Source: Thermophilibacter mediterraneus
GTDB lineage: Bacteria > Actinomycetota > Coriobacteriia > Coriobacteriales > Atopobiaceae
Assembly (NCBI RefSeq): GCF_900119385.1
Contig: NZ_FPKO01000009.1
Coordinates: 953,405 to 1,017,404 of the forward strand
DNA length: 64,000 nt
Reading direction: 5' to 3'
Shown: in pieces, positions 1 to 64,000 of the stretch
Numbering within the stretch: the stretch's first letter is position 1
Layout of the letters: each line of letters opens with the position of its first letter
Notes under the pieces: generated by a model
Told to the model about the DNA's origin: nothing
Seen by the model: only the letters and a program-made list of their open reading frames with translations
Database searches by the model: none
Translations under genes and position numbers: made by a program

Positions 1-1
1 C

Positions 2-1306
2 ATCGCCGAGGACCGCTCGACTGGAGAGTTCTCCCCCGTCGGGGTGCCCGACGGCGCTTCGCTCGTCTCCGACTTCTGGAACACCGCCCGAAACGAAACT
101 CGCGTCGAGCGCGACGTCATGCTTCCCGATGGGGCCGGCGTCGAGCGGGACGCGGGGATGGAGTTCGTAGTCATCGACGTCCCGCGCGCCGAGAGGGGCG
201 ACAAGCCCGTCAGGGTGCGCGACCGCCGGAGGAAGGCCTTCCTCGCCTGGGTCCGCAGGGGTTCGGGGGACTTCGAGGCGTCCGACGCCGACCTCAGGCA
301 GATGTCCTACGACAGCCAGCCGAGGGCGGACCGGAGCCCGCTCGAGGAGTTCGGCCTTGACGCCCTGTGCGCCGAGACGGTGAAGAGGTACCGCGCCATC
401 TTTGCGGAGAGGAAGAGGCGGAGCCCCTGGATCGCGGAGAGCAACGATGACTTCCTCTATCACGTCGGCGCCGTGGCGAGGGGAAGGGACGGGGAGCTGC
501 ACCCGACGATGGCGGGGCTGCTCGCCTTCGGGCACGAGTACGAGATTACCAACCTCATCCCGCAGTACCTCCTCGACTATCGGGAGGAGAGGTCCGAGGA
601 CCTCAGGTGGGACGACAGGGTGGTGTCCCAGAGCGGCGACTGGAGCGGGAACCTCGTCGACTTCTACCTCACGGTGACCGGCAGGCTCCTGAACCGCCTC
701 GACGCCCCGTTCTCTACCGATCGCACCGGGACGCGGCACGGCTCCGAGAACCCCGTCACAGAGTCGGCGAACGAGGCCCTCGCCAACGCGCTCGTCCACG
801 CGTACTACGGTTCCTCGGCCTCGGTCCGCGTCGTTCTTCGCCCCGGCTCCCTCGAGGTCTCCAACACGGGGTCGTTCCTGGTGGACAAGGACGTCGCCAT
901 AGCGGGCGGGACCTCCGAGACGCGCAACCCCACCCTCATGAGAATCTTCAGCTTCATCGGCGCGAGCGACCGCGCGGGAAGTGGCATGCAGGAGATCTGG
1001 GAGACTTGGGCGCGGAGCTTCGGCACGGAGCCCCAGCTCGAGGAGACGCACTCCCCGTCCTCCGTCAGGGTCACCCTTCCCCTTGTCATCCCCGCCCGAC
1101 CCGCGACGACCGCGGCATCATCGCCCGAGAAACTGCTCCGCCTGCTCGAGGAGACGCCCGGGGGCCTGACGTCCGCAGACGTTCAGAGGCTGCTCGGGGT
1201 GTCGGAGAGGGTCGCCCAGGCCAGGCTCAGGGAGCTGCTCTCTCTCGACGGGAGGGTCACCAGGTCAAGGGACGGCCACTCCCTCAGATATCGGCTGGGG
1301 GACTAG
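2..1306 (+). CDS. AlbA_2/Schlafen-type ATP-binding regulator, 5' end outside window
   Basis: The frame is open from the first bases, so the real start lies upstream; about 434 C-terminal residues are visible. The beginning resembles the end of an AlbA_2 (COG2865) domain, with VVSDFWNT-like 'LVSDFWNTARNE'. The middle has an HATPase_c_4-type segment ('ESANEALANALVHAYYG' followed by 'SLEVSNTG' and a 'DRAGSGMQEIW' glycine motif). The last 60 residues look like a winged helix ('GLTSADVQRLLGVSERVAQ'). The family is usually described as putative transcriptional regulators or ATP-dependent accessory proteins, often in mobile or defence contexts; no precise role is established. A 20-bp repeat array begins 7 bp after the stop. 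Confidence 0.75.
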   Translation: MAEDRSTGEFSPVGVPDGASLVSDFWNTARNETRVERDVMLPDGAGVERDAGMEFVVIDVPRAERGDKPVRVRDRRRKAFLAWVRRGSGDFEASDADLRQMSYDSQPRADRSPLEEFGLDALCAETVKRYRAIFAERKRRSPWIAESNDDFLYHVGAVARGRDGELHPTMAGLLAFGHEYEITNLIPQYLLDYREERSEDLRWDDRVVSQSGDWSGNLVDFYLTVTGRLLNRLDAPFSTDRTGTRHGSENPVTESANEALANALVHAYYGSSASVRVVLRPGSLEVSNTGSFLVDKDVAIAGGTSETRNPTLMRIFSFIGASDRAGSGMQEIWETWARSFGTEPQLEETHSPSSVRVTLPLVIPARPATTAASSPEKLLRLLEETPGGLTSADVQRLLGVSERVAQARLRELLSLDGRVTRSRDGHSLRYRLGD

Positions 1307-1313
1307 CCCCGGG

Positions 1314-1433
1314 GCGTTCGCGAAAATCGCGAAGCGTTCGCGAAAAGCCCGAAGGTTTCGCGAAAAACGCGAAGCGTTCGCGAAAGGCCCGAAGGTTTCG
1401 CGAAAAACGCGAAGCGTTCGCGAAAACCGCGAC
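1314..1433. repeat. six tandem 20-bp units built on palindrome TTCGCGAA
   Basis: Six contiguous 20-bp units start at 1314, 1334, 1354, 1374, 1394 and 1414. Each carries TTCGCGAAA near its 5' side and CGCGAA or CCCGAA at its end. Units alternate between GCGTTCGCGAAA and GGTTTCGCGAAA starts, giving a 40-bp higher-order period in units 2-5. The palindrome recurs about every two helical turns, as expected for cooperative protein binding. The array directly follows the ATP-binding regulator gene. Binding by that protein is inference. Confidence 0.9.
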
Positions 1434-1508
1434 GCGGCACTGGGCGGCATCGTCTTGGCAGTGGTCCGTCAACTCCCCCTCCGCCGTTGCTTGATGGGGT
1501 GATGTCAG

Positions 1509-1608
1509 CGAAAACTTACACGTCGGGCGCAATGAGGAAATGCCAACTGGCCTTTTCTCGTCTCCGCGGACTCTGATGTAAGTTTTCGATGGTCAAAAGT
1601 TACACGAG
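1509..1608. repeat. short inverted and direct repeats, possible transposon ends
   Basis: CGAAAACTTACA at 1509-1520 is a perfect 12-bp inverted match to TGTAAGTTTTCG at 1577-1588. A further AAAAGTTACACG at 1597-1608 resembles AAAACTTACACG at 1511-1522 in direct orientation. Multiple short terminal repeats of this sort are seen at IS21-like ends; assignment to a named family is not possible here. Confidence 0.45.
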
Positions 1609-1639
1609 CGCTCAGGGGCGAGGTCGTCGGAACCCTTCG

Positions 1640-1876
1640 CTACCGATCGGGCCAAATCGTTGCGTCTATGGCTCCGAAGGGAATGGGCGAGCGAGAGGCA
1701 ATGAGCCCCATGTCGAGAGATCTGATCAGGGGCCTCGCCTTCGAGCCCTCGTGATAGGCGTTGCGGACGGAGACCATCCTGTGGAGCGCCTTCATCTTGG
1801 ATTTCCCCTTGCCACCCGAGGGGACAGTCATGTCGGGAGAGAGCCTGAGGAGGGCGAGGACTCCATCGGCTGTGTT
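1640..1876 (-). pseudogene. C-terminal remnant of an unidentified, probably mobile-element protein
   Basis: Read on the minus strand, an open stretch of about 79 codons without a convincing start ends at 1640. It contains 'MKALHRMVSVRNAYHEG' and 'PFGAIDATIWPDR'. It sits beside transposon-like terminal repeats and has no RBS, so it looks like the broken end of a larger gene. I do not recognise the family. A transposase origin is inferred from position only. Confidence 0.3.
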
Positions 1877-1945
1877 TGACCGTCTCCGCTTTGCGGGTTT
1901 GAGCGCGGCGGAGTTTCGGGAATGAGGGCTGCTCCATCCCCCTTA

Positions 1946-2093
1946 AAAGGAGACAACACATGACAGCTTGCACCAACAACGGGGGGAGCAGGGCCCGTCG
2001 CGCCGTCACCGCGGCGCTCGTCGGCGTCCTCTCCGTCGGCGCGGCCCCCATGGTCGCGCTGGCGACCGGCGCCGCCCCGGCGTCCGGCGACGT
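1946..2093 (+). repeat. 148-bp perfect inverted repeat, copy 1 (RBS + signal peptide of first SLH gene)
   Basis: The sequence from the AAAGGAG ribosome-binding site through the end of the leader (codon 44-45, '..SGDV') is identical, base for base, to the reverse complement of 7657-7804. Identity stops abruptly on both sides: upstream regions differ and the mature proteins diverge at once. Confidence 0.95.
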
Positions 2094-4608
2094 GAGCCTC
2101 CAGGCTTCGCTCGAGCCCGACCAGGTTGCCCAGTCCAAGGTGACCGAGGCGCGCGACAACACCGACCACAGGGTCGACCTCACCAAGGACATCGTTTTCA
2201 CCTATGACAGGCGCGCCCACTTTGTCACCCCTGTGACCCTTGAGCACCCGGTAACTGGGGACGTTGCCGACGTCCAGAAGAGCGGCTATACCGTCAAGTA
2301 CTTCAAGGTTGTCAGCTCCGGCGGCTACCTGCTCGGGAACGGTGAGCGCGTCGAGTTTGTCAGCTACGACGGTAACGACATCGTGAACGTTGGAGACTAC
2401 TACGCCGTCGTGACCACGAACGCAGCGGACTCTGCCGCAGGCTCCAACGCGTTCGTCAAGTTCTCCATCGTCGACGCCACCTTCGAGGACGCCTACGTCT
2501 GCGACGGGAATGACAAGGACGACAAGGTCATCGAGTACGACGGCACCGGCATGAAGTTCGGCGACGGCGACCTCAGCATCGTGGTCAACGGGAGCGTCTT
2601 CGACTACGCCACGGACTACACCCTACAGGTCCTCAAGGCAGGCACCGGCGAGCACCTCAGCAATGGCGCGAAGGATGCCGGCAACTACGTCGTCCGCCTC
2701 ACGCACAGGACGTCCGGAAAGACCGTCGACATCCCCTTCACCGTCTCTCAGCTGAACCTCGACGACGCCAAGATTGTCGTCACCGACGACTACGCCACCA
2801 GCGGGACCACCCTGCCCGGCGCCCCCACCACCGTGGGCGACGCTGCCTGGGGCGACATTATGAGTGAGGTCGACTGGACCTTTGTCGGTGATACCAACGG
2901 AAACAAGGACGTCGCGCCTGCCTATGCCGCCAAGGGCGCCTACACCTACACGGTTAGCGTCAAGGATCCCGACAACAAGAACATCACCGGCTCTCAGGAG
3001 GTCACGGTCGTCCGGTACCAGAACCCCGCTAACATCCGCTACGACCGCGACAACATCGCTGACGGCGATACCATCCGCAACTTTGACCCGTCCCTCGTCG
3101 ACGCGATGGACGCCAACGGCAACAAGCTCGGGGTGAGCATCGCCTACACCAAGAACGGGAAGGTCGTCGACGCCTCCGAGACCTCCAAGCCCGGCAGCTA
3201 CCAGGCCATCATCACCGCGCTCGATGACACCTACACCTACGGCGGGCGCGTTACCGTCGACTTCACCGTGAGCGCCACCCTCATCCGCGTCGAGGAGGTC
3301 TATGCCTCCTACAAGGGCGAGACCATCAAGAACGACGCGATTGCCGACATCTACAGCGGCTCCGACCTTATGGAGAACTTCTCCGTTAAGGCGATCGACG
3401 AGGACGACAACGAGGTCCCCTCTGACGCGATCGTTGCGGTCGTGACCGACGAGGATGGCAAGGAGGTCGAGACCGTCACCGAGGCGGGCTCGTACACCAT
3501 CTCGCTCAAGGCCGCCGATGACTCCAAGTACGTCCTCGAGGGCGACGAGGACGAGATTGCCTTCACCGTTAGCCCCGTCGAGATCGAGTACGGCTGGTTC
3601 ACCGACAACAACGGCACCCCTTGGTTCCCCTGGGACGACACCTCGGGCTACGGCCAGACTGGGGGCAACGCCACCGTCCGCCTGACTGGAACGATGGGCT
3701 ATGGCGACCAGGCGGACACGGCCTACCTCTACACCGGGGAGGCCATCACCCCGAGCTTCGACTACGACCTGACCAAGGCCATCTGGGGCTATGACAAGTC
3801 TGAGGACTGGCACTCACTCCCCGCTGACACCTATGAGATCGAGTACCAGAAGAAGGACGACAAGGGCGCCTGGGTGGACGTCGAGGAGTGCGTCGAGGCC
3901 GGGGACTACAAGGCGGTTCTCAAGGACGCCGTCATCGGTGACAGCTACGATGTGGACGTCACCGTCGAGTTCCAGATCTCTGACACCAAGGTCTTCGTCG
4001 ACGTCCCCAACGACGAGTGGTACTCCAAGGCGGTCTACAAGGCCAACGAGCTCGGCTACATCGGCGGCATCGGCGGCACCAACATGTTCGCGCCGATGGC
4101 GAACATCTCCCGCGCCGACGTCGCGTGCGTGCTCTACCGCATGGCCGGCGGCAAGATCAACGCCTCCGAGGAGGGCATGACCAACGAGGAGCTCACCTTC
4201 ATCTCTGACTTCTCCGACGTCGACCCGAACGCCTACTACGCCAAGGCCGTGTCCTGGTGCGTGAAGATGGGCATCGTGAACGGCTACGGCGACACCTTCG
4301 GCTCCGCCCGCAGCATCACCACCGAGGAGTTCGCGACCATGCTCGCGCGCTACGCTGCGGTCTGCGGCACCGACACCTCCGTCGACACGGACGCCGTGCT
4401 CGGCGCGGTCGCCGACGGCGACAAGGTCTCCGGCTACGCCCGCGACGCAGTGGCGTGGGCCGTCTCCAAGGGCTACGTGGCCTCCAACGGCAACCTGATC
4501 GACCCGCAGGGCACCGTGTACCGCGCCCGCGCCGTCGTCATCGCCGTGCGCTACCAGCCCGAGGCGCTCGACGAGGTCCTCGTCGACAACCCGAACCTCG
4601 ACAAGTAG
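1960..4608 (+). CDS. secreted SLH-domain surface protein
   Basis: 882 residues. Start chosen from AAAGGAG 7-8 bp upstream of the ATG. The signal peptide has a twin-arginine-free 'RARRAVTAALVGVLSVGAAP' core and probable cleavage after ALA near residue 34. The body (about residues 45-670) is acidic and beta-rich with repeated YTYT/ITGS-like Ig-type segments, function unknown. Three C-terminal SLH repeats start near residue 676 ('FVDVPNDEWYSKAV'), 746 ('FSDVDPNAYYAKAV') and 812, and would bind cell-wall polymer. It is a full-length paralogue of the convergent gene at 5079-7790: the leader is identical, the body diverged, and the SLH part strongly similar. Role probably in the surface layer or adhesion (inference). 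Confidence 0.88.
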   Translation: MTACTNNGGSRARRAVTAALVGVLSVGAAPMVALATGAAPASGDVSLQASLEPDQVAQSKVTEARDNTDHRVDLTKDIVFTYDRRAHFVTPVTLEHPVTGDVADVQKSGYTVKYFKVVSSGGYLLGNGERVEFVSYDGNDIVNVGDYYAVVTTNAADSAAGSNAFVKFSIVDATFEDAYVCDGNDKDDKVIEYDGTGMKFGDGDLSIVVNGSVFDYATDYTLQVLKAGTGEHLSNGAKDAGNYVVRLTHRTSGKTVDIPFTVSQLNLDDAKIVVTDDYATSGTTLPGAPTTVGDAAWGDIMSEVDWTFVGDTNGNKDVAPAYAAKGAYTYTVSVKDPDNKNITGSQEVTVVRYQNPANIRYDRDNIADGDTIRNFDPSLVDAMDANGNKLGVSIAYTKNGKVVDASETSKPGSYQAIITALDDTYTYGGRVTVDFTVSATLIRVEEVYASYKGETIKNDAIADIYSGSDLMENFSVKAIDEDDNEVPSDAIVAVVTDEDGKEVETVTEAGSYTISLKAADDSKYVLEGDEDEIAFTVSPVEIEYGWFTDNNGTPWFPWDDTSGYGQTGGNATVRLTGTMGYGDQADTAYLYTGEAITPSFDYDLTKAIWGYDKSEDWHSLPADTYEIEYQKKDDKGAWVDVEECVEAGDYKAVLKDAVIGDSYDVDVTVEFQISDTKVFVDVPNDEWYSKAVYKANELGYIGGIGGTNMFAPMANISRADVACVLYRMAGGKINASEEGMTNEELTFISDFSDVDPNAYYAKAVSWCVKMGIVNGYGDTFGSARSITTEEFATMLARYAAVCGTDTSVDTDAVLGAVADGDKVSGYARDAVAWAVSKGYVASNGNLIDPQGTVYRARAVVIAVRYQPEALDEVLVDNPNLDK

Positions 4609-4631
4609 TCGCAGGGCTCTCTGCACCAAGC

Positions 4632-4658
4632 CCCGGGGGCGGGCTCCCCGCCCCCGGG
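4632..4658 (+). terminator. GC hairpin after first SLH gene
   Basis: A 12-bp stem CCCGGGGGCGGG/CCCGCCCCCGGG with a 3-nt loop lies 24 bp after the stop codon. There is no clear U-run, so it may act as a terminator or as a 3' stabiliser. Confidence 0.55.
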
Positions 4659-4718
4659 CCCTCAGAGGGCCCGCCGGTGCCCGCTCGAAGAGCGGTCACC
4701 GACGAGCCTTACTGGCAG

Positions 4719-4990
4719 GGCAAGCTGTCGAGAGCGAAGGCGAAGTGGCGAGGCTGGGCCCTCCCCCGGGGCTCGCAACGGAGGGGGAGGGCGAGCCGTT
4801 CGGGCCGCGGAAAACGGATTGAGATGCAGCGAGGCCCCCGGGGATCCCCCGGGGGCCTCGTCTCGTTATGACCTCTTGCAAAGCTCGGCGGAACGACGCC
4901 GCCCCCTCCCCCGCTGCGAGCCGGGGGAGGGGGCGGCCGCCTCGCCACTCGGCCCGTTCCTCACCTTGACAGCTTGCTCTCGGGTGGGCC
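4719..4990. repeat. imperfect inverted repeat between the convergent SLH genes, with central hairpin
   Basis: The arm at about 4719-4810 matches the reverse complement of about 4890-4990. Shared blocks include CAAGCTGTC, AGTGGCGAGGC, CCCTCCCCCGG and CTCGCA. So the duplication that made the two genes extends past their stop codons. A 12-bp-stem hairpin at 4831-4859 (GAGGCCCCCGGG with loop GATCC) sits near the centre. No gene is seen in 4609-5078. Confidence 0.75.
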
Positions 4991-5041
4991 CGCGGGGGAG
5001 CTCTCGTGGAGAGCGCCCCGGCGGGGCCGCCCGCCCGGGCG

Positions 5042-5065
5042 GGAGGGGCCCCGGAGGGCCCCTCC
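5042..5065 (-). terminator. GC hairpin after second SLH gene
   Basis: A perfect 10-bp stem GGAGGGGCCC/GGGCCCCTCC with loop CGGA lies about 14 bp beyond the minus-strand stop at 5079. No U-run is seen. Confidence 0.5.
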
Positions 5066-5078
5066 ACGGGCGTCACCG

Positions 5079-7790
5079 CTAGAGGATGACGTGGAGCTGC
5101 TCGGGCTGGTAGCGCACGGCGATGGTCACCACGCGGGCGCGGTAGACGCTGCCCTGCGGGTCGATCAGGTTGCCGTTGGAGGCCACGTAGCCGTTCTCCA
5201 CGGCCCAGGCGACGGCGTCGCGGGCGTAGGAGCTGACCTTGTCGCCGTCGGCGACGCCGGCGAGCACCGCGTCGGTGTCGACGGAGGTGTCGTCGCCCAT
5301 CTTGGCGGCGTAGCGGGCGAGCATGGTGGCGAACTCCTCGGTGGACACGTCGCGCTCGGTGCCGAAGGTGTCACCGTAGCCGCGGACGATGCCGGCCCTG
5401 GTCGCCCAGGCGACGGCCTTGGCGTAGTAGGCGTGCTGGTCGACGTCGGAGAAGCCGGAGACGTAGGAGCTCTCCTCCTCGGAGAGGCCCTCGTTGACGA
5501 CGGTGCCGCCGGCCATGCGGTAGAGCACGCAGACCACGTCGGCGCGGGTCATGCTGTTCATCGGGGCGAAGAAGTTGGAGCCGTTGAGGCCCACGATGTA
5601 GTTCTGCTGCTTCGCGGTCGCGACGGCCTCGGCGTACCAGGCGTCGTTGGGCACGTCGACGAAGGAGGAGGCGGTGGTCACGACGATCTTGGACGGAGCG
5701 GTCGAGCGGTAGCCGGACGGCTGGACCGTGGAGAGGCTGCTGCCCTTGAAGTTCGTGGAGCTGGCCTTCACGTTGACGCTTCCGCCCTTGAAGGTGTACT
5801 CGCCCTCGCCCTTGAGGGTCGCGTCCTTGCCGCCGCTCTGGTAGCTCACCTCGTACTCGTCCGCGGCGAGCGTCCACTCGTTGCCGTCGGCGTCGTAGAA
5901 GGTGTACTCGGGGACGATCTCCTCGCCGGTGTAGGCGTAGTAGTACACGTTGCGATAGGCCGAGCCATCGTAGACGACCTCGCTCGCGAAGGCGTCGCTC
6001 GGGGCGAGCTTGGTGAGGGTGCGCTTGTCGACCACGAAGTCGTAGGTGTTCGTGTCGAGGGAGAAGCTCTTGCCCTTGATGGTCACGGTGTAATTGCCAT
6101 GGTCAACGACCTTGTCGACCACGACGGTCTTGCCGGTCTGGTCCTTGGTGGACACCTCGACGGTGTAGTCCTCGCCCTCGACGAGGGTCTCGTCGCCCGC
6201 CTTGACGGTGACGGAGAGCTTGCCAAGCAGGTCCTCGCCGGTGTAGGTGTCCTTGATCGGGGTTCCGGACGGGACGAGCTCGCCGTCGTAGGAGACGAAG
6301 ACGTTGGCGTCGTCGGAGAGCACGTTATTGTTGGTAACGGTGATGGACACGGCGTCGACCCAGCGCTGCCCGTCGACCTTGTCGTTGGCGACGGCGGTCA
6401 CGATCCACTCGCCGCGGTCGTCGAGGTTCTCGACGGATGCAGAGGCGCCGGTCTTCGCGTTCTGGACGGTGTAGGTGAACGTGACGTCCTTGGAGCCGGT
6501 GGTCGCCGTGAGCTTCGTGATGTCGAACGGCTTCTGGGAGGCGTCCGTCATGTCGTAGGTGTAGGTGTAGTCGCCCGCGGTGCCGCCCCACTGGCCGCCC
6601 GCCGTGATGGAGGCTCCGCTGTAGAGGAAGCTGGCCGGCTTCTGACCAACGGCGACCTGGACGGTCGCGGCGCCGGTGACGAGGTTGTCGCCCTTCTTGT
6701 CGGAGTCGCTCTGGCTGATGGTGTAGGTGTACACGCCGTTGGCGTCGGGGCCGGAGACGCTCACGCTGAAGCGGCTGGAGTTGAGATCGTCCTTGTCGAC
6801 GCCGTTGAGCTCCTTGACGACGTTCTTGACGTCACCGGTCTCGGGGGCGGAGCCGACCTTGGCTCCGACGCTCACGACGCTGACATTGTCAAGGTTGAGC
6901 TGGCCGAAAGTGAACTCGAAGGAGGCCTTGACGCCGTTAACGCCGAAGTCGTTTCCCTTGCCAGTAATGTCGAGGACGTAGGTCTTCCCGACCTCAAGCA
7001 GGTCGTTCTTGCCGCTGAGCTCGACGTTCTTGCCCTTCTCGTGGAAGCTGTCCACGGTGTAATCGGTTCCCTTTTCGAGCTCGACGCCGTCAAGGGCAAC
7101 ACCGAGGCGATCGAAGACATTCTTGGCCTGCGCGGACCCATTCTCGCCAGTGAACTCAAAGGTGGAGTCGTTGACGTCGCCGTCGTCGACGAGCGTGGCG
7201 CCCTCGAGGCCGCCGTTCACGACAGTGAAGGTGTCGGCGATCGAGCGGCAGACGAAGGTGCTGGCGGAGGTTGCCTTATAGACGACGACCGCATAGGTAC
7301 CGGGCTCGACGGGGGTGGCGTCACTCGCAACGTAGCCCTTGATTCTGAGCGTTACCCTCTTGCCATCCTCGTTGATGTATTCGATCTTGTTGCCGTCGGA
7401 GTCGGAGGGCTCATTGTTGCCGGCAGACTGGTCGACGATCGCATAGGCGTAGTAGTAGTCTCCCGCGGTCAAACCGGAAAAGCTCGTGTTGTAGTTGAAC
7501 GTCTCCTCCTGCGGCTTGGTGGCACCGAAATCGGTGAACGACTCGGGCTCCAGGCCCTGGAAGCGCTGGTTGTAGACGAAGCTCTGGCCGCTCTCGCCGT
7601 TGGAGTACTGGACGGTGCCCTCCCTGAAGGCGTTGTCTGAGGTCGCCATCACCTGGACGTCGCCGGACGCCGGGGCGGCGCCGGTCGCCAGCGCGACCAT
7701 GGGGGCCGCGCCGACGGAGAGGACGCCGACGAGCGCCGCGGTGACGGCGCGACGGGCCCTGCTCCCCCCGTTGTTGGTGCAAGCTGTCAT
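5079..7790 (-). CDS. secreted SLH-domain surface protein, convergent paralogue
   Basis: 903 residues. Same RBS and start context as the gene at 1960, since the first 148 bp including AAAGGAG are identical. After the shared leader the mature sequence differs at once ('QVMATSDNAFREG'). The plan is the same: Ig-like acidic body with 'GQLNLD' and 'YAYTGEEIVPEY' blocks that have counterparts in the paralogue, then three SLH repeats beginning 'FVDVPNDAWYAEAV', 'FSDVDQHAYYAKAV' and 'VADGDKVSSYARDAV'. Predicted to be exported and bound to the cell wall. Orientation opposite to its paralogue allows inversion by recombination between leaders. The function of the body is unknown. Confidence 0.88.
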   Translation of the reverse strand: MTACTNNGGSRARRAVTAALVGVLSVGAAPMVALATGAAPASGDVQVMATSDNAFREGTVQYSNGESGQSFVYNQRFQGLEPESFTDFGATKPQEETFNYNTSFSGLTAGDYYYAYAIVDQSAGNNEPSDSDGNKIEYINEDGKRVTLRIKGYVASDATPVEPGTYAVVVYKATSASTFVCRSIADTFTVVNGGLEGATLVDDGDVNDSTFEFTGENGSAQAKNVFDRLGVALDGVELEKGTDYTVDSFHEKGKNVELSGKNDLLEVGKTYVLDITGKGNDFGVNGVKASFEFTFGQLNLDNVSVVSVGAKVGSAPETGDVKNVVKELNGVDKDDLNSSRFSVSVSGPDANGVYTYTISQSDSDKKGDNLVTGAATVQVAVGQKPASFLYSGASITAGGQWGGTAGDYTYTYDMTDASQKPFDITKLTATTGSKDVTFTYTVQNAKTGASASVENLDDRGEWIVTAVANDKVDGQRWVDAVSITVTNNNVLSDDANVFVSYDGELVPSGTPIKDTYTGEDLLGKLSVTVKAGDETLVEGEDYTVEVSTKDQTGKTVVVDKVVDHGNYTVTIKGKSFSLDTNTYDFVVDKRTLTKLAPSDAFASEVVYDGSAYRNVYYYAYTGEEIVPEYTFYDADGNEWTLAADEYEVSYQSGGKDATLKGEGEYTFKGGSVNVKASSTNFKGSSLSTVQPSGYRSTAPSKIVVTTASSFVDVPNDAWYAEAVATAKQQNYIVGLNGSNFFAPMNSMTRADVVCVLYRMAGGTVVNEGLSEEESSYVSGFSDVDQHAYYAKAVAWATRAGIVRGYGDTFGTERDVSTEEFATMLARYAAKMGDDTSVDTDAVLAGVADGDKVSSYARDAVAWAVENGYVASNGNLIDPQGSVYRARVVTIAVRYQPEQLHVIL

Positions 7791-7804
7791 GTGTTGTCTC
7801 CTTT
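7657..7804 (-). repeat. 148-bp perfect inverted repeat, copy 2
   Basis: Reverse complement of 1946-2093 without mismatch. It covers the RBS and signal peptide of the minus-strand SLH gene; the upstream sequence (from 7805) is unrelated to that at 1945 and before. Confidence 0.95.
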
Positions 7805-7907
7805 CATCAAAGAGACAGCACGACGGGCTTGCCTTGGGACGGCGCGTGCGCTTGGTCGGCGATGCACGCGCGGGCGCGAGGTTTTTCTCGATGGGGGAGG
7901 GGCGTCT

Positions 7908-8008
7908 GCGTCAGGTCATGGTTTCAGCCCGTGGGGTTGACGCCATGACCTGACGCTAGTGTCAACCAGCCCGCGGGGTTGACGCCATGACCTGACGCCA
8001 GTGTCAAC
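7908..8008. repeat. two 42-bp direct repeats plus a dyad, downstream of protease gene
   Basis: Units 7925-7966 and 7967-8008 differ at two positions and abut without spacer. Each holds CCATGACCTGACGC, and its reverse complement GCGTCAGGTCATGG stands at 7908-7921, so hairpins can form with either unit. GTTGAC...GTCAAC dyads also lie inside. The second unit ends in the protease stop codon. This may be a terminator/REP-like element for the minus-strand protease gene. Confidence 0.8.
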
Positions 8009-10065
8009 TAGAGGACGTCGGCCTCGATGGCGTTCATCATGATCTGGGCCATCACGGCGCGGCTCACACTTGCCTGCGGGTCGAGGATGCGCGAGCCGTC
8101 CGCCTGGGACGCGCCTGCGATGACGCCCTCGGAGAGCGCCCACTGCGCCGCCTCGACGGCCCACTCGCTCGTGGAGGCGTGGTCGGGCATCTGCTCGAAG
8201 AGGCTCGGATCCACGTCCTGAGCCCCTCCCTGGCTGCGCACGTAGCGCCAGAGCACCGTCATGAGCTGCTCTCGGGTGATGGGCTGGCTCACGCCGAAGG
8301 TGCTCTGGTCGTCGCGCGGGGCGTCGAAGATGCCCTCGGCGACGCACCAGTTGACGGCCTCGGCGTAGTAGGCGTCCTGGTCCACGTCGGCAAACCCGCA
8401 GTCGGGCGCGTCCTCGCCGTTGCCGAGGTAGTTGTAGAGCAGCTGCGCGGCGTCCTGGCGGCCGAGGTCGGCCGAGGTCCCGAAGGCGCCGGACATGCCG
8501 CCCTGCCCGTTCATGATGCCCATGCGGTCGACGTAGACCACGGCGTCGTAGGGCCACTCTCCCTCGGTGACGTCGTTGAAGCGGTTGACGTGGCGCATGA
8601 GGTAGGTCACGGCCGCGTCGGCGTCGAGCGCCCCGTGGCTCCCGCTGACGACGCCGTCCTCGTCGGGCTGCGTGCGGTCGTTGGTGGCGTTCTCGACGGG
8701 CGCGGCGGTGGCGTAGAGGGCCTCGCAGATCTCGTCGACGGTCGCGGTGGGCTCGGCGTAGCACATGAGGGCGATGGTGCCCGAGACCATGGGGGCCGAG
8801 AGCGACGTCCCGGAGTAGGCGCTGGAGTAGTTGCCGCCCGCGACCTCGCTGTAGCTGGTGTGGGTCGACCAGATGCTCCTGCCCGGAGCGCTGATGTCCT
8901 TCTGGGCGTTGTAGTCCGACCAGGCGATGTTGGTGCCGTCGGGCTCGAGCGCGGTCACGCTCACGCACTCCTCGAAGTCGCTCGGGTAGAGGGCGGCCAC
9001 GTAGGGGTCGGTGTAGTTGCCGTTGCCCCCGGAGCACACGGTGACGATGCCCTCCTGGTAGGCGCGGCGGATCCAGTCGTGCAGGAGCTCGTCCTGCTGG
9101 GCGTCCTCGCTGTCGTAGTCGTCGGTGACGTAGCGGCCGAGGCTGAGGTTGAACACGCGGACGTTGAGCTCGTCGACGTCGACGCTCTCGAAGACGTACT
9201 CGTAGGCGCGGGCGAGCGTGGCGGTGTCCGTGGTCGACGAGCCGTCGGGGATGACCTTCACCGGCAGGACGTTGGCGTTCATGGAGGCGCCCGCGAGGCC
9301 CGTCCCGTTGTTCGCCACGGCGGCCGCGATGCCGGCGACGAGCGTGCCGTGGCCCACGTGGTCGGAGGTCCCCGTCTGCTCGGCCGTGACGGAGAGCGGC
9401 TGGCCGCCCTCGTCGACGTTGTTGGTGACGTCCCAGGCGTACTCCTCGAGCAGGTTGCCCTCGAGGTCCTCGTGGTCGAGCTTGACGCCGGAGTCCAGCG
9501 TGACGATGGTCACGGCGTTGTTTGCCTGGGCATGGTCCCAGGCGTCGTCGAGGTTGGTGCTGTAGACCCAGTACTGGTTGGGTTCCGAGCCGCTCTGCCT
9601 CACGAGCAGGAAGGGGTCGGCCTGGTCGAGTGCGCGGGCAAGCGGGGCGACGGACTCCTCGCCGGGGGCCCCGGCCGCGGACGAGGGGGACGTGTCCTCG
9701 CGGACGGGCTCGATGAGGTGGTAGACGTAGTTGAGCTGCGCGTGGGTCACGCCGTCGAGGCCGCGGACGGCCTCGAGCGCCTGCTCGTCGGTCTGGCCCT
9801 CGGCCGGGACGGCCTCGTAGGTCCGCTCGTCGTCGGTCTGGCTCACGAGGCCGGTGACGGTGACGCCCGCGTCGTCGAGCGTGGAGGTCGCGTCCGCGAG
9901 CAGGGAGACCTCGCTCATGGAGGGCTGCTCGAGCGTGACGAGGATGCCGTTGGAGACGGCCTCGTCCGCGAGGGCAGGCGCGGGCGCGCCGGAGAGCGCC
10001 GCGGCGAGGGCGAGGGGGAGGGCGCAGGCGAGCGCGCGGGCGCGCGAGATGCGAGGCTTGCTCAT
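8008..10065 (-). CDS. SLH-anchored subtilisin-like serine protease (S8)
   Basis: 685 residues. The start is the ATG preceded by AGGAGG at a 6-bp spacing; an upstream in-frame start has no such site. Signal peptide about residues 1-33 (cleavage near ALA-DEA), then a pro-region. Catalytic triad visible: Asp191 in 'TLDSGVKLDHEDL', His239 in 'DHVGHGTLVAG', Ser421 in 'SGTSLSAPMVSG', with the oxyanion Asn near 348. The C-terminal 200 residues hold three SLH-type repeats ('FNDVTEGEWPYDAV', 'FADVDQDAYYAEAV', 'MPDHASTSEWAVEAA'), so the enzyme should sit on the cell wall. It could process the neighbouring SLH proteins (inference). Confidence 0.92.
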   Translation of the reverse strand: MSKPRISRARALACALPLALAAALSGAPAPALADEAVSNGILVTLEQPSMSEVSLLADATSTLDDAGVTVTGLVSQTDDERTYEAVPAEGQTDEQALEAVRGLDGVTHAQLNYVYHLIEPVREDTSPSSAAGAPGEESVAPLARALDQADPFLLVRQSGSEPNQYWVYSTNLDDAWDHAQANNAVTIVTLDSGVKLDHEDLEGNLLEEYAWDVTNNVDEGGQPLSVTAEQTGTSDHVGHGTLVAGIAAAVANNGTGLAGASMNANVLPVKVIPDGSSTTDTATLARAYEYVFESVDVDELNVRVFNLSLGRYVTDDYDSEDAQQDELLHDWIRRAYQEGIVTVCSGGNGNYTDPYVAALYPSDFEECVSVTALEPDGTNIAWSDYNAQKDISAPGRSIWSTHTSYSEVAGGNYSSAYSGTSLSAPMVSGTIALMCYAEPTATVDEICEALYATAAPVENATNDRTQPDEDGVVSGSHGALDADAAVTYLMRHVNRFNDVTEGEWPYDAVVYVDRMGIMNGQGGMSGAFGTSADLGRQDAAQLLYNYLGNGEDAPDCGFADVDQDAYYAEAVNWCVAEGIFDAPRDDQSTFGVSQPITREQLMTVLWRYVRSQGGAQDVDPSLFEQMPDHASTSEWAVEAAQWALSEGVIAGASQADGSRILDPQASVSRAVMAQIMMNAIEADVL

Positions 10066-10234
10066 GGGGTTCCTCCTGCGAGGTTCTTCTCGGCGTGTCA
10101 TGTCCGCGCGCGTGGGGCGGGACGCACCCATTGTAGGTCTCCGCGGGTCCGGAGTGGCGCGTTGTCCGGCGACGGCGATGGTGGGGAGTTGGTACGGCCG
10201 GGGCTGCGCGTGCGGGCCGACGGGTGCGGTTGCC

Positions 10235-10240
10235 TATACT
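10235..10240 (+). promoter_or_regulatory. -10 box TATACT upstream of glycosyltransferase
   Basis: TATACT lies 34 bp before the ATG at 10275 in the divergent region with the protease. No convincing -35 is seen at the expected spacing. Confidence 0.4.
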
Positions 10241-10274
10241 GGACACGTTGGTCCGACCGATCTGAGGGGCAGTC

Positions 10275-11246
10275 ATGGGAGATTCGACGCGCGCGCTGTG
10301 CTGCATCGTGCCGTGCTACAACGAGGAGGCGTCGCTTCCGGCCCTGTTCGACGCCCTGGCCGAGGTGTCCCCGGCGCTGGGGCGCGAGTTTGGGCTCACG
10401 GTGGGCTGCGTGCTCGTGGACGACGGCTCCCGGGACCGCACGCTCGAGCTGCTGCGCGCCCAGAACGCCGTCGACCCCAACTGCCACTACGTCTCGTTCA
10501 CGCGCAACTTCGGCAAGGAGGCGGGGCTGCTCGCCGGCATGGCGGAGGCGCTGCGCCTCTTCCCCGGGGAGGACGACCTCTTCGTGATCATGGACGCCGA
10601 CCTGCAGGACCCGCCGTCGCTGCTCGTCGACATGGTCCGCGCGCTCGACGAGGGCGGCGACGACGTGGACGTCGCGGCGACCTATCGCAAGAGCCGCGCG
10701 GGCGAGCCACCCATCAGGAGCGCCTTCTCGCACCTGTTCTACCGCCTCATGAACTCCATCTCGGACGTGAGCATGCGCGACGGGGCGCGCGACTTCCGCG
10801 TCATGCGCCGGCGCGTGGTGCAGACCGTCGTCGACCTGCCCGAGCGCGTGCGGTTCTCGAAGGGCCTGCTCATGTGGGGCGGCTTCCGCACGGAGTGGAT
10901 CGGCTACGAGAACGTCGAGCGCGCCGCGGGCGAGAGCAAGTGGAACTTCTGGGGGCTCATGCGCTACGCCATCGACGGCATCGTCGCGTTCTCGGTGGCG
11001 CCGCTCGAGCTGATCTCCGTGGGCGGGCTCGTGGTGTTCCTGCTCTCGCTGGTGTTTTTGCTCTTCATCTTCGTGCGGGCGCTGCTCTTTGGCGACCCGG
11101 TCGCGGGCTGGCCCTCGCTCGTGTGCCTGATCACGCTGCTCTCGGGCCTGCAGCTGCTCGGGCTGGGCGTGGTGGGGCTCTACCTGTCGAAGATCTACGC
11201 CGAGACGAAGCGCCGCCCGCTGTACGTGATCCGCGAGGAGCGGTAG
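10275..11246 (+). CDS. GT2 glycosyltransferase, DPM1/GtrB type
   Basis: 323 residues, ATG with GAGGGG upstream. The N-terminal GT-A domain shows 'IVPCYNEEAS' (11-20), 'VDDGS' (48-52) and the metal-binding 'IMDADLQDPP' (105-114), then 'FTRNFGKEAG'. Two hydrophobic segments follow at about 236-275 and 282-308. This layout fits polyisoprenyl-phosphate glycosyltransferases that charge bactoprenol phosphate with a hexose on the cytoplasmic face of the membrane. The acceptor sugar pathway is not visible in the neighbours. Transcribed alone, convergent with the next gene. Confidence 0.88.
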   Translation: MGDSTRALCCIVPCYNEEASLPALFDALAEVSPALGREFGLTVGCVLVDDGSRDRTLELLRAQNAVDPNCHYVSFTRNFGKEAGLLAGMAEALRLFPGEDDLFVIMDADLQDPPSLLVDMVRALDEGGDDVDVAATYRKSRAGEPPIRSAFSHLFYRLMNSISDVSMRDGARDFRVMRRRVVQTVVDLPERVRFSKGLLMWGGFRTEWIGYENVERAAGESKWNFWGLMRYAIDGIVAFSVAPLELISVGGLVVFLLSLVFLLFIFVRALLFGDPVAGWPSLVCLITLLSGLQLLGLGVVGLYLSKIYAETKRRPLYVIREER

Positions 11247-11261
11247 CGCGGGCGCGGGGCC

Positions 11262-11290
11262 GCGGGGCCGCCTGCGAGGCCGGGCCCCGC
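11262..11290. terminator. bidirectional GC hairpin
   Basis: GCGGGGCC (11262-11269) pairs with GGCCCCGC (11283-11290) between two convergent stop codons; the right arm touches the stop of the minus-strand gene. Confidence 0.4.
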
Positions 11291-12348
11291 TACAGGTCCT
11301 CTGCGGTGAGGATTTCCTGCGGGATGAGCAGGGCGTGCTCGATGACGGCCCTCAGGTAGGCCGCCTCGCCCTTCTTGAGCTCCCCCTCGAGCAGCTCCAG
11401 GCCGCGGATCGCGACGCCGCCCTGGTCGGTGGGCTCGTTGTCGAGCGGGTCGGGGAAGCGCTCCATCGCGCGCCGCAGCATGAGCCGATAGGCCGCAACG
11501 AAGGGCTGCACGTCGAAGTGCCCGACGGCGACCTCGCCGAGCTTGTCGAGGATCGAGAGTCCCGCGCGGTCGATGTCGCCCCAGTAGAGCACGGTCGTGT
11601 CCTGCGCGCTGAGCGTCGCCACGAGGTCGGGGAGCTTGTGCGGGTCGTCGACGAGGTACCCGTTGCCAAAGACCACGCCGTGCACGCGCTCGCCGAAGAT
11701 GCGCTTGCGACCCTCGAGGTACATGGCGTTTCTCATGTTGACCCACGGGTCGAGGTTCTCGGAGACCACGATGCGCATGTGACGGTGCTGGCGCGGGATG
11801 TGGTGCAGCAGCTCGAGCTTGACCTGCGGGCGGGGGCTCACGATGTCCGAGAGGCCCATGAGGTGCAGGAGCTTGCGCCCCTCGGCCTCGAGCGCGAGGA
11901 ACTTCTCGTCCCCGAAGACTCGGTACGAGAGCTCGCGCAGGCTGAGGGTGCCGTCGCCGAGGCTCGGCCTGCCGGCGATGGCGTCGCTGAGCGAGCGCAG
12001 CTCCCGCTCGTAGATGACGTAGGCGTCAGGGGTGCTGAGCAGCCAGCCGTTGATCCACAGGCGCGGGTCGAGGTCGATGATCTTTCGGCGGACGTCCTCG
12101 AGCTCGGGGGTCTGCTTGCGAACGGTGTCCAGGCGCGAGAGGGTGCGCGCGTCGCGGCGCGCGGGCGGCTTGGGGCGCTCGGCGCGGGCGATGGCGCGCT
12201 GCTCGTCGGGGCGGGCGTCGGCGGGGGCGTGCCGTCGCGCGGGGGCGTCGGCCGTCGTGGGGGCGTCGGCCGCGCCGTTCTTCTCGCTGCCCGCGTCCTC
12301 ATCCGAAAAGGCCGAAATTGTACGGATGGGGGTGCGATTGGGTAGCAA
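11290..12348 (-). CDS. DUF2220 (Wadjet JetD C-terminal-like) protein
   Basis: About 352 residues from a TTG start; the start is uncertain because the first 75 residues are Ala/Pro/Arg-rich and no ATG occurs before residue 164. The C-terminal half has the DUF2220/JetD toprim-like signature: Glu197 in 'VVSENLDPW' and 'VLYWGDIDRAGLSIL' with Asp258 and Asp260. In Wadjet, JetD cleaves plasmid DNA held by the SMC-like JetABC complex. No jetA, jetB or jetC gene is nearby, so this is an orphan or part of another system. It lies downstream, on the same strand, of two accessory genes (12645-14908) after a structured 297-bp gap. Confidence 0.75.
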   Translation of the reverse strand: MLPNRTPIRTISAFSDEDAGSEKNGAADAPTTADAPARRHAPADARPDEQRAIARAERPKPPARRDARTLSRLDTVRKQTPELEDVRRKIIDLDPRLWINGWLLSTPDAYVIYERELRSLSDAIAGRPSLGDGTLSLRELSYRVFGDEKFLALEAEGRKLLHLMGLSDIVSPRPQVKLELLHHIPRQHRHMRIVVSENLDPWVNMRNAMYLEGRKRIFGERVHGVVFGNGYLVDDPHKLPDLVATLSAQDTTVLYWGDIDRAGLSILDKLGEVAVGHFDVQPFVAAYRLMLRRAMERFPDPLDNEPTDQGGVAIRGLELLEGELKKGEAAYLRAVIEHALLIPQEILTAEDL

Positions 12349-12532
12349 CTTTGATGTTCGGGGAGGGGGCGGCTGAGGTGCCTCTCGAAGCGTGGCGGGA
12401 ATGAATTGCTTTCGTAAAGTAGAGGTTTATCGATGAGATGGTAATAGGCCCGCCGTGGGGGCGGGGCCGGGCGTCTACATCAAAATCGATACACAATCGT
12501 TGGGGGTTCTGGCGAAATCTGGCCTGTGCGGG

Positions 12533-12623
12533 CGCGAGGGTGCCGGCGACTCATGGGAGCCGGGCGAAATCGGGCGCCCCCGCGGGCCCCGTGGCTCCCA
12601 CGCGCGGAGGGGCCACCCTCGCG
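12533..12623 (-). terminator. long two-part hairpin after the 488-aa gene
   Basis: CGCGAGGGTG (12533-12542) pairs with CACCCTCGCG (12614-12623). Inside it TGGGAGCC (12554-12561) pairs with GGCTCCCA (12593-12600). It lies 22 bp past the minus-strand stop at 12645 and before the DUF2220 gene, so it may terminate or attenuate transcription between them. The rest of 12349-12644 shows no gene. Confidence 0.5.
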
Positions 12624-12644
12624 TTGTCCTGCCCACACTCCCGG

Positions 12645-14111
12645 CTAGTCGCCGAAGAAGGTCGTCATGGGGTCCCAGTCGCCCGCATGGGCGAGTCGGC
12701 GTGTCTCCTGGTCGCGCTCCGCGATGCGAAGCTCCTCGCCGTCCCCGCAGATGACGAGGGTCGCTCCCGGCGCGCGGCCGTCGAAGGCCAGCTCGTCGAG
12801 CGGGAGGCGGCCGCGCTCGTCGAGGTCGATGAGGTCGCCCTCGATCGAGAGGCGGTCGAACTCTTCGTCGAAGGTGGCGGGGAAGGCGTCACCGGGCGCG
12901 GCCTCGTCGCCGGGGAGGTTCCACGCGGGCCCGACGAGCTGCTGCTCGTCTGTGATGAGCCGAGCGAGGATGCCGGCGCGGCGAGACTCCCCCACGCAGC
13001 CGAGATAGCTCCCGAACTCGTCGGATCGCCTCGTGACGTACGCCCTGCGGTCGCCCTCGAGAAGGTGCCCGGGGACCGCGACCGAGAGGTCGTCGAGGAC
13101 GGTCGCCTCGCCCGAGCCCAGGAGGAGGCCGGTCGGTCCGCCGTCGTCGCGGGCGAGCTCGGACAGGAGCGCGTGGGCGGCCCTCGGCTCCTCCTCGTAG
13201 TCGTCGTATCCGTAGAGTGCGGGTCCGGGCCAGGCGGCGCCCACCCCGGCGAGGTCGAGCTTCGGCCGCTCGAGCCCGAGCGCCCATGCCATGACCCGCT
13301 GGCCGAGCCGGGAGAAGGGGAGTATCCACGAGCCGTCGTACGAGGCCTCCGCCGGGAGGTCGGCTGGGGCGTCGTCGAGCCCCGGCGTGCGCGAGGCGAG
13401 CCCGTCGAGCGTGACGCCGATCCTCCTGGCGGCGTCCCCCTGAGAGATTCGCCACGTGGCGACGGCGTCGTCGACGTCGCGGAAGTCGTGGTGGCCGATG
13501 GTCGCGGCGCTCAGGTCGTCGATGGCGCGGCCCGCGGCGAGCAGGAGGCGACGGTAGAGCTCGAGGATCGCGACGAGCGCATGCGTGCCGTCGATGCCAC
13601 GCAGCATGTCGTCGAGGCCGAGGCGCCGGGCGAGCCGGGGCCTCGACGCAAGGGCCTCGACGGCGTCCGCCGCCCGCCCCCACGTCTCGAGGGCGCGGGC
13701 CCGGTCTTCCGTCACGGCCCCGTCCTCGCCCACGGCGTGCTCGGCCAGGGCGAGCGGCATGCCGAGCGAGAGCAGCGCGCGCCCGTCATCCCGGGCGAGC
13801 TCGTCGAGCCTCCTGCGGACGGACGACTCGGTGGCCTCGTCGAGCGCGACGAGCTCCCGTCCGTCGGTCGTGCGATACGCGCGCGCCGCCGCGAAGAGCG
13901 TCTGGCGGAGCATGACGAAGCGCCTGTCGCTCATCGGACCCGGCTCGGCGCGATCGAGGAGGAAGCTTGCGAGCTCCCCGATCTTGTCGGGGCGGATGAG
14001 GAGCGGCCTCGTGCGGCCGAGGTCCCTCCACGCCGCCAGGCCCTCGAGGTCGTCCGGTACGAGGTCCCCGGGCCGGTAGGACGTGATGCCGATCGATGAC
14101 CAGATGCTCAT
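12645..14111 (-). CDS. uncharacterised 488-aa protein
   Basis: Start ATG preceded by GGGGAAG at a suitable distance; an earlier in-frame ATG lacks an RBS. No signal peptide or membrane segment. Mostly helical in the first 300 residues with many Arg/Asp/Ala, then a more mixed C-terminal part with 'TDEQQLVGPAWNLPGDE'. The C-terminus ends 'DWDPMTTFFGD'. I do not recognise a family. It starts 38 bp after the HEPN/Abi gene ends on the same strand, which points to an operon and to a partner role in defence or toxin control (inference from position only). Confidence 0.75.
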   Translation of the reverse strand: MSIWSSIGITSYRPGDLVPDDLEGLAAWRDLGRTRPLLIRPDKIGELASFLLDRAEPGPMSDRRFVMLRQTLFAAARAYRTTDGRELVALDEATESSVRRRLDELARDDGRALLSLGMPLALAEHAVGEDGAVTEDRARALETWGRAADAVEALASRPRLARRLGLDDMLRGIDGTHALVAILELYRRLLLAAGRAIDDLSAATIGHHDFRDVDDAVATWRISQGDAARRIGVTLDGLASRTPGLDDAPADLPAEASYDGSWILPFSRLGQRVMAWALGLERPKLDLAGVGAAWPGPALYGYDDYEEEPRAAHALLSELARDDGGPTGLLLGSGEATVLDDLSVAVPGHLLEGDRRAYVTRRSDEFGSYLGCVGESRRAGILARLITDEQQLVGPAWNLPGDEAAPGDAFPATFDEEFDRLSIEGDLIDLDERGRLPLDELAFDGRAPGATLVICGDGEELRIAERDQETRRLAHAGDWDPMTTFFGD

Positions 14112-14149
14112 GGCTTCCCCCGATCCGCGGGCGCTCGGCTCCAAATCTC

Positions 14150-14908
14150 CTACAGCCTCACGTCTGCCGGCGCGGGCTGCTGCTCGCAGAACAGCTCGAC
14201 GGGAGTCCTTCTGCCGTCACCGTACAGCCGCTCAACTGCCTCGGGACACAGGTCGCGCAGCAGCCGAATGGCGTTGGAGACCGCCGAGAGGGGAGAGAGT
14301 TCCGCCTCGGCAGGGTCGAACAGCCGCTCGGCATGTGCCGCCCGGTTCCTCACGTGGAGGATCCCGTTCAGCGAGAGTTGGAGTTCCCTCCTCCTTGTTC
14401 CCTTCGGCCATGCGCGGTAGAGGCACGTCCTCCATATCGCTGCCTCGCGGGAGCGGTCGGTGAGGTGAACCCAGAACCCAAGCGTGAGGCTCGCTACGAG
14501 TGCGCCGTGCGGGAACTCCCGCGGAAGCCCAGCGGCGGCGGCGTCGATGATGCGCCGATTCGTGTAGTTCGCGTCCAGCTCCCTGTGCCCCGATCTCCTC
14601 ATGAGGGGGACGCGCGCCGGGGAGTCGTCGTCGAGGAGCCAGTCACCCTCCCAGCACTCGCCCATCACGCGGTCGTAGGCGTTGCGCAGCGCGATTTCGA
14701 AATGGCAGATGTCGCGCATGACCACCTGTGCGAGGGAGGCATTCCATTCGTAGAGGTCCAGTGCCCGTTCGGCGTCGCCGTCGCAAGCGGCGAGATAGGG
14801 CGCAAAGCGCTCGGGCGAGAGCCACCGCTCCGCCCACGCGCGCGTCCCGTCGCCCTCGGAGGGGCATTTCCGATTCTCGTTGATGGTGCTCTCAGGCTCT
14901 TCGCGCAT
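14150..14908 (-). CDS. Abi-like HEPN-domain protein (Abi_2/AbiD-F type)
   Basis: 252 residues. Abi_2 features: 'HFEIALRNAYDRVM' (69-82), 'SLTLGFWVHLTD' (140-151) and an Rx4H HEPN motif 'RNRAAH' with Arg187 and His192. Such proteins are predicted RNases that cause abortive infection when released from inhibition. The start at 14908 has only a weak upstream GGGAG on the minus strand. The following gene starts 38 bp later on the same strand. Lower GC than the housekeeping genes further along suggests acquisition by transfer. Confidence 0.8.
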   Translation of the reverse strand: MREEPESTINENRKCPSEGDGTRAWAERWLSPERFAPYLAACDGDAERALDLYEWNASLAQVVMRDICHFEIALRNAYDRVMGECWEGDWLLDDDSPARVPLMRRSGHRELDANYTNRRIIDAAAAGLPREFPHGALVASLTLGFWVHLTDRSREAAIWRTCLYRAWPKGTRRRELQLSLNGILHVRNRAAHAERLFDPAEAELSPLSAVSNAIRLLRDLCPEAVERLYGDGRRTPVELFCEQQPAPADVRL

Positions 14909-15365
14909 CGAAGACTCCCTATAAACAAATCGAGGCCCGGTGACTTGAATCAGAGGTCATTCCCGGGCCCATCGATCCATATCATACCTGCTTTCGCGGG
15001 TTACAACAAGAGGGCTCGGGAAGTGCGCATCACGTCACCAGCCCCTTCGCTCACGCCGTCCTTTGAGACCGCACTCCACGTGTGGTCGGCTGTAATGTCC
15101 CGCTCCCGCCACTTCGTGAGCGCGCGGAAATCGCCCCTGAAAACGCCTCAGAGCAACCCCAAGAACGATTCGTACCGGATTCGTACCAAGTTGAAACTCG
15201 CTGAAAGGAGGCCAAAAGAAACGAGCCTTCTACCTGCGCATTCATTCGTCCTTTTGAACCCAATGCAGTCTTACGTCATTAGCTGGCAGCTAATGAACTC
15301 GAGGAGGGGACGGTCTAGTCTTTCAGCCAACAGCGTCCGCACCGAGAGAAACGTAGGTGATTACC
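14909..15365. other. 457-bp divergent intergenic region without a gene
   Basis: No supported ORF. An imperfect hairpin at about 14933-14970 has GGCCCGG...TGAC arms with a bulge, upstream of the Abi gene. A 10-bp direct repeat GATTCGTACC occurs at 15167-15176 and 15178-15187. The region is AT-richer than its surroundings and may hold promoters for both divergent genes or an old integration scar. Confidence 0.5.
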
Positions 15366-15893
15366 ATGAGGAAGTCCCAGGAAATCGGCCGTTCCGTCGT
15401 CTCCGTAGCGCTGGCGTGCGCCGTCATGGCGTGCCCTGTCGCGTTGGTCGGATGCAACGACGATGCGGGGGAGCAGGGGGCGGTTGCGACAACGGGGGAG
15501 CAGCCTGCCGAGGAGCAGCCCGCCGAGGAGCAGCCTGTTGAGGAAGTTCAGTCCGAATATGACGTCACAATTGACGGCGCGACCGTTACGACCGACTACG
15601 AGGGTGCTCCCGCAATGATCGTGGACTATTCATTCACCAACAACTCTGATGAGGCCACCTCATTTGCTGTCGCGTGCTCCCAGAAGGCGTTCCAGAACGG
15701 GGTTCAGCTCGAGACTGCCATCGTGACCGAGGACCTTGGGAACGGCTACCTCGCAGAGATTAAGCCCGGAGCCACCACCACCGCTCGGATGGCATACAGC
15801 CTGACCGACCAGTCCGATGTCACGGTCGAGGTCTCGGAGCTCATCTCGCTTGACGATACCCTTCTTGCCCAGGCGACCTTCCCTGCGGCCTAG
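15366..15893 (+). CDS. DUF5067-type lipoprotein
   Basis: 175 residues from the ATG that follows AGGTGA by 5 bp. Signal peptide with lipobox 'VALVGC' gives an N-terminal lipidated Cys near residue 30. A Glu/Gln/Pro-rich spacer with repeated 'EEQPA' follows, then a beta-sandwich 'YDVTIDGATVTTDYEG...FTNNSDEATSFAV' characteristic of DUF5067. Membrane-attached on the outside; ligand unknown. The XRE regulator starts 45 bp downstream and the kinase after that, so the three may form one unit. Confidence 0.8.
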   Translation: MRKSQEIGRSVVSVALACAVMACPVALVGCNDDAGEQGAVATTGEQPAEEQPAEEQPVEEVQSEYDVTIDGATVTTDYEGAPAMIVDYSFTNNSDEATSFAVACSQKAFQNGVQLETAIVTEDLGNGYLAEIKPGATTTARMAYSLTDQSDVTVEVSELISLDDTLLAQATFPAA

Positions 15894-15937
15894 GCCTCTA
15901 GCCTCTGCTATTCTTGCGACACGAGGGAGGTGACGCC

Positions 15938-16357
15938 ATGGCGGAGCGACTGACCGAGGAGCTGCTCGACGAGCTGCTCAGCGCGTCCGACCTCGACGGG
16001 TACCTCGAGCGCGAGCAGCCCGGCTCGCGCACCCTTGCCGAGTACCTCAACCAGCTGCTCGCCGAGAAGGGCCTCGAGCGCTCGCGCGTGGTGCGCATGG
16101 CGGACCTCAACGACACCTTCGGATACCAGATCTTCAAGGGAACTCGCCACCCCAGCCGCGACAAGGTCCTCCAGATAGCCTTTGCGATGGCGCTCACCCT
16201 GCGCGAGACCAACCGGGCCCTCACGGCCGCCGGGGTGAGCGAGCTCTACTGCAAGGACCGTCGCGACGCGATCATCATCTTCTGCCTGGACCGGGGCTGC
16301 TCGCTTCAGAAGGTCAACGAGGAGCTCTACCGCTTCGGGGAGCGCACGATCTGCTAG
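15938..16357 (+). CDS. XRE-type helix-turn-helix protein paired with Ser/Thr kinase
   Basis: 139 residues, ATG preceded by GGGAGGTGA. Begins with an acidic 'TEELLDELLSASDLDGYLE' helix, then an HTH around residues 40-80 ('VVRMADLNDTFGYQIFKGTR', 'HPSRDKVLQIAFAMALTLRE'). The C-terminal part 'CKDRRDAIIIFCLDRGCSL' continues the helical bundle. Small HTH proteins of this kind are commonly encoded just before a Ser/Thr kinase in gut anaerobes and may be its substrate or regulator (inference). No DNA target is evident. Confidence 0.78.
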   Translation: MAERLTEELLDELLSASDLDGYLEREQPGSRTLAEYLNQLLAEKGLERSRVVRMADLNDTFGYQIFKGTRHPSRDKVLQIAFAMALTLRETNRALTAAGVSELYCKDRRDAIIIFCLDRGCSLQKVNEELYRFGERTIC

Positions 16358-16453
16358 CGGGGCGGGGGAGGCGGCCTGCCCCCTCGCTCCGGACGGACTC
16401 CTCTCGGCGGGGTCGGCGCGGTGGCGCTGGCCCCGCTCTGCTAGGATGAGCGC

Positions 16454-17701
16454 ATGGAAACCGAAGACGAACTCGCCAGCTATCTTGACGCACTCGAGCG
16501 CGACGCCTGCTACCACGTGGACGCCGTGCTCAAGGAGGGCGCGTTCGAGACCACCGAGCGCGTCTCCTTCGTGGGTGAGAACGGCTCTGCGCTGGGGCCG
16601 TTTGTCCGCAAGCGCATCGGAGGCGAGTCCGGGCTGGGTGGCGCCTACGAGGAGGTCTTCTCGGCGCAGCGTCGCGGCGTGCGGCTTGCGCACCTGCCGC
16701 GGCTGGTGGAGTGCCACCGTCGCGACGGCGACCTCGTGTTGGTGATGGAGTACGTCCCCGGAGAGACGCTCGGGGACTGCGTGGAGGCGTGCCTCTCGCG
16801 GGAGGAGCGTCTCGGGCTCGTGCGGCGCACGTTCCCGGACCTCTGCGATGCTGTGTCCGAGCTGCACGAGCGCCTCGACCCGCCTGTCATCCACCGCGAC
16901 CTCAAGCCTGGCAACGTCATCGTGTCTCCGGGCGGCGTCACCCTCATCGACCTGGGAATCGCCCGCGCTTACCGCGATGGTGCCGAGCAGGACACCACCC
17001 ACTTTGGCACGCGCGCCTACGCCCCGCCCGAGCAGTTCGGCTTTGGGCAGACCGGCGTCACGAGCGACGTCTACGCCCTGGGCATGCTGCTCTTCTTCTG
17101 CGTGACCGGACACGAGCCCGTGCAGGCTGACCGCGAGCGCGGCTTTGCGGGCGACGGGGTGCCGGAGGGGCTGCGTGCCGTGGTGCGTCGCGCGACCGAG
17201 CTCGACCCGTTGGCACGCTACGCGAGCGTGCGCGAGCTTCGCGATGCCGTGCTCGGCGCCCTTGGGGGCGAGAGCAGGGAGGCGGCGCCCGCTGCGCCCG
17301 AGCTCGCCCCTCCCACCTTTGGACGAGACGAGTATGCGACGAGTCGGTCTTCTCGGCCGTCCCTCTCGGAGCGCCTGCCGTCGTGGATGGGGGCTGTCCG
17401 AAACGTTGCGGTCCTGTCGGTGACGGCGCTTCTTCTTGTTGGTTGCGTCGGGGCGTTTGCCAACCCGACGCCGCAAAACGCCGCCTATCCCGTGTGGTAC
17501 CTTGCTTCGAGCTACCTCGTCTGCCTTCCGGCGATGATCGTGATCGGCTGCTACCTGCTCATGGACCGTCGTCTCCTGCGCGCTCGGGTACCCGCTCTGG
17601 CGCGGCTGGATGCGGGTCGGGAGCGGAGGCTCGGCCTGCGCTCCCTCGGCGTCGTCTTTCTCGTATACCTCGTCCTGACCGTGCTCGAGCAGGCCGTCTA
17701 G
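16454..17701 (+). CDS. Ser/Thr protein kinase with C-terminal membrane segments
   Basis: 415 residues, AGGATGAG before the ATG. Hanks-type core: Lys53 in 'FVRKRIGG', 'IHRDLKPGN' at 146-154 with catalytic Asp, 'DLG' (166-168) in place of DFG, and 'APPEQF' (190-195). After residue 280 a linker leads to three hydrophobic segments (about 318-340, 345-370 and 392-412). No PASTA repeats. So the kinase domain is cytoplasmic and tethered to the membrane from its C-terminal side. Gap to the XRE gene is 96 bp. Signal and substrates unknown. Confidence 0.9.
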   Translation: METEDELASYLDALERDACYHVDAVLKEGAFETTERVSFVGENGSALGPFVRKRIGGESGLGGAYEEVFSAQRRGVRLAHLPRLVECHRRDGDLVLVMEYVPGETLGDCVEACLSREERLGLVRRTFPDLCDAVSELHERLDPPVIHRDLKPGNVIVSPGGVTLIDLGIARAYRDGAEQDTTHFGTRAYAPPEQFGFGQTGVTSDVYALGMLLFFCVTGHEPVQADRERGFAGDGVPEGLRAVVRRATELDPLARYASVRELRDAVLGALGGESREAAPAAPELAPPTFGRDEYATSRSSRPSLSERLPSWMGAVRNVAVLSVTALLLVGCVGAFANPTPQNAAYPVWYLASSYLVCLPAMIVIGCYLLMDRRLLRARVPALARLDAGRERRLGLRSLGVVFLVYLVLTVLEQAV

Positions 17702-17752
17702 CAAGTTTCTTGGCAGGTCATCTGGCAAGCTTGGGGACTCGTGCCACCCGGG

Positions 17753-17837
17753 CTATCGGAAAAGAATGGCGATTTCTTTCCGATAGGTTGGCTTCGGAGA
17801 GGGGCTATCGGAAAAAACGGACGAGAGTTTTCCGATG
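17753..17837. repeat. two CTATCGGAAA...TTTCCGATAG hairpins
   Basis: The first element, 17753-17786, has perfect 10-bp arms. The second, 17805-17837, shares CTATCGGAAAA and ends TTTTCCGATGG. They lie 18 bp apart between convergent genes. Sequence conservation beyond pairing suggests a dispersed REP-type family; both could also terminate the flanking genes. Confidence 0.8.
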
Positions 17838-17856
17838 GGGCCGCCTTGCCGAAGGG

Positions 17857-18483
17857 CTAGCTCAGCTCGCGGACGCACGCCTCGAGCGCCTCTGCGTCGT
17901 GGCCGGGCTCGCGGGTGAAGTGGAACGAGCGCATGCCCGCGACCTCTGCGCCGATGCAGTTGTCGAGGTTGTCGTCCACGAAGAGGCACTCGGCCGGGTC
18001 GAGGTCGTAGCGCGTGCAGAGCAGCTGGTAGACAGCTGGGTCGGGCTTCATGAGGCGCTCCATGGCCGAGACGAGGTAGCCGTCGAGGTGGGGGAGCGCG
18101 GGCGCGTGCCCGAGCTGCTCCATGATGCGCGTGGAGGCGTTTGAGAGCAGGTAGATGCCGTAGCCCTCGTTGTGCAGGCGGATGGCGAGGTCGTTGGTTG
18201 CCTCAATCGGTGCGGAGTGCTCGGGCCAGTGGAGGATGCACTCGTGGAGGCTCGCGTGAAGGCGCTCGGGGAGGTGGTGCTCCGCGTAGCGCCTCATGGT
18301 CTCGTGGGAGATGGTGCCCGAGTCGAGCAGCGACCACATGGTGGTGCCGAAGAGCGCGTCGTTGAGCAGCCTCGCGTCCTCCGGCGTCTGCGTGAAGAGG
18401 CTCGCAAAGTAGGGCCCGTCGAAGTTCATGAGCACGCCGCCCATGTCAAAGACGACGTTTCTGATGGGCTTGCTGCTGGTCAT
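17857..18483 (-). CDS. HAD-superfamily (HAD-IA) phosphatase-like hydrolase
   Basis: 208 residues, GAGGAGG before the ATG. Motif I 'VVFDMGGVLMNFD' (10-22) has the nucleophile Asp13, but the usual second Asp is Gly, as in many YihX-like members of the family. Motif II 'YLLSNAS' and motif IV 'LFVDDNLDNCIGAEVAGM' are present, with the Lys in 'ERLMKPDPAVY'. Predicted cytoplasmic hydrolase of small phosphorylated metabolites; YihX-type sugar phosphatases are the nearest comparison. Transcribed alone. Confidence 0.85.
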   Translation of the reverse strand: MTSSKPIRNVVFDMGGVLMNFDGPYFASLFTQTPEDARLLNDALFGTTMWSLLDSGTISHETMRRYAEHHLPERLHASLHECILHWPEHSAPIEATNDLAIRLHNEGYGIYLLSNASTRIMEQLGHAPALPHLDGYLVSAMERLMKPDPAVYQLLCTRYDLDPAECLFVDDNLDNCIGAEVAGMRSFHFTREPGHDAEALEACVRELS

Positions 18484-18564
18484 GGCGCCTCCTCGGTCGC
18501 GACTGCTGGGGAGAGTATAGCGCGGGGAGAGGCGTGTGGTCCGGGGATTGGGCGCCTGCGTTCT

Positions 18565-18635
18565 GAGGTTGCGCGACAGCTTGACGGCGATGCTCGGGCG
18601 TTGTGGTGATTGATCGGATCACGGGGCGCAACCTC
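18565..18635. repeat. inverted repeat GAGGTTGCGC/GCGCAACCTC with 51-bp loop
   Basis: Perfect 10-bp arms at 18565-18574 and 18626-18635 enclose a smaller GTGAT/ATCAC dyad at 18605-18621. It lies between divergent genes, upstream of 18692. It may be an operator or a structured leader; nothing in the sequence decides. Confidence 0.6.
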
Positions 18636-18691
18636 TCCGGACCTGAGATCGATCCAGACTGGAAGATGGGCTCGAGACAGGGAGGATAGGA

Positions 18692-19315
18692 ATGATGAGC
18701 AGGTCGGAGGGTGCGTGGGTGATCTGTCAGCGGTCTGTCGAGGCGCCGATTCAGCTCGTCAGGGTGTTCGAGTCGTGGCAGTCCACGGACGAGGACGACC
18801 TCGTTGACGGGTGCGTGCCTATGGACGGCAGCATTCAGGCATTCTGTGAGACGGGGCGGGAGTGGTACGAGCGGTACGGGGGCTTGTTCACGGGCCACTC
18901 GTCGGTCGAGAGCTTTGTCATCGACGTGTTCTGCTTCGATCCCTTGCGCGGGTGCTGGCACGTCGCGAAGGGAGATACGCCGCAGGTGCTCTGGCCCGTC
19001 TCCATGGACGACTATCACGAGCTTGCTGACATGGAACGCGATTGGTGCGAGGCGCTGGCGCGCATCCTGGCGGAGGTTCCCCGGGCGGTGAGGGGACGCA
19101 CCATCCTGCGCGTACCCAGCGAGTTGAGGCCCCAGTTCGTGCGGTGGTGCAGGGCCGTCGTGAGGAGCGGCGGGCTTGATGAGTGCCTCATCCGGGGGAC
19201 GCGATCGTTTCGTGAGGTCGTAAGGAGCTGTGCGGACGAGCGCGCCTGGGGCGGCTGCCGCGAGGAGAGCTTCGCGGGAGGTTCTAGGCGACACGAAAGC
19301 GGTCCTCGCGTCTGA
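18692..19315 (+). CDS. uncharacterised 207-aa protein
   Basis: ATG-ATG start at 18692 behind a GGAGGATAGG stretch. No signal peptide or membrane segment. Cys/Trp-rich, with 'VDVFCFDPLRGCWHVAKGD'-like central region and a basic C-terminal tail. No family recognised. It precedes the PLD-helicase gene by 168 bp on the same strand and shares that gene's lower GC, so the two may have arrived together (inference). Confidence 0.6.
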   Translation: MMSRSEGAWVICQRSVEAPIQLVRVFESWQSTDEDDLVDGCVPMDGSIQAFCETGREWYERYGGLFTGHSSVESFVIDVFCFDPLRGCWHVAKGDTPQVLWPVSMDDYHELADMERDWCEALARILAEVPRAVRGRTILRVPSELRPQFVRWCRAVVRSGGLDECLIRGTRSFREVVRSCADERAWGGCREESFAGGSRRHESGPRV

Positions 19316-19483
19316 CCTTCTCGAAATTGATAACGAGGAGATCCTCGTTGGGCGCGGGCCTGGGACGTGGGGGGCTCGCGGAGCCGATCGACGGCGTTCT
19401 CCGAGCGGCCCCGCACCCTCTTCGTGCTGTTGGCGGTCTTTGATATCCTGGGCTCAGCGAGACGCGGTGAGGGGTGGGGTTGC

Positions 19484-22432
19484 ATGGAGGAATCCTATTT
19501 TTCGAGCGCTGACCTATCGGTCGAATATGACGCTCGCGTCGAGATGGAGCGAGCGCTCGTGACGGGGTTCATCGATGCGTCCGAGGAGTCGAGGGAGCGG
19601 TACCGGCCGAGCCTCATTGCCAACGACGAGAGTACGGGCATGAACCTCATGTCGGTGATAAAGAATCAGCTCTCAACCTGCACGAGCTTCGATGTCTGCG
19701 TCGCGTTCGTGGCTAACAGCGGTCTGCAGCCGCTGGTTGAGGTGCTGTCGGAGTTGCGGAGGAGAGGTATCCGCGGACGGTTTCTCACCTCAACGTATCT
19801 GGGCTTCAACTCCCCGGACGCCTACAGCAAGCTGCTCGAGTACGACAACATAGAGGTGAGGGTCTACCAGGGCAGCCTGCACGCGAAGGGGTACGTGTTC
19901 GATCACGGCGAGACGAGTACCGTGATCATCGGCAGCTCGAACCTGACCCAGACGGCGCTCACGTGCAATCGGGAGTGGAACGTGATGTTTCGCTCGTTCG
20001 GCGCCGGCAAGATGCTTCGGTCGCTTCGCGACGAGTTCGAGGCGGTCTGGAACGATCTCCAGACCGCCGCGCTCTCCTCGAGCTGGATTGAGGAGTATCG
20101 ACTGAGTTGGCGCCCGCCCGCAACGCCGCGCGTTCGGCCGTTCGTTTTCCAGGGCGGGAAAGCGGGCGTTGTCGCGTCGGGCATTCGGCCCAACAGGATG
20201 CAGAGGCTCGCTCTCCAGGCGCTCGCGAAGATCCATGAGAGACGGGAGACCCGGGCGCTTCTCATCTCCGCAACGGGAACGGGAAAGACCTATCTCTCGG
20301 CGTTTGACATCGCTGCGACAAAGCCTCATCGCGTCCTCTTCCTGGCGCATCGTCGTCGAATTCTTGAGGCGTCGCTCAGCAGCTTCCGAAGGTTGCTCGG
20401 CAGCGACTATGCCTATGGGATCTACGATCCTGGTCGCGATGCCAGCCAGATCAGTTGCCTGTTTGCCATGAGCTCGACGATCGTCCGACACCTGGAGGCT
20501 TTTGAGCCAGATGAGTTCGACTACATCGTCGTGGACGAGGCGCACAGGACGGGGTCTGCCGGCTACCAGAGGGTGCTCGGGTACTTCTCTCCGAAGTTTT
20601 GTCTGGGTATGACGGCAACGCCCAACAGAACGGACGGGTATGACGTATTCGCTCTGTTCAACCACGTAATCGCGTTTCAGATAACGCTGCAGGATGCCCT
20701 TGCCAACGACATGCTGGCGCCGTTCCACTACTTTGGTATCGCCGACCTGAAGATTGACGACAACGATGTGGACGACCCCTCGCTCTTCGGGCGCTTGACC
20801 TCGGACGAGCGCGTCAGGCACGTCATAGACAAGATCGAGGAGTACACCGTCGTAAAGAGCGAGCGTAGGGGGCTTATCTTCTGCAACCGCAACGACGAGG
20901 CAGCGGAACTCTCCGGTCGCTTCAACGAATATGGATATCGAACGTGCGCGTTGAGCGGAGAAAGCTCGGATGAGGAGCGGGCCAGGGCCATCTCTCGCTT
21001 GGAGCGGGGAGAGCTCGAGTACATCTTTACGGTCGACATCTTCAACGAGGGCGTGGACATTCCCAGCCTGAACCAAATCATCATGCTGAGGAGGACCGAG
21101 TCCGCCATCGTGTTCGTGCAGCAGCTCGGGCGAGGTCTGAGAAAGAGCAGCGGCAAGGACTACACCCTCGTGCTCGACTTCATCGGAAACTACCAGAAGA
21201 ACTTCCTCGTTCCCGTTGCCCTGACGGGAGACAGGACATACAACAAGGACACCCTGAGGGCCCTGGTAAAAGAGGGCAGCAGTGCGATCCCCGGCTGCTC
21301 GACGGTCAGCTTCGACCGGATCGCGGAGGCGCGAATCTACGAGGCGATAGATGGCGGAAACTTCAGCTCGGTGAGGCTGCTGAAGGATGAGTACATGTCA
21401 CTCAAGCAGGTGCTCGGGAGGATCCCGATGCTGGCTGACTTCGATGAGAACAAGTCCGTGGACCCGCTGCGCCTGTTCCGGAAGTTTGGCTCATACCATG
21501 CGTTCCTCTCGAGGCACGACCCGGATTACACCGTTGAGTTCTCCGACCGAAAAGAGCGGGCCCTGAGGTTCTTGTCCCAGAAGCTTGGGAGCGGAAAGCA
21601 GCTAGAGGACCTTTTGCTGATGAAGGGGCTTATTGCCGGATCCATCGATGCTCGCGACGAGGAGGCGCGGCGCAGCTATAGCTCGGTTGCGCTCGAGCGG
21701 TCGCGTGCGGCTGCTGTGGGGCTGCTATCCGGAAGGTTCTCCGGTGCGGAGGCAGCGGTTTCTCTTATTGTGGCTGGGGACGCTGACGGTGCGGCGAGGC
21801 TCTCGCCCGAGTTCGCCGCCGACCTCGAGGACGACGAGTTCCGTCGCCAAGTTCTTGAGCTGGTCCAGTTTGGCCTCACCCGCCACTACCAGCAGTATGG
21901 GACCCCGTACAGGGATACGAACCTCGTGCTCAATGCAAAGTACACCTATGAGGAGATCTGCTATCTGCTGAACTGGAAGAAGAACGTCAACGGGCAGAAT
22001 ATCGGTGGATACAAGTATGACGAAGAGACGAACACCTTCCCCGTGTTCATCAACTACGAGAAGGCTCCCGACATATCTGAGAGCACGAGATACGAGGATC
22101 GATTCGTCTCGGAACGGGAGCTCATCGCCATCTCCAAGCAGCCGCGCTACCTCACCTCGCCGGAGATCGTTCGGCTCAAGGAGCACGGGAAGAACGGCAT
22201 GCGGGTCTTCCTGTTCGTCCGCAAGAACAAAAACGATGGCGAGGGCAGCAAGGAGTTCTATTTCCTCGGTGAGATGGTTCCGACGGGAAGCTACATTCCC
22301 ATCGTCATGCAAGGGGCCAACAAGCCAGCTGTCGAGATATCCTACGAGCTGCTCGATCCGGTCCGACGAGACTTGTATGAGTACCTGACGAGCAACGTCG
22401 TCACGGTCGAGGCGGCCGAGGCTCAGGGGTGA
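19484..22432 (+). CDS. PLD-nuclease/SF2 helicase fusion with DUF3427-like C-terminus
   Basis: 982 residues. The ATG at 19484 follows GAGGGGTGGGG; an upstream in-frame GTG adds 39 residues that look non-coding. Domains in order: PLD-type domain with one HxK motif ('SLHAKGYVFD', His133, Lys135) and 'GSSNLT' (150-155); ResIII/SF2 helicase with Walker A 'SATGTGKT' (262-269), 'DEAH' (351-354) and 'MTATPNR'; helicase C lobe with 'FNEGVDIP' and 'QQLGRGLRK'; a C-terminal part resembling DUF3427. Predicted nucleic-acid translocase-nuclease, of the kind found in defence islands. The stop overlaps the convergent Nudix gene by 10 bp. GC is lower than in core genes. Confidence 0.88.
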   Translation: MEESYFSSADLSVEYDARVEMERALVTGFIDASEESRERYRPSLIANDESTGMNLMSVIKNQLSTCTSFDVCVAFVANSGLQPLVEVLSELRRRGIRGRFLTSTYLGFNSPDAYSKLLEYDNIEVRVYQGSLHAKGYVFDHGETSTVIIGSSNLTQTALTCNREWNVMFRSFGAGKMLRSLRDEFEAVWNDLQTAALSSSWIEEYRLSWRPPATPRVRPFVFQGGKAGVVASGIRPNRMQRLALQALAKIHERRETRALLISATGTGKTYLSAFDIAATKPHRVLFLAHRRRILEASLSSFRRLLGSDYAYGIYDPGRDASQISCLFAMSSTIVRHLEAFEPDEFDYIVVDEAHRTGSAGYQRVLGYFSPKFCLGMTATPNRTDGYDVFALFNHVIAFQITLQDALANDMLAPFHYFGIADLKIDDNDVDDPSLFGRLTSDERVRHVIDKIEEYTVVKSERRGLIFCNRNDEAAELSGRFNEYGYRTCALSGESSDEERARAISRLERGELEYIFTVDIFNEGVDIPSLNQIIMLRRTESAIVFVQQLGRGLRKSSGKDYTLVLDFIGNYQKNFLVPVALTGDRTYNKDTLRALVKEGSSAIPGCSTVSFDRIAEARIYEAIDGGNFSSVRLLKDEYMSLKQVLGRIPMLADFDENKSVDPLRLFRKFGSYHAFLSRHDPDYTVEFSDRKERALRFLSQKLGSGKQLEDLLLMKGLIAGSIDARDEEARRSYSSVALERSRAAAVGLLSGRFSGAEAAVSLIVAGDADGAARLSPEFAADLEDDEFRRQVLELVQFGLTRHYQQYGTPYRDTNLVLNAKYTYEEICYLLNWKKNVNGQNIGGYKYDEETNTFPVFINYEKAPDISESTRYEDRFVSERELIAISKQPRYLTSPEIVRLKEHGKNGMRVFLFVRKNKNDGEGSKEFYFLGEMVPTGSYIPIVMQGANKPAVEISYELLDPVRRDLYEYLTSNVVTVEAAEAQG

Positions 22433-22815
22433 AGTAGCGGGGAAAGCGCGTTCACGACCTTTACGTCTGCGGGAAGCCAGTCCACGTCCCAAAGATGGGC
22501 ATAGTCGAGCCACCTGAGGTTCTCGTGCTCCGAGTCATTGATGGCTCCGCCCGCAATCTCGCAGGTGAAGCAGTCCATGAGGAGGTGGAACGTCTCATAG
22601 TCGTGCTCGACGGTGCACAGGTGGGCAAGGTTGTCGACCCTTACGCCGAGCTCCTCGCGGATCTCGCGCGTGCAGGCCTCGGTGCCGGACTCTCCGGGTT
22701 CCAGCTTCCCGCCGGGAAACTCCCAGCCGTCCTTGAACTCTCCGTATCCGCGCTGTGCGGCGAGAACCTTCCCGTCATTGAGAATGATCGCCGCCGCCAC
22801 ATGAACCGTCTTCAT
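22423..22815 (-). CDS. Nudix hydrolase, MutT-like (d)NTP pyrophosphatase
   Basis: 130 residues. Complete Nudix box at 36-58: 'GKLEPGESGTEACTREIREE' followed by LGV, with the metal-binding REIREE. N-terminal 'VAAAIILNDGKVLAAQRGYG' and 'GWEFPGGK' match the 8-oxo-dGTP/CTP diphosphatase subgroup. Likely cleans the nucleotide pool. RBS GGAGTGACAC region precedes the ATG. The 3' end overlaps the helicase gene tail to tail, an arrangement that ties the expression of the two loci by antisense overlap. Confidence 0.9.
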   Translation of the reverse strand: MKTVHVAAAIILNDGKVLAAQRGYGEFKDGWEFPGGKLEPGESGTEACTREIREELGVRVDNLAHLCTVEHDYETFHLLMDCFTCEIAGGAINDSEHENLRWLDYAHLWDVDWLPADVKVVNALSPLLHP

Positions 22816-22995
22816 GATGTGTCACTCCTTAGTCGCCGAATGACAGTATACGCATGACGGAGGAAGTGCCCCTCAGGGAACGCGCCTGTTGCTCGGCTGT
22901 TGGCCGCGATGGGGCTGCATTCTGCACTGCGGCAGGGACTGCTTGTCAGATTCGTCGGAGCAATCGACAAATCGGACCAGGGGCCATCTACGATC

Positions 22996-23063
22996 GCCGA
23001 CTGCGCACACCTTCCATTTTTGGGGGCTATTCGCAGCAAAAAGTGAGGGTGTGTACGGTCGAC
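22996..23063. repeat. 68-nt palindromic element, family 1, copy A
   Basis: Left arm GCCGACTGCGCACACCTT and right arm GAGGGTGTGTACGGTCGAC form a stem of about 16 bp around a 30-nt loop. Same length and arms as copies at 25345, 56447 and 57577. It lies in a divergent region (Nudix minus, arsC-like plus), so it is not simply a terminator. The remainder of 22816-23172 holds no gene. Confidence 0.88.
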
Positions 23064-23172
23064 GCTAGTACAGGGCATACGGAGGGCACGATCGATGCGC
23101 TTCTCGGACTGCCCCGCCGCCCCCACGCGTGCGTGCTACACTTTCCCCATGGTAACGATGGGAGGAAACACC

Positions 23173-23535
23173 ATGGCTGACGTGCTCTTTGTTGAGTATC
23201 CCAAGTGCAGCACCTGCAGGCGGGCCAAGGCATGGCTGGACGCGCATGGCGTGAGCTACGTAGACCGTCACATCGTCGAGGACAACCCCACGACAGATGA
23301 GCTCTCCGCGTGGCAGGCGCGCTCGGGGCTGCCCGTGCGCCGCTTCTTCAACACGAGCGGCCGACTCTATCGCGAGCGGGGCATCAAGGCGATGCTCGAC
23401 GCGGGCCTGTCGGACGCCGAGGCGTTCGCGCTGCTCGCCGAGGACGGCATGCTCGTCAAGCGCCCCATCGTGGTGGGGGAGGACTTCGTGCTCGTGGGCT
23501 TCAGGGAGCCGGAATGGGAGGCCGCGCTATGCTAG
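23173..23535 (+). CDS. ArsC/Spx-family thioredoxin-fold protein
   Basis: 120 residues, GGAGGAA before the ATG. The redox motif is 'YPKCSTCRRAKAWLD' (Cys-Ser-Thr-Cys), with 'RRFFNTSG' and 'LVKRPIVVG' typical of the ArsC/YffB/Spx family. Members include arsenate reductases and RNA-polymerase-binding stress regulators; with no ars genes beside it, reductase or Spx-like roles cannot be separated. First gene of a tightly packed four-gene unit; its last codons overlap the start of cutC (ATGCTAG). Confidence 0.88.
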   Translation: MADVLFVEYPKCSTCRRAKAWLDAHGVSYVDRHIVEDNPTTDELSAWQARSGLPVRRFFNTSGRLYRERGIKAMLDAGLSDAEAFALLAEDGMLVKRPIVVGEDFVLVGFREPEWEAALC

Positions 23536-24197
23536 ACCTGACTCGCGAGTTCTGCGCCGAGAACATGGAACACGTGCCGGCGGCGGTGGCCGCGGGCGCC
23601 GCGCGCATCGAGCTCTGCGACAACCTCGCCGTGGGCGGCACCACGCCCAGCTACGGCGTCATCCGAGCCGCGGTTGCGTTCGCGCGGGAGCGCGGCGTCG
23701 ACGTGATGTGCATGGTGCGCCCGCGCGGCGGCAGCTTCGAGCACACCGCCGAGGAGGCCGCCATGATGCGCGACGACCTCGTCATGGCCAAGAGCCTCGG
23801 CGTGACCGGCGTGGTCTTTGGCTGCCTCAAGGACGGCCGCCTGGACCGCGAGCTCACCTCCGAGCTGGTCCGCCTTGCGCACGAGGACGTGCCCGAGGCC
23901 CCCGGCCGCGTGGCCGTGACCTTCCACATGGCCTTCGACGCGCTTGCGCCCGAGGACCAGCTCGAGGCAATCGACTGGCTGGCCGGACTCGGCGTCGAGC
24001 GCATCCTCACGCACGGCGGCGCGGCGGGCACGCCCATCGCGGGCAACCTCGACCGCCTGCGCGCCTTCGTCGAGCGCGCCGCCGGACGCATCATCATCCT
24101 GCCGGGCGGCGGGATCAGCTGGGAGAACGCCGAGGACGTCGCCTCCGCGCTCGGCGTCCGCGAGGTCCACGGCACAAAGATCGTGAGGCTTGCCTAG
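23529..24197 (+). CDS. cutC: CutC-family protein
   Basis: 222 residues. ATG overlaps the preceding stop by 7 bp, indicating translational coupling. Family signatures: 'AARIELCDNLAVGGTTPSYG' (17-36), 'VMCMVRPRGGSF', 'GVVFGCLKDGRLD', 'VTFHMAFDA' and 'RILTHGGA'. The fold is a TIM barrel. CutC was named for copper homeostasis but its biochemical role is still unclear. No copper transporter is next to it. Confidence 0.93.
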   Translation: MLDLTREFCAENMEHVPAAVAAGAARIELCDNLAVGGTTPSYGVIRAAVAFARERGVDVMCMVRPRGGSFEHTAEEAAMMRDDLVMAKSLGVTGVVFGCLKDGRLDRELTSELVRLAHEDVPEAPGRVAVTFHMAFDALAPEDQLEAIDWLAGLGVERILTHGGAAGTPIAGNLDRLRAFVERAAGRIIILPGGGISWENAEDVASALGVREVHGTKIVRLA

Positions 24198-24198
24198 C

Positions 24199-24885
24199 AT
24201 GCCCCGTGGCCGTCAGGCGCGCGGGTTCGCCCGGGTCGCACCCGAGCTGGGCGAGCACATGGACCTCGAGGTTCTTCTCGCCAAGATGGCGGAGGGCGAC
24301 GACCTCGTCCGGGGGACGGCGCTCGTCGGCGCCGAGATCTCCGACGTCTCGGCCCGCGGCACCTCGTTCGAGAGCGTCGTCTTTCGCGGGTGCGTCTTCG
24401 AGGGGGTCGACCTCTCGAACTGCACCTTCACCGATGTGCTCTTCTCGGGCTGTCGCCTCATGCGGTGCAAGATGGAGCGAACGTGGCTCAACAGGGTCGA
24501 CTTCCGCTCGTGCTCGGCTCCGGGGATGAGCTTTCTCAAGGGTCGGCTCACGGGCGTGAGCATGGTCGACAGCCAGTTCAGCTACTGCGACTTCTCGGAG
24601 GCGAGCGTCAGCAGCCTGCGGGCGAGCTCCACGAGCCTCGTCGAGTCCAACGTCTACTCGACGAGGCTCAGCCGCGTCGAGCTTGACGGCTGCGACCTCA
24701 CGAGGTCCACGGTCTTTCGTGCGAGCCTCGCCGGCGTCGATCTCTCGACCTGCGACATCACGGGAATTCGGGTCTCGAGCGACTTCCACGAGCTGCGAGG
24801 AGCCATCGTGGGCGAGGAGCAGGCCGTGCAGCTCGCGACCCTGCTGGGCATCAGGATAAAGGAGGAGGAAGCATGGCTCTCCTAG
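24199..24885 (+). CDS. pentapeptide-repeat protein
   Basis: 228 residues; ATG 2 bp after the cutC stop. From about residue 40 to 200 the sequence follows the five-residue pattern with Leu/Phe at every fifth position ('FRGCVFEGVDLSNCTFTDVL', 'DLTRSTVFRASLAGVDLSTC'), which folds as a right-handed quadrilateral beta-helix. Cys and Ser are frequent at turn positions. Similar proteins mimic DNA or serve as scaffolds; no specific target can be read from sequence. Overlaps the next gene by 13 bp. Confidence 0.88.
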   Translation: MPRGRQARGFARVAPELGEHMDLEVLLAKMAEGDDLVRGTALVGAEISDVSARGTSFESVVFRGCVFEGVDLSNCTFTDVLFSGCRLMRCKMERTWLNRVDFRSCSAPGMSFLKGRLTGVSMVDSQFSYCDFSEASVSSLRASSTSLVESNVYSTRLSRVELDGCDLTRSTVFRASLAGVDLSTCDITGIRVSSDFHELRGAIVGEEQAVQLATLLGIRIKEEEAWLS

Positions 24886-25286
24886 ATGAGGACGCCTCCC
24901 TCGAGGAGGTCCAGGCGGTCTTTAGGAACGACCACTTTGCCACGGACGCGTGCGGCTGCCGCGTGGTCGAGGCCTCGCGCGGGCACGCGGTCACCGAGTT
25001 CGACATCACCCCGGGGCACCGCAACGAAAAGGGCGGCGTGATGGGCGGGGCCATCTTCACGGTGGCCGACCTCGCGTTTGCCGTGGCGTCGAACGTGGGC
25101 GAGCCTGTGACGGTCTCCGTGAGCAGCTCGATTGAGTTCATGAGCGCCGCCAAGGGCACGAAGCTCATCGCGACCGCGGACGTCGACAAGAACGGTCGCA
25201 CGCTCGGCTTCTACACCTGTCTGGTGACCGACGAGCTGGGTACGCCGGTGGCTCGCGTCACGCAGACGTGCATGCACCTCGGCTGA
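24873..25286 (+). CDS. hotdog-fold thioesterase, PaaI type
   Basis: 137 residues; ATG lies inside the previous gene's end with AGGAGGAAG upstream. Hotdog motif 'HRNEKGGVMGGAIFTVADLA' (49-68), where Asn/Gly/Asp positions of PaaI thioesterases are kept, then 'SSIEFMSAAKGTKLIATADV'. Probably hydrolyses an acyl-CoA or aryl-CoA ester in the cytoplasm. Last gene of the 23173-25286 unit; its substrate has no link to the other members that I can see. Confidence 0.88.
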   Translation: MALLDEDASLEEVQAVFRNDHFATDACGCRVVEASRGHAVTEFDITPGHRNEKGGVMGGAIFTVADLAFAVASNVGEPVTVSVSSSIEFMSAAKGTKLIATADVDKNGRTLGFYTCLVTDELGTPVARVTQTCMHLG

Positions 25287-25344
25287 GGGGCGCGCGGCTG
25301 ACGTGGGGCGGCCCTGACGCGCCCGATTGCCTCCGTATGGAAAG

Positions 25345-25412
25345 GCCGACCGCACACACCCTTCATCTTGGCCCCGTGGGACCACCTGAAGTTGAAGGTG
25401 TGCGCGGTCGGG
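25345..25412. repeat. 68-nt palindromic element, family 1, copy B (opposite orientation to A)
   Basis: Arms GGCCGACCGCACACACC and GGTGTGCGCGGTCGGG with a 35-nt middle. Arm asymmetry (ACCCTTC left, GAAGGTG right) makes it the reverse of copy A. A and B therefore bracket the four-gene arsC-like to thioesterase unit in inverted orientation. In 25413-25662 there is also an 18-bp direct repeat GTGCGTTTGGGGCGGGCT at 25578 and 25611, and no gene. Confidence 0.88.
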
Positions 25413-25662
25413 TGGAGTAGGGTCGGGGCTCCGGTTCCGGAACGGCGGGCCGGCGGTGCCCGCGAGGGAGGAGGTCAGCGCCGACGTGCGGATCGGAGCT
25501 CAAAGCGTGCGCTTGGCGCGGGCCTTCTCGCGGCAAGGGCGATAGCCCGTCCCTTGCGCACGGTTCTGCTGGAGATTCCGTGCGTTTGGGGCGGGCTATC
25601 TTCTGGAGCGTGCGTTTGGGGCGGGCTGGGGAATGCGGCGTCGCCCGCCGCCTCAGTGCTCC

Positions 25663-26847
25663 CTAGGGCAGCGGCGGGAGCTGCTCGGGCATGTCACCCA
25701 CGAGCGGGCGCACGTAGCGCAGCAGCTCCTCGGTGACGCCCATCCCGTCCTCGGTGATCCACTCTGCGGGGACGTGGCGCACCTGGTTGGCAACGGAGAG
25801 CACGTCGATGAGCTTGGTGCGGACCTCGTACGGGTCGTCCGCCACGCGCTCGAGCGCGCACATCTTGACCGTCTCGCCGTCGAGCGCGGCGCGGGTGCTC
25901 GTGCCGCCGAGCATGTACGCCTCGTTAAGGTCGGTGCGGCTCACGACCTGGCTCGCGCAGCGCTGCAGCGTCGAGAGCTCCACGGCGCGCGTCTTGCAGC
26001 CCAGGCGCTCCTTCGTGACCGAGGCGAGGTAGCGCCCCGTGCCGGAGAGCGTGGCCAGGTGGCCGAACTCGTCGACGCCTGCGCCGGGGGCGGCGAGCTC
26101 GGCGTAGAGTCGCCCGTCGGGGGTTCGCACGCCCTCGCTCACGCCCACCACCACGGTGTTCTTGCTCTTGAGCAGGCCGGCAAGCCGCTCCATGAGCACG
26201 TCCTCCACGAGCGGGACCTCGGGCAGCAGCACGAGGTCGGGGTTGGCGAGCGCCGAGGACGCGGCGAGCCAGCCGGCGTCGCGCCCCATGATCTCGACGA
26301 AGGTGACGCTCTTGAGGTCGTAGACGTCGGCATCGAGGGCGAGCTCGGCCGTGGAGGTGGCCACGAGGCGCGCCGCGCTGCCGAAGCCGGGGGTGTGGTC
26401 GGTGCCCACGAGGTCGTTGTCGATGGTCTTGGGGATGCCGATGAAGCGGATCTCGCTCCCGACGGAGCGGCCGTAGTCGCCGAGCTTGGCGATGGTGTCC
26501 ATGGAGTCGTTGCCGCCGATGTAGAGGACGCAGTCGGCGCCCGCCTCGGCAAACCGACGGAAGAGGTCCTGGTAGAACGGCTCGTTCTCGGCGGGCTGGG
26601 GGAGCTTGAAGCGACAGCTGCCGAGCCAGCTCGCGGGGGTCTGCTTGAGCAGGGAGAGGCTCCGGGCGTCGGGCAGCACCTCGTCGAGGTCGACGGTCCT
26701 CCCGGCGAGGAAGCCCTGGATACCGTACCGCATGCCCGTGACGCGCGCCCCCACCGAGCGCGCCGCGGCCACCACGCCGGCAAGGCTCGCGTTGATTGCG
26801 GCCGTGGGTCCGCCCGACTGTCCCACCAGCACGGTCTTCTCGCTCAT
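25663..26847 (-). CDS. pfp: PPi-dependent phosphofructokinase
   Basis: 394 residues; GGGAGCG before the ATG. Phosphofructokinase signatures: 'VGQSGGPTAAINASL' (8-22), 'YIGGNDSMDT' and 'IPKTIDND'. Asp in the GGNDS motif and Lys in PKTIDND are the residues that mark pyrophosphate rather than ATP as phosphoryl donor. It catalyses the reversible fructose-6-P to fructose-1,6-bisphosphate step of glycolysis. Enolase is the next gene on the same strand upstream, separated by hairpins. No other glycolytic gene is adjacent. Confidence 0.92.
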   Translation of the reverse strand: MSEKTVLVGQSGGPTAAINASLAGVVAAARSVGARVTGMRYGIQGFLAGRTVDLDEVLPDARSLSLLKQTPASWLGSCRFKLPQPAENEPFYQDLFRRFAEAGADCVLYIGGNDSMDTIAKLGDYGRSVGSEIRFIGIPKTIDNDLVGTDHTPGFGSAARLVATSTAELALDADVYDLKSVTFVEIMGRDAGWLAASSALANPDLVLLPEVPLVEDVLMERLAGLLKSKNTVVVGVSEGVRTPDGRLYAELAAPGAGVDEFGHLATLSGTGRYLASVTKERLGCKTRAVELSTLQRCASQVVSRTDLNEAYMLGGTSTRAALDGETVKMCALERVADDPYEVRTKLIDVLSVANQVRHVPAEWITEDGMGVTEELLRYVRPLVGDMPEQLPPLP

Positions 26848-26938
26848 TGAGACGCTCCCTTCGTAGGATTCCGGTCCCTAGAGCATAGCGCATGGCGGGT
26901 TCGGGTCGATTCGCTCGGGGGCGAGAGGGGCGACGGCC

Positions 26939-27024
26939 CCGGTGGCGCGGCGGCGCGAGGGGATCGGCCCCGCGCCACCGGCCACCTCACCGGGGCGGGC
27001 GCGGACGCGCGCCCCGGCGAGGTG
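26939..27024 (-). terminator. two consecutive hairpins after enolase
   Basis: The stem at 26983-27024 pairs CACCTCACCGGGGCG with CGCCCCGGCGAGGTG. A second at 26939-26981 pairs CCGGTGGCGCGG with CCGCGCCACCGG. They start about 20 bp beyond the minus-strand enolase stop. Confidence 0.65.
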
Positions 27025-27044
27025 ACGGCCCCCGCTCTGCCGCT

Positions 27045-28367
<1,323 letters not shown>

Positions 28368-28377
28368 TTACCAGTTA

Positions 28378-28397
28378 AGTATACCCAAGTAAACTTG
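28378..28397 (-). promoter_or_regulatory. enolase promoter -10 with overlapping dyad CAAGTTTACTTG
   Basis: On the minus strand a TATACT-type -10 (28378-28383) is preceded immediately by the perfect dyad CAAGT-TT-ACTTG (28386-28397). A repressor bound there would cover the -10/-35 spacer. The regulator is unknown. Confidence 0.5.
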
Positions 28398-28409
28398 TTC
28401 TAGACCGGG

Positions 28410-28461
28410 AATGTGACAGCGGGGACGGAGCGGTGACAGGTGCTACGTCCCCGGTGTCCCA
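28410..28461. repeat. GGGGACGG-type palindrome, family 3, copy 1
   Basis: AATGTGACAGCGGGGACGG...CGTCCCCGGTGTCCCA. It matches the reverse complement of 30021-30069, so the two copies flank the PurF-like gene in inverted orientation. The GGGGACGG/TGTCAC vocabulary resembles REP sequences handled by RAYT transposases in other anaerobes (recalled knowledge). Confidence 0.75.
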
Positions 28462-28597
28462 TCGGCGTCCCACGGGTTGTGCGATTTCGGAAAGGTTGCA
28501 GATGCCGTCCCATGGTTCTTCTCGGCATATATACTTGTGCGGTTACTGGGAGCGGAGGGCTGCTTGGGGGGCGGCGCCGCAGGACGGGGAGGTACGC

Positions 28598-30019
28598 ATG
28601 GGAGCGTTCTTTGGCGCGGTCTCGCATCGTGACGTCGCACTCGACGTGTTCTTTGGCGTCGACTACCACTCGCACTTGGGCACGCGCCGCGCGGGCATGG
28701 TGTCGTGCCGCCCGGGCGGGGGGTTCAACCGCCAGATCCACTCCATCGAGAACACGCCCTTCCGCACCAAGTTCGAGCACGACCTGCCCGAGCTCTCGGG
28801 CACCTGCGCCATGGGCTGCATCTCGGACGCCGACCCTCAGCCGCTGCTCGTGCGCTCCCACCTGGGCGTCTACGCGATCTCCACGGTGGGTGCCGTCGCC
28901 AACGTGGACGAGCTCGTCGAGCGCTTCGAGAGGGACGGCCACCAGTTCATGGCCACGAGCTCGGGCGCGGTGAACATAAACGAGCTCATCGCGGCGCTCA
29001 TCAACACGCAGGGCAGCATCGTCGACGGCATCCGCTACGCCCAGGACCAGATCGAGGGGTCGCTCACCCTGCTCATCATGACGGAGGGCGGCGAGCTCAT
29101 CGCCGCGCGCGACAAGATGGGCCGCCTGCCCGTCCTCATCGGGCGCGACGACGACGGCTACTGCGTGACCTTCGAGTCGTTTGCCTACGGCAAGCTCGGG
29201 TACGTGGACGAGTACGAGCTCGGGTCCGCGGAGATCGTCAAGATTTGCGCCGACGGCTACGAGACCCTCTCCCCGGCGAGCGACGAGATGCGCATCTGCG
29301 CCTTCCTCTGGGTCTACTACGGCTACCCCAACTCCACCTACGAGGGCGTCAACGTCGAGGTCATGCGCTACCGCAACGGCGCCATCATGGCCCGCGAGGA
29401 GCGCGCCCACGGCTTGCTCCCCGAGGTCGACTGCGTCGCCGGCATGCCCGACTCGGGACTTCCGCACGGCATCGGCTACGCAAACGAGTCCGGCGTGCCG
29501 CTCGCGCGTCCGTTCGTGAAGTACACCCCCACCTGGCCGCGCTCGTTCATGCCGGCTAACCAGGAGGTGCGCAACCGCGTCGCCAAGATGAAGCAGATCC
29601 CGGTGCCCGAGCTCATCCGCGACAAGCGCCTGCTGCTCGTCGACGACTCCATCGTCCGCGGCACCCAGATGCGCGAGACGATCGACTTCCTGCGCGACAC
29701 GGGCGCCGCTGAGGTCCACATGCGCTCCGCGTGCCCGCCGATCATGTACGGCTGCAAGTACCTCTCGTTCTCGCGCAGCCGCTCCGAGTACGAGCTCATT
29801 GCCCGGCGCAAGGTCCGCGAGCTCGAGGGCGACGAGGGCGAGAAGCACCTCGACGAGTACGCGGACGGTCGCAGCGAGCGCAGCCGGTGCCTCCTGCGCT
29901 CCATCTGCGAGGAGATGGGCTTCGACTCGCTCGAGTACCAGACGCTCGACGGCATGCTCGAGGCCATCGGCATCGACCGCAAGAAGGTCTGCACCTACTG
30001 CTGGAACGGCAGGGAGTAG
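28598..30019 (+). CDS. PurF-like amidophosphoribosyltransferase paralogue lacking N-terminal Cys
   Basis: 473 residues; ATG behind GGGGAGG. Class II amidotransferase fold at the start ('DYHSHLGTRRAGM', 22-34; 'ENTPFRTKF'), PRTase domain with PRPP loop 'LLLVDDSIVRGTQ' (345-357), and a C-terminal 'CTYCWNG'. A true PurF begins Met-Cys after processing; here the protein starts 'MGAFFGAVSH', so the glutaminase nucleophile is missing. It may use ammonia or make another phosphoribosyl product. Flanked by inverted copies of a palindromic repeat. No pur genes adjoin. Confidence 0.85.
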   Translation: MGAFFGAVSHRDVALDVFFGVDYHSHLGTRRAGMVSCRPGGGFNRQIHSIENTPFRTKFEHDLPELSGTCAMGCISDADPQPLLVRSHLGVYAISTVGAVANVDELVERFERDGHQFMATSSGAVNINELIAALINTQGSIVDGIRYAQDQIEGSLTLLIMTEGGELIAARDKMGRLPVLIGRDDDGYCVTFESFAYGKLGYVDEYELGSAEIVKICADGYETLSPASDEMRICAFLWVYYGYPNSTYEGVNVEVMRYRNGAIMAREERAHGLLPEVDCVAGMPDSGLPHGIGYANESGVPLARPFVKYTPTWPRSFMPANQEVRNRVAKMKQIPVPELIRDKRLLLVDDSIVRGTQMRETIDFLRDTGAAEVHMRSACPPIMYGCKYLSFSRSRSEYELIARRKVRELEGDEGEKHLDEYADGRSERSRCLLRSICEEMGFDSLEYQTLDGMLEAIGIDRKKVCTYCWNGRE

Positions 30020-30020
30020 C

Positions 30021-30069
30021 TGGGACAGGGGGACGGGGGCTTGTCAGCGCTCCGTCCCCCTGTCACATT
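30021..30069. repeat. GGGGACGG-type palindrome, family 3, copy 2 (inverted)
   Basis: TGGGACAGGGGGACGGGGG...CCGTCCCCCTGTCACATT begins 2 bp after the PurF-like stop, and self-pairs over about 14 bp. It may also serve as terminator for the convergent genes on either side. Confidence 0.75.
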
Positions 30070-30073
30070 CTGG

Positions 30074-30988
30074 TCAGCAGTTGCCCACGTAGACGTGGGC
30101 GAGGTGGGCCCGCGCCACCTCGGCGAGCCGGCGGACGTCCGCGACGGGCGTGGGCGGGCGGTCCGTCATGCGCCAGCGCGGGAAGAAGCGCGTGACGTGG
30201 TAGGCGACCTCCTCGCGGCCCCTCCCGCCGTCGAGCCCGGCGAGCCAGCGCGCGATGGCGTCTATCTCGCCCTCGGAGTCGTTCAGCCCAGGCACCACGA
30301 GGGTGGTCACCTCAAGGTGGCAGCGCGGGTCCTGCGCGAGCCGCTCGATCGTGCGGCGCACGGCCCCGAACGAGCCCGGTGCCCCGCCGCACGTCGCGTA
30401 GAGGTCGTCCGAGAAGCCCTTGAGGTCGATGTTCGCCGCGTCGAGAAGCCCGTCGAGCCCCTCCAGCGCCGCCTCGCCCGCGCACCCGTTGGACACGAGG
30501 ACGCTCGCGAGGCCCTCGTCGCGCGCGAGCCGCGCGCAGTCGCGGACGTACTCCCAGCACACGAGCGGCTCGTTGTAGGTGTGGGCGATGCCCGTGACGC
30601 GCGGGTCCCGCCGTCGCGCCTCGACGGCGAGCGCGACCAGCTCGTCGGGCGCCACCTCGCGCCACCCCACGTCCTTCTCGCCCGCCTGCGAGATCTCGAA
30701 GTTCTGGCAGAAGGGGCAGGAGAGGTTGCATCCGTAGCCGCCGACGGAGAGCACGAGCGTGCCCGGGCGCCAGCGGGCGAGCGGCTTCTTCTCGACCGGG
30801 TCGAGCGCGAGCGAGGTCAGGCGGCCGTAGCCGGCTGCGACCACGCGACCGCCCGCGCCGCGCCGCGCGCGGCATGCGCCGAGCGCGCCCGGGGCGAGGC
30901 GGCAGCGACGGGGGCAGGCGTCGCAGACGGCGGTCTCGCCCCCGGCGGTCTCGCCCCCGGCCCGCGCGCCCGGCTCGTCGGCGCTCAC
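30074..30988 (-). CDS. amrS: AmmeMemoRadiSam-system radical SAM enzyme
   Basis: 304 residues from a GTG whose GTGA overlaps the previous stop, chosen because of this coupling. An N-terminal Cys-rich motif 'VCDACPRRCRLAPGALGACR' (21-40) is typical of AmrS. The radical SAM cluster is 'CNLSCPFC' (Cys87, Cys91, Cys94), followed by 'ISQAGEKDVGWREV' and 'TYNEPLVCWEYV'. It acts together with the AmrB and AmrA domains encoded just upstream. The chemistry of this widespread trio is not settled to my knowledge. Confidence 0.93.
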   Translation of the reverse strand: MSADEPGARAGGETAGGETAVCDACPRRCRLAPGALGACRARRGAGGRVVAAGYGRLTSLALDPVEKKPLARWRPGTLVLSVGGYGCNLSCPFCQNFEISQAGEKDVGWREVAPDELVALAVEARRRDPRVTGIAHTYNEPLVCWEYVRDCARLARDEGLASVLVSNGCAGEAALEGLDGLLDAANIDLKGFSDDLYATCGGAPGSFGAVRRTIERLAQDPRCHLEVTTLVVPGLNDSEGEIDAIARWLAGLDGGRGREEVAYHVTRFFPRWRMTDRPPTPVADVRRLAEVARAHLAHVYVGNC

Positions 30989-32418
30989 CTGTGACGCTCC
31001 ACGACGAAGCGCTCCAGGCGCACGCCCGGCTCGTCGAGGTCGATGCCACCCTTGCGCGCCGCGATGCGCAGCTGCTCGTCGACCGTGTCCACGCCGTCGA
31101 GGTCCGGCAGGAGGATCCCGCGCCGCCCGCGGCTCGCGCTCACGATGACGCCGTAGCGACGGCAGTCGAGCTGCTCCGGCCCGTCGACGGGCTCCGGCTC
31201 TCCGAGGACGTCCACGTCGTAGACGAGCTCGGGCAGCTCGTCCTCGCGGACGGGCGAGAAGCGCGGGTCGTGGCAGCCCGCCGAGACTGCGTTCTCGACG
31301 ATCTCCTCGGCGAGGTTCGCACGTGTTGGCGCGATAGTGCCGATGCACCCCCTGAGCTGGCCGTTCTTTGTAATTGAGACAAAGGCGCCCGCACGGCGGG
31401 AGAGCAGCTCGCCCGGCAGGTCCCCCGGGAGCCGCGCCATGCGGCCTCCGCCTCGCACGCGGTGCTCGAGCGAGGCGCGGGCGAGGGCGACGAGAGGGTC
31501 CTCGTCCCGGCGCCTGCGAGCCATGTCGTCTGCATGCCAGCGCTCGTAGGCCTCGTCGAGGGCGCGCTCGGGGGCGGAGCCCGCCGGGCCCGTGGGGGAG
31601 AGGACGGCGACGCCGTACCCCACGCCGAAGGGCCCCTCGTGCGAGAGCAGCTCGGCCGTGACGGGCGTGCGGTCGAGGGCGCCGGCCATGATTTGGAACG
31701 AGCGCAGCCCGCACTCCGCGGCGCGCTCGCAGAGGCCGGGATCGGCCGTGAGCAGGGGGAGGAGGTCTCCGGAGCCGAGCGCCTCGCAGGCGAGCTCGTC
31801 GAAGGCGGGGCCGTCGGGGGAGTAGCCGTAGGGGCCGTCGGGGGAGAGCTTGTGCGAGAGGTCGCCGGAGGCGACGTAGGCCACGCGCCTCTCCAGGCGC
31901 TCCGCCGCGCGCTGGACGAGCTGCCCCATGCGGTAGTGCTCGAGCGGCGAGAGGCCCGAGATGCCCATGCGCACCACGCGGTAGGGCGCGGGCTCCCGCC
32001 CCGCCTCGCGAAGCTCGGCGTAGGCCTCCTGGAGGAAGTGGAGCGGAACGAGGACGCCCCAGTCGAGGTCGTGCTCGCGCTCGCCGCGGGTTCCCGCGGG
32101 CAGGCCCTCCTCGCGCGCGAGGCGCTCGAGCTCGGCGACGAGCTCCTCGTCGTATGTGACGCGCGACCCGTCCGCCGGGTCACCGAACTGCGCGAACGTC
32201 CCGCGCGCCCCGCTGCCCGGAGCGATGTGCAGGTAGTCGAGGTACATGGCCGTATGGGGGCTCGACACGACGACGGTCTCGGGCTCGAGCGCCGCGATGC
32301 GCCGCGCGACCTCCCGGTAGGCGTCCACGGTCGCCTGGACCTCGCGCTCGCGGCCATGTCCCACGCCGGGCACGATCAGCGGTGGGTGAGGAACTGCGAC
32401 GGCAATGACGACGGGCAT
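30985..32418 (-). CDS. fused AmmeMemoRadiSam proteins B (Memo-like) and A (AMMECR1)
   Basis: 477 residues; start ATG with GGAGGTGG upstream. Residues 1-270 are a Memo/LigB-like domain ('AVAVPHPPLIVPGVGHG', 'SSPHTAMYLDYLHIAPGS', 'LDWGVLVPLHFL', 'VASGDLSHKLSPDGPYGY'), whose His residues form a metal site. Residues about 300-477 are an AMMECR1 domain ('GAFVSITKNGQLRGCIGT', 'GCHDPRFSPVREDELPEL'). Gene order B-A-S with a 4-bp overlap shows a single system. A fusion of B and A is one known arrangement. Confidence 0.92.
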   Translation of the reverse strand: MPVVIAVAVPHPPLIVPGVGHGREREVQATVDAYREVARRIAALEPETVVVSSPHTAMYLDYLHIAPGSGARGTFAQFGDPADGSRVTYDEELVAELERLAREEGLPAGTRGEREHDLDWGVLVPLHFLQEAYAELREAGREPAPYRVVRMGISGLSPLEHYRMGQLVQRAAERLERRVAYVASGDLSHKLSPDGPYGYSPDGPAFDELACEALGSGDLLPLLTADPGLCERAAECGLRSFQIMAGALDRTPVTAELLSHEGPFGVGYGVAVLSPTGPAGSAPERALDEAYERWHADDMARRRRDEDPLVALARASLEHRVRGGGRMARLPGDLPGELLSRRAGAFVSITKNGQLRGCIGTIAPTRANLAEEIVENAVSAGCHDPRFSPVREDELPELVYDVDVLGEPEPVDGPEQLDCRRYGVIVSASRGRRGILLPDLDGVDTVDEQLRIAARKGGIDLDEPGVRLERFVVERHR

Positions 32419-32540
32419 GCGACCACCTCCGGGTGACAATCGCGTCAGGTTCACCTGCCACCGTACCCCGCTTGATACCATGTGGCCACGCCGAGCGGGC
32501 AAACTGTCGACTTTTGGTCGCGGAAGGAGCGTGGGGGGGC

Positions 32541-33248
32541 ATGACGGCTGCGCTGATGGCTACAGGAGCGGTTCTCGCGGCGTACGGCGTGCTTATGGCG
32601 CTGCTGTATCCCGCGGGAGGGTTCTTCCTGGTGTGGATCGCGCTGGGCGCGGCGCTCGTGGTCGCCGCGCGCGTGGAGCGCGCGCGGGTCGCGGTGTGCG
32701 CCGTCCTTGCGGCGTGCGCGCTCGTGGCGGGCGCCCTCTGCGCGCTCATCGGGTCGGCGGCCGCGTCGACGCCGCCGGCGGGGCTGGACAGCCTGGTGGT
32801 TCTGGGGGCCGGGCTGCGCGCGGACGGCTACCCGACCGAGACGCTGCGCTACCGCCTGGACGCCGCCCTCGACTACCTGGACCGGAACCCCGAGACCGCC
32901 TGCGTCGTCTCGGGCGGGCAGGGTCCCGGCGAGCCGGTGGCGGAGGCGGACGCCATGGCGGACTACCTCGTCGCGCACGGCCTGGACGAGGGGCGCGTAA
33001 CCAGGGAGGACCGATCGACCACCACGGCCGAGAACGTCCGCAACTCCGCGGGGCTCCTGGGGCGGGACGCCTCGGTCGCCATCGTGACCAACGACTTCCA
33101 CCTCTACCGGGCCCTTCGCATAGCAGAGAAGAACGGTCTTCCCGGCGCGTTTGGCCTGGCGGCACCCACCAACCCGCTCTACCTGCCCCAGGCGACGCTG
33201 CGCGAGTGCGCGGCCCTCGTGAAGGACTTCCTTGTGGGCAATCTGTAG
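32541..33248 (+). CDS. YdcF/ElyC-like DUF218 membrane protein
   Basis: 235 residues; GGAAGGAGC before the ATG. Three hydrophobic segments within the first 80 residues, then the DUF218 domain: 'LVVLGAGLRADGYPTETLRY', 'ACVVSGGQGPGE', 'DRSTTTAENVRNSA' and 'VTNDFHLYRA'. Family members are linked with envelope and peptidoglycan or lipid-carrier homeostasis; the reaction is undefined. Divergent from the AmmeMemoRadiSam genes. Confidence 0.88.
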   Translation: MTAALMATGAVLAAYGVLMALLYPAGGFFLVWIALGAALVVAARVERARVAVCAVLAACALVAGALCALIGSAAASTPPAGLDSLVVLGAGLRADGYPTETLRYRLDAALDYLDRNPETACVVSGGQGPGEPVAEADAMADYLVAHGLDEGRVTREDRSTTTAENVRNSAGLLGRDASVAIVTNDFHLYRALRIAEKNGLPGAFGLAAPTNPLYLPQATLRECAALVKDFLVGNL

Positions 33249-33249
33249 G

Positions 33250-33291
33250 GCGCGGGCGCCCCTCCCGGACCATCGAGAGGGGCGCCCGCGC
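33250..33291. terminator. strong bidirectional hairpin between DUF218 gene and icd
   Basis: A perfect 15-bp stem, GCGCGGGCGCCCCTC with its complement, and a 12-nt loop starts 2 bp after the plus-strand stop and ends 18 bp before the minus-strand stop. Confidence 0.75.
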
Positions 33292-33308
33292 TCAGGTGTC
33301 GCTTCTGC

Positions 33309-34520
33309 CTACGCCGCCTCGGCGTCGAGGGTCTCGCGGATGGCGAGGATGAACTCGCGCGTCCCGAGCGTCTGCGGGTCGGGCAGGCTCGTGATGCGCG
33401 CGAGGTCGCCGGTCATCCTGCCCGCCTCGATGGTGTGGATCGTGGCGGCCTCGAGGCGCCCCGCGAAGTCCACGAGCTCGGGCAGCTCGTCGAGCTCGCC
33501 GCGCTTGCGCAGCGCGCCGGTCCACGCGAAGATCGTGGCGACGGAGTTGGTGGAGGTGGACTCGCCCCTCAGGTGCTTGTAGTAGTGGCGCTGGACGGTG
33601 CCGTGCGCCGCCTCGTACTCGAAGTAGCCGTGCGGGCTCACGAGCACGCTCGTCATCATGGCGAGGCTTCCGAAGGCCGAGGAGAGCATGTCGCTCATGA
33701 CGTCGCCGTCGTAGTTCTTGCACGCCCAGATGAAGCCGCCCTCGGACTTGACCACGCGCGCCACCGCGTCGTCGATGAGGGTGTAGAAGTACTCGATGCC
33801 TGCCGCCTCGAACTTCTCGCGGTACTCCGTCTCGTAGATGTCGGCGAAGACGTCCTTGAAGCGGTGGTCATAGGTCTTGGAGATGGTGTCCTTGGTGGCG
33901 AACCACAGGTCCTGGCCCGTGGAGAGCGCGTACTCGAAGCAGCTGCGCGCGAAGCTCTCGATGGAGGAGTCGAGGTTGTGCTGACCCTGCACGACGCCGG
34001 GCCCGTCGAAGACGTGGACGAGCTCGCGTCGCTCGGTGCCGTCCTCGGCGGTGTAGACGAGCTCGACCCTGCCGGGGCCGTCGATGCGCATCTCGGAGTT
34101 CTTGTACACGTCGCCATAGGCGTGGCGCGCGATGGTGATGGGCTTCTTCCAGCAGCTGACCACGGGGTCGATGCCCTTGACCACGATAGGGGAGCGGAAC
34201 ACCGTGCCGTCAAGGATGGCGCGGATGGTCCCGTTGGGGCTCTTCCACATCTTCTTGAGGCCGTACTCCTCGACGCGCTGCGCGTTGGGGGTGATGGTCG
34301 CGCACTTGACGGCCACGCCCAGGCGCTTGGTGGCCTCGGCGGAGTCGACGGTGACCTGGTCGTCGGTCTTGTCGCGGTTCTCGAGGCCGAGGTCGTAGTA
34401 CTCGGTCTTGAGGTCGACGTACGGGCAGATGAGCTCGTCCTTGATGATCTGCCAGATGATGCGGGTCATCTCGTCGCCGTCCATCTCGACGAGCGGGGTC
34501 TTCATCTCGATCTTGGCCAT
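33309..34520 (-). CDS. icd: NADP-dependent isocitrate dehydrogenase (eukaryote-like subfamily)
   Basis: 403 residues; GGAGGC before the ATG. Motifs: '[14 protein letters not shown]' (11-24), '[20 protein letters not shown]', 'GTVFRSPIV' with the substrate Ser, '[17 protein letters not shown]' with metal-binding Asp, and '[13 protein letters not shown]' in the NADP site. Length and motifs fit the homodimeric class of about 400 residues rather than the E. coli-type enzyme. It makes 2-oxoglutarate for glutamate synthesis. No citrate synthase or aconitase gene is adjacent. Confidence 0.96.
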
Positions 34521-34669
34521 GATGCCTCCGATAGTGACGCGTGGCGTTCGGTCCGGGACGAATGTAGCATGCCGCCGCGACGCCGCGCGTGGCCCCGGGC
34601 AAGTTGAGACGCGCTCGACACAGTGCGCCGCCTCTGGCGCCGACCTCCCCGGCCGCCCCCTGCGGCGCG

Positions 34670-36223
34670 CTAGCCGATCGCCTCGCGAAGCCAGGCGGGC
34701 TGGTCGGAGCTCAGCACGCGCGCGCAGGCGTAGGCGTCCGCGAGCTCGAGCGTCGCCGCGGGCTCGTACCCGTCGGCGGTGACGCGCAGGGCGAGGGCGC
34801 GTCCGTCGCTCGGCACGAGCAGGCGCACCTCGTCGGCGATCGGGTCGTAGGCGGCGGTGGCGACGCGCGGGTTTCTCCTGACCTCGTCGAGCGACGAGAA
34901 GGACGGTGCGGGCAGCGAGGGGTCGAGCGTCATCTGGGCGAGCGAGGCCACGTAGGCCACCGGGCGGACCGCCTCGCCCGCCCTGAAGCCCTCGAGCTGC
35001 CAGGGGATGTCGCCCGTCCCCCTCGCGAGGTCCGCGCTGATGGGCTCGCCGTCGGCGGTGACGAGGCCGGTGTCGAAGCGCGCCGTCGCGCCGTCGGGCG
35101 AGACGCAGAGCGCCCCCTCGGCCCGGACGCGCGCGAAGGTCATGACGAGGTAGTCGCCGAGGATGCGGTTGCCCTCGCCCCACGCCTCTGGGCGCGCGAG
35201 GCTGGCGAGCCGCTCGAGCGCCTCGTCGCGGGAGCCGAGCGAGACCGTCTGCGCGAAGTCGCGCTCCGGGTCGGAGGCCTCGCCCGGGCGCAGGAACGCC
35301 GCCCACGGGCCGCTCGGGTCGGCGACGCCAAGCCCCTCGAGGCCGACCTCGTCCGGCGCCCCGGCGTCGACTTCGGTGAGCGCCCATCGCTTGCCGGCCA
35401 CCGCCCGCGCCGAGCGGCGGAGCGTCACGCGGACCGGCGTGACGCCGTCCGCCTGCAGGTAGCGCAGGGCGAAGGTCACGTTGCTCCGCGTCCCCTCGAG
35501 CGCGCCGGTGGAGCGTGCCACGCGGAAGTCCTCCTCGAGCGTTGCCATGGGGTCGACGTCGTCGGGGAGCACCTGGTAGAGGACGCTCAGCTGCTCGCTC
35601 GAGCAGCGAACGTCCGCGTGGAAGTCCTGTGGCAGGTCGGACTGGGCGCGGGCCGCCACCGCAGCGGTGGTCGCCGGCGCTGCGGCGCCCCTCCCCTCGG
35701 GCTCGGCGGGGGCGGGGGCCTCCGGCTCGGGCTCGGGGACGTAGGTGATGGTGAAGGTGATGGGGGGCACGTGCTCGGGCTCGCGCTCTGCCGGGGCAGC
35801 GACGGCGGGCTCGGGCGCGGGTTCCGGCTCCGGCGCGGGCTCCGGCTCCGGCTCGACCTTGGGTTCGATGTGGCGGGGCTTCACGGGTTTGACGAGCTTG
35901 CCCTTGGCGCGCTTCCAGGGCTTCCCGCCCGCGGCGGGCTTCTTCTCGGACGCGCTGGAGAGCCGCTCGAGCGCGCGGTCGTACTCCTCGTTGGCGAGGA
36001 CCGTCGCGTAGACGTAGCCCTTCTTGAAGACGGTGAGCTTGACGAACTCGCCCAGCTGCTCGCAGAGCTCGCGCATGGTCTCGCATCCTAGGTCGGCCGG
36101 CACGAGCCCGTCCTCGGCGAGCGCCTCCTCGACGCGCGGCATGAGGGTCTGTCGCCCGATCCCGAGGGAGCGCGAGAGAAGCCGGTACAGGTACAGGCGG
36201 TTGCCGGGGGTGATCTTGGGCAT
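34670..36223 (-). CDS. DUF3825-like protein with N-terminal LOTUS-like region
   Basis: 517 residues; AAGGAGAG before the chosen ATG, while an upstream ATG lacks an RBS. Residues 1-95 are helical and basic ('[20 protein letters not shown]', '[20 protein letters not shown]'), reminiscent of OST-HTH/LOTUS RNA-binding domains (tentative). A Pro-Glu-Ala linker at 125-200 is low complexity. The last 280 residues resemble DUF3825 ('[20 protein letters not shown]', '[20 protein letters not shown]'). Possible RNA-related regulator; function unknown. Confidence 0.7.
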
Positions 36224-36378
36224 GGTCTCTCCTTGGGACGAGCGCGCGGGGCTGTGCCCCGGAGGCGCGAAGCTGCGAATCATCTACGTTACTACCCAAT
36301 TGTGAAGCGCGCGAGCGCGACCGCCGCCGGCTCGCCGTCCCCGACCGCCCGGGCGGGAGCCGTCCCGGCACACAACGG

Positions 36379-37212
36379 CTAGCTCCTTCTGAGGGCCCGG
36401 TTGCGAAGGTTGGCGACCGTTGCCTGCATGCCGTGCGGCGCGTAGGCGAGCCCCTCGAGCGACTCGAGGTCGTGCGGCAGGTACGCCGCGAGCGAGAGCT
36501 CGGCCGTCTGGACGGGGTGCTCGGGCGCGGGACCGGGAACGGCGCTCAGCGCGAGCACGCGGGCGCCCTGCGCCCCCAGGCGCTCCTCGTACTCGCTCGA
36601 CGGGTCGTCCGGGCGCTCCGCACGGGCGTCGCGACTCTGCCAGACGAGCTCGTAGCCGGCCATCGGGACCTGCGTGAGCATGAAGTCGAAGAGCGGCTGG
36701 CTGTCGGTTCGCAGGCAGACCTGGGCGCCCTCGGCAAGAACGTCGCGGAAGTCCATGAGGCGCTCCATGCACGCCATGCGCAGGTGCGCGTCGCGCTTGC
36801 GCGGAAACGGCGTGGGGAAGTTGAGGTGGATGCGCCCGAGCTCGCCCGGCGAGAAGTACTCGCGGACGCGCGTGCCCGTTCCCGGGACCACGACCACGTT
36901 GGGCAGCCCGCTCTCGGTGACGCGCTGGGCCGCGTAGGCGACGCAGATCGGCTCGGAGTCCATGGCGACGAAGAGCACGTCGGGCTCGCGGCGCGCCGCC
37001 TCGACCGCAAAGGCGCCCTTGCCGCAGCCGAGGTCGAGGCGGACCTCGCGGAAGCGAGAGGGGCCGCCCTCCCGCGCGCCGATCCAGGGGAGACACCCCT
37101 GCGCCCAGCGGCCGCGCCAGCGGGCGGGCTCCGGCTCGATGACGCGGGAGTAGCGCTCGAGGCGCTCCTCGAGCACGAAGTTCTTCGGAAGCCGGGCGTG
37201 CATCCCGTGCAT
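36379..37212 (-). CDS. trmB: tRNA (guanosine-N7)-methyltransferase
   Basis: 277 residues; AAGGAGACCC directly before the first ATG, which decides between two nearby ATGs. SAM motif I '[17 protein letters not shown]' (57-73), the acidic loop 'FVAMDSE', and the family motif '[18 protein letters not shown]', where most TrmB proteins have NFPDPWPKxRH. It methylates G46 of tRNA. C-terminal tail longer than in E. coli. Confidence 0.88.
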
Positions 37213-37266
37213 GGGTCTCCTTCGTCCGTGGTCGGTGCGGGGCGGCGGCGTGGCCGTCGCGGGCGG

Positions 37267-37878
37267 CTACAGCAGGTCGTCGAGGGTGGCTCCGTAGGAG
37301 GGCAGGAACTCGCGGACGAAGTCTGCGACCTCGGGGAGCTCGGCGGCCATCTCGTCCACGGCCGCGCGGCAGGTGCGCTCGGCGCTCGCGAACTCCGCGT
37401 TGCCCGAGCGGGCCTCGTCGACGCACTTGATGAGCGCGGAGATCTTGTCCGCCGCCTTGACCAGCAGCCGCAGGTACCGCTCGTCCTCCGAGGCGTCCTC
37501 GGAGGGCCAGAAGACGTCGGCGAACGCGGGCCGGAGGTCGGCGGGCAGGGTGTCGAGCAGGCGCTCCTCGGCGCTGCGCTCCACGGCCCTGTAGGCGTCC
37601 CGGATCCTGCCGTCGTGATACTTCACCGGCGTCGGCATGTCGCCCGTGATGATCTCCGAGGCGTCATGGTAGATGGCGACGAGGGCGGCGCGCTCGGCGT
37701 CGAGGGAGCGGCCGTGCCGGACGTTGCCGATCACGCACAGCATGTGCGCGATCGCGGCGACCTCCAGCGAGTGCTCGGAGAGGTTCTCCGGGCGGGAGCT
37801 CCTCATGAGCGCCCAGCGCTCGATGTACTTCATGCGGGAGAGAAGCGCGAGGAAGTGCGACTCTTGAGATCCTGCCAT
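37267..37878 (-). CDS. HD-domain 5'-deoxynucleotidase, YfbR-like
   Basis: 203 residues; AGGAG before the ATG. HD signature: 'NLSEHSLEVAAIAHML' (30-45), 'AIYHDASEIITGDMPTPVKY' (66-85) and 'LVKAADKISALIK'. This matches YfbR-type metal-dependent hydrolases of dNMPs. Cytoplasmic. A GC hairpin follows in the 114-bp gap to the next gene upstream. Confidence 0.9.
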   Translation of the reverse strand: MAGSQESHFLALLSRMKYIERWALMRSSRPENLSEHSLEVAAIAHMLCVIGNVRHGRSLDAERAALVAIYHDASEIITGDMPTPVKYHDGRIRDAYRAVERSAEERLLDTLPADLRPAFADVFWPSEDASEDERYLRLLVKAADKISALIKCVDEARSGNAEFASAERTCRAAVDEMAAELPEVADFVREFLPSYGATLDDLL

Positions 37879-37992
37879 GGCGACTCCTAGTGATCGGCTC
37901 TGACGCGGCACATGATACGCCGCCCGCCGGACAGAGGCCCGACGGGCGGTGGGCTGTGAATCGGGGCGCGTCCCCAATTAACGGAAGGGGAC

Positions 37993-39660
37993 CTAGTCCT
38001 GGTCCTCCTGGATGCTCTGGAGCGTTGCCATGAGCGCGGGGATGACCTGCTTCTTGCGGCTCACGACGCCCGGGAGCTTGGCCATGCCGTCGTGCGGCTC
38101 GGCGTCGAAGGCGCGGGCGATGATGTCCTCGGCGCCCTCCCCGTACCACAGGACCTCGCTCGAGGAGGTCTTGACGTCGGTGAAGAGGTAGAAGACGAGC
38201 GGCAGCTCCTCGAGCGCCGCGGCCTCCTTGAGGTAGGGCCCCACGAGCTCCTCCGCCGCCTTGCGGCTGCGCTCGGTCATGTAGGTGCCCTGGCCGACGC
38301 CAAACTTGACGTTGCCGCGGCTGAAGATCTTGAAGTCCCCTCCGAAGACCTCCTCGGCGGTGCGGCCGGTGAGGTCGGCGCCCGCCTCGAACATCTCGTC
38401 GGCGTAGGTGTCGATGTCGACGCCCGCGATCTTCGCGAGCGCCTGGGCGGTGTCGCGGTCGATCTGGGTGCAGGTGGGAGAGCGGAAGGCGAGCGTGTCC
38501 GAGAGGATGGCGGAGAGCATGAGCCCCGCGATGTCCTCGGGGATCTCCACGTTGTTCTCGCGGTACATCATGTACACGATGGTGCAGGTGCAGCCCACCG
38601 GCATGTTGCGGAAGTACGCCGGCCCCTCGGTCTCGATCGAGCCGATGCGGTGGTGGTCGATGATTTCCATGATCTCGGCCTGCTCGAGGCCCTCGACGGA
38701 CTGCGAGCGCTCGTTGTGGTCGACGAGGATGACGTGCTTCTTCTTTGCCGTGAGCAGGTTGGGGGAGCTAATGAGGCCCACGTACTTGCTGCTCTCGTCG
38801 ATGACGGGGAAGAAGCGGTGGCGCGAGCGCGCCATCATCTTGCGGGCGTCGTCGATGGCGGTGTTGACGCTCACCTTGAGGATGCCCTCGGAGAGCATCT
38901 TGGCGCGGACGGGAATCGACATCGAGATGAGTCGCGCGGCCGCGTAGGTGTCGTAGGGGGTGGTGATGATCGAGCAGCCGTGGCGCTCGGCCGAGGCGAC
39001 GACCTTGCTCGAGACGTGCGCGCTGCAGCAGATGACGAGGCACTGCGCCTCGCACTCGACGGCGAACTGCTGGGTCTCGTAGCGGTTGGTCACGAGCACG
39101 ATGTCGCCGGGCTTGACGGTGTCCTCCATCATCTCGGGCGTGGTGCCCACGCACACGTTGCCGCCGCTCACGCGGGCGGTGGGGTCGCCGAGGATCATCT
39201 CGCCGTTGAGCGTGTCGATGATGTTGGCGTAGCAGGTGTCGGACTCGCCGATGACGCCCATGTCGAAGACGTCCATGTTGGCGTTGGCGATGTCCTTGAC
39301 GGCGATGAGGCCCTCGAGGTTGTTGTCCTCGTCGGTGACGCAGAGGGTGTCGACCTTGGTGTCGCGCATGAGGTTCCACGCCGAGAAGAGGCTCATCTCG
39401 CCGTCGATGCCCCCCTGTCGCTGAATCTCGGTGTCCTTGACCTGCGGGGTGACCGAGGTGATGAGCTCGGGCTCCTCGAAGCCGAAGTGCTTGAGGATGA
39501 AGGCGGTCTCGCGGTTGATGGCGCCGGCGCGGCGCGCCTGGTAGATGTCGGTGTGCTCGACCTGGTTCTTGAGGTGTGCGTATGCGATGGCCGAGCAGAT
39601 GCTGTCCGTGTCCGGATGCAGGTGCCCGATGACGTTGACCTTGCGAATACCCTCTGGCAT
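37993..39660 (-). CDS. family II manganese-dependent inorganic pyrophosphatase with CBS and DRTGG domains
   Basis: 555 residues, about 245 more than a plain PpaC; AAGGAACG before the ATG. N-terminal DHH phosphoesterase motif 'IGHLHPDTDSICSAIAY' (11-27), insertion at about 65-300 with paired CBS halves ('LITSVTPQVKDTEIQ', 'ILKVSVNTAIDDARKMM') around a DRTGG-like middle, then 'IIDHHRIGSIETEGPAYF' and the DHHA2 part. Adenine nucleotides regulate such CBS-PPases. It hydrolyses PPi, which here is also the phosphoryl donor for the PPi-type phosphofructokinase at 25663. Confidence 0.93.
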   Translation of the reverse strand: MPEGIRKVNVIGHLHPDTDSICSAIAYAHLKNQVEHTDIYQARRAGAINRETAFILKHFGFEEPELITSVTPQVKDTEIQRQGGIDGEMSLFSAWNLMRDTKVDTLCVTDEDNNLEGLIAVKDIANANMDVFDMGVIGESDTCYANIIDTLNGEMILGDPTARVSGGNVCVGTTPEMMEDTVKPGDIVLVTNRYETQQFAVECEAQCLVICCSAHVSSKVVASAERHGCSIITTPYDTYAAARLISMSIPVRAKMLSEGILKVSVNTAIDDARKMMARSRHRFFPVIDESSKYVGLISSPNLLTAKKKHVILVDHNERSQSVEGLEQAEIMEIIDHHRIGSIETEGPAYFRNMPVGCTCTIVYMMYRENNVEIPEDIAGLMLSAILSDTLAFRSPTCTQIDRDTAQALAKIAGVDIDTYADEMFEAGADLTGRTAEEVFGGDFKIFSRGNVKFGVGQGTYMTERSRKAAEELVGPYLKEAAALEELPLVFYLFTDVKTSSSEVLWYGEGAEDIIARAFDAEPHDGMAKLPGVVSRKKQVIPALMATLQSIQEDQD

Positions 39661-39803
39661 GACGTTCCTTCCCCCTGGTGCTTTCGTTACCTGATTGTGC
39701 CACGTGCCCGGGGGCAATTGATAGCCGTTCTGCGCAAAAGGCGGGATTCCTACCGCGTGAGCGTGGGGCTGGGAAGACGTTGCGGCCGCCTGCGGCGGCC
39801 GCT

Positions 39804-39959
39804 GTGCCACTTTGCGTGGGGTCTGGGTGGCCGGCGGGCCGGATGGCGGGTCCGTTTGGCGGTGCTCGTGACAAAAGGCCTGTTGGGCCTCACGCCGCGC
39901 CGCGCCGTCCGAGCGACCGGCACCGGGGCGGCACCCAGACGGGGGGCAAAGTGGAACAC
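39804..39959. repeat. 156-nt palindromic element, family 2, copy 1
   Basis: Left arm GTGCCACTTTGC...TCTGGGTGG (39804-39830) pairs with right arm CACCCAGAC...GCAAAGTGGAACAC (39932-39959). The GTGTTCC-type end faces the gene at 40171. No ORF is supported in 39661-40170 apart from this element and an AT-rich promoter stretch near 40090-40150. Confidence 0.8.
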
Positions 39960-40170
39960 CGCGCGGCGTGGGCCGCCCCGGGGAGCGGCGAGCGCCTCTC
40001 AGGGCCGGGGCATCGGGGCGAGCTCCGTCCGCTGAGTCGTTCTTGAGAGGGCCGATGCCTGTTTTCGGCACATCTCTCGGCTCAGGTGAAAGTGATTTCT
40101 ATCTTGTTGTATCTTAGATATGGCGACCCCCATCGACAACGTAAGGAATTGACACGTCGGAGGGGGAGCT

Positions 40171-41241
40171 ATGCGAATCTGCGTTTCTCATGGGACGGCG
40201 CTTCACTACTGGCTGAGAATGCCCAACCTCAAGAGCGCGGGCGAGCGGCCGTCTCGGGCTCGCTCCATCCCCAAGCGTCTGCCGGGTGCCGAGGAGGTCG
40301 GGGCGCTCGGAAGGGGCCTCGGCTTCTACATGCCAGAGGGGTGCGAGCGCATTGACCTCTTGGTCTCGCGCCAGAGCGGCCGTCACCAGGCGGCCGGGGT
40401 CTCCGCGCATCTCTGCAGCGCCCGACTTCCCGCGGGGTCGTTCGTGCCGTGCGTCATCTTTGGGCACGAGGTCTACATGAGCTCCCCCGAGCTCGTCTTT
40501 CTTCAGATGGCGGAGGAGCTTCAGCTGGACCAGCTGGCCTATGTCGGCTTCGCGCTCTGCTCGACCTTCCGGCTCGATGATCTGGAGGCGGGCGGATGCG
40601 TTCATCGGGAGGGGAGCGACGTCGCGCTCACCTCGGTGGCTCGGATTCGCGCGTATCTCAACCAGCTGCCCCGGGGGACCCGCAACAGAGGGCTCGCGCT
40701 GCGCGCGCTCGACTTCGTCCGGGACGGGGCGAGGTCGCCACGCGAGGCGGGAATTGCGGTGACGCTGCTCCTTCCGCTGCGCCGAGGCGGGGAGGGATAT
40801 GAGTCCGTGGCCATGAATCAGGAGACTCGCATTTTTGACGGGATAGATTCCAGGGGCGAGGCTCGCTGGGTGACCCGCATCCCGGACATCCTCGTGGAGG
40901 CTCGCGGAAGGAAGGGCGAGGCGCGCAAGGTGGGCGTCGACTATGATGCGGACTCGACGCACTCGGACTCCCTGCGCGTCGTCTCGGATACGGACCGGCG
41001 CAACCTCGTGGCCGCGGCAGGAACGTTCACGCACATCTCGCTCTGTACCGCCCAGACGACTGACTACACGACGTATCGTCGAGAGCTCGACAGAATTCGC
41101 CGCGCGCTCGGCAGAAGGCCGTACCCGCGCGTGGCGAAGGACTCCGACTCCCCGAGCGATCAGGAGATTCTGAAGCGTGCGGAGAGTCGCAGGTTCGAGC
41201 TCTGGAATCGCATGCTGGGGGAGGAGACGTACGAGCTGTAG
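40171..41241 (+). CDS. endonuclease-like protein (PD-(D/E)XK/DUF559-like), first paralogue
   Basis: 356 residues; GGAGGGGGAGCT before the ATG. N-terminal module with 'AHLCSARLPAGSFVPCV' and 'VYMSSPELVFLQMA' (80-113), then 'RALDFVRDGARSPREAGIAV' (178-197) and 'PDILVEA' with 'VGVDYDADSTHSD' (254-266). This matches a Coriobacteria family ending in a Vsr/DUF559-like nuclease fold: candidate catalytic Glu192, Asp239 and Asp257. The lysine position is less clear, so activity is uncertain. Related to the protein at 56639. Flanked by inverted copies of a 156-nt palindrome. Confidence 0.7.
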   Translation: MRICVSHGTALHYWLRMPNLKSAGERPSRARSIPKRLPGAEEVGALGRGLGFYMPEGCERIDLLVSRQSGRHQAAGVSAHLCSARLPAGSFVPCVIFGHEVYMSSPELVFLQMAEELQLDQLAYVGFALCSTFRLDDLEAGGCVHREGSDVALTSVARIRAYLNQLPRGTRNRGLALRALDFVRDGARSPREAGIAVTLLLPLRRGGEGYESVAMNQETRIFDGIDSRGEARWVTRIPDILVEARGRKGEARKVGVDYDADSTHSDSLRVVSDTDRRNLVAAAGTFTHISLCTAQTTDYTTYRRELDRIRRALGRRPYPRVAKDSDSPSDQEILKRAESRRFELWNRMLGEETYEL

Positions 41242-41323
41242 CGTCTCGGGCCGGGCGCCCAGGGGAGCCGTGGAGTCGTGCTGGCAGCCGCGGTATGCCC
41301 GTCGGGGCGGGACGCGGGATGCG

Positions 41324-41478
41324 GTGTTCCACTTTGGCTGAGGTGTGGGTGGCTCCGGAGGGGACTTTTGCTCGCGCCGCCCCGGCGGGCACCGTCGCCC
41401 CAGTTGGAGTCGCTTTCGTGTCCGCGACTTACGGTGACTCCCGCTCCCGTGCCACCCAGAAGGGAGAAATGGTGGCAC
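41324..41478. repeat. 155-nt palindromic element, family 2, copy 2 (inverted)
   Basis: Left arm GTGTTCCACTTTGG...TGGGTGGC and right arm GTGCCACCCAGA...GGTGGCAC. The asymmetric GTGTTCC end again faces the endonuclease-like gene, so orientation is opposite to copy 1. The rest of 41242-41651 holds no gene. Confidence 0.78.
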
Positions 41479-41651
41479 AGGGGTGCGTGTCGCCCGCCCC
41501 GGTCGCATGGCAGGCGGTTTACCGTATGATTGAGACGTGGCACGACGCGCCGGGGGCGCAGCGGGCCCGCAGCTGCCGACACGCGCCTGCCTGGATGCGG
41601 CGCGCCTAGCGGCAGTTCAACAAACCCCTGCTCAGGAAAGGCGAAAACCCC

Positions 41652-43331
<1,680 letters not shown>

Positions 43332-43361
43332 GCGGCGCTTCCGTGGCGTAGCACTCGATTC

Positions 43362-43391
43362 GGCGGCGGGCCTTCGGGTCCGCCGCCTTTT
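43362..43391 (+). terminator. rho-independent terminator of ettA
   Basis: GGCGGCGGGCC-TTCG-GGTCCGCCGCC stem-loop followed by TTTT, 30 bp after the stop. Confidence 0.9.
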
Positions 43392-43395
43392 CATA

Positions 43396-44159
43396 AGGGT
43401 CTTCAACCCTATGCCGCGCATCCTTCGCGCGGCATGGAAATCCACCCGCTCAGCGGGTGGACCCCACCTTTGCTGCGCAACAAAGCACCCTCCCCCTCTA
43501 GCATGGCGATTGCTCGGGTCGCCAGCCCCGAGGGGAAGGCGGTTGCCGTGGCCCAGGAGGCCAACAGCCTCGCCCGCACGAAGCGGCTCCGCGAGTACCA
43601 CATCGTGTTCGCGCCAAAGCATGGGCGAAAGGCCATCTACAACGAGTGCCGCAGGGACCTGGCGCAGATCTTTCGGGACCTGTGCCGCTGGAAGGGGGTC
43701 GAGATAACAGGGGGGCACCTGATGCCCGACCACGCGCGCATGCCGGCCGGCATCCCGCCCAAGACCGGCGTGTCGAGCCTCGTGGGCTGCCTTAAGGGGA
43801 AGAGCTCGCTGCTCATGTTCGACCGGCACGCGAACCTCAGGCACGAGTTCGGGAACAGGAAGTTCTGGGCGGAGGGCCACTGCGTCCCCGCCGTCGGCCC
43901 CGACGAGGCGACGATCGCGAAGCACGTCCGGGAGCAGGGGCGCGCCGACATCGCCCAGGACAGGCTGAGCGCCAGGGAGTACGAGGACCCCTTCGCGAGG
44001 GGGCCGCAGGGTAGGTAGGCGCGCCGCCGGTTCGACCGGCCCGTCACGAGCCGAGGGGCTATCGGGCATGGACGCCAGTTCAGGCCAGGGGCTCGGGCCC
44101 CTGGCCTGGGACCCTTAGGGTTATACCCTAAGAGCAGACCACCCGCTTTGCGGGTGGTT
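43396..44159 (+). mobile_element. degenerate IS200/IS605-type element
   Basis: Both ends show the subterminal hairpins of this family. Left: AGGGT-CTTCA-ACCCT (43397-43410), ATGCCGCGC/GCGCGGCAT (43411-43435) and TCCACCCGC-TCA-GCGGGTGGA. Right: CTTAGGGT-TAT-ACCCTAAG (44113-44131) and ACCACCCGC-TTT-GCGGGTGGT (44139-44159). A single tnpA-like ORF lies between; there is no tnpB. Exact cleavage sites are not determined. Confidence 0.8.
43548..44018 (+). pseudogene. IS200-type TnpA lacking HUH and Tyr catalytic residues
   Basis: 156 residues from a GTG with GGGAAGG upstream; an earlier ATG would start inside the left-end hairpin. 'YHIVFAPKHGRKAIYNECRR', 'LKGKSSLLMFDRHANL' and 'FGNRKFW' are classic IS200 TnpA. 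The HUH motif, normally PDHVHM, reads 'PDHARM' (His62, Arg64). The nucleophilic Tyr in the YIRxQ helix reads 'KHVREQ' (His126). The frame is intact, but transposition should be impossible without help. Changes from the family consensus are nearly all of A to G or T to C type. Confidence 0.85.
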
Positions 44160-44369
44160 CTGATTTGGGTTTTGCCGCAACAGAGCGGCTCTTTGGGACG
44201 CCCTGGCATGTTGTGTGCAGTTTTTTGGCGACCCCTTCAGTAGCGGGCAGGGATCCAGCTGTGAAAGTGCTGGTAGAGACGTCGAACAAAATGACGATAC
44301 TCGGGCCCTCTTCCAAAAACTGCCTACAAATCCAATTTCTCCCTCACTCAGCCTTCTTACTGAGTCTAT

Positions 44370-44421
44370 TTCGATAACTGTAGAATCACTCTTGATATAT
44401 AATTCGATATCTATAGAATCA
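44370..44421 (+). promoter_or_regulatory. promoter with two ArsR-type operator repeats
   Basis: TTCGATAACTGTAGAATCA (44370-44388) and TTCGATATCTATAGAATCA (44403-44421) are 19-bp direct repeats, 33 bp apart. Each is an imperfect palindrome (TTCGATAT/CTATAGAA). A consensus -10 TATAAT at 44398-44403 lies between them, so bound repressor would block RNA polymerase. Probably the target of the ArsR-type protein encoded at 44802. The remaining part of 44160-44454 has no gene. Confidence 0.75.
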
Positions 44422-44454
44422 GATTCAGCAGGACAGCGTGAGAAAGGAAAAGAG

Positions 44455-44802
44455 ATGGGCGAGTCCCTGAGGGAGTGGCTCGACGACCGTGTGGGGCGCA
44501 GTGCGGGTTGCGAGCGGGCGCTGCGCGAGGACGGTCGCGACGACGAGGCGACGCTTGAGCGCATTCGCGGAAACGTCTTTGACATCGCGCGCACCGTGCT
44601 CGGCGTGGCGGCGCGCCAGGACGAGGACGGCGCCGCCCGTGCGTTTTTCACCGGGCGGATGGGTCGGCTGCACGGCGAGTGGAGCGCTGCGCGGGAGCGC
44701 GCGCTCGAGCACGGTGACGAGGGGAGCGCCCACGTGGAGCAGGTCAAGCTCGAGGTCCTCTCCGAGGTGCTCCGCGCGACGGACGACCTGTGGGTCGTCT
44801 GA
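44455..44802 (+). CDS. uncharacterised 115-aa protein in ArsR operon
   Basis: ATG behind AAAGGAAAAG. All-helical, charged, cytoplasmic; 'DDEATLERIRGNVFDIARTV' and 'GRMGRLHGEWSAARERALEH' suggest a helical bundle. No family recognised. Its TGA overlaps the ATG of the regulator gene, so the two are translated together; it may be a co-regulator or the regulated function. Confidence 0.75.
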   Translation: MGESLREWLDDRVGRSAGCERALREDGRDDEATLERIRGNVFDIARTVLGVAARQDEDGAARAFFTGRMGRLHGEWSAARERALEHGDEGSAHVEQVKLEVLSEVLRATDDLWVV

Positions 44803-45377
44803 TGGGCGAGGACGAGCTTGTCGCGCTGCTCAAGTGCCTGGCGGATCGCTCCCGCCTGCGCATCGTCCGCGCGCTCGCGGCCGAGGACCTCTACGTCGAG
44901 CTGCTCTCCGAGCGCCTTGCGCTGGCGCCGTCCACGGTGTCGTTTCACCTGAGGAAGCTTGCGGAGGTGGGGATCGTGAGCTCGTACCGCACCCAGTACT
45001 ACGTGATGTATGAGCTCAACCGGGCGAAGCTCGATCACAATCTGCTCGCGCTCGTGAGCGCGCCTGTTGGCGACGAGGTCGAGCAGGAGCGCCGCGAGGA
45101 GGCCTATCGACAGCGCGTGATTGACTCGTTCTTCGAGTACGGGCGCCTTACGGCCATCCCGCGCCAGCGCAAGAAGAAGCGTATCGTGCTCGAAGTCGCC
45201 GCCGAGCACTTCGAGCCAGGGCGCCTCTATGTGGAGCGCGAGGTCAACGACGTACTCTCGGCCATTAACGATGACGTGTGCACCCTCCGGCGAGATCTCG
45301 TGGGGGAGGGGCTGCTGGCGCGCGACGCCCGGGGCTACTGGCGCCCAGTACCCGGCCCGGACGAGCCGCTATCCTGA
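44802..45377 (+). CDS. ArsR-type HTH regulator with DUF2087 domain
   Basis: 191 residues from the ATG in the TGATG overlap. Winged helix at 1-75 ('LADRSRLRIVRALAAED', 'LALAPSTVSFHLRKLAEVGI'). C-terminal DUF2087 at about 105-183 ('FFEYGRLTAIPRQRKKKRIV', 'YVEREVNDVLSAINDDVCTL'). No Cys metal site of the classic ArsR kind is seen in the recognition helix. Likely an autorepressor acting at the repeats near 44370-44421. The sensed signal is unknown. Confidence 0.88.
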   Translation: MGEDELVALLKCLADRSRLRIVRALAAEDLYVELLSERLALAPSTVSFHLRKLAEVGIVSSYRTQYYVMYELNRAKLDHNLLALVSAPVGDEVEQERREEAYRQRVIDSFFEYGRLTAIPRQRKKKRIVLEVAAEHFEPGRLYVEREVNDVLSAINDDVCTLRRDLVGEGLLARDARGYWRPVPGPDEPLS

Positions 45378-45490
45378 CGCCGCACGTGGGCACTGCCCGT
45401 ACTTCCGGAGCGCGCTTTGCAACGCATTTGTCGCCTGACAATTTCCTGAAACATTCTCGTCATAGAACGTCCACAACCAGTTAGAATTAA

Positions 45491-45519
45491 GGGGCGCCCT
45501 TCTCGGGCGTCCCTTTTTT
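45491..45519 (+). terminator. rho-independent terminator
   Basis: 9-bp stem GGGGCGCCC/GGGCGTCCC (one G-U pair), loop TTCTC, then six T. Lies 113 bp after the regulator stop and 46 bp before the dehydrogenase start. Confidence 0.9.
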
Positions 45520-45565
45520 GTGACGAGCGGCGCCGGCGCCCGGCGCCAGAGCGATGGGAGCATCC

Positions 45566-46534
45566 ATGAACACGGACGGCATCAGGACGCGCAAGGCGGT
45601 CATCATCGGCGCGGGGCGCGTGGGCAGCCACGTGGCGCTCTGCCTCATGTTCCAGCACCTCGTGAACGAGATCGTCTTCGTTGACGTCAACGCCGAGGCG
45701 GCGCGCGCCCAAGCGCTCGACCTCGACGACCTCGCCTCCGGCCTCGGCGACTCCTTCACCATCCGCGTGGGCGACTACGCCGACTGCGCTGACGCCCACT
45801 TCGTGATTCTCACCGCCGGCCGCAGCCGCCGTCCGGGCGAGACGCGCCTGCAGATGCTCGACGGCACCATCAAGGTGCTCGACGGAATCGTCGGTCCGCT
45901 CAAGGAGTCCGGCTTCCACGGCATCCTCATCAGCGTCTCCAACCCGGCCGACATCGTGGTCGAGTACCTCTACCGCAAGCTCGACCTGCCGCGCAACCAG
46001 GTCTTTGGCACGGGCACCTCGCTCGACTCCGCGCGCCTGCGCCGCGTCCTCTCCGAGACCATCGACGTGTCCAGCCGCCAGATCCAGGCCTTCTGCATGG
46101 GCGAGCACGGCGACTCGATGTTCATCCCCACGTCGCGCATCTCCGTCGAGGGCATCGGCCTGCGCGAGTACCTCTCCCTGCGCGACGACGTGGTCGACTC
46201 CATCGACTTCGAGGACATCATGCGCCGCGTGCGCGAGTCCGGCGCGGCCATCATCGCCGGCAAGGGCTGCACCGAGTTCGGCATCGCGTCGGTGGTGGCG
46301 GCGCTCGTGACCTCCATCCTGCACAACGAGAAGCGCGTGGTGCCGCTCTCCGCCCACCTCGACGGGGAGTACGGCGAGTCCGGGATCTCCGCGGGCGTCC
46401 CGTGCGTCATCGGCAGCACTGGCGTCGACTCGGTGCTCGAGATCGACCTCTCCTACGACGAGCGTCGCGCGATGCGCAAGTCCTGCTCGGTCATCCGCGA
46501 CTACTGCGAGAAGGTCATGCCCGCCGAGGAGTAG
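45566..46534 (+). CDS. L-lactate/malate dehydrogenase family protein
   Basis: 322 residues; GGGAG 5 bp before the second ATG decides the start. NAD-binding 'VIIGAGRVGSHVAL' (12-25) and 'VFVDVNAEAA'. Active-site loop 'TAGRSRRPGETRLQM' (83-97) and catalytic His181 in 'MGEHGDS'. The position that is Gln in lactate and Arg in malate dehydrogenases is Arg88, while the following GETR is lactate-type. Substrate therefore uncertain between pyruvate and oxaloacetate or another 2-oxoacid. Monocistronic between two terminators. Confidence 0.85.
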   Translation: MNTDGIRTRKAVIIGAGRVGSHVALCLMFQHLVNEIVFVDVNAEAARAQALDLDDLASGLGDSFTIRVGDYADCADAHFVILTAGRSRRPGETRLQMLDGTIKVLDGIVGPLKESGFHGILISVSNPADIVVEYLYRKLDLPRNQVFGTGTSLDSARLRRVLSETIDVSSRQIQAFCMGEHGDSMFIPTSRISVEGIGLREYLSLRDDVVDSIDFEDIMRRVRESGAAIIAGKGCTEFGIASVVAALVTSILHNEKRVVPLSAHLDGEYGESGISAGVPCVIGSTGVDSVLEIDLSYDERRAMRKSCSVIRDYCEKVMPAEE

Positions 46535-46573
46535 CGGCTCGGCGCGGGGGCGCGACAGGAACCTCAGAGAGCT

Positions 46574-46612
46574 CGGGACGGGTTCGGCCAAGGCCGGGCC
46601 CGTCCCGTTTTT
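46574..46612 (+). terminator. rho-independent terminator of the dehydrogenase
   Basis: CGGGACGGG/CCCGTCCCG with an inner CGGCC-AA-GGCCG extension, followed by five T, 40 bp after the stop. Confidence 0.9.
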
Positions 46613-46689
46613 CGCTGGCGCGTCCCTCCTGGAGGGCGCGTCCCCCTTTTCTGACCGAACCGTAATCTTGCGGTTGACCGGGGGGGGGG

Positions 46690-48050
46690 TGTCTCTATGG
46701 TTTTGTCAACCCCTCGACTCCTCAAATCGAGCCATGCTGACGCCGGCCCCCCGAGGGGCCTAGCCCCCTGAATGTCGGCCCCCGCTAGCCCTCCCGGTAC
46801 GGGACCCTGTCGCGCATCACCGCAAAGATGACCTTCAGGCGCTTGCGGGCAACCGCCTTGAGGGCCTTGTTGTGACGCATGCCCCGGGCCCGGCACTCGG
46901 CGTAGTACCTCCCGAAGCGCCCCTTGGTGCCCACGAGGGAGGTGCAGGAGTAGACGAGCAGGTTCTTGAGGGCCCTGTTGCCGCCCCGAGACGGAGAGGT
47001 CGAGTTGAGGGACGTGCCCGACTGCCTGTTGCAGGGCGCGAGCCCCGTGTAGGCGGCGAGCTCGTCGTGGCTCCGGAACAGCGACGCGTCCACGAGCGTC
47101 ACGAGCGCCGCCGCGGTCCTGGGCCCCACGCCCGGCACCGTGAGCAGCGCCTCGTACGTCTCGTCGCCGGCCAGCGAGTCGGAGATGAGCCCGTCGAGCC
47201 TCGCCGCCTCGCCGCCGTCGGAGAGAATCCTGGCGGCCAGGGAGCGCACGAGCTCGGACTCCGCGGCGAGCTCGGGCCTGCCGGAGGACGCCGACGCGAC
47301 CGCCGCGGCCCAGAGGCGGTCGGAGGCTTCCCTGCGCGCGCCGCAGGAGCGCTCGGCGACCGACCGGAACCTCCTGAGCCCGGCGGCCCTGATGCCGAAG
47401 GCGCCGCCGAGCTCAGCGAGGACGGCGAGTTGCCAGCGGCTCGACGGGTCGACGGCGGCCTCGAAGGCGGGGTCCGCCTCGAGGAGCACCGCGCGCAGCC
47501 TGTTGGCCGCCTTGGTGCGCGAGCGCACCGCGAAGTCGCGCTGCGAGGCGAGCATCCTGAGCGCGGTCGTGGCGGGCGCCTCCTCGGCGACCTCGCGCAA
47601 CGTCCAGGGCATCCCCATCGCCGTGCGGGCGATGACCTCGGCGTCGATCTCGTCGGTCTTCGCCGTCGCCGGGAACATGTCGCGGGCCTTCTTCATGGCG
47701 ATCCCCGGCAGGTAGAACACCGGGTTGCCCGCGGCCCTGGCGCGGGCGACGACGAGCGCGCCGATGTTCCTCTTCTGGTCGACCACGACCCTGGCCCCCG
47801 GCCCGGCGTCGGCGAGCGCGCGGTCGATCTCGCCCGGGCGGTTGGCGACCTCCCTGTTGAACAGCGCGGCGCCGTCCGGGGCCACGGCGCAGGCGCGGTG
47901 GGACGACTTCCCGACGTCGAAGCCGACGACCGCCGCCGAGGCCTTCTCCTTCTTTCCCATGGTGTATCCTTTCCGCAAGTTGGCTGACCGCGGACCGCGG
48001 GCGCGACAACCACATTACGGAGCCGTGGGCACCCCCCGGCATGTCTCTAT
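46690..48050 (-). mobile_element. IS110-family insertion sequence (boundaries tentative)
   Basis: An IS110-type transposase is flanked by the same 9-mer TGTCTCTAT in direct orientation at 46690-46698 and 48042-48050. Such a short direct repeat without long terminal inverted repeats suits IS110, which recombines at a small core. Only about 80-90 non-coding bases then remain on each side, less than a typical bridge-RNA end. The structured GC-rich DNA at 48050-48175, upstream of the transposase, may therefore also belong to the element. Confidence 0.6.
46785..47960 (-). CDS. IS110-family transposase (DEDD recombinase)
   Basis: 391 residues; AAAGGATACACC before the ATG at 47960. N-terminal RuvC-like domain: Asp15 in 'GFDVGKSS', 'VVVDQKRNIGAL' where the usual Glu is Asp61, and 'KTDEIDAEVIA' (Asp103, Asp106). 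C-terminal transposase_20 domain with 'LLTVPGVGPRTAAALVTLV', 'AYTGLAPCNRQSGTSL' and 'GGNRALKNLL', which contains the catalytic Ser region. The ORF is complete and looks active. RNA-guided in characterised relatives (IS621). Confidence 0.93.
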   Translation of the reverse strand: MGKKEKASAAVVGFDVGKSSHRACAVAPDGAALFNREVANRPGEIDRALADAGPGARVVVDQKRNIGALVVARARAAGNPVFYLPGIAMKKARDMFPATAKTDEIDAEVIARTAMGMPWTLREVAEEAPATTALRMLASQRDFAVRSRTKAANRLRAVLLEADPAFEAAVDPSSRWQLAVLAELGGAFGIRAAGLRRFRSVAERSCGARREASDRLWAAAVASASSGRPELAAESELVRSLAARILSDGGEAARLDGLISDSLAGDETYEALLTVPGVGPRTAAALVTLVDASLFRSHDELAAYTGLAPCNRQSGTSLNSTSPSRGGNRALKNLLVYSCTSLVGTKGRFGRYYAECRARGMRHNKALKAVARKRLKVIFAVMRDRVPYREG

Positions 48051-48289
48051 CAGTCGCCGACCGCGGCGACCCGTCCCCGGCGGCAACACCCCCCCGGGCC
48101 TTCGCGAGAGGCAGGGCGACAGGGCCGTCCGGGGCGGTCGGCCAGCGGCCCCTCGGGGCCGGTTCCAATCGTATTTCTCTTCCCCTGGAAAACAAAAGGA
48201 GCCGACCCGAGGGCCGGCTCAAACTGTAATGGGTTCTCATGGCGTAGAATGGCGCGCGTGATCGTATTGCCCCCAGAGACGGGAGACCC
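48051..48289. other. structured intergenic DNA between IS110 and ABC genes
   Basis: Very GC-rich with several potential stems up to about 48175, e.g. AGCCG/CGGCT around ACCCGAGGGC near 48200-48220. A TAGAAT-type -10 at 48245-48250 may drive the ABC operon. No ORF supported. Confidence 0.45.
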
Positions 48290-49089
<800 letters not shown>

Positions 49090-49090
<1 letters not shown>

Positions 49091-50883
49091 TGGCCCGCGC
49101 GGCGAGCCAGGCCTTCTCCTGGCGTCAGTTTCGCGTGATGCTGCGCGTGATCAGGAAGGGCGAGCAGCGCCTGGACGAGACGGGCATGGGTCTGGGCGGC
49201 GAGACGGGCGAGAAGCGCTCCGGCTTCTGGGGCTCGCTCGGCGCGGGCGCGCGCAAGGTGGCGATGGGCTTCCTGTTCGCGCTGCTCGCGACCGTCTTCT
49301 TCATGATGGGCGTGATGTTTGGCGAGGCAGGCGTCACGCCGTACCTGGCGTTTAGCCTGTGTGTCATCTCCCTCGTGGGGTTCACGGTGCTCACGGGCCT
49401 CTACCAGGCCGTGAACATCCTCTACTTCGTGCGGGACCTCGGCTACTACCTCACGCTGCCGGTCTCGGCCACCACGATCATGTGGGCCAAGCTCGCCCAC
49501 TTTCTGGGGATGTCCCTGCTCGGCGACCTGATTCTCCTGCCCATCGGCCTGGGGTGCCTGTTCGCCGTTGGCGCGGCGCCGGGCGTGTGGGTCGCCATGA
49601 CGCTCGCCTTTGCCCTGGCGGCGCTTGCCGTCAACCTGGCGCTCGTGATCGTGTGCGTGCCGCTCATGCGCTTCTCGCGCTTGGCTCACGACAAGGACCT
49701 CTTCTCGCGCGTCTTCGGCGGCCTGGTCGTGGTGCTCGCGCTGGCCGTCGGCGTGGGGAGCCAGTTCGTCCTCCAGGGGGACGGCATGGCGTCGCTCGCG
49801 ACGGGCGCCGGCGAGGTGCTCTCGGGCGGCGTGCCCGCCATCGTGATGGGCGTGCTGTGCCCGCCGTCGCTCTTTGCTCGCGCGGTCGTCGGGGGCGACC
49901 TGCTCGGCACGCTCGGGGGCCTGCTCGCCATGGCCGCGAGCGTCGTCGTCTACTCGCTCATCCTCTCCCTGGTCGCGCGTCGCTGGTACTTCGAGGGCGT
50001 GCAGGCGCTCCAGGGCGCGGGCGGTCGTCGCGGTCGTCGCGTCGAGGGGTCCGAGCTCTCGCGGGCCACGCGCGCCCGCGGCGTCTTCGCGGCCAACCTC
50101 AGCCGCGACTGGAAGATGCTCGTGCGCGTCCCCGTCTTCTTCAACCAGTTCGTCCTGAGCTCGCTGCTCATGCCGCTCTACTTCATCGCCATCTTCGCGG
50201 TGAGCGGCGTGATGGGCGTCTCCCAGGCGTCCGAGGCGGGGGTCGACCCCGCCACGCTGCTCGAGATGGTTCGCTCGCTCACGGCGCAGCTCGGCTTCGA
50301 GAGCCCGATGCTCGTGTGGTGCGCCGTGGGCGTGCTCGTCTTCGGCCTGTTCCTGGGCTTCTCGTCCTACTCGTTCACGATGGGCGTCTCCCGCGACGGC
50401 GAGGACTTCTTCTTCATGCGCGGGCTGCCCATGAACTGGAGTGCGTACCTCGCGGCGAAGTTCGTCTCGCCGTTCGCGCTCTCCACGGCGCCGATGCTCG
50501 TGCTGATCGTGGTCGCGCTCGTGGTGCTGGGCGTGCCCTTCGCGCCGGGAGTCTACCTCGTGGCGGTCTACCTGGGCGCCACGGCGACGCTGGGCCTGCT
50601 CTCCCTGGGGCTCGGCGCACGCTTCCCGCGCCTCACTTGGGACAACGAGGCTCAGCTCGTCAAGGGCGGCGGAGCCACGCTCATGGTCTTCGCGGGGCTC
50701 GTCGTGGGCGCCGCCGTGATGGCGCTGCCCGCGCTCGCGCTTCTGGGCTGCACGGTCTGGGGCGTGCTCGAGGCCCCGGCGGCGCTTGCCTCCGCGCTCA
50801 CGATCTTCGTGGCGGAGGGCGCGGTGCTTGTCTGGTGGGTGCTCGGGCCCTGCGCGCGAAGCCTCTCCCGCCGAGAGCGCTAA
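49090..50883 (+). CDS. ABC-2-like permease of the exporter
   Basis: 597 residues with around 12 hydrophobic segments arranged in two similar halves (about 57-220 and 280-590). A soluble N-terminus carries 'WRQFRVMLRVIRKGEQRL'. Starts inside the stop of the ATPase gene, so the two form one transporter in the cytoplasmic membrane. Substrate not deducible; similar large permeases export antibiotics, lipids or peptides. Confidence 0.88.
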
Positions 50884-50938
50884 TGTGACAATCTACCCAT
50901 AGCTGTCATCTCGTATCCCGTTTCAAAGGAGGGCGCGC

Positions 50939-51847
50939 ATGGAGGTCGGTGTTCCGGGCGAGGGGCTGGAGCCCCCGCGGTCACCGGAGCCCCAAAAGCC
51001 TCGCTCCGGCGCCGGTCACGCGGCGAGGTGGGTGCTCGCGGCCGTGGGCGCTGGCTGCGCCTACCTGCTCGCTCAGATCGTCGCCCTCGTCGCGCTGAAT
51101 CTCGCGCTGCCGTCGACGGACATCGACCTGCTGACCCTCGTTGTCACTATGGCGAGCCTCGCCCTTGCGGCGTTCTGGTGGCGCCGCCTCAGGCCGCAGG
51201 CGCGCCTGCGGCCTGAGGCGGCCCGTCCTTCTCGTCCGGGGCGTCGCGTCCTCCTTGCCTGCACGCTGCTCGTGTTGGGGTTTGTGCTGCAGGTGGTGAT
51301 TGGCGCTGCGGTATCGCTGGTGCTGCCGCTCTTTCCCGAGGTGCTCGAGTTCTACCTCGAGCTCATGGAGCTTGCGGGCGTCTCGGGGCCGACGGACCTC
51401 GTGACGTTCGTTGACCTGGCGATGCTGACCCCCGCCGCCGAGGAGCTCATCTGTCGCGGCGTCATCTTTGAGTTCTGTCTGCGCGCGACCTGCCCGGAGC
51501 CGCGTCTCGCGGCACGTGGCGACGTTCCGCCCGCCCGCTTCTGGGTGGCCAACGTCGCCCAGGCGCTTGTCTTTGCGCTCATGCACCTCAACATCATCCA
51601 GGGAGCCTACGCGTTTGTCCTAGGTCTGCTGCTCGGGTGGCTCGTGCGACGCACGGGAAGGCTGCGCGCCGGCGTCCTTCTCCACATGGCAATCAACGGG
51701 TCATCGGAGCTCGTGGGGGGCCTGTACCCGCTGCTGGGCGACGCTCTCGTGCCCACCCTCGTGGTCGGCGGCCTGGCTTCCGCCGCGCTGGTGTGGGTCG
51801 CCGCGCATCTCACCGCCGAGCGCCGCGACGGCGCCGGCACGGTATAG
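50939..51847 (+). CDS. CPBP-family intramembrane metalloprotease
   Basis: 302 residues; AAAGGAGGGCG before the ATG. About seven hydrophobic segments. CPBP/Abi motifs: 'TPAAEELICRGVIF' (Glu168, Glu169, Arg173), 'FALMHLN' (His216) and 'LLHMAINGSSE' (His249, Asn253). Related to Rce1 CAAX proteases; bacterial members serve in bacteriocin immunity or membrane protein processing. Follows the ABC permease by 55 bp and may be co-expressed, which would fit peptide export and self-protection (inference). Confidence 0.88.
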   Translation: MEVGVPGEGLEPPRSPEPQKPRSGAGHAARWVLAAVGAGCAYLLAQIVALVALNLALPSTDIDLLTLVVTMASLALAAFWWRRLRPQARLRPEAARPSRPGRRVLLACTLLVLGFVLQVVIGAAVSLVLPLFPEVLEFYLELMELAGVSGPTDLVTFVDLAMLTPAAEELICRGVIFEFCLRATCPEPRLAARGDVPPARFWVANVAQALVFALMHLNIIQGAYAFVLGLLLGWLVRRTGRLRAGVLLHMAINGSSELVGGLYPLLGDALVPTLVVGGLASAALVWVAAHLTAERRDGAGTV

Positions 51848-51880
51848 TGTCACCACTGACGCGCCCGAGAAAGGAACCCG

Positions 51881-53641
51881 ATGTCCGCACAAGGTCCAGA
51901 CTTCAAGGAGCTCTTCGAGCAGCTGCGCCGCGAGGGCGCGTCCCGGGGGTCCGCCGCCTCGGCCTCCTCCCTGATCGAGAGCCTCGCCAAGTGGAGCCGT
52001 CGCGCGCTGATCGTCGCCGCGATCGTGCTCGTGGTGGCGCTCGCGGCGGGCTACTGGTGGTTCCACCCCGCGCTCAACCTGGGAAGCCCCCAGGTGTGGA
52101 CGTGGGTCTGCGGCATCTGCCTCGTGGTTATTCTCGCCCTGGCCGTGGCGGCGGCCCGCAGCGTGCGCCGCGCTCCCGTCCTCAAGAAGCTCATGCTGCT
52201 GCCCGCCGCCGTCATCGCGGCGTTCCTGGTGGGCCTGCTGCTCTCCCAGCCCTTCGTCCCCGGCAACGCCGAGCGCTACGCGACCGTGCTCCAGACCACC
52301 GACGGCGACTTCGCGACGGACATCCAGCAGGTCGACTACGCCGACGTCCCGGTGATCGACCGCGACTCCGCGATCCTTCTCGGCAACCGCGCGATGGGGT
52401 CCATCCCCGAGTACGTGAGCCAGTTCGAGATCGCGGACACCTACAGCCAGATCAACTACAACGGCCGTCCGGTGCGCGTGAGCCCGCTCGCCTACGCCGA
52501 CCTCTTCAAGTGGTTCTCCAACCGCGAGGGCGGCATCCCCGCCTACGTGCTCGTCGACATGGTGACCCAGGAGGCCGAGGTCGTGCGCCTTGAGCAGCCG
52601 ATCCTCTACTCGGACTCCGAGCCGCTGCTGCGCAACGTCGATCGCCACGTTCAGCTCTCCTACCCCACCTACATGTTCGACCAGAAGTCCTTCGAGCTCG
52701 ACGATGAGGGCACCCCCTGGTGGGTCTACCCGGTCCAGCGCAAGACCATCGGCCTCTTCGGGGGCACGACCATCGCGCGCGTGGTGCTCGTGAACGCCTG
52801 CACGGGAGAGACGCTCGACTACGCCGTTGAGGAGTGCCCCACCTGGGTGGACCGCGCCTATCCCGCGGACCTCCTCATCGAGCAGTACAACTGGAGCGGG
52901 GCCTACGCGGGCGGCTGGCTCAACTCGTGGCTCGGCCAGGAGGGCGTGGTTCGAACCACGAGCGGCACCAACGGCGAGCTGGGCTACAACTACCTCGCGC
53001 AGGGCGAGGACATCTACCTCTACACGGGGGTGAGCTCGGTCACGGCCGACAACTCCAACGTGGGCTTCATCCTGGTGAACCAGCGCACCGGCGACTCTCG
53101 CTACTACGCGCTCAGCCAGGGCGGTGCGACGGAGGACTCCGCGATGGCCTCGGCGGAGGGCCAGGTGCAGCACCTCGGCTACCAGGCCACCTACCCGCTG
53201 CTGCTCAACGTGGCCGGTCAGCCCACCTACTTCATGGCGCTCAAGGACGCGGCGGGGCTCGTCAAGATGTACGCGATGATCAACGTCGAGCAGTACCAGA
53301 GCGTGGCGACGGGGTCGACGGTGGAGGAGTGCCAGGAGGCCTACCTCGGGATGCTCGCCGCCGACGGCCTGCTCGCCGAGGAGGACGCCGCGGCGGCGGC
53401 GTCGACGCGCGAGGTCGCGGGGACCATCGCCCGCGTGGCGCAGGCCGTGATCGACGGCAACTCGCACTTCTACGTGACGCTCGAGGGCGACGCCACCATC
53501 TACGACTTCGCGCTGCCCGGGCTCGTGGAGATCGTGACGTACCAGGCGGGAGAGCGGATCGCGTTCAGGGCGGCCGAGAAGGACGAGGGCTCTGCCACGG
53601 CAACGGTGACCGAGCTGCTCGATCCCGTGGCGAGCGAATAG
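51881..53641 (+). CDS. uncharacterised membrane-anchored protein, 586 aa
   Basis: ATG 33 bp after the CPBP stop with AAAGGAAC upstream. Cytoplasmic N-terminus of about 40 residues, three membrane segments (about 42-60, 72-91 and 104-123), then a large extracytoplasmic domain with many Tyr/Trp ('WWVYPVQRKTIGLFGGT', 'YNYLAQGEDIYLYTGVSSV'). Similar proteins occur in Firmicutes and Coriobacteria but I know no function. Last gene of the plus-strand run; closed by a hairpin at 53655-53676. Confidence 0.8.
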   Translation: MSAQGPDFKELFEQLRREGASRGSAASASSLIESLAKWSRRALIVAAIVLVVALAAGYWWFHPALNLGSPQVWTWVCGICLVVILALAVAAARSVRRAPVLKKLMLLPAAVIAAFLVGLLLSQPFVPGNAERYATVLQTTDGDFATDIQQVDYADVPVIDRDSAILLGNRAMGSIPEYVSQFEIADTYSQINYNGRPVRVSPLAYADLFKWFSNREGGIPAYVLVDMVTQEAEVVRLEQPILYSDSEPLLRNVDRHVQLSYPTYMFDQKSFELDDEGTPWWVYPVQRKTIGLFGGTTIARVVLVNACTGETLDYAVEECPTWVDRAYPADLLIEQYNWSGAYAGGWLNSWLGQEGVVRTTSGTNGELGYNYLAQGEDIYLYTGVSSVTADNSNVGFILVNQRTGDSRYYALSQGGATEDSAMASAEGQVQHLGYQATYPLLLNVAGQPTYFMALKDAAGLVKMYAMINVEQYQSVATGSTVEECQEAYLGMLAADGLLAEEDAAAAASTREVAGTIARVAQAVIDGNSHFYVTLEGDATIYDFALPGLVEIVTYQAGERIAFRAAEKDEGSATATVTELLDPVASE

Positions 53642-53654
53642 GGCGTTGCGACGA

Positions 53655-53676
53655 GCCGGGGGCGCATGCCCCCGGC
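53655..53676. terminator. bidirectional hairpin
   Basis: Perfect 9-bp stem GCCGGGGGC/GCCCCCGGC with loop GCAT between convergent stops. Confidence 0.65.
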
Positions 53677-53681
53677 CGCGC

Positions 53682-54686
53682 TCACCGTGACGTTCGGTCG
53701 CAGTTGATGGGCTCGTAGAAGAGGCGCGCCACCTCTGCGGGGTCGCGGGTCTGCCCGAGGGCCCACATAGTCTTGGCGACGAGCGCCTCGGTGGACATGT
53801 CGTCCCCCTTGAGGATGCCCGCCTTCTGGGCGTAGGCGTGCCCGACCTCGTAGACGCCCAGGTCGAGCCCCTCCTCGGGCACCTGGGTGGTCACCACGAG
53901 CGTGCGCCCGGAGTCCACCCAGTCAAAGATCGCCTCCCGGTAGGACCCGTCGTGGTCGGGGATGCCGCCGATCCCGAAGGTCTCGAGGATGATGGCGTCG
54001 TAGTCGCGCCTGAGCAGGTCGAAGATGCTCGCTGGCAGCTCGGGGGTGAGCTTGAGCACGATGACGCGCTCGTCGAGGGTGTCGGAGAAGCAGGGGGCCC
54101 GACCGTCCTTCTCGACGAGCGGCGAGCCGGCGGGACGGACGATGCGGTTGCCGCGGATGTAGGCGAGCGAGGGGAAGTTCATGCTCGTGAAGGCGTTGAA
54201 GCTCATGGTGCGCTGCTTGTGCGCGCGCGTCCCGCAGATGACCTTGCCCCCGAAGACCACGCTGACGTCGCGGCTCGCCTCGTCGCAGGCGTAGAGCACG
54301 CTGTGGTAGATGTTGAGCTTGGCGTCCGTGAAGGGGTTTGCCATGGGCTGCTGGGAGCCCGTGAGCACGATGGGCTTCTCGCTTCCCCTGACGAGGTAGG
54401 AGAGGGCCGCGGCGGTGTAGGCCATCGTGTCGGTGCCGTGGAGGATGACGAAGCCGTCGTAGTCGTCGTACGCTTCGCGGACGCAGCGGGCGATCTCGAG
54501 CCAGTCGCGTGGGCGCATGTTGGTGCTGTCGATGTTCATGGGCTGGGTGAAGTCGAGCTCGCAGAGGGTGTCGAGCAGCGGCACCTGGCGCGCGAGCTCC
54601 GGCCCCGTCATGGTGGGGGCGAGGCCCGAGCCGTCCTCGGTGGACGCGATGGTGCCCCCCGTGGCTATGAGGAGGATGCGCCTCAT
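53682..54686 (-). CDS. ansA: L-asparaginase, type I
   Basis: 334 residues without signal peptide, hence cytoplasmic. Nucleophile Thr12 in 'IATGGTIAS', second Thr in 'FVILHGTDTMAYTAAALSY', then 'IVLTGSQQPM'. It hydrolyses asparagine to aspartate and ammonia. ATG overlaps the stop of the upstream phosphatase gene (ATGA), so they share a transcript. Hairpin terminator follows the gene. Confidence 0.95.
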   Translation of the reverse strand: MRRILLIATGGTIASTEDGSGLAPTMTGPELARQVPLLDTLCELDFTQPMNIDSTNMRPRDWLEIARCVREAYDDYDGFVILHGTDTMAYTAAALSYLVRGSEKPIVLTGSQQPMANPFTDAKLNIYHSVLYACDEASRDVSVVFGGKVICGTRAHKQRTMSFNAFTSMNFPSLAYIRGNRIVRPAGSPLVEKDGRAPCFSDTLDERVIVLKLTPELPASIFDLLRRDYDAIILETFGIGGIPDHDGSYREAIFDWVDSGRTLVVTTQVPEEGLDLGVYEVGHAYAQKAGILKGDDMSTEALVAKTMWALGQTRDPAEVARLFYEPINCDRTSR

Positions 54687-55513
54687 GCGCGCTCGCCCCC
54701 CAGCAGGAAGCGCTCGATTGCCTCGGCGACGCCGTCGTGGTCGTTGTCGGCCACCACGACGTCGGCCGCGGCGAGGACCGACTCGTTGGCGTTGCCCATG
54801 GCGACGGCCAGTCCCGCGGCCGCGAGCATGGGCAGGTCGTTGTCGGCGTCCCCGAGCGCGACGGTGGCCTCGTGCGGGACGCCGAGGAGGTCGGCCAGGG
54901 CGAGCAGGCCCGATCCCTTGGTGACTCCGGCGGGCGAGAGCTCGAGGCTCGCCTCCTCCGAGTAGGCGAGCTCGAGGGGCAGCCCCTCGACGAGGTGGCG
55001 CGCCCGGTCGCGCTCGCGCGGGTCAGCGAAGTGGTAGATGAACTTCTGGACCGAGGTCGTCGGGTCGAGCAGGGTCGCGAGGACGTCGTCGACGGGGGTG
55101 GCGGTCGCCTCGTAGAGCCCCGCGTAGATGCCCATCAGGTAGTGGTCCATCCGTGCGAGCTGGTCGGTCTGGCAGAACATCTCGGAACCCGAGAAGACGT
55201 CGAGCATGGCGTCCACCTCGCCCACGGCCGCCACCACGCGCTCGATGGTCTCGTGGTCGAACGCCTCGGCGGAGAGCACGCGGTGCTCGGCGAGGTCGTA
55301 GAGGATCGTCCCGTTGCAGCAGATCGCGTGGCGCACGCCCTCGTACGCGGCGCGGTCGAGCTCGATCATCTTGGGGCTGCGGCCGGAGCAGATGGCCACG
55401 CTCCTGCCCGCGGCCATGGCGCGCGCGACGGCGGAGGTCGAGGAGGGCAGCACCCGCTTGTCCGAGGTGAGCAGGGTGCCGTCCATGTCAATGGCGATGA
55501 GCTGGTAGTTCAC
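54683..55513 (-). CDS. Cof-type HAD-IIB phosphatase, copy 1
   Basis: 276 residues. 'LIAIDMDGTLLTSDKRV' (5-21) holds the catalytic Asp pair; 'ICSGRS' and 'ALGDADNDLPMLAAAGLAVA' are motifs II and IV, with Lys in 'TKGSGLLAL' as motif III. Predicted phosphatase of sugar phosphates, nucleotides or flavins. About half identical to the gene immediately upstream; the last 40 residues are nearly the same. Coupled by ATGA to ansA. Confidence 0.92.
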   Translation of the reverse strand: MNYQLIAIDMDGTLLTSDKRVLPSSTSAVARAMAAGRSVAICSGRSPKMIELDRAAYEGVRHAICCNGTILYDLAEHRVLSAEAFDHETIERVVAAVGEVDAMLDVFSGSEMFCQTDQLARMDHYLMGIYAGLYEATATPVDDVLATLLDPTTSVQKFIYHFADPRERDRARHLVEGLPLELAYSEEASLELSPAGVTKGSGLLALADLLGVPHEATVALGDADNDLPMLAAAGLAVAMGNANESVLAAADVVVADNDHDGVAEAIERFLLGGERA

Positions 55514-55549
55514 GGGGTTCCTTTCTTCTCTGTCCGCCTTCGGGCACGC

Positions 55550-56368
55550 TCAGCCCAGCAGGAAGCGGCGGATTGCCTCGGCGACGCCGTCGTGGTCGTT
55601 GTCGGCCACCACGACGTCGGCCGCGGCGCGAACCGACTCGTTGGCGTTGCCCATGGCGACGGCAAGGCCCGCGGCCGCGAGCATGGGCAGGTCGTTGTCT
55701 GCGTCGCCCACGGCGATCGTCCGCTGCGCGGGGACGCCGAGGAGGTCGGCCAGGGCGCGCAGGCCGGTCCCCTTGTCGACGCCGGCGGGGGAGAGCTCGA
55801 GGCTCGCCTCCTCGAAGTCGGTGAGGCCGAGCGGCAGGTCCGCGAGCAGCTCGCGGACGCGCTCGCGGGCGGAGACGTCACGGAAGTGGACGTTGAGCTT
55901 CTGGACGGCAAACGCGGGGTCGCAGATCTGCTCGCGGAGGTCCTCCCCGCGCGTGCCCGCGGCGCGATACTCCGAGACGTAGACTCCGAGGCCGAAGGAG
56001 GGCATGCGCTCGAGCGCGTCCCGCTCGTAGAGGAACCCGTCCCCGTGGAAGACCTCGAAGAGGCTGTCAGTGCCGGCGCACGCCTCCACCGCGCGCAGGA
56101 CGCAGTCATGGGGGAGGCCGGACTCCTCGAGCACGCGACGCTCGGCGAGATCGTAGAGGGCGGTCCCGCTGCCGCAGATGGCGTATCGGACGTCGCCGAG
56201 GTCGCTTCGGCTGAGCTCGACCATCGCGGGGCAGCGCCCCGAGCAGATGGCGACGTCCCTGCCCGCCGCGGCGGCCTCGCGCACCGCCGCGGAGACGTCC
56301 GGGCGCACGCGCTTGCCGCTGTCGAGCAGGGTGCCGTCCATGTCGAGGGCAATGAGCTGGTAGTCCAC
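55550..56368 (-). CDS. Cof-type HAD-IIB phosphatase, copy 2
   Basis: 272 residues from a GTG that has AAAGGAG 5 bp upstream; the ATG 15 bp earlier has no RBS. 'LIALDMDGTLLDSGKRV', 'ICSGRCPAM', 'DKGTGLRAL' and 'AVGDADNDLPMLAAAGLAVA' give the full set of HAD motifs. Paralogue of the downstream gene, so a tandem duplication. First gene of the three-gene unit with ansA; 36-bp gap to copy 1. Confidence 0.9.
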   Translation of the reverse strand: MDYQLIALDMDGTLLDSGKRVRPDVSAAVREAAAAGRDVAICSGRCPAMVELSRSDLGDVRYAICGSGTALYDLAERRVLEESGLPHDCVLRAVEACAGTDSLFEVFHGDGFLYERDALERMPSFGLGVYVSEYRAAGTRGEDLREQICDPAFAVQKLNVHFRDVSARERVRELLADLPLGLTDFEEASLELSPAGVDKGTGLRALADLLGVPAQRTIAVGDADNDLPMLAAAGLAVAMGNANESVRAAADVVVADNDHDGVAEAIRRFLLG

Positions 56369-56446
56369 CGTCGCTCCTTTCATGTTTGCAGGTGAAAGGA
56401 TACCGCGGTCGGCCCCGAAGGTCCCCCGGAAGCGCGATGGGCCGCA

Positions 56447-56514
56447 GCCGACCGCGCACACCTTCAGAATCCACCCAAATTTGCCCCTCAAGCGTGAGGG
56501 TGTGCGCGGTCGGC
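56447..56514. repeat. 68-nt palindromic element, family 1, copy C
   Basis: GCCGACCGCGCACACCTTC...GAGGGTGTGCGCGGTCGGC: perfect outer 16 bp. It lies in the divergent region before the endonuclease-like gene; copy D lies just behind that gene. Confidence 0.92.
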
Positions 56515-56603
56515 AAAGCGACGTTGCTGGTCTCGTCCCGTGCGCGAGGCCTCGTTTTCCGTCCCGCGCTCGAAAAGAAACAAACAAAAGATGTAACAGA
56601 TTC

Positions 56604-56639
56604 TTGACTGATTTTTACAAATAAAGTATAGCAATACTA
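56604..56639 (+). promoter_or_regulatory. sigma70-type promoter giving a leaderless mRNA
   Basis: TTGACT (56604-56609), 17-bp spacer and TATAGC (56627-56632). The expected transcription start, 7 nt after the -10, is the A of the ATG at 56639. No RBS is present, in agreement with leaderless translation. Confidence 0.7.
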
Positions 56640-57574
56640 TGATTACGATTACCGACATAACGGCCATGAGGCTCTGGGCCCACGAGGGGCTGCTCGACCG
56701 TCTGGGCAACCCGTGCTCCGCACAGGGCCTGAGCTGGAGCGCCGCATCGGCGCGCGAGGTGTGGCAGAGCGGCCTCGAGGAGCTTGGCATCAGGGCGACG
56801 AAGGCCGATCCCGTTCACGTCCTCGTCGACGCTCCGAACGCCAGGCTGCGCTCGGAGCGGGTGAGGTCGCACGTGTGGTCGGGTCGCGTCCCCGCGGGCT
56901 CGCTCTTCCTGCTCGCGCCCGGCGTGCTCATCACCTCCCCGGCATTCTGCTGCCTGCTCGCCGGCGCCCGAGCGAGCCTGCCGCGCGTGGCGGCTCGCGT
57001 GATGGAGTGCCTGGGACGCTACGGGACGTCAGAGGGCCCCCGAGGGTTCCTGGACCGCAGGCCCCTGATCACGAGGGACGAGCTCCTCTCGTACTTGGAC
57101 GGCGCGCGTTCGTGTCCGGGTGCGAACAAGGTGCGTCGCGCGCTCAAGAGGTCAATCGACCCGACCCGCTCCCCGCTGGAGACCAGGGTCGCGCTGACCC
57201 TCACGCTTCCCGCGAGGCTGGGTGGGTACGGCTTGCCGTTGCCCGAGGCAAACTACGTGATCGTCCCCTCTGCGCGGGACGTTTCCGTCAGTCAGTTCGC
57301 TCGCTACGAGGTCGACCTCTGCTGGCCGAGCAGAAGGACGCTCGTCGAGGTGGACAGCTACCAGTTCCATTTGGGCCCGGAGCAGCTGGACGCCGACGCG
57401 AAGAAGCGCAACTCGCTGAAGAGCATGGGCTGGAAGGTCACCTCGGTCACGTCGGGCCAGCTGGCGGGGGACGCGCTCGAGGTGCTTGCCCGCCAGGTGG
57501 CGCGCGACCTCGGCACGAGGCTCTCGGAGCCGAGCCCGGAGCGAAGGGACTGGCTCGTCAGCGAGCTTGCATAG
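56639..57574 (+). CDS. endonuclease-like protein (PD-(D/E)XK/DUF559-like), second paralogue
   Basis: 311 residues. N-terminal module 'RVRSHVWSGRVPAGSLFLLA' and 'VLITSPAFCCLLAGA' parallels residues 78-115 of the protein at 40171. Nuclease part: 'RSPLETRVALTLTLP' (Glu181), 'ARYEVDLCWP' (Asp226), 'TLVEVDSYQFH' (Glu237), 'DAKKRNSLKSMGWKVTSVTS'. This order is that of Vsr/DUF559 nucleases, and all key acidic residues are kept, unlike in the first paralogue. Leaderless promoter; bracketed by copies C and D of a 68-nt palindrome. Possible restriction-like or selfish-element role (inference). Confidence 0.75.
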   Translation: MITITDITAMRLWAHEGLLDRLGNPCSAQGLSWSAASAREVWQSGLEELGIRATKADPVHVLVDAPNARLRSERVRSHVWSGRVPAGSLFLLAPGVLITSPAFCCLLAGARASLPRVAARVMECLGRYGTSEGPRGFLDRRPLITRDELLSYLDGARSCPGANKVRRALKRSIDPTRSPLETRVALTLTLPARLGGYGLPLPEANYVIVPSARDVSVSQFARYEVDLCWPSRRTLVEVDSYQFHLGPEQLDADAKKRNSLKSMGWKVTSVTSGQLAGDALEVLARQVARDLGTRLSEPSPERRDWLVSELA

Positions 57575-57576
57575 CG

Positions 57577-57644
57577 AGCGACCGCGCACACCCTCCCTCT
57601 TGCGGCCACTTTCGTCGCGGAGGTGGAGGGTGTGCGCGGTCGCC
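57577..57644. repeat. 68-nt palindromic element, family 1, copy D
   Basis: GCGACCGCGCACACCCTCC...GAGGGTGTGCGCGGTCGC, beginning 3 bp after the stop of the endonuclease-like gene. Its loop has an additional CCTCC/GGAGG pairing. Confidence 0.92.
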
Positions 57645-57674
57645 TCAGGCAGCGAGCGCCCCGGTGACGGGCAA

Positions 57675-59156
57675 TCAGCGGTGATAGTAGCCCCGGCGCT
57701 CGTACTTGGGCTCGCAGCAGACGTTGATCCCCAGGTTGCGGTAGGTGTCCTTATCCTGGTCGGAGATGATGACCGAGAAGTACGCATCGCAGCCGGCGAG
57801 CTGCTCGAGCGCGTCGACGACGGCCTCGGCCTGATCGCTCGTGGCGGAGGAGAGGGAGAGCGCGATGAGCATCTCGTCCGAGTGCAGGCGCGGGTTGCGG
57901 CTGCGCAGGTGCTCGGTCTTGAGGTGGCAGATCGGGACGAGCGCCTCGGAGCTCACGACGTAGGTCTGCTTGGGGATGCCGGCCATGTGCTTGGCGGCGT
58001 TGAGCAGAAGCGACGCGGCGGCGCCCATGAGGTCTGAGGTCTTGCCGGTCACGAGCTCGCCGTCGGGCAGGACCATCGCCGCGGCCGGACCGCCGGTGTC
58101 CTCCTCCTTGGAGAGCGCCGCCTGGTGGGCGGGGGAGTAGTCGCTCGTGACGTCGACCTGGCTCATGAGCAGCTCGATCTTGGCGAGCGCCCCCTCGCCC
58201 TCCCCGGTGCGCCGCAGCTCCTCGGCGGCGGCGAAGTAGCGGCGCACGATCTCGTGCTTCGCCGCCTCGCGGCAGACCTCGTCGTCAGAGACGCACAGCC
58301 CCACCATGTTGACGCCCATGTCGGTGGGGGACTGGTAGGGGCTCTCGCCAGCGATCTTCTCCATCATCGCCTTGAGGACGGGGAAGGTCTCGACGTCGCG
58401 GTTGTAGTTGACGGTGACGTCGCCGTACGCCTCGAGGTGCCAGGGGTCGATGATGTTGCGATCGTCGAGGTCGGCCGTGGCGGCCTCGTAGGCGACGTTC
58501 ACGGGGTGCTTGAGCGGCAGGTTCCACACCGGGAACGTCTCGAACTTGGCGTAGCCCGCCGTGACGCCGCGCTTGTTCTCGTGGTAGAGCTGGCTGAGGC
58601 AGGTCGCGAGCTTGCCCGAGCCGGGGCCGGGGGCCGTGACCACCACGAGCGGGTGGGTGGTCTCGATGTAGTCGTTCTTGCCGAAGCCCTCGTCAGAGAC
58701 GATGTGGTTGACGTCGGAGGGGTAGCCGTCGATGAGGTAGTGGCGCCACGAGCGGACCCCCATCGACTCGAGCCTGCGCTGGAAGGCGACGGCGTGCGGC
58801 TGGCCCGTGAAGTGCGTGATGCAGATGCCGCCCACGTAGAGCCCGCGCGCGCGGAACGAGTCCATGAGGCGCAGCGCGTCCTCCTCGTAGGTGATGCCGA
58901 TGTCGGAGCGGCGCTTGGCGTTCTCGATGTTGTCCGCGTTGATGACGATGATGGCCTCGACGTCGTCCTTGAGGCTCTCGAGCATGCGGATCTTTGAGTC
59001 CGGCTCGAAGCCCGGCAGCACACGGCTCGCGTGGTAGTCGTCGAAAAGCTTGCCGCCGAACTCGAGGTAGAGCTTGCCACCGAACTGCCCTATGCGCTCG
59101 CGGATCTTCTCCGCCTGGAGGGAGATGTACTTGTCGTTGTCGAATCCGATGCGCAT
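57675..59156 (-). CDS. DUF1846 family protein
   Basis: 493 residues, the usual family length. 'GFDNDKYISLQAEKIRERI' at the N-terminus, 'KLYLEFGGKLFDDYHASRVL', and a glycine-rich nucleotide-type loop 'VVTAPGPGSGKLATCLSQLY' near 170-190 are diagnostic. Structures of the family exist, but the biological role is not known to me. Cytoplasmic. GAGGACCCCC before the ATG. Transcribed alone or with nothing obvious. Confidence 0.93.
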   Translation of the reverse strand: MRIGFDNDKYISLQAEKIRERIGQFGGKLYLEFGGKLFDDYHASRVLPGFEPDSKIRMLESLKDDVEAIIVINADNIENAKRRSDIGITYEEDALRLMDSFRARGLYVGGICITHFTGQPHAVAFQRRLESMGVRSWRHYLIDGYPSDVNHIVSDEGFGKNDYIETTHPLVVVTAPGPGSGKLATCLSQLYHENKRGVTAGYAKFETFPVWNLPLKHPVNVAYEAATADLDDRNIIDPWHLEAYGDVTVNYNRDVETFPVLKAMMEKIAGESPYQSPTDMGVNMVGLCVSDDEVCREAAKHEIVRRYFAAAEELRRTGEGEGALAKIELLMSQVDVTSDYSPAHQAALSKEEDTGGPAAAMVLPDGELVTGKTSDLMGAAASLLLNAAKHMAGIPKQTYVVSSEALVPICHLKTEHLRSRNPRLHSDEMLIALSLSSATSDQAEAVVDALEQLAGCDAYFSVIISDQDKDTYRNLGINVCCEPKYERRGYYHR

Positions 59157-59228
59157 GGGCGGGGGTCCTCTCTGTACGAAGTTCCAACCTGACAGGTTAT
59201 CATGCCGCCCGAGCCGCGCGCGGGGAAA

Positions 59229-59609
59229 TCAGGCGACAAAAAAGAAGTACAGGAGGTCCACGACGGTCCCGAGCGCGAGGAAGCTGACCGCGGCGACGCT
59301 GACGGCGGCCCCCCACGGCATGCCGACCTCGTGCCAGAACATGCGGAACGTGTCGTCCTCGTGCGGGGTGGTGCCGGCGTCCGGTCGGTCGCGCCCGGAG
59401 ACGAGCAGGCCGCAGCCCCCCGTCACGAGCGCGAGCGCGCCCACGAGCAGAAGGAGCTTGCGCGCCCAGTCGAGTCCCGTCTGCCAGCTCAGCCCATGGG
59501 AGAGAAACGCGAAGACAAACGCCACGGCCGCGAGGGCGAGCGCCGCGAGGGCGCCGAAGCGCAGCACCCTGCCCGTGCGGCGCACCATGTCTCGAACCTT
59601 GTCAGCCAT
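59229..59609 (-). CDS. small membrane protein, 126 aa
   Basis: ATG with AAGGGAG upstream; a longer in-frame reading has no RBS. Three hydrophobic segments: about 14-37, 43-62 and 96-120 ('GAAVSVAAVSFLALGTVVDL'). Between them lies an acidic, hydrophilic loop 'HEDDTFRMFWHEVG'. No family recognised. Divergent from the esterase-fold gene. Confidence 0.75.
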   Translation of the reverse strand: MADKVRDMVRRTGRVLRFGALAALALAAVAFVFAFLSHGLSWQTGLDWARKLLLLVGALALVTGGCGLLVSGRDRPDAGTTPHEDDTFRMFWHEVGMPWGAAVSVAAVSFLALGTVVDLLYFFFVA

Positions 59610-59810
59610 GCGTCTCCCTTCGTCTCGTTGCAGTATTCTCGCGCCAAGCGTCCCGGCGCGCAACGTCGAGCGCCGGGGGAGTCCGGGAGGGAGAGGTTTC
59701 CGTATCGTGTCGCCCTTACCGCAAGGAAACACAGCCTGTGGCCAAAAGCGCTAAAATGGCTGATGCACAATCGGGGACCGTACCAAAACAAGCATCGCTT
59801 GGGGGATCAT

Positions 59811-61265
59811 ATGGATATGAAGAACGTCGTGTGTGGAAGCGCCATCCTTGGCAAGGACATGCACGTAAACGTATACGGCACCAAGGGCCTGCCCGTCGTC
59901 ATGTTCCCGACGCTGGCGGCCGCGCCCGAGAGCCTCGAGGAGGCGGGCGTCATCGACGAGCTGGCCGAGTACCTTGACTCCGGCACGATCCAGCTCTTCT
60001 GCACCGAGACCATCGACTCCGAGTCCTGGGCCTCCGACGCCGAGGCGGCGGAGCGCGCCCAGCGCCAGGAGACCTTCTACCACTACGTCGTCGACGAGCT
60101 CGTTCCGCTGGTCCACAAGGTGAGCGGCTCCGACGCGCGCCCGCTCGCGATGGGCTGCGACATGGGCGCCACCCACGCCGCCATCGCGCTGCTGCGCCGC
60201 CCGGACCTCTTCCAGGGCTGCGTCTGCCTCTCCGGCAGCTATGACGCCCGTCGCTACTTCGGCGAGTGGATGGACGCCACCCTCTACGACAACACGCCCT
60301 GCGCGTTCCTGCCGCAGATGCCCGCCGACCACCCCTACGTCGCCGTCTACAACCAGCGCCAGCTGCTGTTCTGCACCGGCCAGGAGGCCTCCGAGGCCGA
60401 CTCGCTGCGCTGCACGCGCGAGATGGACGCCAACCTCGCCCGCCTGGGCGTCGAGGCCTGGTGCGACTACTGGGGCGGCGACGTGACGCACGGCTGGTAC
60501 TGGTGGAAGAAGCAGCTGCGCTACTTCCTGCCCATCGTGCTCGCCGACGTCGAGAAGACCACCGCGGCCGAGAAGCCGGTGAAGAAGCGTGCCGCGACCA
60601 CGCGCAAGAAGGCCGCCACGACCAAGAAGCCCGCCGCCAAGAAGCCGGCGGCGACCAAGGCGGCGACGAAGACCGCTGACGCGCCCGCCGCGCCCCAGAA
60701 GGACGTGAAGGCCGAGAAGGACGTGAAGGCCGACGCCCCCGCCGCGAAGAAGCCCGCCGCCAGGAAGACGGCCGCGACCAAGGCTGCCGCAAAGCCCGAG
60801 TCGACGGTCGCCGCCGAGGACGTCTCTGCCAAGGCTCCCGCCAAGAAGACGCCCGCCAAGGCTGCGGCTGCAAAGCCCGCCACCAGGAAGCCGGCCGCGA
60901 CTAAGGCCGCTGCCAAGTCCGAGGAGGCGGCCAAGCCCGCCGCGAAGCCCGCCGTCGCAAAGGCGGCCAAGGCTGCTGACGAGAAGGTCGCTGCCGCGCC
61001 CGCCAAGGCGGCCAAGGCTGCCGCGCCCGCCAAGGCCGAGAAGCCGGCCGCGCCCGCGAAGGCCGAGAAGCCGGCCGCGCCCGCGAAGCCGACCAAGGCT
61101 GCCGCGCCCGCGAAGGCCGAGAAGCCGGCCGCGCCCGCGAAGGCCGAGAAGCCGGCCGCGCCCGCGAAGGCCGAGAAGCCGGCCGCGCCCGCGAAGCCGA
61201 CCAAGGCTGCCGCGCCCGCGAAGGCGACCTCCAAGCGCGCCCCGAAGGGCGGCGCGAGCGCGTAG
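59811..61265 (+). CDS. esterase-fold protein with Asp in place of nucleophile Ser and a histone H1-like tail
   Basis: 484 residues; GGGGGATC before the ATG. Residues 1-245 follow an uncharacterised esterase D-like family ('YHYVVDELVPLVHKV', 'CLSGSYDARRYFGEWMD', 'CDYWGGDVTHGWYWWKKQL'). The nucleophile elbow, expected GxSxG, reads 'GCDMGATHA' (Asp117), so hydrolase activity is doubtful. Residues 255-484 are a Lys/Ala/Pro tail with KPAAK and nine-residue AAPAKAEKP repeats, like H1/HupB tails that bind nucleic acid or polyphosphate. A TAAAAT -10 may lie near 59751. An ATP-grasp gene starts 4 bp after the stop. Confidence 0.85.
   Translation: MDMKNVVCGSAILGKDMHVNVYGTKGLPVVMFPTLAAAPESLEEAGVIDELAEYLDSGTIQLFCTETIDSESWASDAEAAERAQRQETFYHYVVDELVPLVHKVSGSDARPLAMGCDMGATHAAIALLRRPDLFQGCVCLSGSYDARRYFGEWMDATLYDNTPCAFLPQMPADHPYVAVYNQRQLLFCTGQEASEADSLRCTREMDANLARLGVEAWCDYWGGDVTHGWYWWKKQLRYFLPIVLADVEKTTAAEKPVKKRAATTRKKAATTKKPAAKKPAATKAATKTADAPAAPQKDVKAEKDVKADAPAAKKPAARKTAATKAAAKPESTVAAEDVSAKAPAKKTPAKAAAAKPATRKPAATKAAAKSEEAAKPAAKPAVAKAAKAADEKVAAAPAKAAKAAAPAKAEKPAAPAKAEKPAAPAKPTKAAAPAKAEKPAAPAKAEKPAAPAKAEKPAAPAKPTKAAAPAKATSKRAPKGGASA
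61020..61235 (+). repeat. 27-bp tandem coding repeat (AAPAKAEKP units)
   Basis: Eight units of nine codons, six of AAPAKAEKP/AAPAKATSK kind and two of AAPAKPTKA kind, nearly identical at DNA level. Prone to slippage and length change in frame. Confidence 0.85.
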
Positions 61266-61269
61266 CGCG

Positions 61270-62562
61270 ATGAACGTCATCTTTGTCTCGCCCCAGTTCC
61301 CGAGCGTCTACTGGCAGTTCTGCGCGGCCCTGCGGCGCAACGGCGCCGTCGCGCTCGGCATCGGCGACACCCCGTGGGAGGCCCTCGCCGAGGAGGTGAG
61401 GGCCTCCCTCGACGAGTACTACTGGGTCGGCGACCTCGAGGACTACGACCAGGTCTATCGAGCCGTCGCGTACTTCTCGTACCGATACGGCAAGCCCGAC
61501 TGGATCGAGTCGAACAACGAGCACTGGCTCTCGCTGGACGCGCGCCTGAGGGAGGACTTCAACGTCGCCCGTGGGCCGCGGCCCGGTGAGGTGGAGCGCT
61601 GGCAGAGCAAGGCCCGGCAGAAGCCGCTGTACGCCGCCGCGGGGGTTCCGACGGCGCGCCAGACCATGCTCACGACGTTCGACGAGACGCGCTGGTTCAT
61701 CGGGGAGATGGGCCACTACCCCGTGTTCGCCAAGCCCGAGGTTGGCGTGGGCGCCTGTGGGACGCGCATCCTGCGCTCGGACGACGACCTGCGCGCGCTG
61801 CTCCGTGACTGCGGCGCGGGCGGCGACGGGGGAGACCCGCCCGTCCCCTACGTGGTCGAGCAGCTCGTCGAGGGGGACCTCTGCTCCTGGGACGCCGTGC
61901 TCGACAGCGGCGGGGAGCCGCTCTTCGAGAACCAGGAGGAGTTCCCGCCCTCGATGGCCGACGTCGTGCACGGCGGTCTCGACATGAGCTACCGCTCCTG
62001 CCCGAGGGTCGACCCCAGGCTCTCGGAGCTCGGCCGAAGGACGGCGCGCGCGTTCGGCCTCGCGAGCCGCTTCGTGCACATGGAGTTCTTCCGGCTGAGG
62101 TCCGACCGACCGGGCCTCGGTGCCGCCGGCGACTACGTGGGCCTCGAGGTCAACGTGCGGCCCCCGGGCGGGTCGACGCCCGAGATGATGAACTACGCGC
62201 ACGCGACCAACGTCTACCAGGTCTGGGCGGACATGGTCTGCTTCGACGAGCGACGCACGGAGCCGGACGGCACGGACGCCTACTGCGTCTACGCGAGCCG
62301 TCGCGACGCCCACCGCTACGCGCACGGGCACGACGAGGTGCTCGCGCGCTGGGGGGCGGCGGTCGTCTCGTGCGGGCGCGTGCCGGACGCGCTCTCGGAC
62401 GACCTGGGCAACTATCAGTACACGGCGCGACTCGCCACGAGCGAGGAGGCCGACGAGTTCGTGGCGTACGTGCATGAGCGTGAGGGGGACTGCCATGGTG
62501 ATCAGGCGGGCGTGCGAGAGGGATCTGGCGGGGGTTCACCGACTGCTGGGCCAGGTGCTTGA
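61270..62562 (+). CDS. ATP-grasp domain protein
   Basis: 430 residues. Begins 'MNVIFVSPQFPSVYWQFCAA', and has ATP-grasp elements: 'GVPTARQTMLTT' pre-grasp edge, 'YPVFAKPEVGVGACGTRIL' glycine loop with Lys, 'YVVEQLVEGDLCSWDAV', and metal ligands in 'YVGLEVNVRPPGGSTPEMMN'. Such enzymes join a carboxylate to an amine or thiol through acyl phosphate. Start 4 bp behind the esterase-fold gene. The C-terminal 22 residues (Gly/Ser-rich) overlap the next gene by 68 bp and look non-conserved; a late frameshift is possible. Confidence 0.85.
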   Translation: MNVIFVSPQFPSVYWQFCAALRRNGAVALGIGDTPWEALAEEVRASLDEYYWVGDLEDYDQVYRAVAYFSYRYGKPDWIESNNEHWLSLDARLREDFNVARGPRPGEVERWQSKARQKPLYAAAGVPTARQTMLTTFDETRWFIGEMGHYPVFAKPEVGVGACGTRILRSDDDLRALLRDCGAGGDGGDPPVPYVVEQLVEGDLCSWDAVLDSGGEPLFENQEEFPPSMADVVHGGLDMSYRSCPRVDPRLSELGRRTARAFGLASRFVHMEFFRLRSDRPGLGAAGDYVGLEVNVRPPGGSTPEMMNYAHATNVYQVWADMVCFDERRTEPDGTDAYCVYASRRDAHRYAHGHDEVLARWGAAVVSCGRVPDALSDDLGNYQYTARLATSEEADEFVAYVHEREGDCHGDQAGVREGSGGGSPTAGPGA

Positions 62563-62971
62563 GGTCCATGCGGCGGGCAGGCCCGACCTGTTCCGCTCCG
62601 GCACGCGCAAGTACTCCGACGAGGAGCTGCTCGCGATGTTTCTGGACGACGCGCGCCCGGTCTTCGTTGCGGTGGACCCCGATGACGGCGAGCGTGTGCT
62701 CGGTCACGCCTTCTGCGAGGTGCAGGACCTCCGGGGCAGCAACAACATGCAGCCCATCCTGAGCGTCTACGTGGATGACATCTGCGTCGACGAGGCGTGC
62801 CGGGGCCGTCACGTGGGGACCGCGCTCTATCGTCACGTCATCGACTACGCCCGCGAGCTGGGCTGCCACAACGTGACGCTCAACGTCTGGGAGTGCAACC
62901 CGGGTGCCCGCGCCTTCTACGAGGCCATGGGAATGTCGGTCCAGAAGACCTGTCTCGAGCAGGTGCTCTAG
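62495..62971 (+). CDS. GNAT-family N-acetyltransferase
   Basis: 158 residues from the ATG with GAGGGGGA upstream. 'MVIRRACERDLAGVHRLLGQ' start, 'SVYVDDICVDEACRGRHVGT' with acetyl-CoA loop 'RGRHVGTALY' and 'LNVWECNPGARAFYEAMGM' C-terminal signature. Probably acetylates an amine on a small molecule or peptide. Overlaps the ATP-grasp gene, so the three genes 59811-62971 form one unit. Confidence 0.9.
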   Translation: MVIRRACERDLAGVHRLLGQVLEVHAAGRPDLFRSGTRKYSDEELLAMFLDDARPVFVAVDPDDGERVLGHAFCEVQDLRGSNNMQPILSVYVDDICVDEACRGRHVGTALYRHVIDYARELGCHNVTLNVWECNPGARAFYEAMGMSVQKTCLEQVL

Positions 62972-63038
62972 GGGAGCGCGTCGGGCGCGTCCATGTCCGC
63001 TCCCGCCGAGGGCCCCGACCCCGCCTGTGACGCGGGGG

Positions 63039-63707
63039 TCAGCCCTCCTCGATCCAGGTCTCGCCGGTGCGGTCGGTGAGGCAGACCACGTCCCCGACGA
63101 GCGGGCAGGCGCGCGTGCGCACGACCTGCGCCGGGTTGCCGACCACGGTGACGTTGGCGGGCACGTCGCGCACCACGACCGAGCCCGCGCCGACGCGGGC
63201 GCCGTCGCCCACCGTGATGGCTCCGAGCACGATGGAGCCCGCGCCGATCATCACGTTGCTGCCGAGGGTGGGGTGGCGCTTGCCCCCGTGCTTGCCCGTC
63301 ATGCCGAGCGTGGTGCCCTGGTACATGAGGCAGTCGTCGCCGATGACGGCCGTGCCGCCGATGACGACGCCGATGCCGTGGTCGATGACGAAGCGCCTGC
63401 CGATTCTGGCGGCGGGGTGGATGTCCGCCCCGTAGCGGATGCGCGTGCGCTTGGCGAGCCTGAGCGCGAGCGTCCGGTGGCCGCGCTCGTAGAGCCAGTG
63501 CTGGATGCGGTAGTCGCGCACGATGCGATAGCCCACCGAGAAGCGCGTGACGTCCGAGACGGAGTCCGCGGAGGGGTCGCGCTCGAAGGCGGCCCGCGCG
63601 TCCTCGCGCATCAGCTCGCGCAGGGTGGGCGCGCGTCCCGTCCGCCCGAGGTCGACCTCCCTGCCGCCGGCGCCGCCCGTGGCGCTCCCCGTGACGACGC
63701 CGCCCAT
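63039..63707 (-). CDS. cysE: serine O-acetyltransferase
   Basis: 222 residues. Left-handed beta-helix with hexapeptides; 'DIHPAARIGRRFVIDHGIGV' with the catalytic His, 'GDDCLMYQGTTLGMTGKHGG', 'KRHPTLGSNVMIGAGSIVLG' and 'VVGNPAQVVR' are diagnostic for the short EpsC-type. It makes O-acetylserine for the cysteine synthase encoded just upstream; the ATG overlaps that stop by one base. The first 20 residues are Gly-rich and may not be conserved. Confidence 0.94.
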   Translation of the reverse strand: MGGVVTGSATGGAGGREVDLGRTGRAPTLRELMREDARAAFERDPSADSVSDVTRFSVGYRIVRDYRIQHWLYERGHRTLALRLAKRTRIRYGADIHPAARIGRRFVIDHGIGVVIGGTAVIGDDCLMYQGTTLGMTGKHGGKRHPTLGSNVMIGAGSIVLGAITVGDGARVGAGSVVVRDVPANVTVVGNPAQVVRTRACPLVGDVVCLTDRTGETWIEEG

Positions 63708-64000
63708 CAGAGCCCCATCGAGAGATAGCGCTCGCCCGTGTCCGGCAGCACGCAGACGATGGTCCCGCCCGCGAGGTCCGGGCGGCTTGCGAGCTCGAGC
63801 GCGGCCGCGGCCGCGGCGCCCGAGGAGACGCCCACGAGCAGCCCCAGCTCACGGGCCAGGCGCCGCGTCGTCTCGAGCGCGTCGGCGGAGGTCACGGGCA
63901 CGATCTCGTCGACGAGGGAGCGGTCGAAGTTGCCGGGAACGAAGTTGGCGCCGATCCCCTGGATCGCGTGCGGGCCCGCCGCGCCCCCGGCGAGGACCTG
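63707..64000 (-). CDS. cysK: cysteine synthase (O-acetylserine sulfhydrylase), C-terminal part
   Basis: About 97 C-terminal residues; the gene continues beyond the window. '[18 protein letters not shown]' is the CysK loop that contacts PLP and substrate, and '[17 protein letters not shown]' plus '[16 protein letters not shown]' are the usual end. It adds sulfide to O-acetylserine. Immediately followed by cysE, a common cysteine operon order; CysK and CysE form the cysteine synthase complex. Confidence 0.95.

Follow-up and report, generated by a model that had tools for sequence, protein, structure and literature searches.

Members of the IS200 group of the IS200/IS605 family carry TnpA only, with one short open reading frame for a Y1_Tnp protein, hairpins at the element ends, and insertion on the 3' side of a short target that is not duplicated; the element described here is alike in each of these respects. 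IS200 transposes as single-stranded DNA. Hypermutation directed at mobile elements is known from fungi, where repeat-induced point mutation (RIP) introduces one-way C.G>T.A transitions on both strands and kills the elements. In adenosine or adenine deaminase editing (ADAR-type, RADAR), A is read as G. Our search of the open-licence literature found no report of element-directed hypermutation in bacteria, or there of the coupled pattern reported below, and nothing on point about the mutation spectrum and mismatch repair of Coriobacteriia. Bacterial mutation has been argued to be AT-biased (Hershberg and Petrov, PMC2936535), 86% of the rpoB changes in a mutS-deleted B. subtilis were AT-GC (PMC3774996), and mutS lines of Vibrio headed only to about 48% GC (PMC5854121).

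The IS200 insertion and its inactive transposase

We analysed a 64,000-nucleotide stretch of the Thermophilibacter mediterraneus genome (the window), in which the insertion has the following parts.

43390-43394, plus strand: target TTCAT, abutting the insertion on its 5' side (from the alignment with the G021 empty site)
43395-44164, plus strand: IS200-type insertion sequence, 770 bp, missing at the same place in G021
43396-43461, plus strand: left-end hairpins (43396-43410, 43411-43435, 43441-43461), DNA fold z −8.07
43548-44018, plus strand: tnpA relic, 156 codons, open, catalytic residues lost (profile matches, alignment)
43731-43739, plus strand: former HUH motif, now H62-A63-R64 (alignment to relatives and solved structures)
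43923-43925, plus strand: former catalytic Tyr codon, now His, residue 126 (alignment to relatives and solved structures)
44114-44162, plus strand: right-end hairpins (44114-44132, 44135-44162), DNA fold z −5.45

The tnpA frame begins with GTG and encodes 156 amino acids. It matched the Pfam profile Y1_Tnp (5e-23) and the NCBIfam IS200 profile NF033573 (1.9e-26), which identifies the product as a Y1 (HUH) transposase, and it was the sole match in its own 2.37-Mb genome, which thus holds one copy at present. The sister genome G021 had both flanks, 94–95% identical, and an empty site in place of the IS200. Because the same two flanks occur there without the element, we set the bounds of the insertion at 43395 and 44164. 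The alignment also placed the insertion directly 3' of TTCAT without a target-site duplication, and a TTCA(T)-like sequence precedes many other IS200 copies. Subterminal hairpins with a strong fold were found at both ends, and those of the left end are similar in other copies. The sequence-only reading of this DNA had described the end hairpins as intact, and both do fold strongly; but the stems are almost entirely G.C and could hardly be damaged by A.T>G.C changes. That reading had likewise pointed out that the frame stays open, which is so over all 156 codons, but neither A>G nor T>C can turn a sense codon into a stop, and the open frame is therefore no sign of selection.

The insertion lies inside an island (43340-45420) that is flanked by ettA and a lactate/malate dehydrogenase gene and is made up of an ArsR/DUF2087 regulator and a small ORF. 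Among 140 family genomes, the part of the island downstream of the IS was complete only in G000 and G021, with a partial match in ten others. In genome G131, ettA was matched as two overlapping pieces in different frames (L266/L267), which represents a frameshift or an assembly error. The genome has two further copies related to an IS110-type transposase at 46785-47978 of the window; the changes of this transposase were mostly C<->G (70/122), with no excess of A.T>G.C.

Compared with relatives that keep the motifs, H62-V63-H64 of TnpA has become H-A-R, and Tyr-126 has become His (Y126H). Relatives such as L008 read PDHVHM, KYIREQ, FMGYLKG and GYYVSTVG where the window copy reads PDHARM, KHVREQ, LVGCLKG and GHCVPAVG, so that all four departures named by the sequence-only reading were recovered. 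The H-x-H and Tyr positions align with those of the solved TnpA structures 2ec2, 2f4f and 2a6m, and we take them to be the HUH motif and the catalytic Tyr, respectively. We concluded that TnpA is inactivated, as had been proposed. Profile, hairpins and a target without duplication all fit the IS200 group, and the catalytic motifs fail; the element is a dead member of the group by descent.

Both catalytic motifs were present in 30 of 53 copies. A copy with both motifs, L013 from Collinsella aerofaciens, shows the GHCV change seen in several relics, in which four bases separate the T>C from the A>G, and L009, a relative keeping Tyr, reads PDRVHM in place of PDHVHM. By nucleotide identity of the ORF, the nearest copies were L006 (89.6%), L048 (89.2%) and L005 (88.3%), which are separate insertions because similarity stops at the element ends. 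The altered residues do not mark a whole clade: HAR was common to the window copy, L005 and L014, and KHV to the window copy and L006. These last two have the dead Tyr codon in common, and their flanks differ.

Substitution spectra of the element and its surroundings

Our main reference for the spectrum was the set of sites at which L006, L048 and L005 agree (209 A/T and 413 G/C, ORF and non-coding sites summed). Against this consensus, the window copy showed 18 A>G and 11 T>C, that is, 29 transitions affecting 14% of the A/T sites; the 413 G/C sites showed five changes since the split from the nearest copies (1 C>T, 2 G>C, and two transversions to A/T, 1 C>A and 1 G>T). The transition direction of 29 to 1 was highly significant (binomial p 4e-13), and A.T>G.C changes fell both in the ORF (21/141 A/T sites) and in non-coding DNA (8/68). 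When all 12 substitution types were counted at the 373 ORF sites agreed by L006, L008 and L010, A>G (16) and T>C (11) dominated, followed by G>C (2), and the other nine types were zero. The types were thus far from balanced, and the near-exclusive A.T>G.C direction claimed from the sequence alone was confirmed.

A second reference comprised the 347 sites at which seven close relatives were unanimous; Tyr is kept by all seven and HVH by six. Here we counted 31 A.T>G.C transitions, 2 G.C>A.T transitions, no A.T>C.G transversion and 7 C/G swaps. The two strands were hit alike, with A>G at 18/90 A and T>C at 13/58 T. Because A>G and T>C were equally frequent per target, single-strand adenine deamination was ruled out. 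The earlier suggestion of an adenine-deamination-like process gained support from these data in a modified form only: it fails for a single strand, and what fits is a coupled two-strand process, often acting on the T-N(1-2)-A pairs described below.

Six other relics were each compared with their own pair of agreeing relatives (coding and non-coding sites summed). The ratios of A.T>G.C to G.C>A.T transitions were 50:8 in L014, 26:7 in L016, 19:7 in L017, 17:3 in L048, 9:5 in L006 and 6:2 in L005. With the window copy included, the seven relics gave 156:33 transitions, together with 5 A.T>C.G against 34 G/C>A/T transversions, of which the window copy contributed 2. Because of the 34 transversions across the seven rows, we regard the other relics as less clean than the window copy and as decayed by further routes too.

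The surrounding DNA behaved differently. Between the flanks of the insertion and G021, 46 transitions were A/T in G021 and G/C here, and 42 were the opposite (two flanks summed, unpolarised). The aligned 20 kb of the element's own genome had 109 private changes, including 12 A.T>G.C and 28 G.C>A.T transitions. Transitions in intergenic DNA of the genus were about equal per site (A.T>G.C 71/3038, G.C>A.T 121/5935), with a transition to transversion ratio at A/T sites of 71:17, a comparison that constraint on the remaining A/T sites could bias. At four-fold sites of the genus, transitions from A/T to GC (52/509) were faster per site than those from G/C (272/13059); part of the A.T>G.C direction may therefore be owed to the host. 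In eight host genes within the 20 kb surrounding the element, GC content at third codon positions was 84–97%. Four-fold sites of the 20-kb genus stretches (L203-L222) also showed an odd synonymous spectrum, with 592 C<->G transversions and 417 changes to A/T. G/C sites in the flanks differed at 111/2109 between the two genomes (summed, about half per lineage); because only 5/413 had changed in the element, the time since the split of the element must be short.

Decayed copies from the same class had mixed spectra. Written as A.T>G.C transitions/W>S transversions/G.C>A.T transitions/S>W transversions, these were 26/13/16/11 in L289, 15/5/23/10 in L291, 22/4/38/9 in L292, 17/12/29/15 in L294 and 13/5/11/7 in L298. 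L289 has kept H-x-H and lost Tyr (KCIREQ), and the other four are frame-broken or partial. L289 and L298 come from G282, the same genome as the biased relic L048. The burst of A.T>G.C changes was thus confined to the element relative to its flanks, to the 20 kb of its own genome and to the 20-kb stretches of relatives, and the changes that inactivated it differ from those seen in the flanks, in host DNA and among the other decayed class members.

Mismatch repair genes were sought in the 140 family genomes. MutS (MutS_I) and the MutL domain were each found in 0/140. NucS_C matches occurred in 24/140, all partial (best 74/124 positions, 7 over the cut-off), so that none of the 140 had a convincing NucS, and the genome of the window had no match. 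A published survey reports that all analysed Coriobacteriia are without NucS and MutS-MutL (PMC5290159).

Coupled T>C and A>G changes

Many of the changes came in pairs of fixed order, a T>C followed, after two or three bases, by an A>G. This coupling was noticed by eye in the site table before it was tested; the spacing of 2–3 is thus post hoc, and the p-values are uncorrected. The eight pairs of the window copy, none assigned to a strand, are as follows.

43590-43593, unstranded: T>C / A>G pair, spacing 3; C..G also in L285
43620-43623, unstranded: T>C / A>G pair, spacing 3; C..G also in L014 and L017
43708-43711, unstranded: T>C / A>G pair, spacing 3; C..G absent from the other 53 copies
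43765-43767, unstranded: T>C / A>G pair, spacing 2; C..G also in L007, L014 and L016
43779-43782, unstranded: T>C / A>G pair, spacing 3; C..G absent from the other 53 copies
43887-43890, unstranded: T>C / A>G pair, spacing 3; C..G also in L014
43972-43975, unstranded: T>C / A>G pair, spacing 3; C..G absent from the other 53 copies
44094-44096, unstranded: T>C / A>G pair outside the ORF, spacing 2; C..G absent from the other 53 copies

These eight, out of 33 available T..A pairs at spacing 2–3, compare with 0.61 expected, and 0 of 4000 permutations reached as many. They account for 16 of the 29 changes, as 5'-T-N(1-2)-A-3' to C-N(1-2)-G, and 13 are unpaired. The AT, AA and TT orders gave 0/99 pairs against 1.85 expected. 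Within T..A pairs of the window copy, both bases had changed in 11, T only in 3, A only in 2 and neither in 14 (p 0.0004), and the same test of joint change in the six other relics gave p from 0.00008 to 0.02. Codons do not explain the pairing, because the pair at 44094/44096 is outside the ORF. At adjacent TA mostly one side had changed, with both sides changed 0 times in the window copy and once each in L048 and L014.

The numbers of T..A pairs also exceeded expectation in L014 (11 vs 1.97), L016 (6 vs 0.52), L006 (4 vs 0.13), L005 (3 vs 0.18) and L017 (2 vs 0.23); L048 showed little pairing (1 vs 0.26, p 0.23, not significant). Other orders were raised as well in L017 (3 vs 0.76, p 0.04) and perhaps in L014 (9 vs 5.3, p 0.08), which in the comparison across 54 sequences had 5 T..A and 7 other-order pairs. 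That set of class copies holds repeats (L048 is the same as L293, L010 resembles L268, and L082 resembles its kin). Pooled over the seven relics, T..A pairs numbered 21 against 3.7 expected at spacing 2, 34 against 4.6 at spacing 3 and 7 against 2.9 at spacing 4; all other pooled spacings up to 12 were at most about twice expectation, the largest being TT at 3 (7 vs 3.7), TT at 9 (6 vs 2.8) and AT at 10 (6 vs 2.9). L007, in which both motifs are kept, had 2 pairs among 10 hits. Two copies outside the table in which the pattern was found, L090 and L298, had 1 pair each (0.03 and 0.12 expected). Inside the table, L084, of the same sub-lineage, ran mostly in the opposite direction (27 G.C>A.T vs 10 A.T>G.C), yet held 2 pairs against 0.12 expected. 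Of the decayed copies with mixed spectra, L289, L291 and L292 had none and L294, like L298, had one.

Many pairs were found at identical places in several relics, and gene conversion may inflate this recurrence. For the eight pairs of the window copy, the C..G state was absent from all other 53 copies in four cases, present in a copy with both motifs in two (L285 and L007, one each), and present only in relics in two. When only changes found in a single relic were counted, pairing persisted in the window copy (3 pairs in 16 hits, p 0.0004) and L017 (2 in 13, p 0.006); L014 had 2 in 24 (p 0.07), and the remaining four relics had no pair. Such private hits were also in excess at AT spacing 3 (3 vs 0.5) and AT spacing 1 (2 vs 0.3).

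Controls gave little pairing. The flanks compared with the empty-site genome had 0 coupled pairs, and in the 20-kb stretches of seven relatives 411 A.T>G.C transitions gave 3 pairs against 1.2 expected (other orders 8 vs 3.5). Outside Coriobacteriia, 900 hits in 110 IS200 copies gave 9 pairs against 10.0 expected (other orders 59 vs 38.5); these copies came from 141 sequences including the window copy, of which 112 had enough neighbours. Repeat loci (L001-L003, L074-L076, L078, L079, L081, L085-L087, L102) and the partial (L091, L093) or distant (L089, L092, L100) sequences were left out.

No strong nearest-neighbour motif of the deaminase kind was found (TAC was hit in 12/14); enrichment was seen mainly for T at positions −2 to −4 relative to the target A. 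Repair directed at CpG or TpG was rejected, as CA/TG sites hit in any relic (22/48) were not enriched over others (59/106); in L017 alone the counts were 0/48 and 20/106. Compensation within an RNA structure was also rejected, with 0 hit-hit base pairs in the window copy against 0.76 expected.

Candidate explanations and known systems

The reading that we favour, though tentatively and short of even confidence, is adenine hypermutation confined to the element, acting on both strands at a distance of 2–3 bp, in a lineage from which MutS, MutL and a convincing NucS are missing. The comparison with flanks and relatives shows that a recently inserted IS200 copy was killed by a burst of A.T>G.C transitions limited to the element. 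This burst would have acted on double-stranded DNA, in events often changing two adenines, one per strand, 2–3 bp apart. The two-strand, single-event reading is inferred from the T..A pair, which holds one adenine per strand, and from the lack of enrichment of other orders; T-N(1-2)-A is the same on both strands, so that each pair has an adenine on each, offset by 2–3 bp. If one event converted the two adenines to a base that is read as G, only the T..A order would result. The simplest chemistry would be conversion of adenine to hypoxanthine or to another base pairing with C, and the lesions may become fixed uncorrected as the repair genes are missing.

It is also possible, if rather less probable, that the relics descend from a few old hypermutated haplotypes moved by a transposase in trans, with gene conversion shuffling short tracts so that neighbouring changes are linked. 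Several pairs do reappear in relics on separate branches, pairs are more frequent among recurrent hits than among private ones, the window copy and L006 combine one dead Tyr codon with different flanks, and L285 and L007, with both motifs, hold one of the window pairs each. Linkage alone, however, gives no preference for T..A over AT, AA or TT at equal spacing; moreover, four of the eight pairs occur in none of the other 53 copies, and how the pairs first arose is not explained. Recombination bias, which the sequence-only reading had also raised, may play a part. We hold a similarly modest belief in error-prone copying of the single-stranded transposition intermediate without mismatch repair, in which one polymerase pass inserts C across from an A and, 2–3 bases later, G across from a T. 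Confinement to the element would follow naturally, and the missing mismatch-repair genes agree with this, but the fixed order of the pair is not predicted. Copies in multicopy genomes, which can be clean, also speak against it: in G089, L082 and L099 encode the same protein in nearly identical DNA, and the four copies in G236 score equally against the query.

Ordinary neutral decay in a GC-rich lineage, with mutation biased to A.T>G.C for want of mismatch repair, was at first our leading explanation and was dropped as a host-wide process after the intergenic, flank and decayed-copy comparisons; we now consider it improbable. The absence of MutS, MutL and convincing NucS, the B. subtilis spectrum, the GC-rich third positions and the lean of four-fold sites to GC all favour it. 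It is at odds with the near-equal intergenic rates and balanced flanks, with the mixed spectra of the five decayed copies, with the limited GC content reached by the Vibrio strains and with the coupled pairs, which it does not predict. The sequence-only reading had also raised domestication, and selection for, e.g., a new protein or RNA could be read from the open frame and intact hairpins. We consider this very improbable and set it aside: stops cannot arise by A>G or T>C, the catalytic residues are gone, change is similarly dense outside the ORF, compensating base pairs are missing, the nearest copies lie in different flanks, and the insertion uses a target usual for IS200, the sister genome having a clean empty site.

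Returning to adenine hypermutation, a bolder form of it would be a genome-defence process of these bacteria, RIP-like but of opposite chemistry, that recognises IS200 DNA, edits both strands 2–3 bp apart in one event and kills the transposase, leaving T-N(1-2)-A to C-N(1-2)-G as its mark. We offer this as speculation that is unlikely to hold in full. A mark of this kind, with A-to-G changes coupled across both strands, would indicate a new DNA-editing activity or a two-strand lesion of a new type, and T..A pairs at spacing 2–3 are easily counted in any genome collection. The pattern also bears on mutation in GC-rich bacteria without mismatch repair.

Set beside the systems introduced above, the window copy departs from the IS200 group in having lost HUH and Tyr through one substitution class. 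It resembles mismatch-repair-deficient (mutS deletion) spectra in that transitions dominate, A.T>G.C is prominent and the host is without the repair genes, but those spectra are genome-wide and not known for coupling, whereas here flanks and sibling relics are ordinary. As in ADAR-type or RADAR editing, A is read as G and both strands are hit; the substrate here is DNA instead of RNA, and a strong nearest-neighbour motif was not found. Fungal RIP is alike in its one-way transitions on both strands, in the killing of a mobile element and in confinement to that element within the DNA compared; the present case differs in its A.T>G.C direction, its bacterial host and its coupled T..A pairs.
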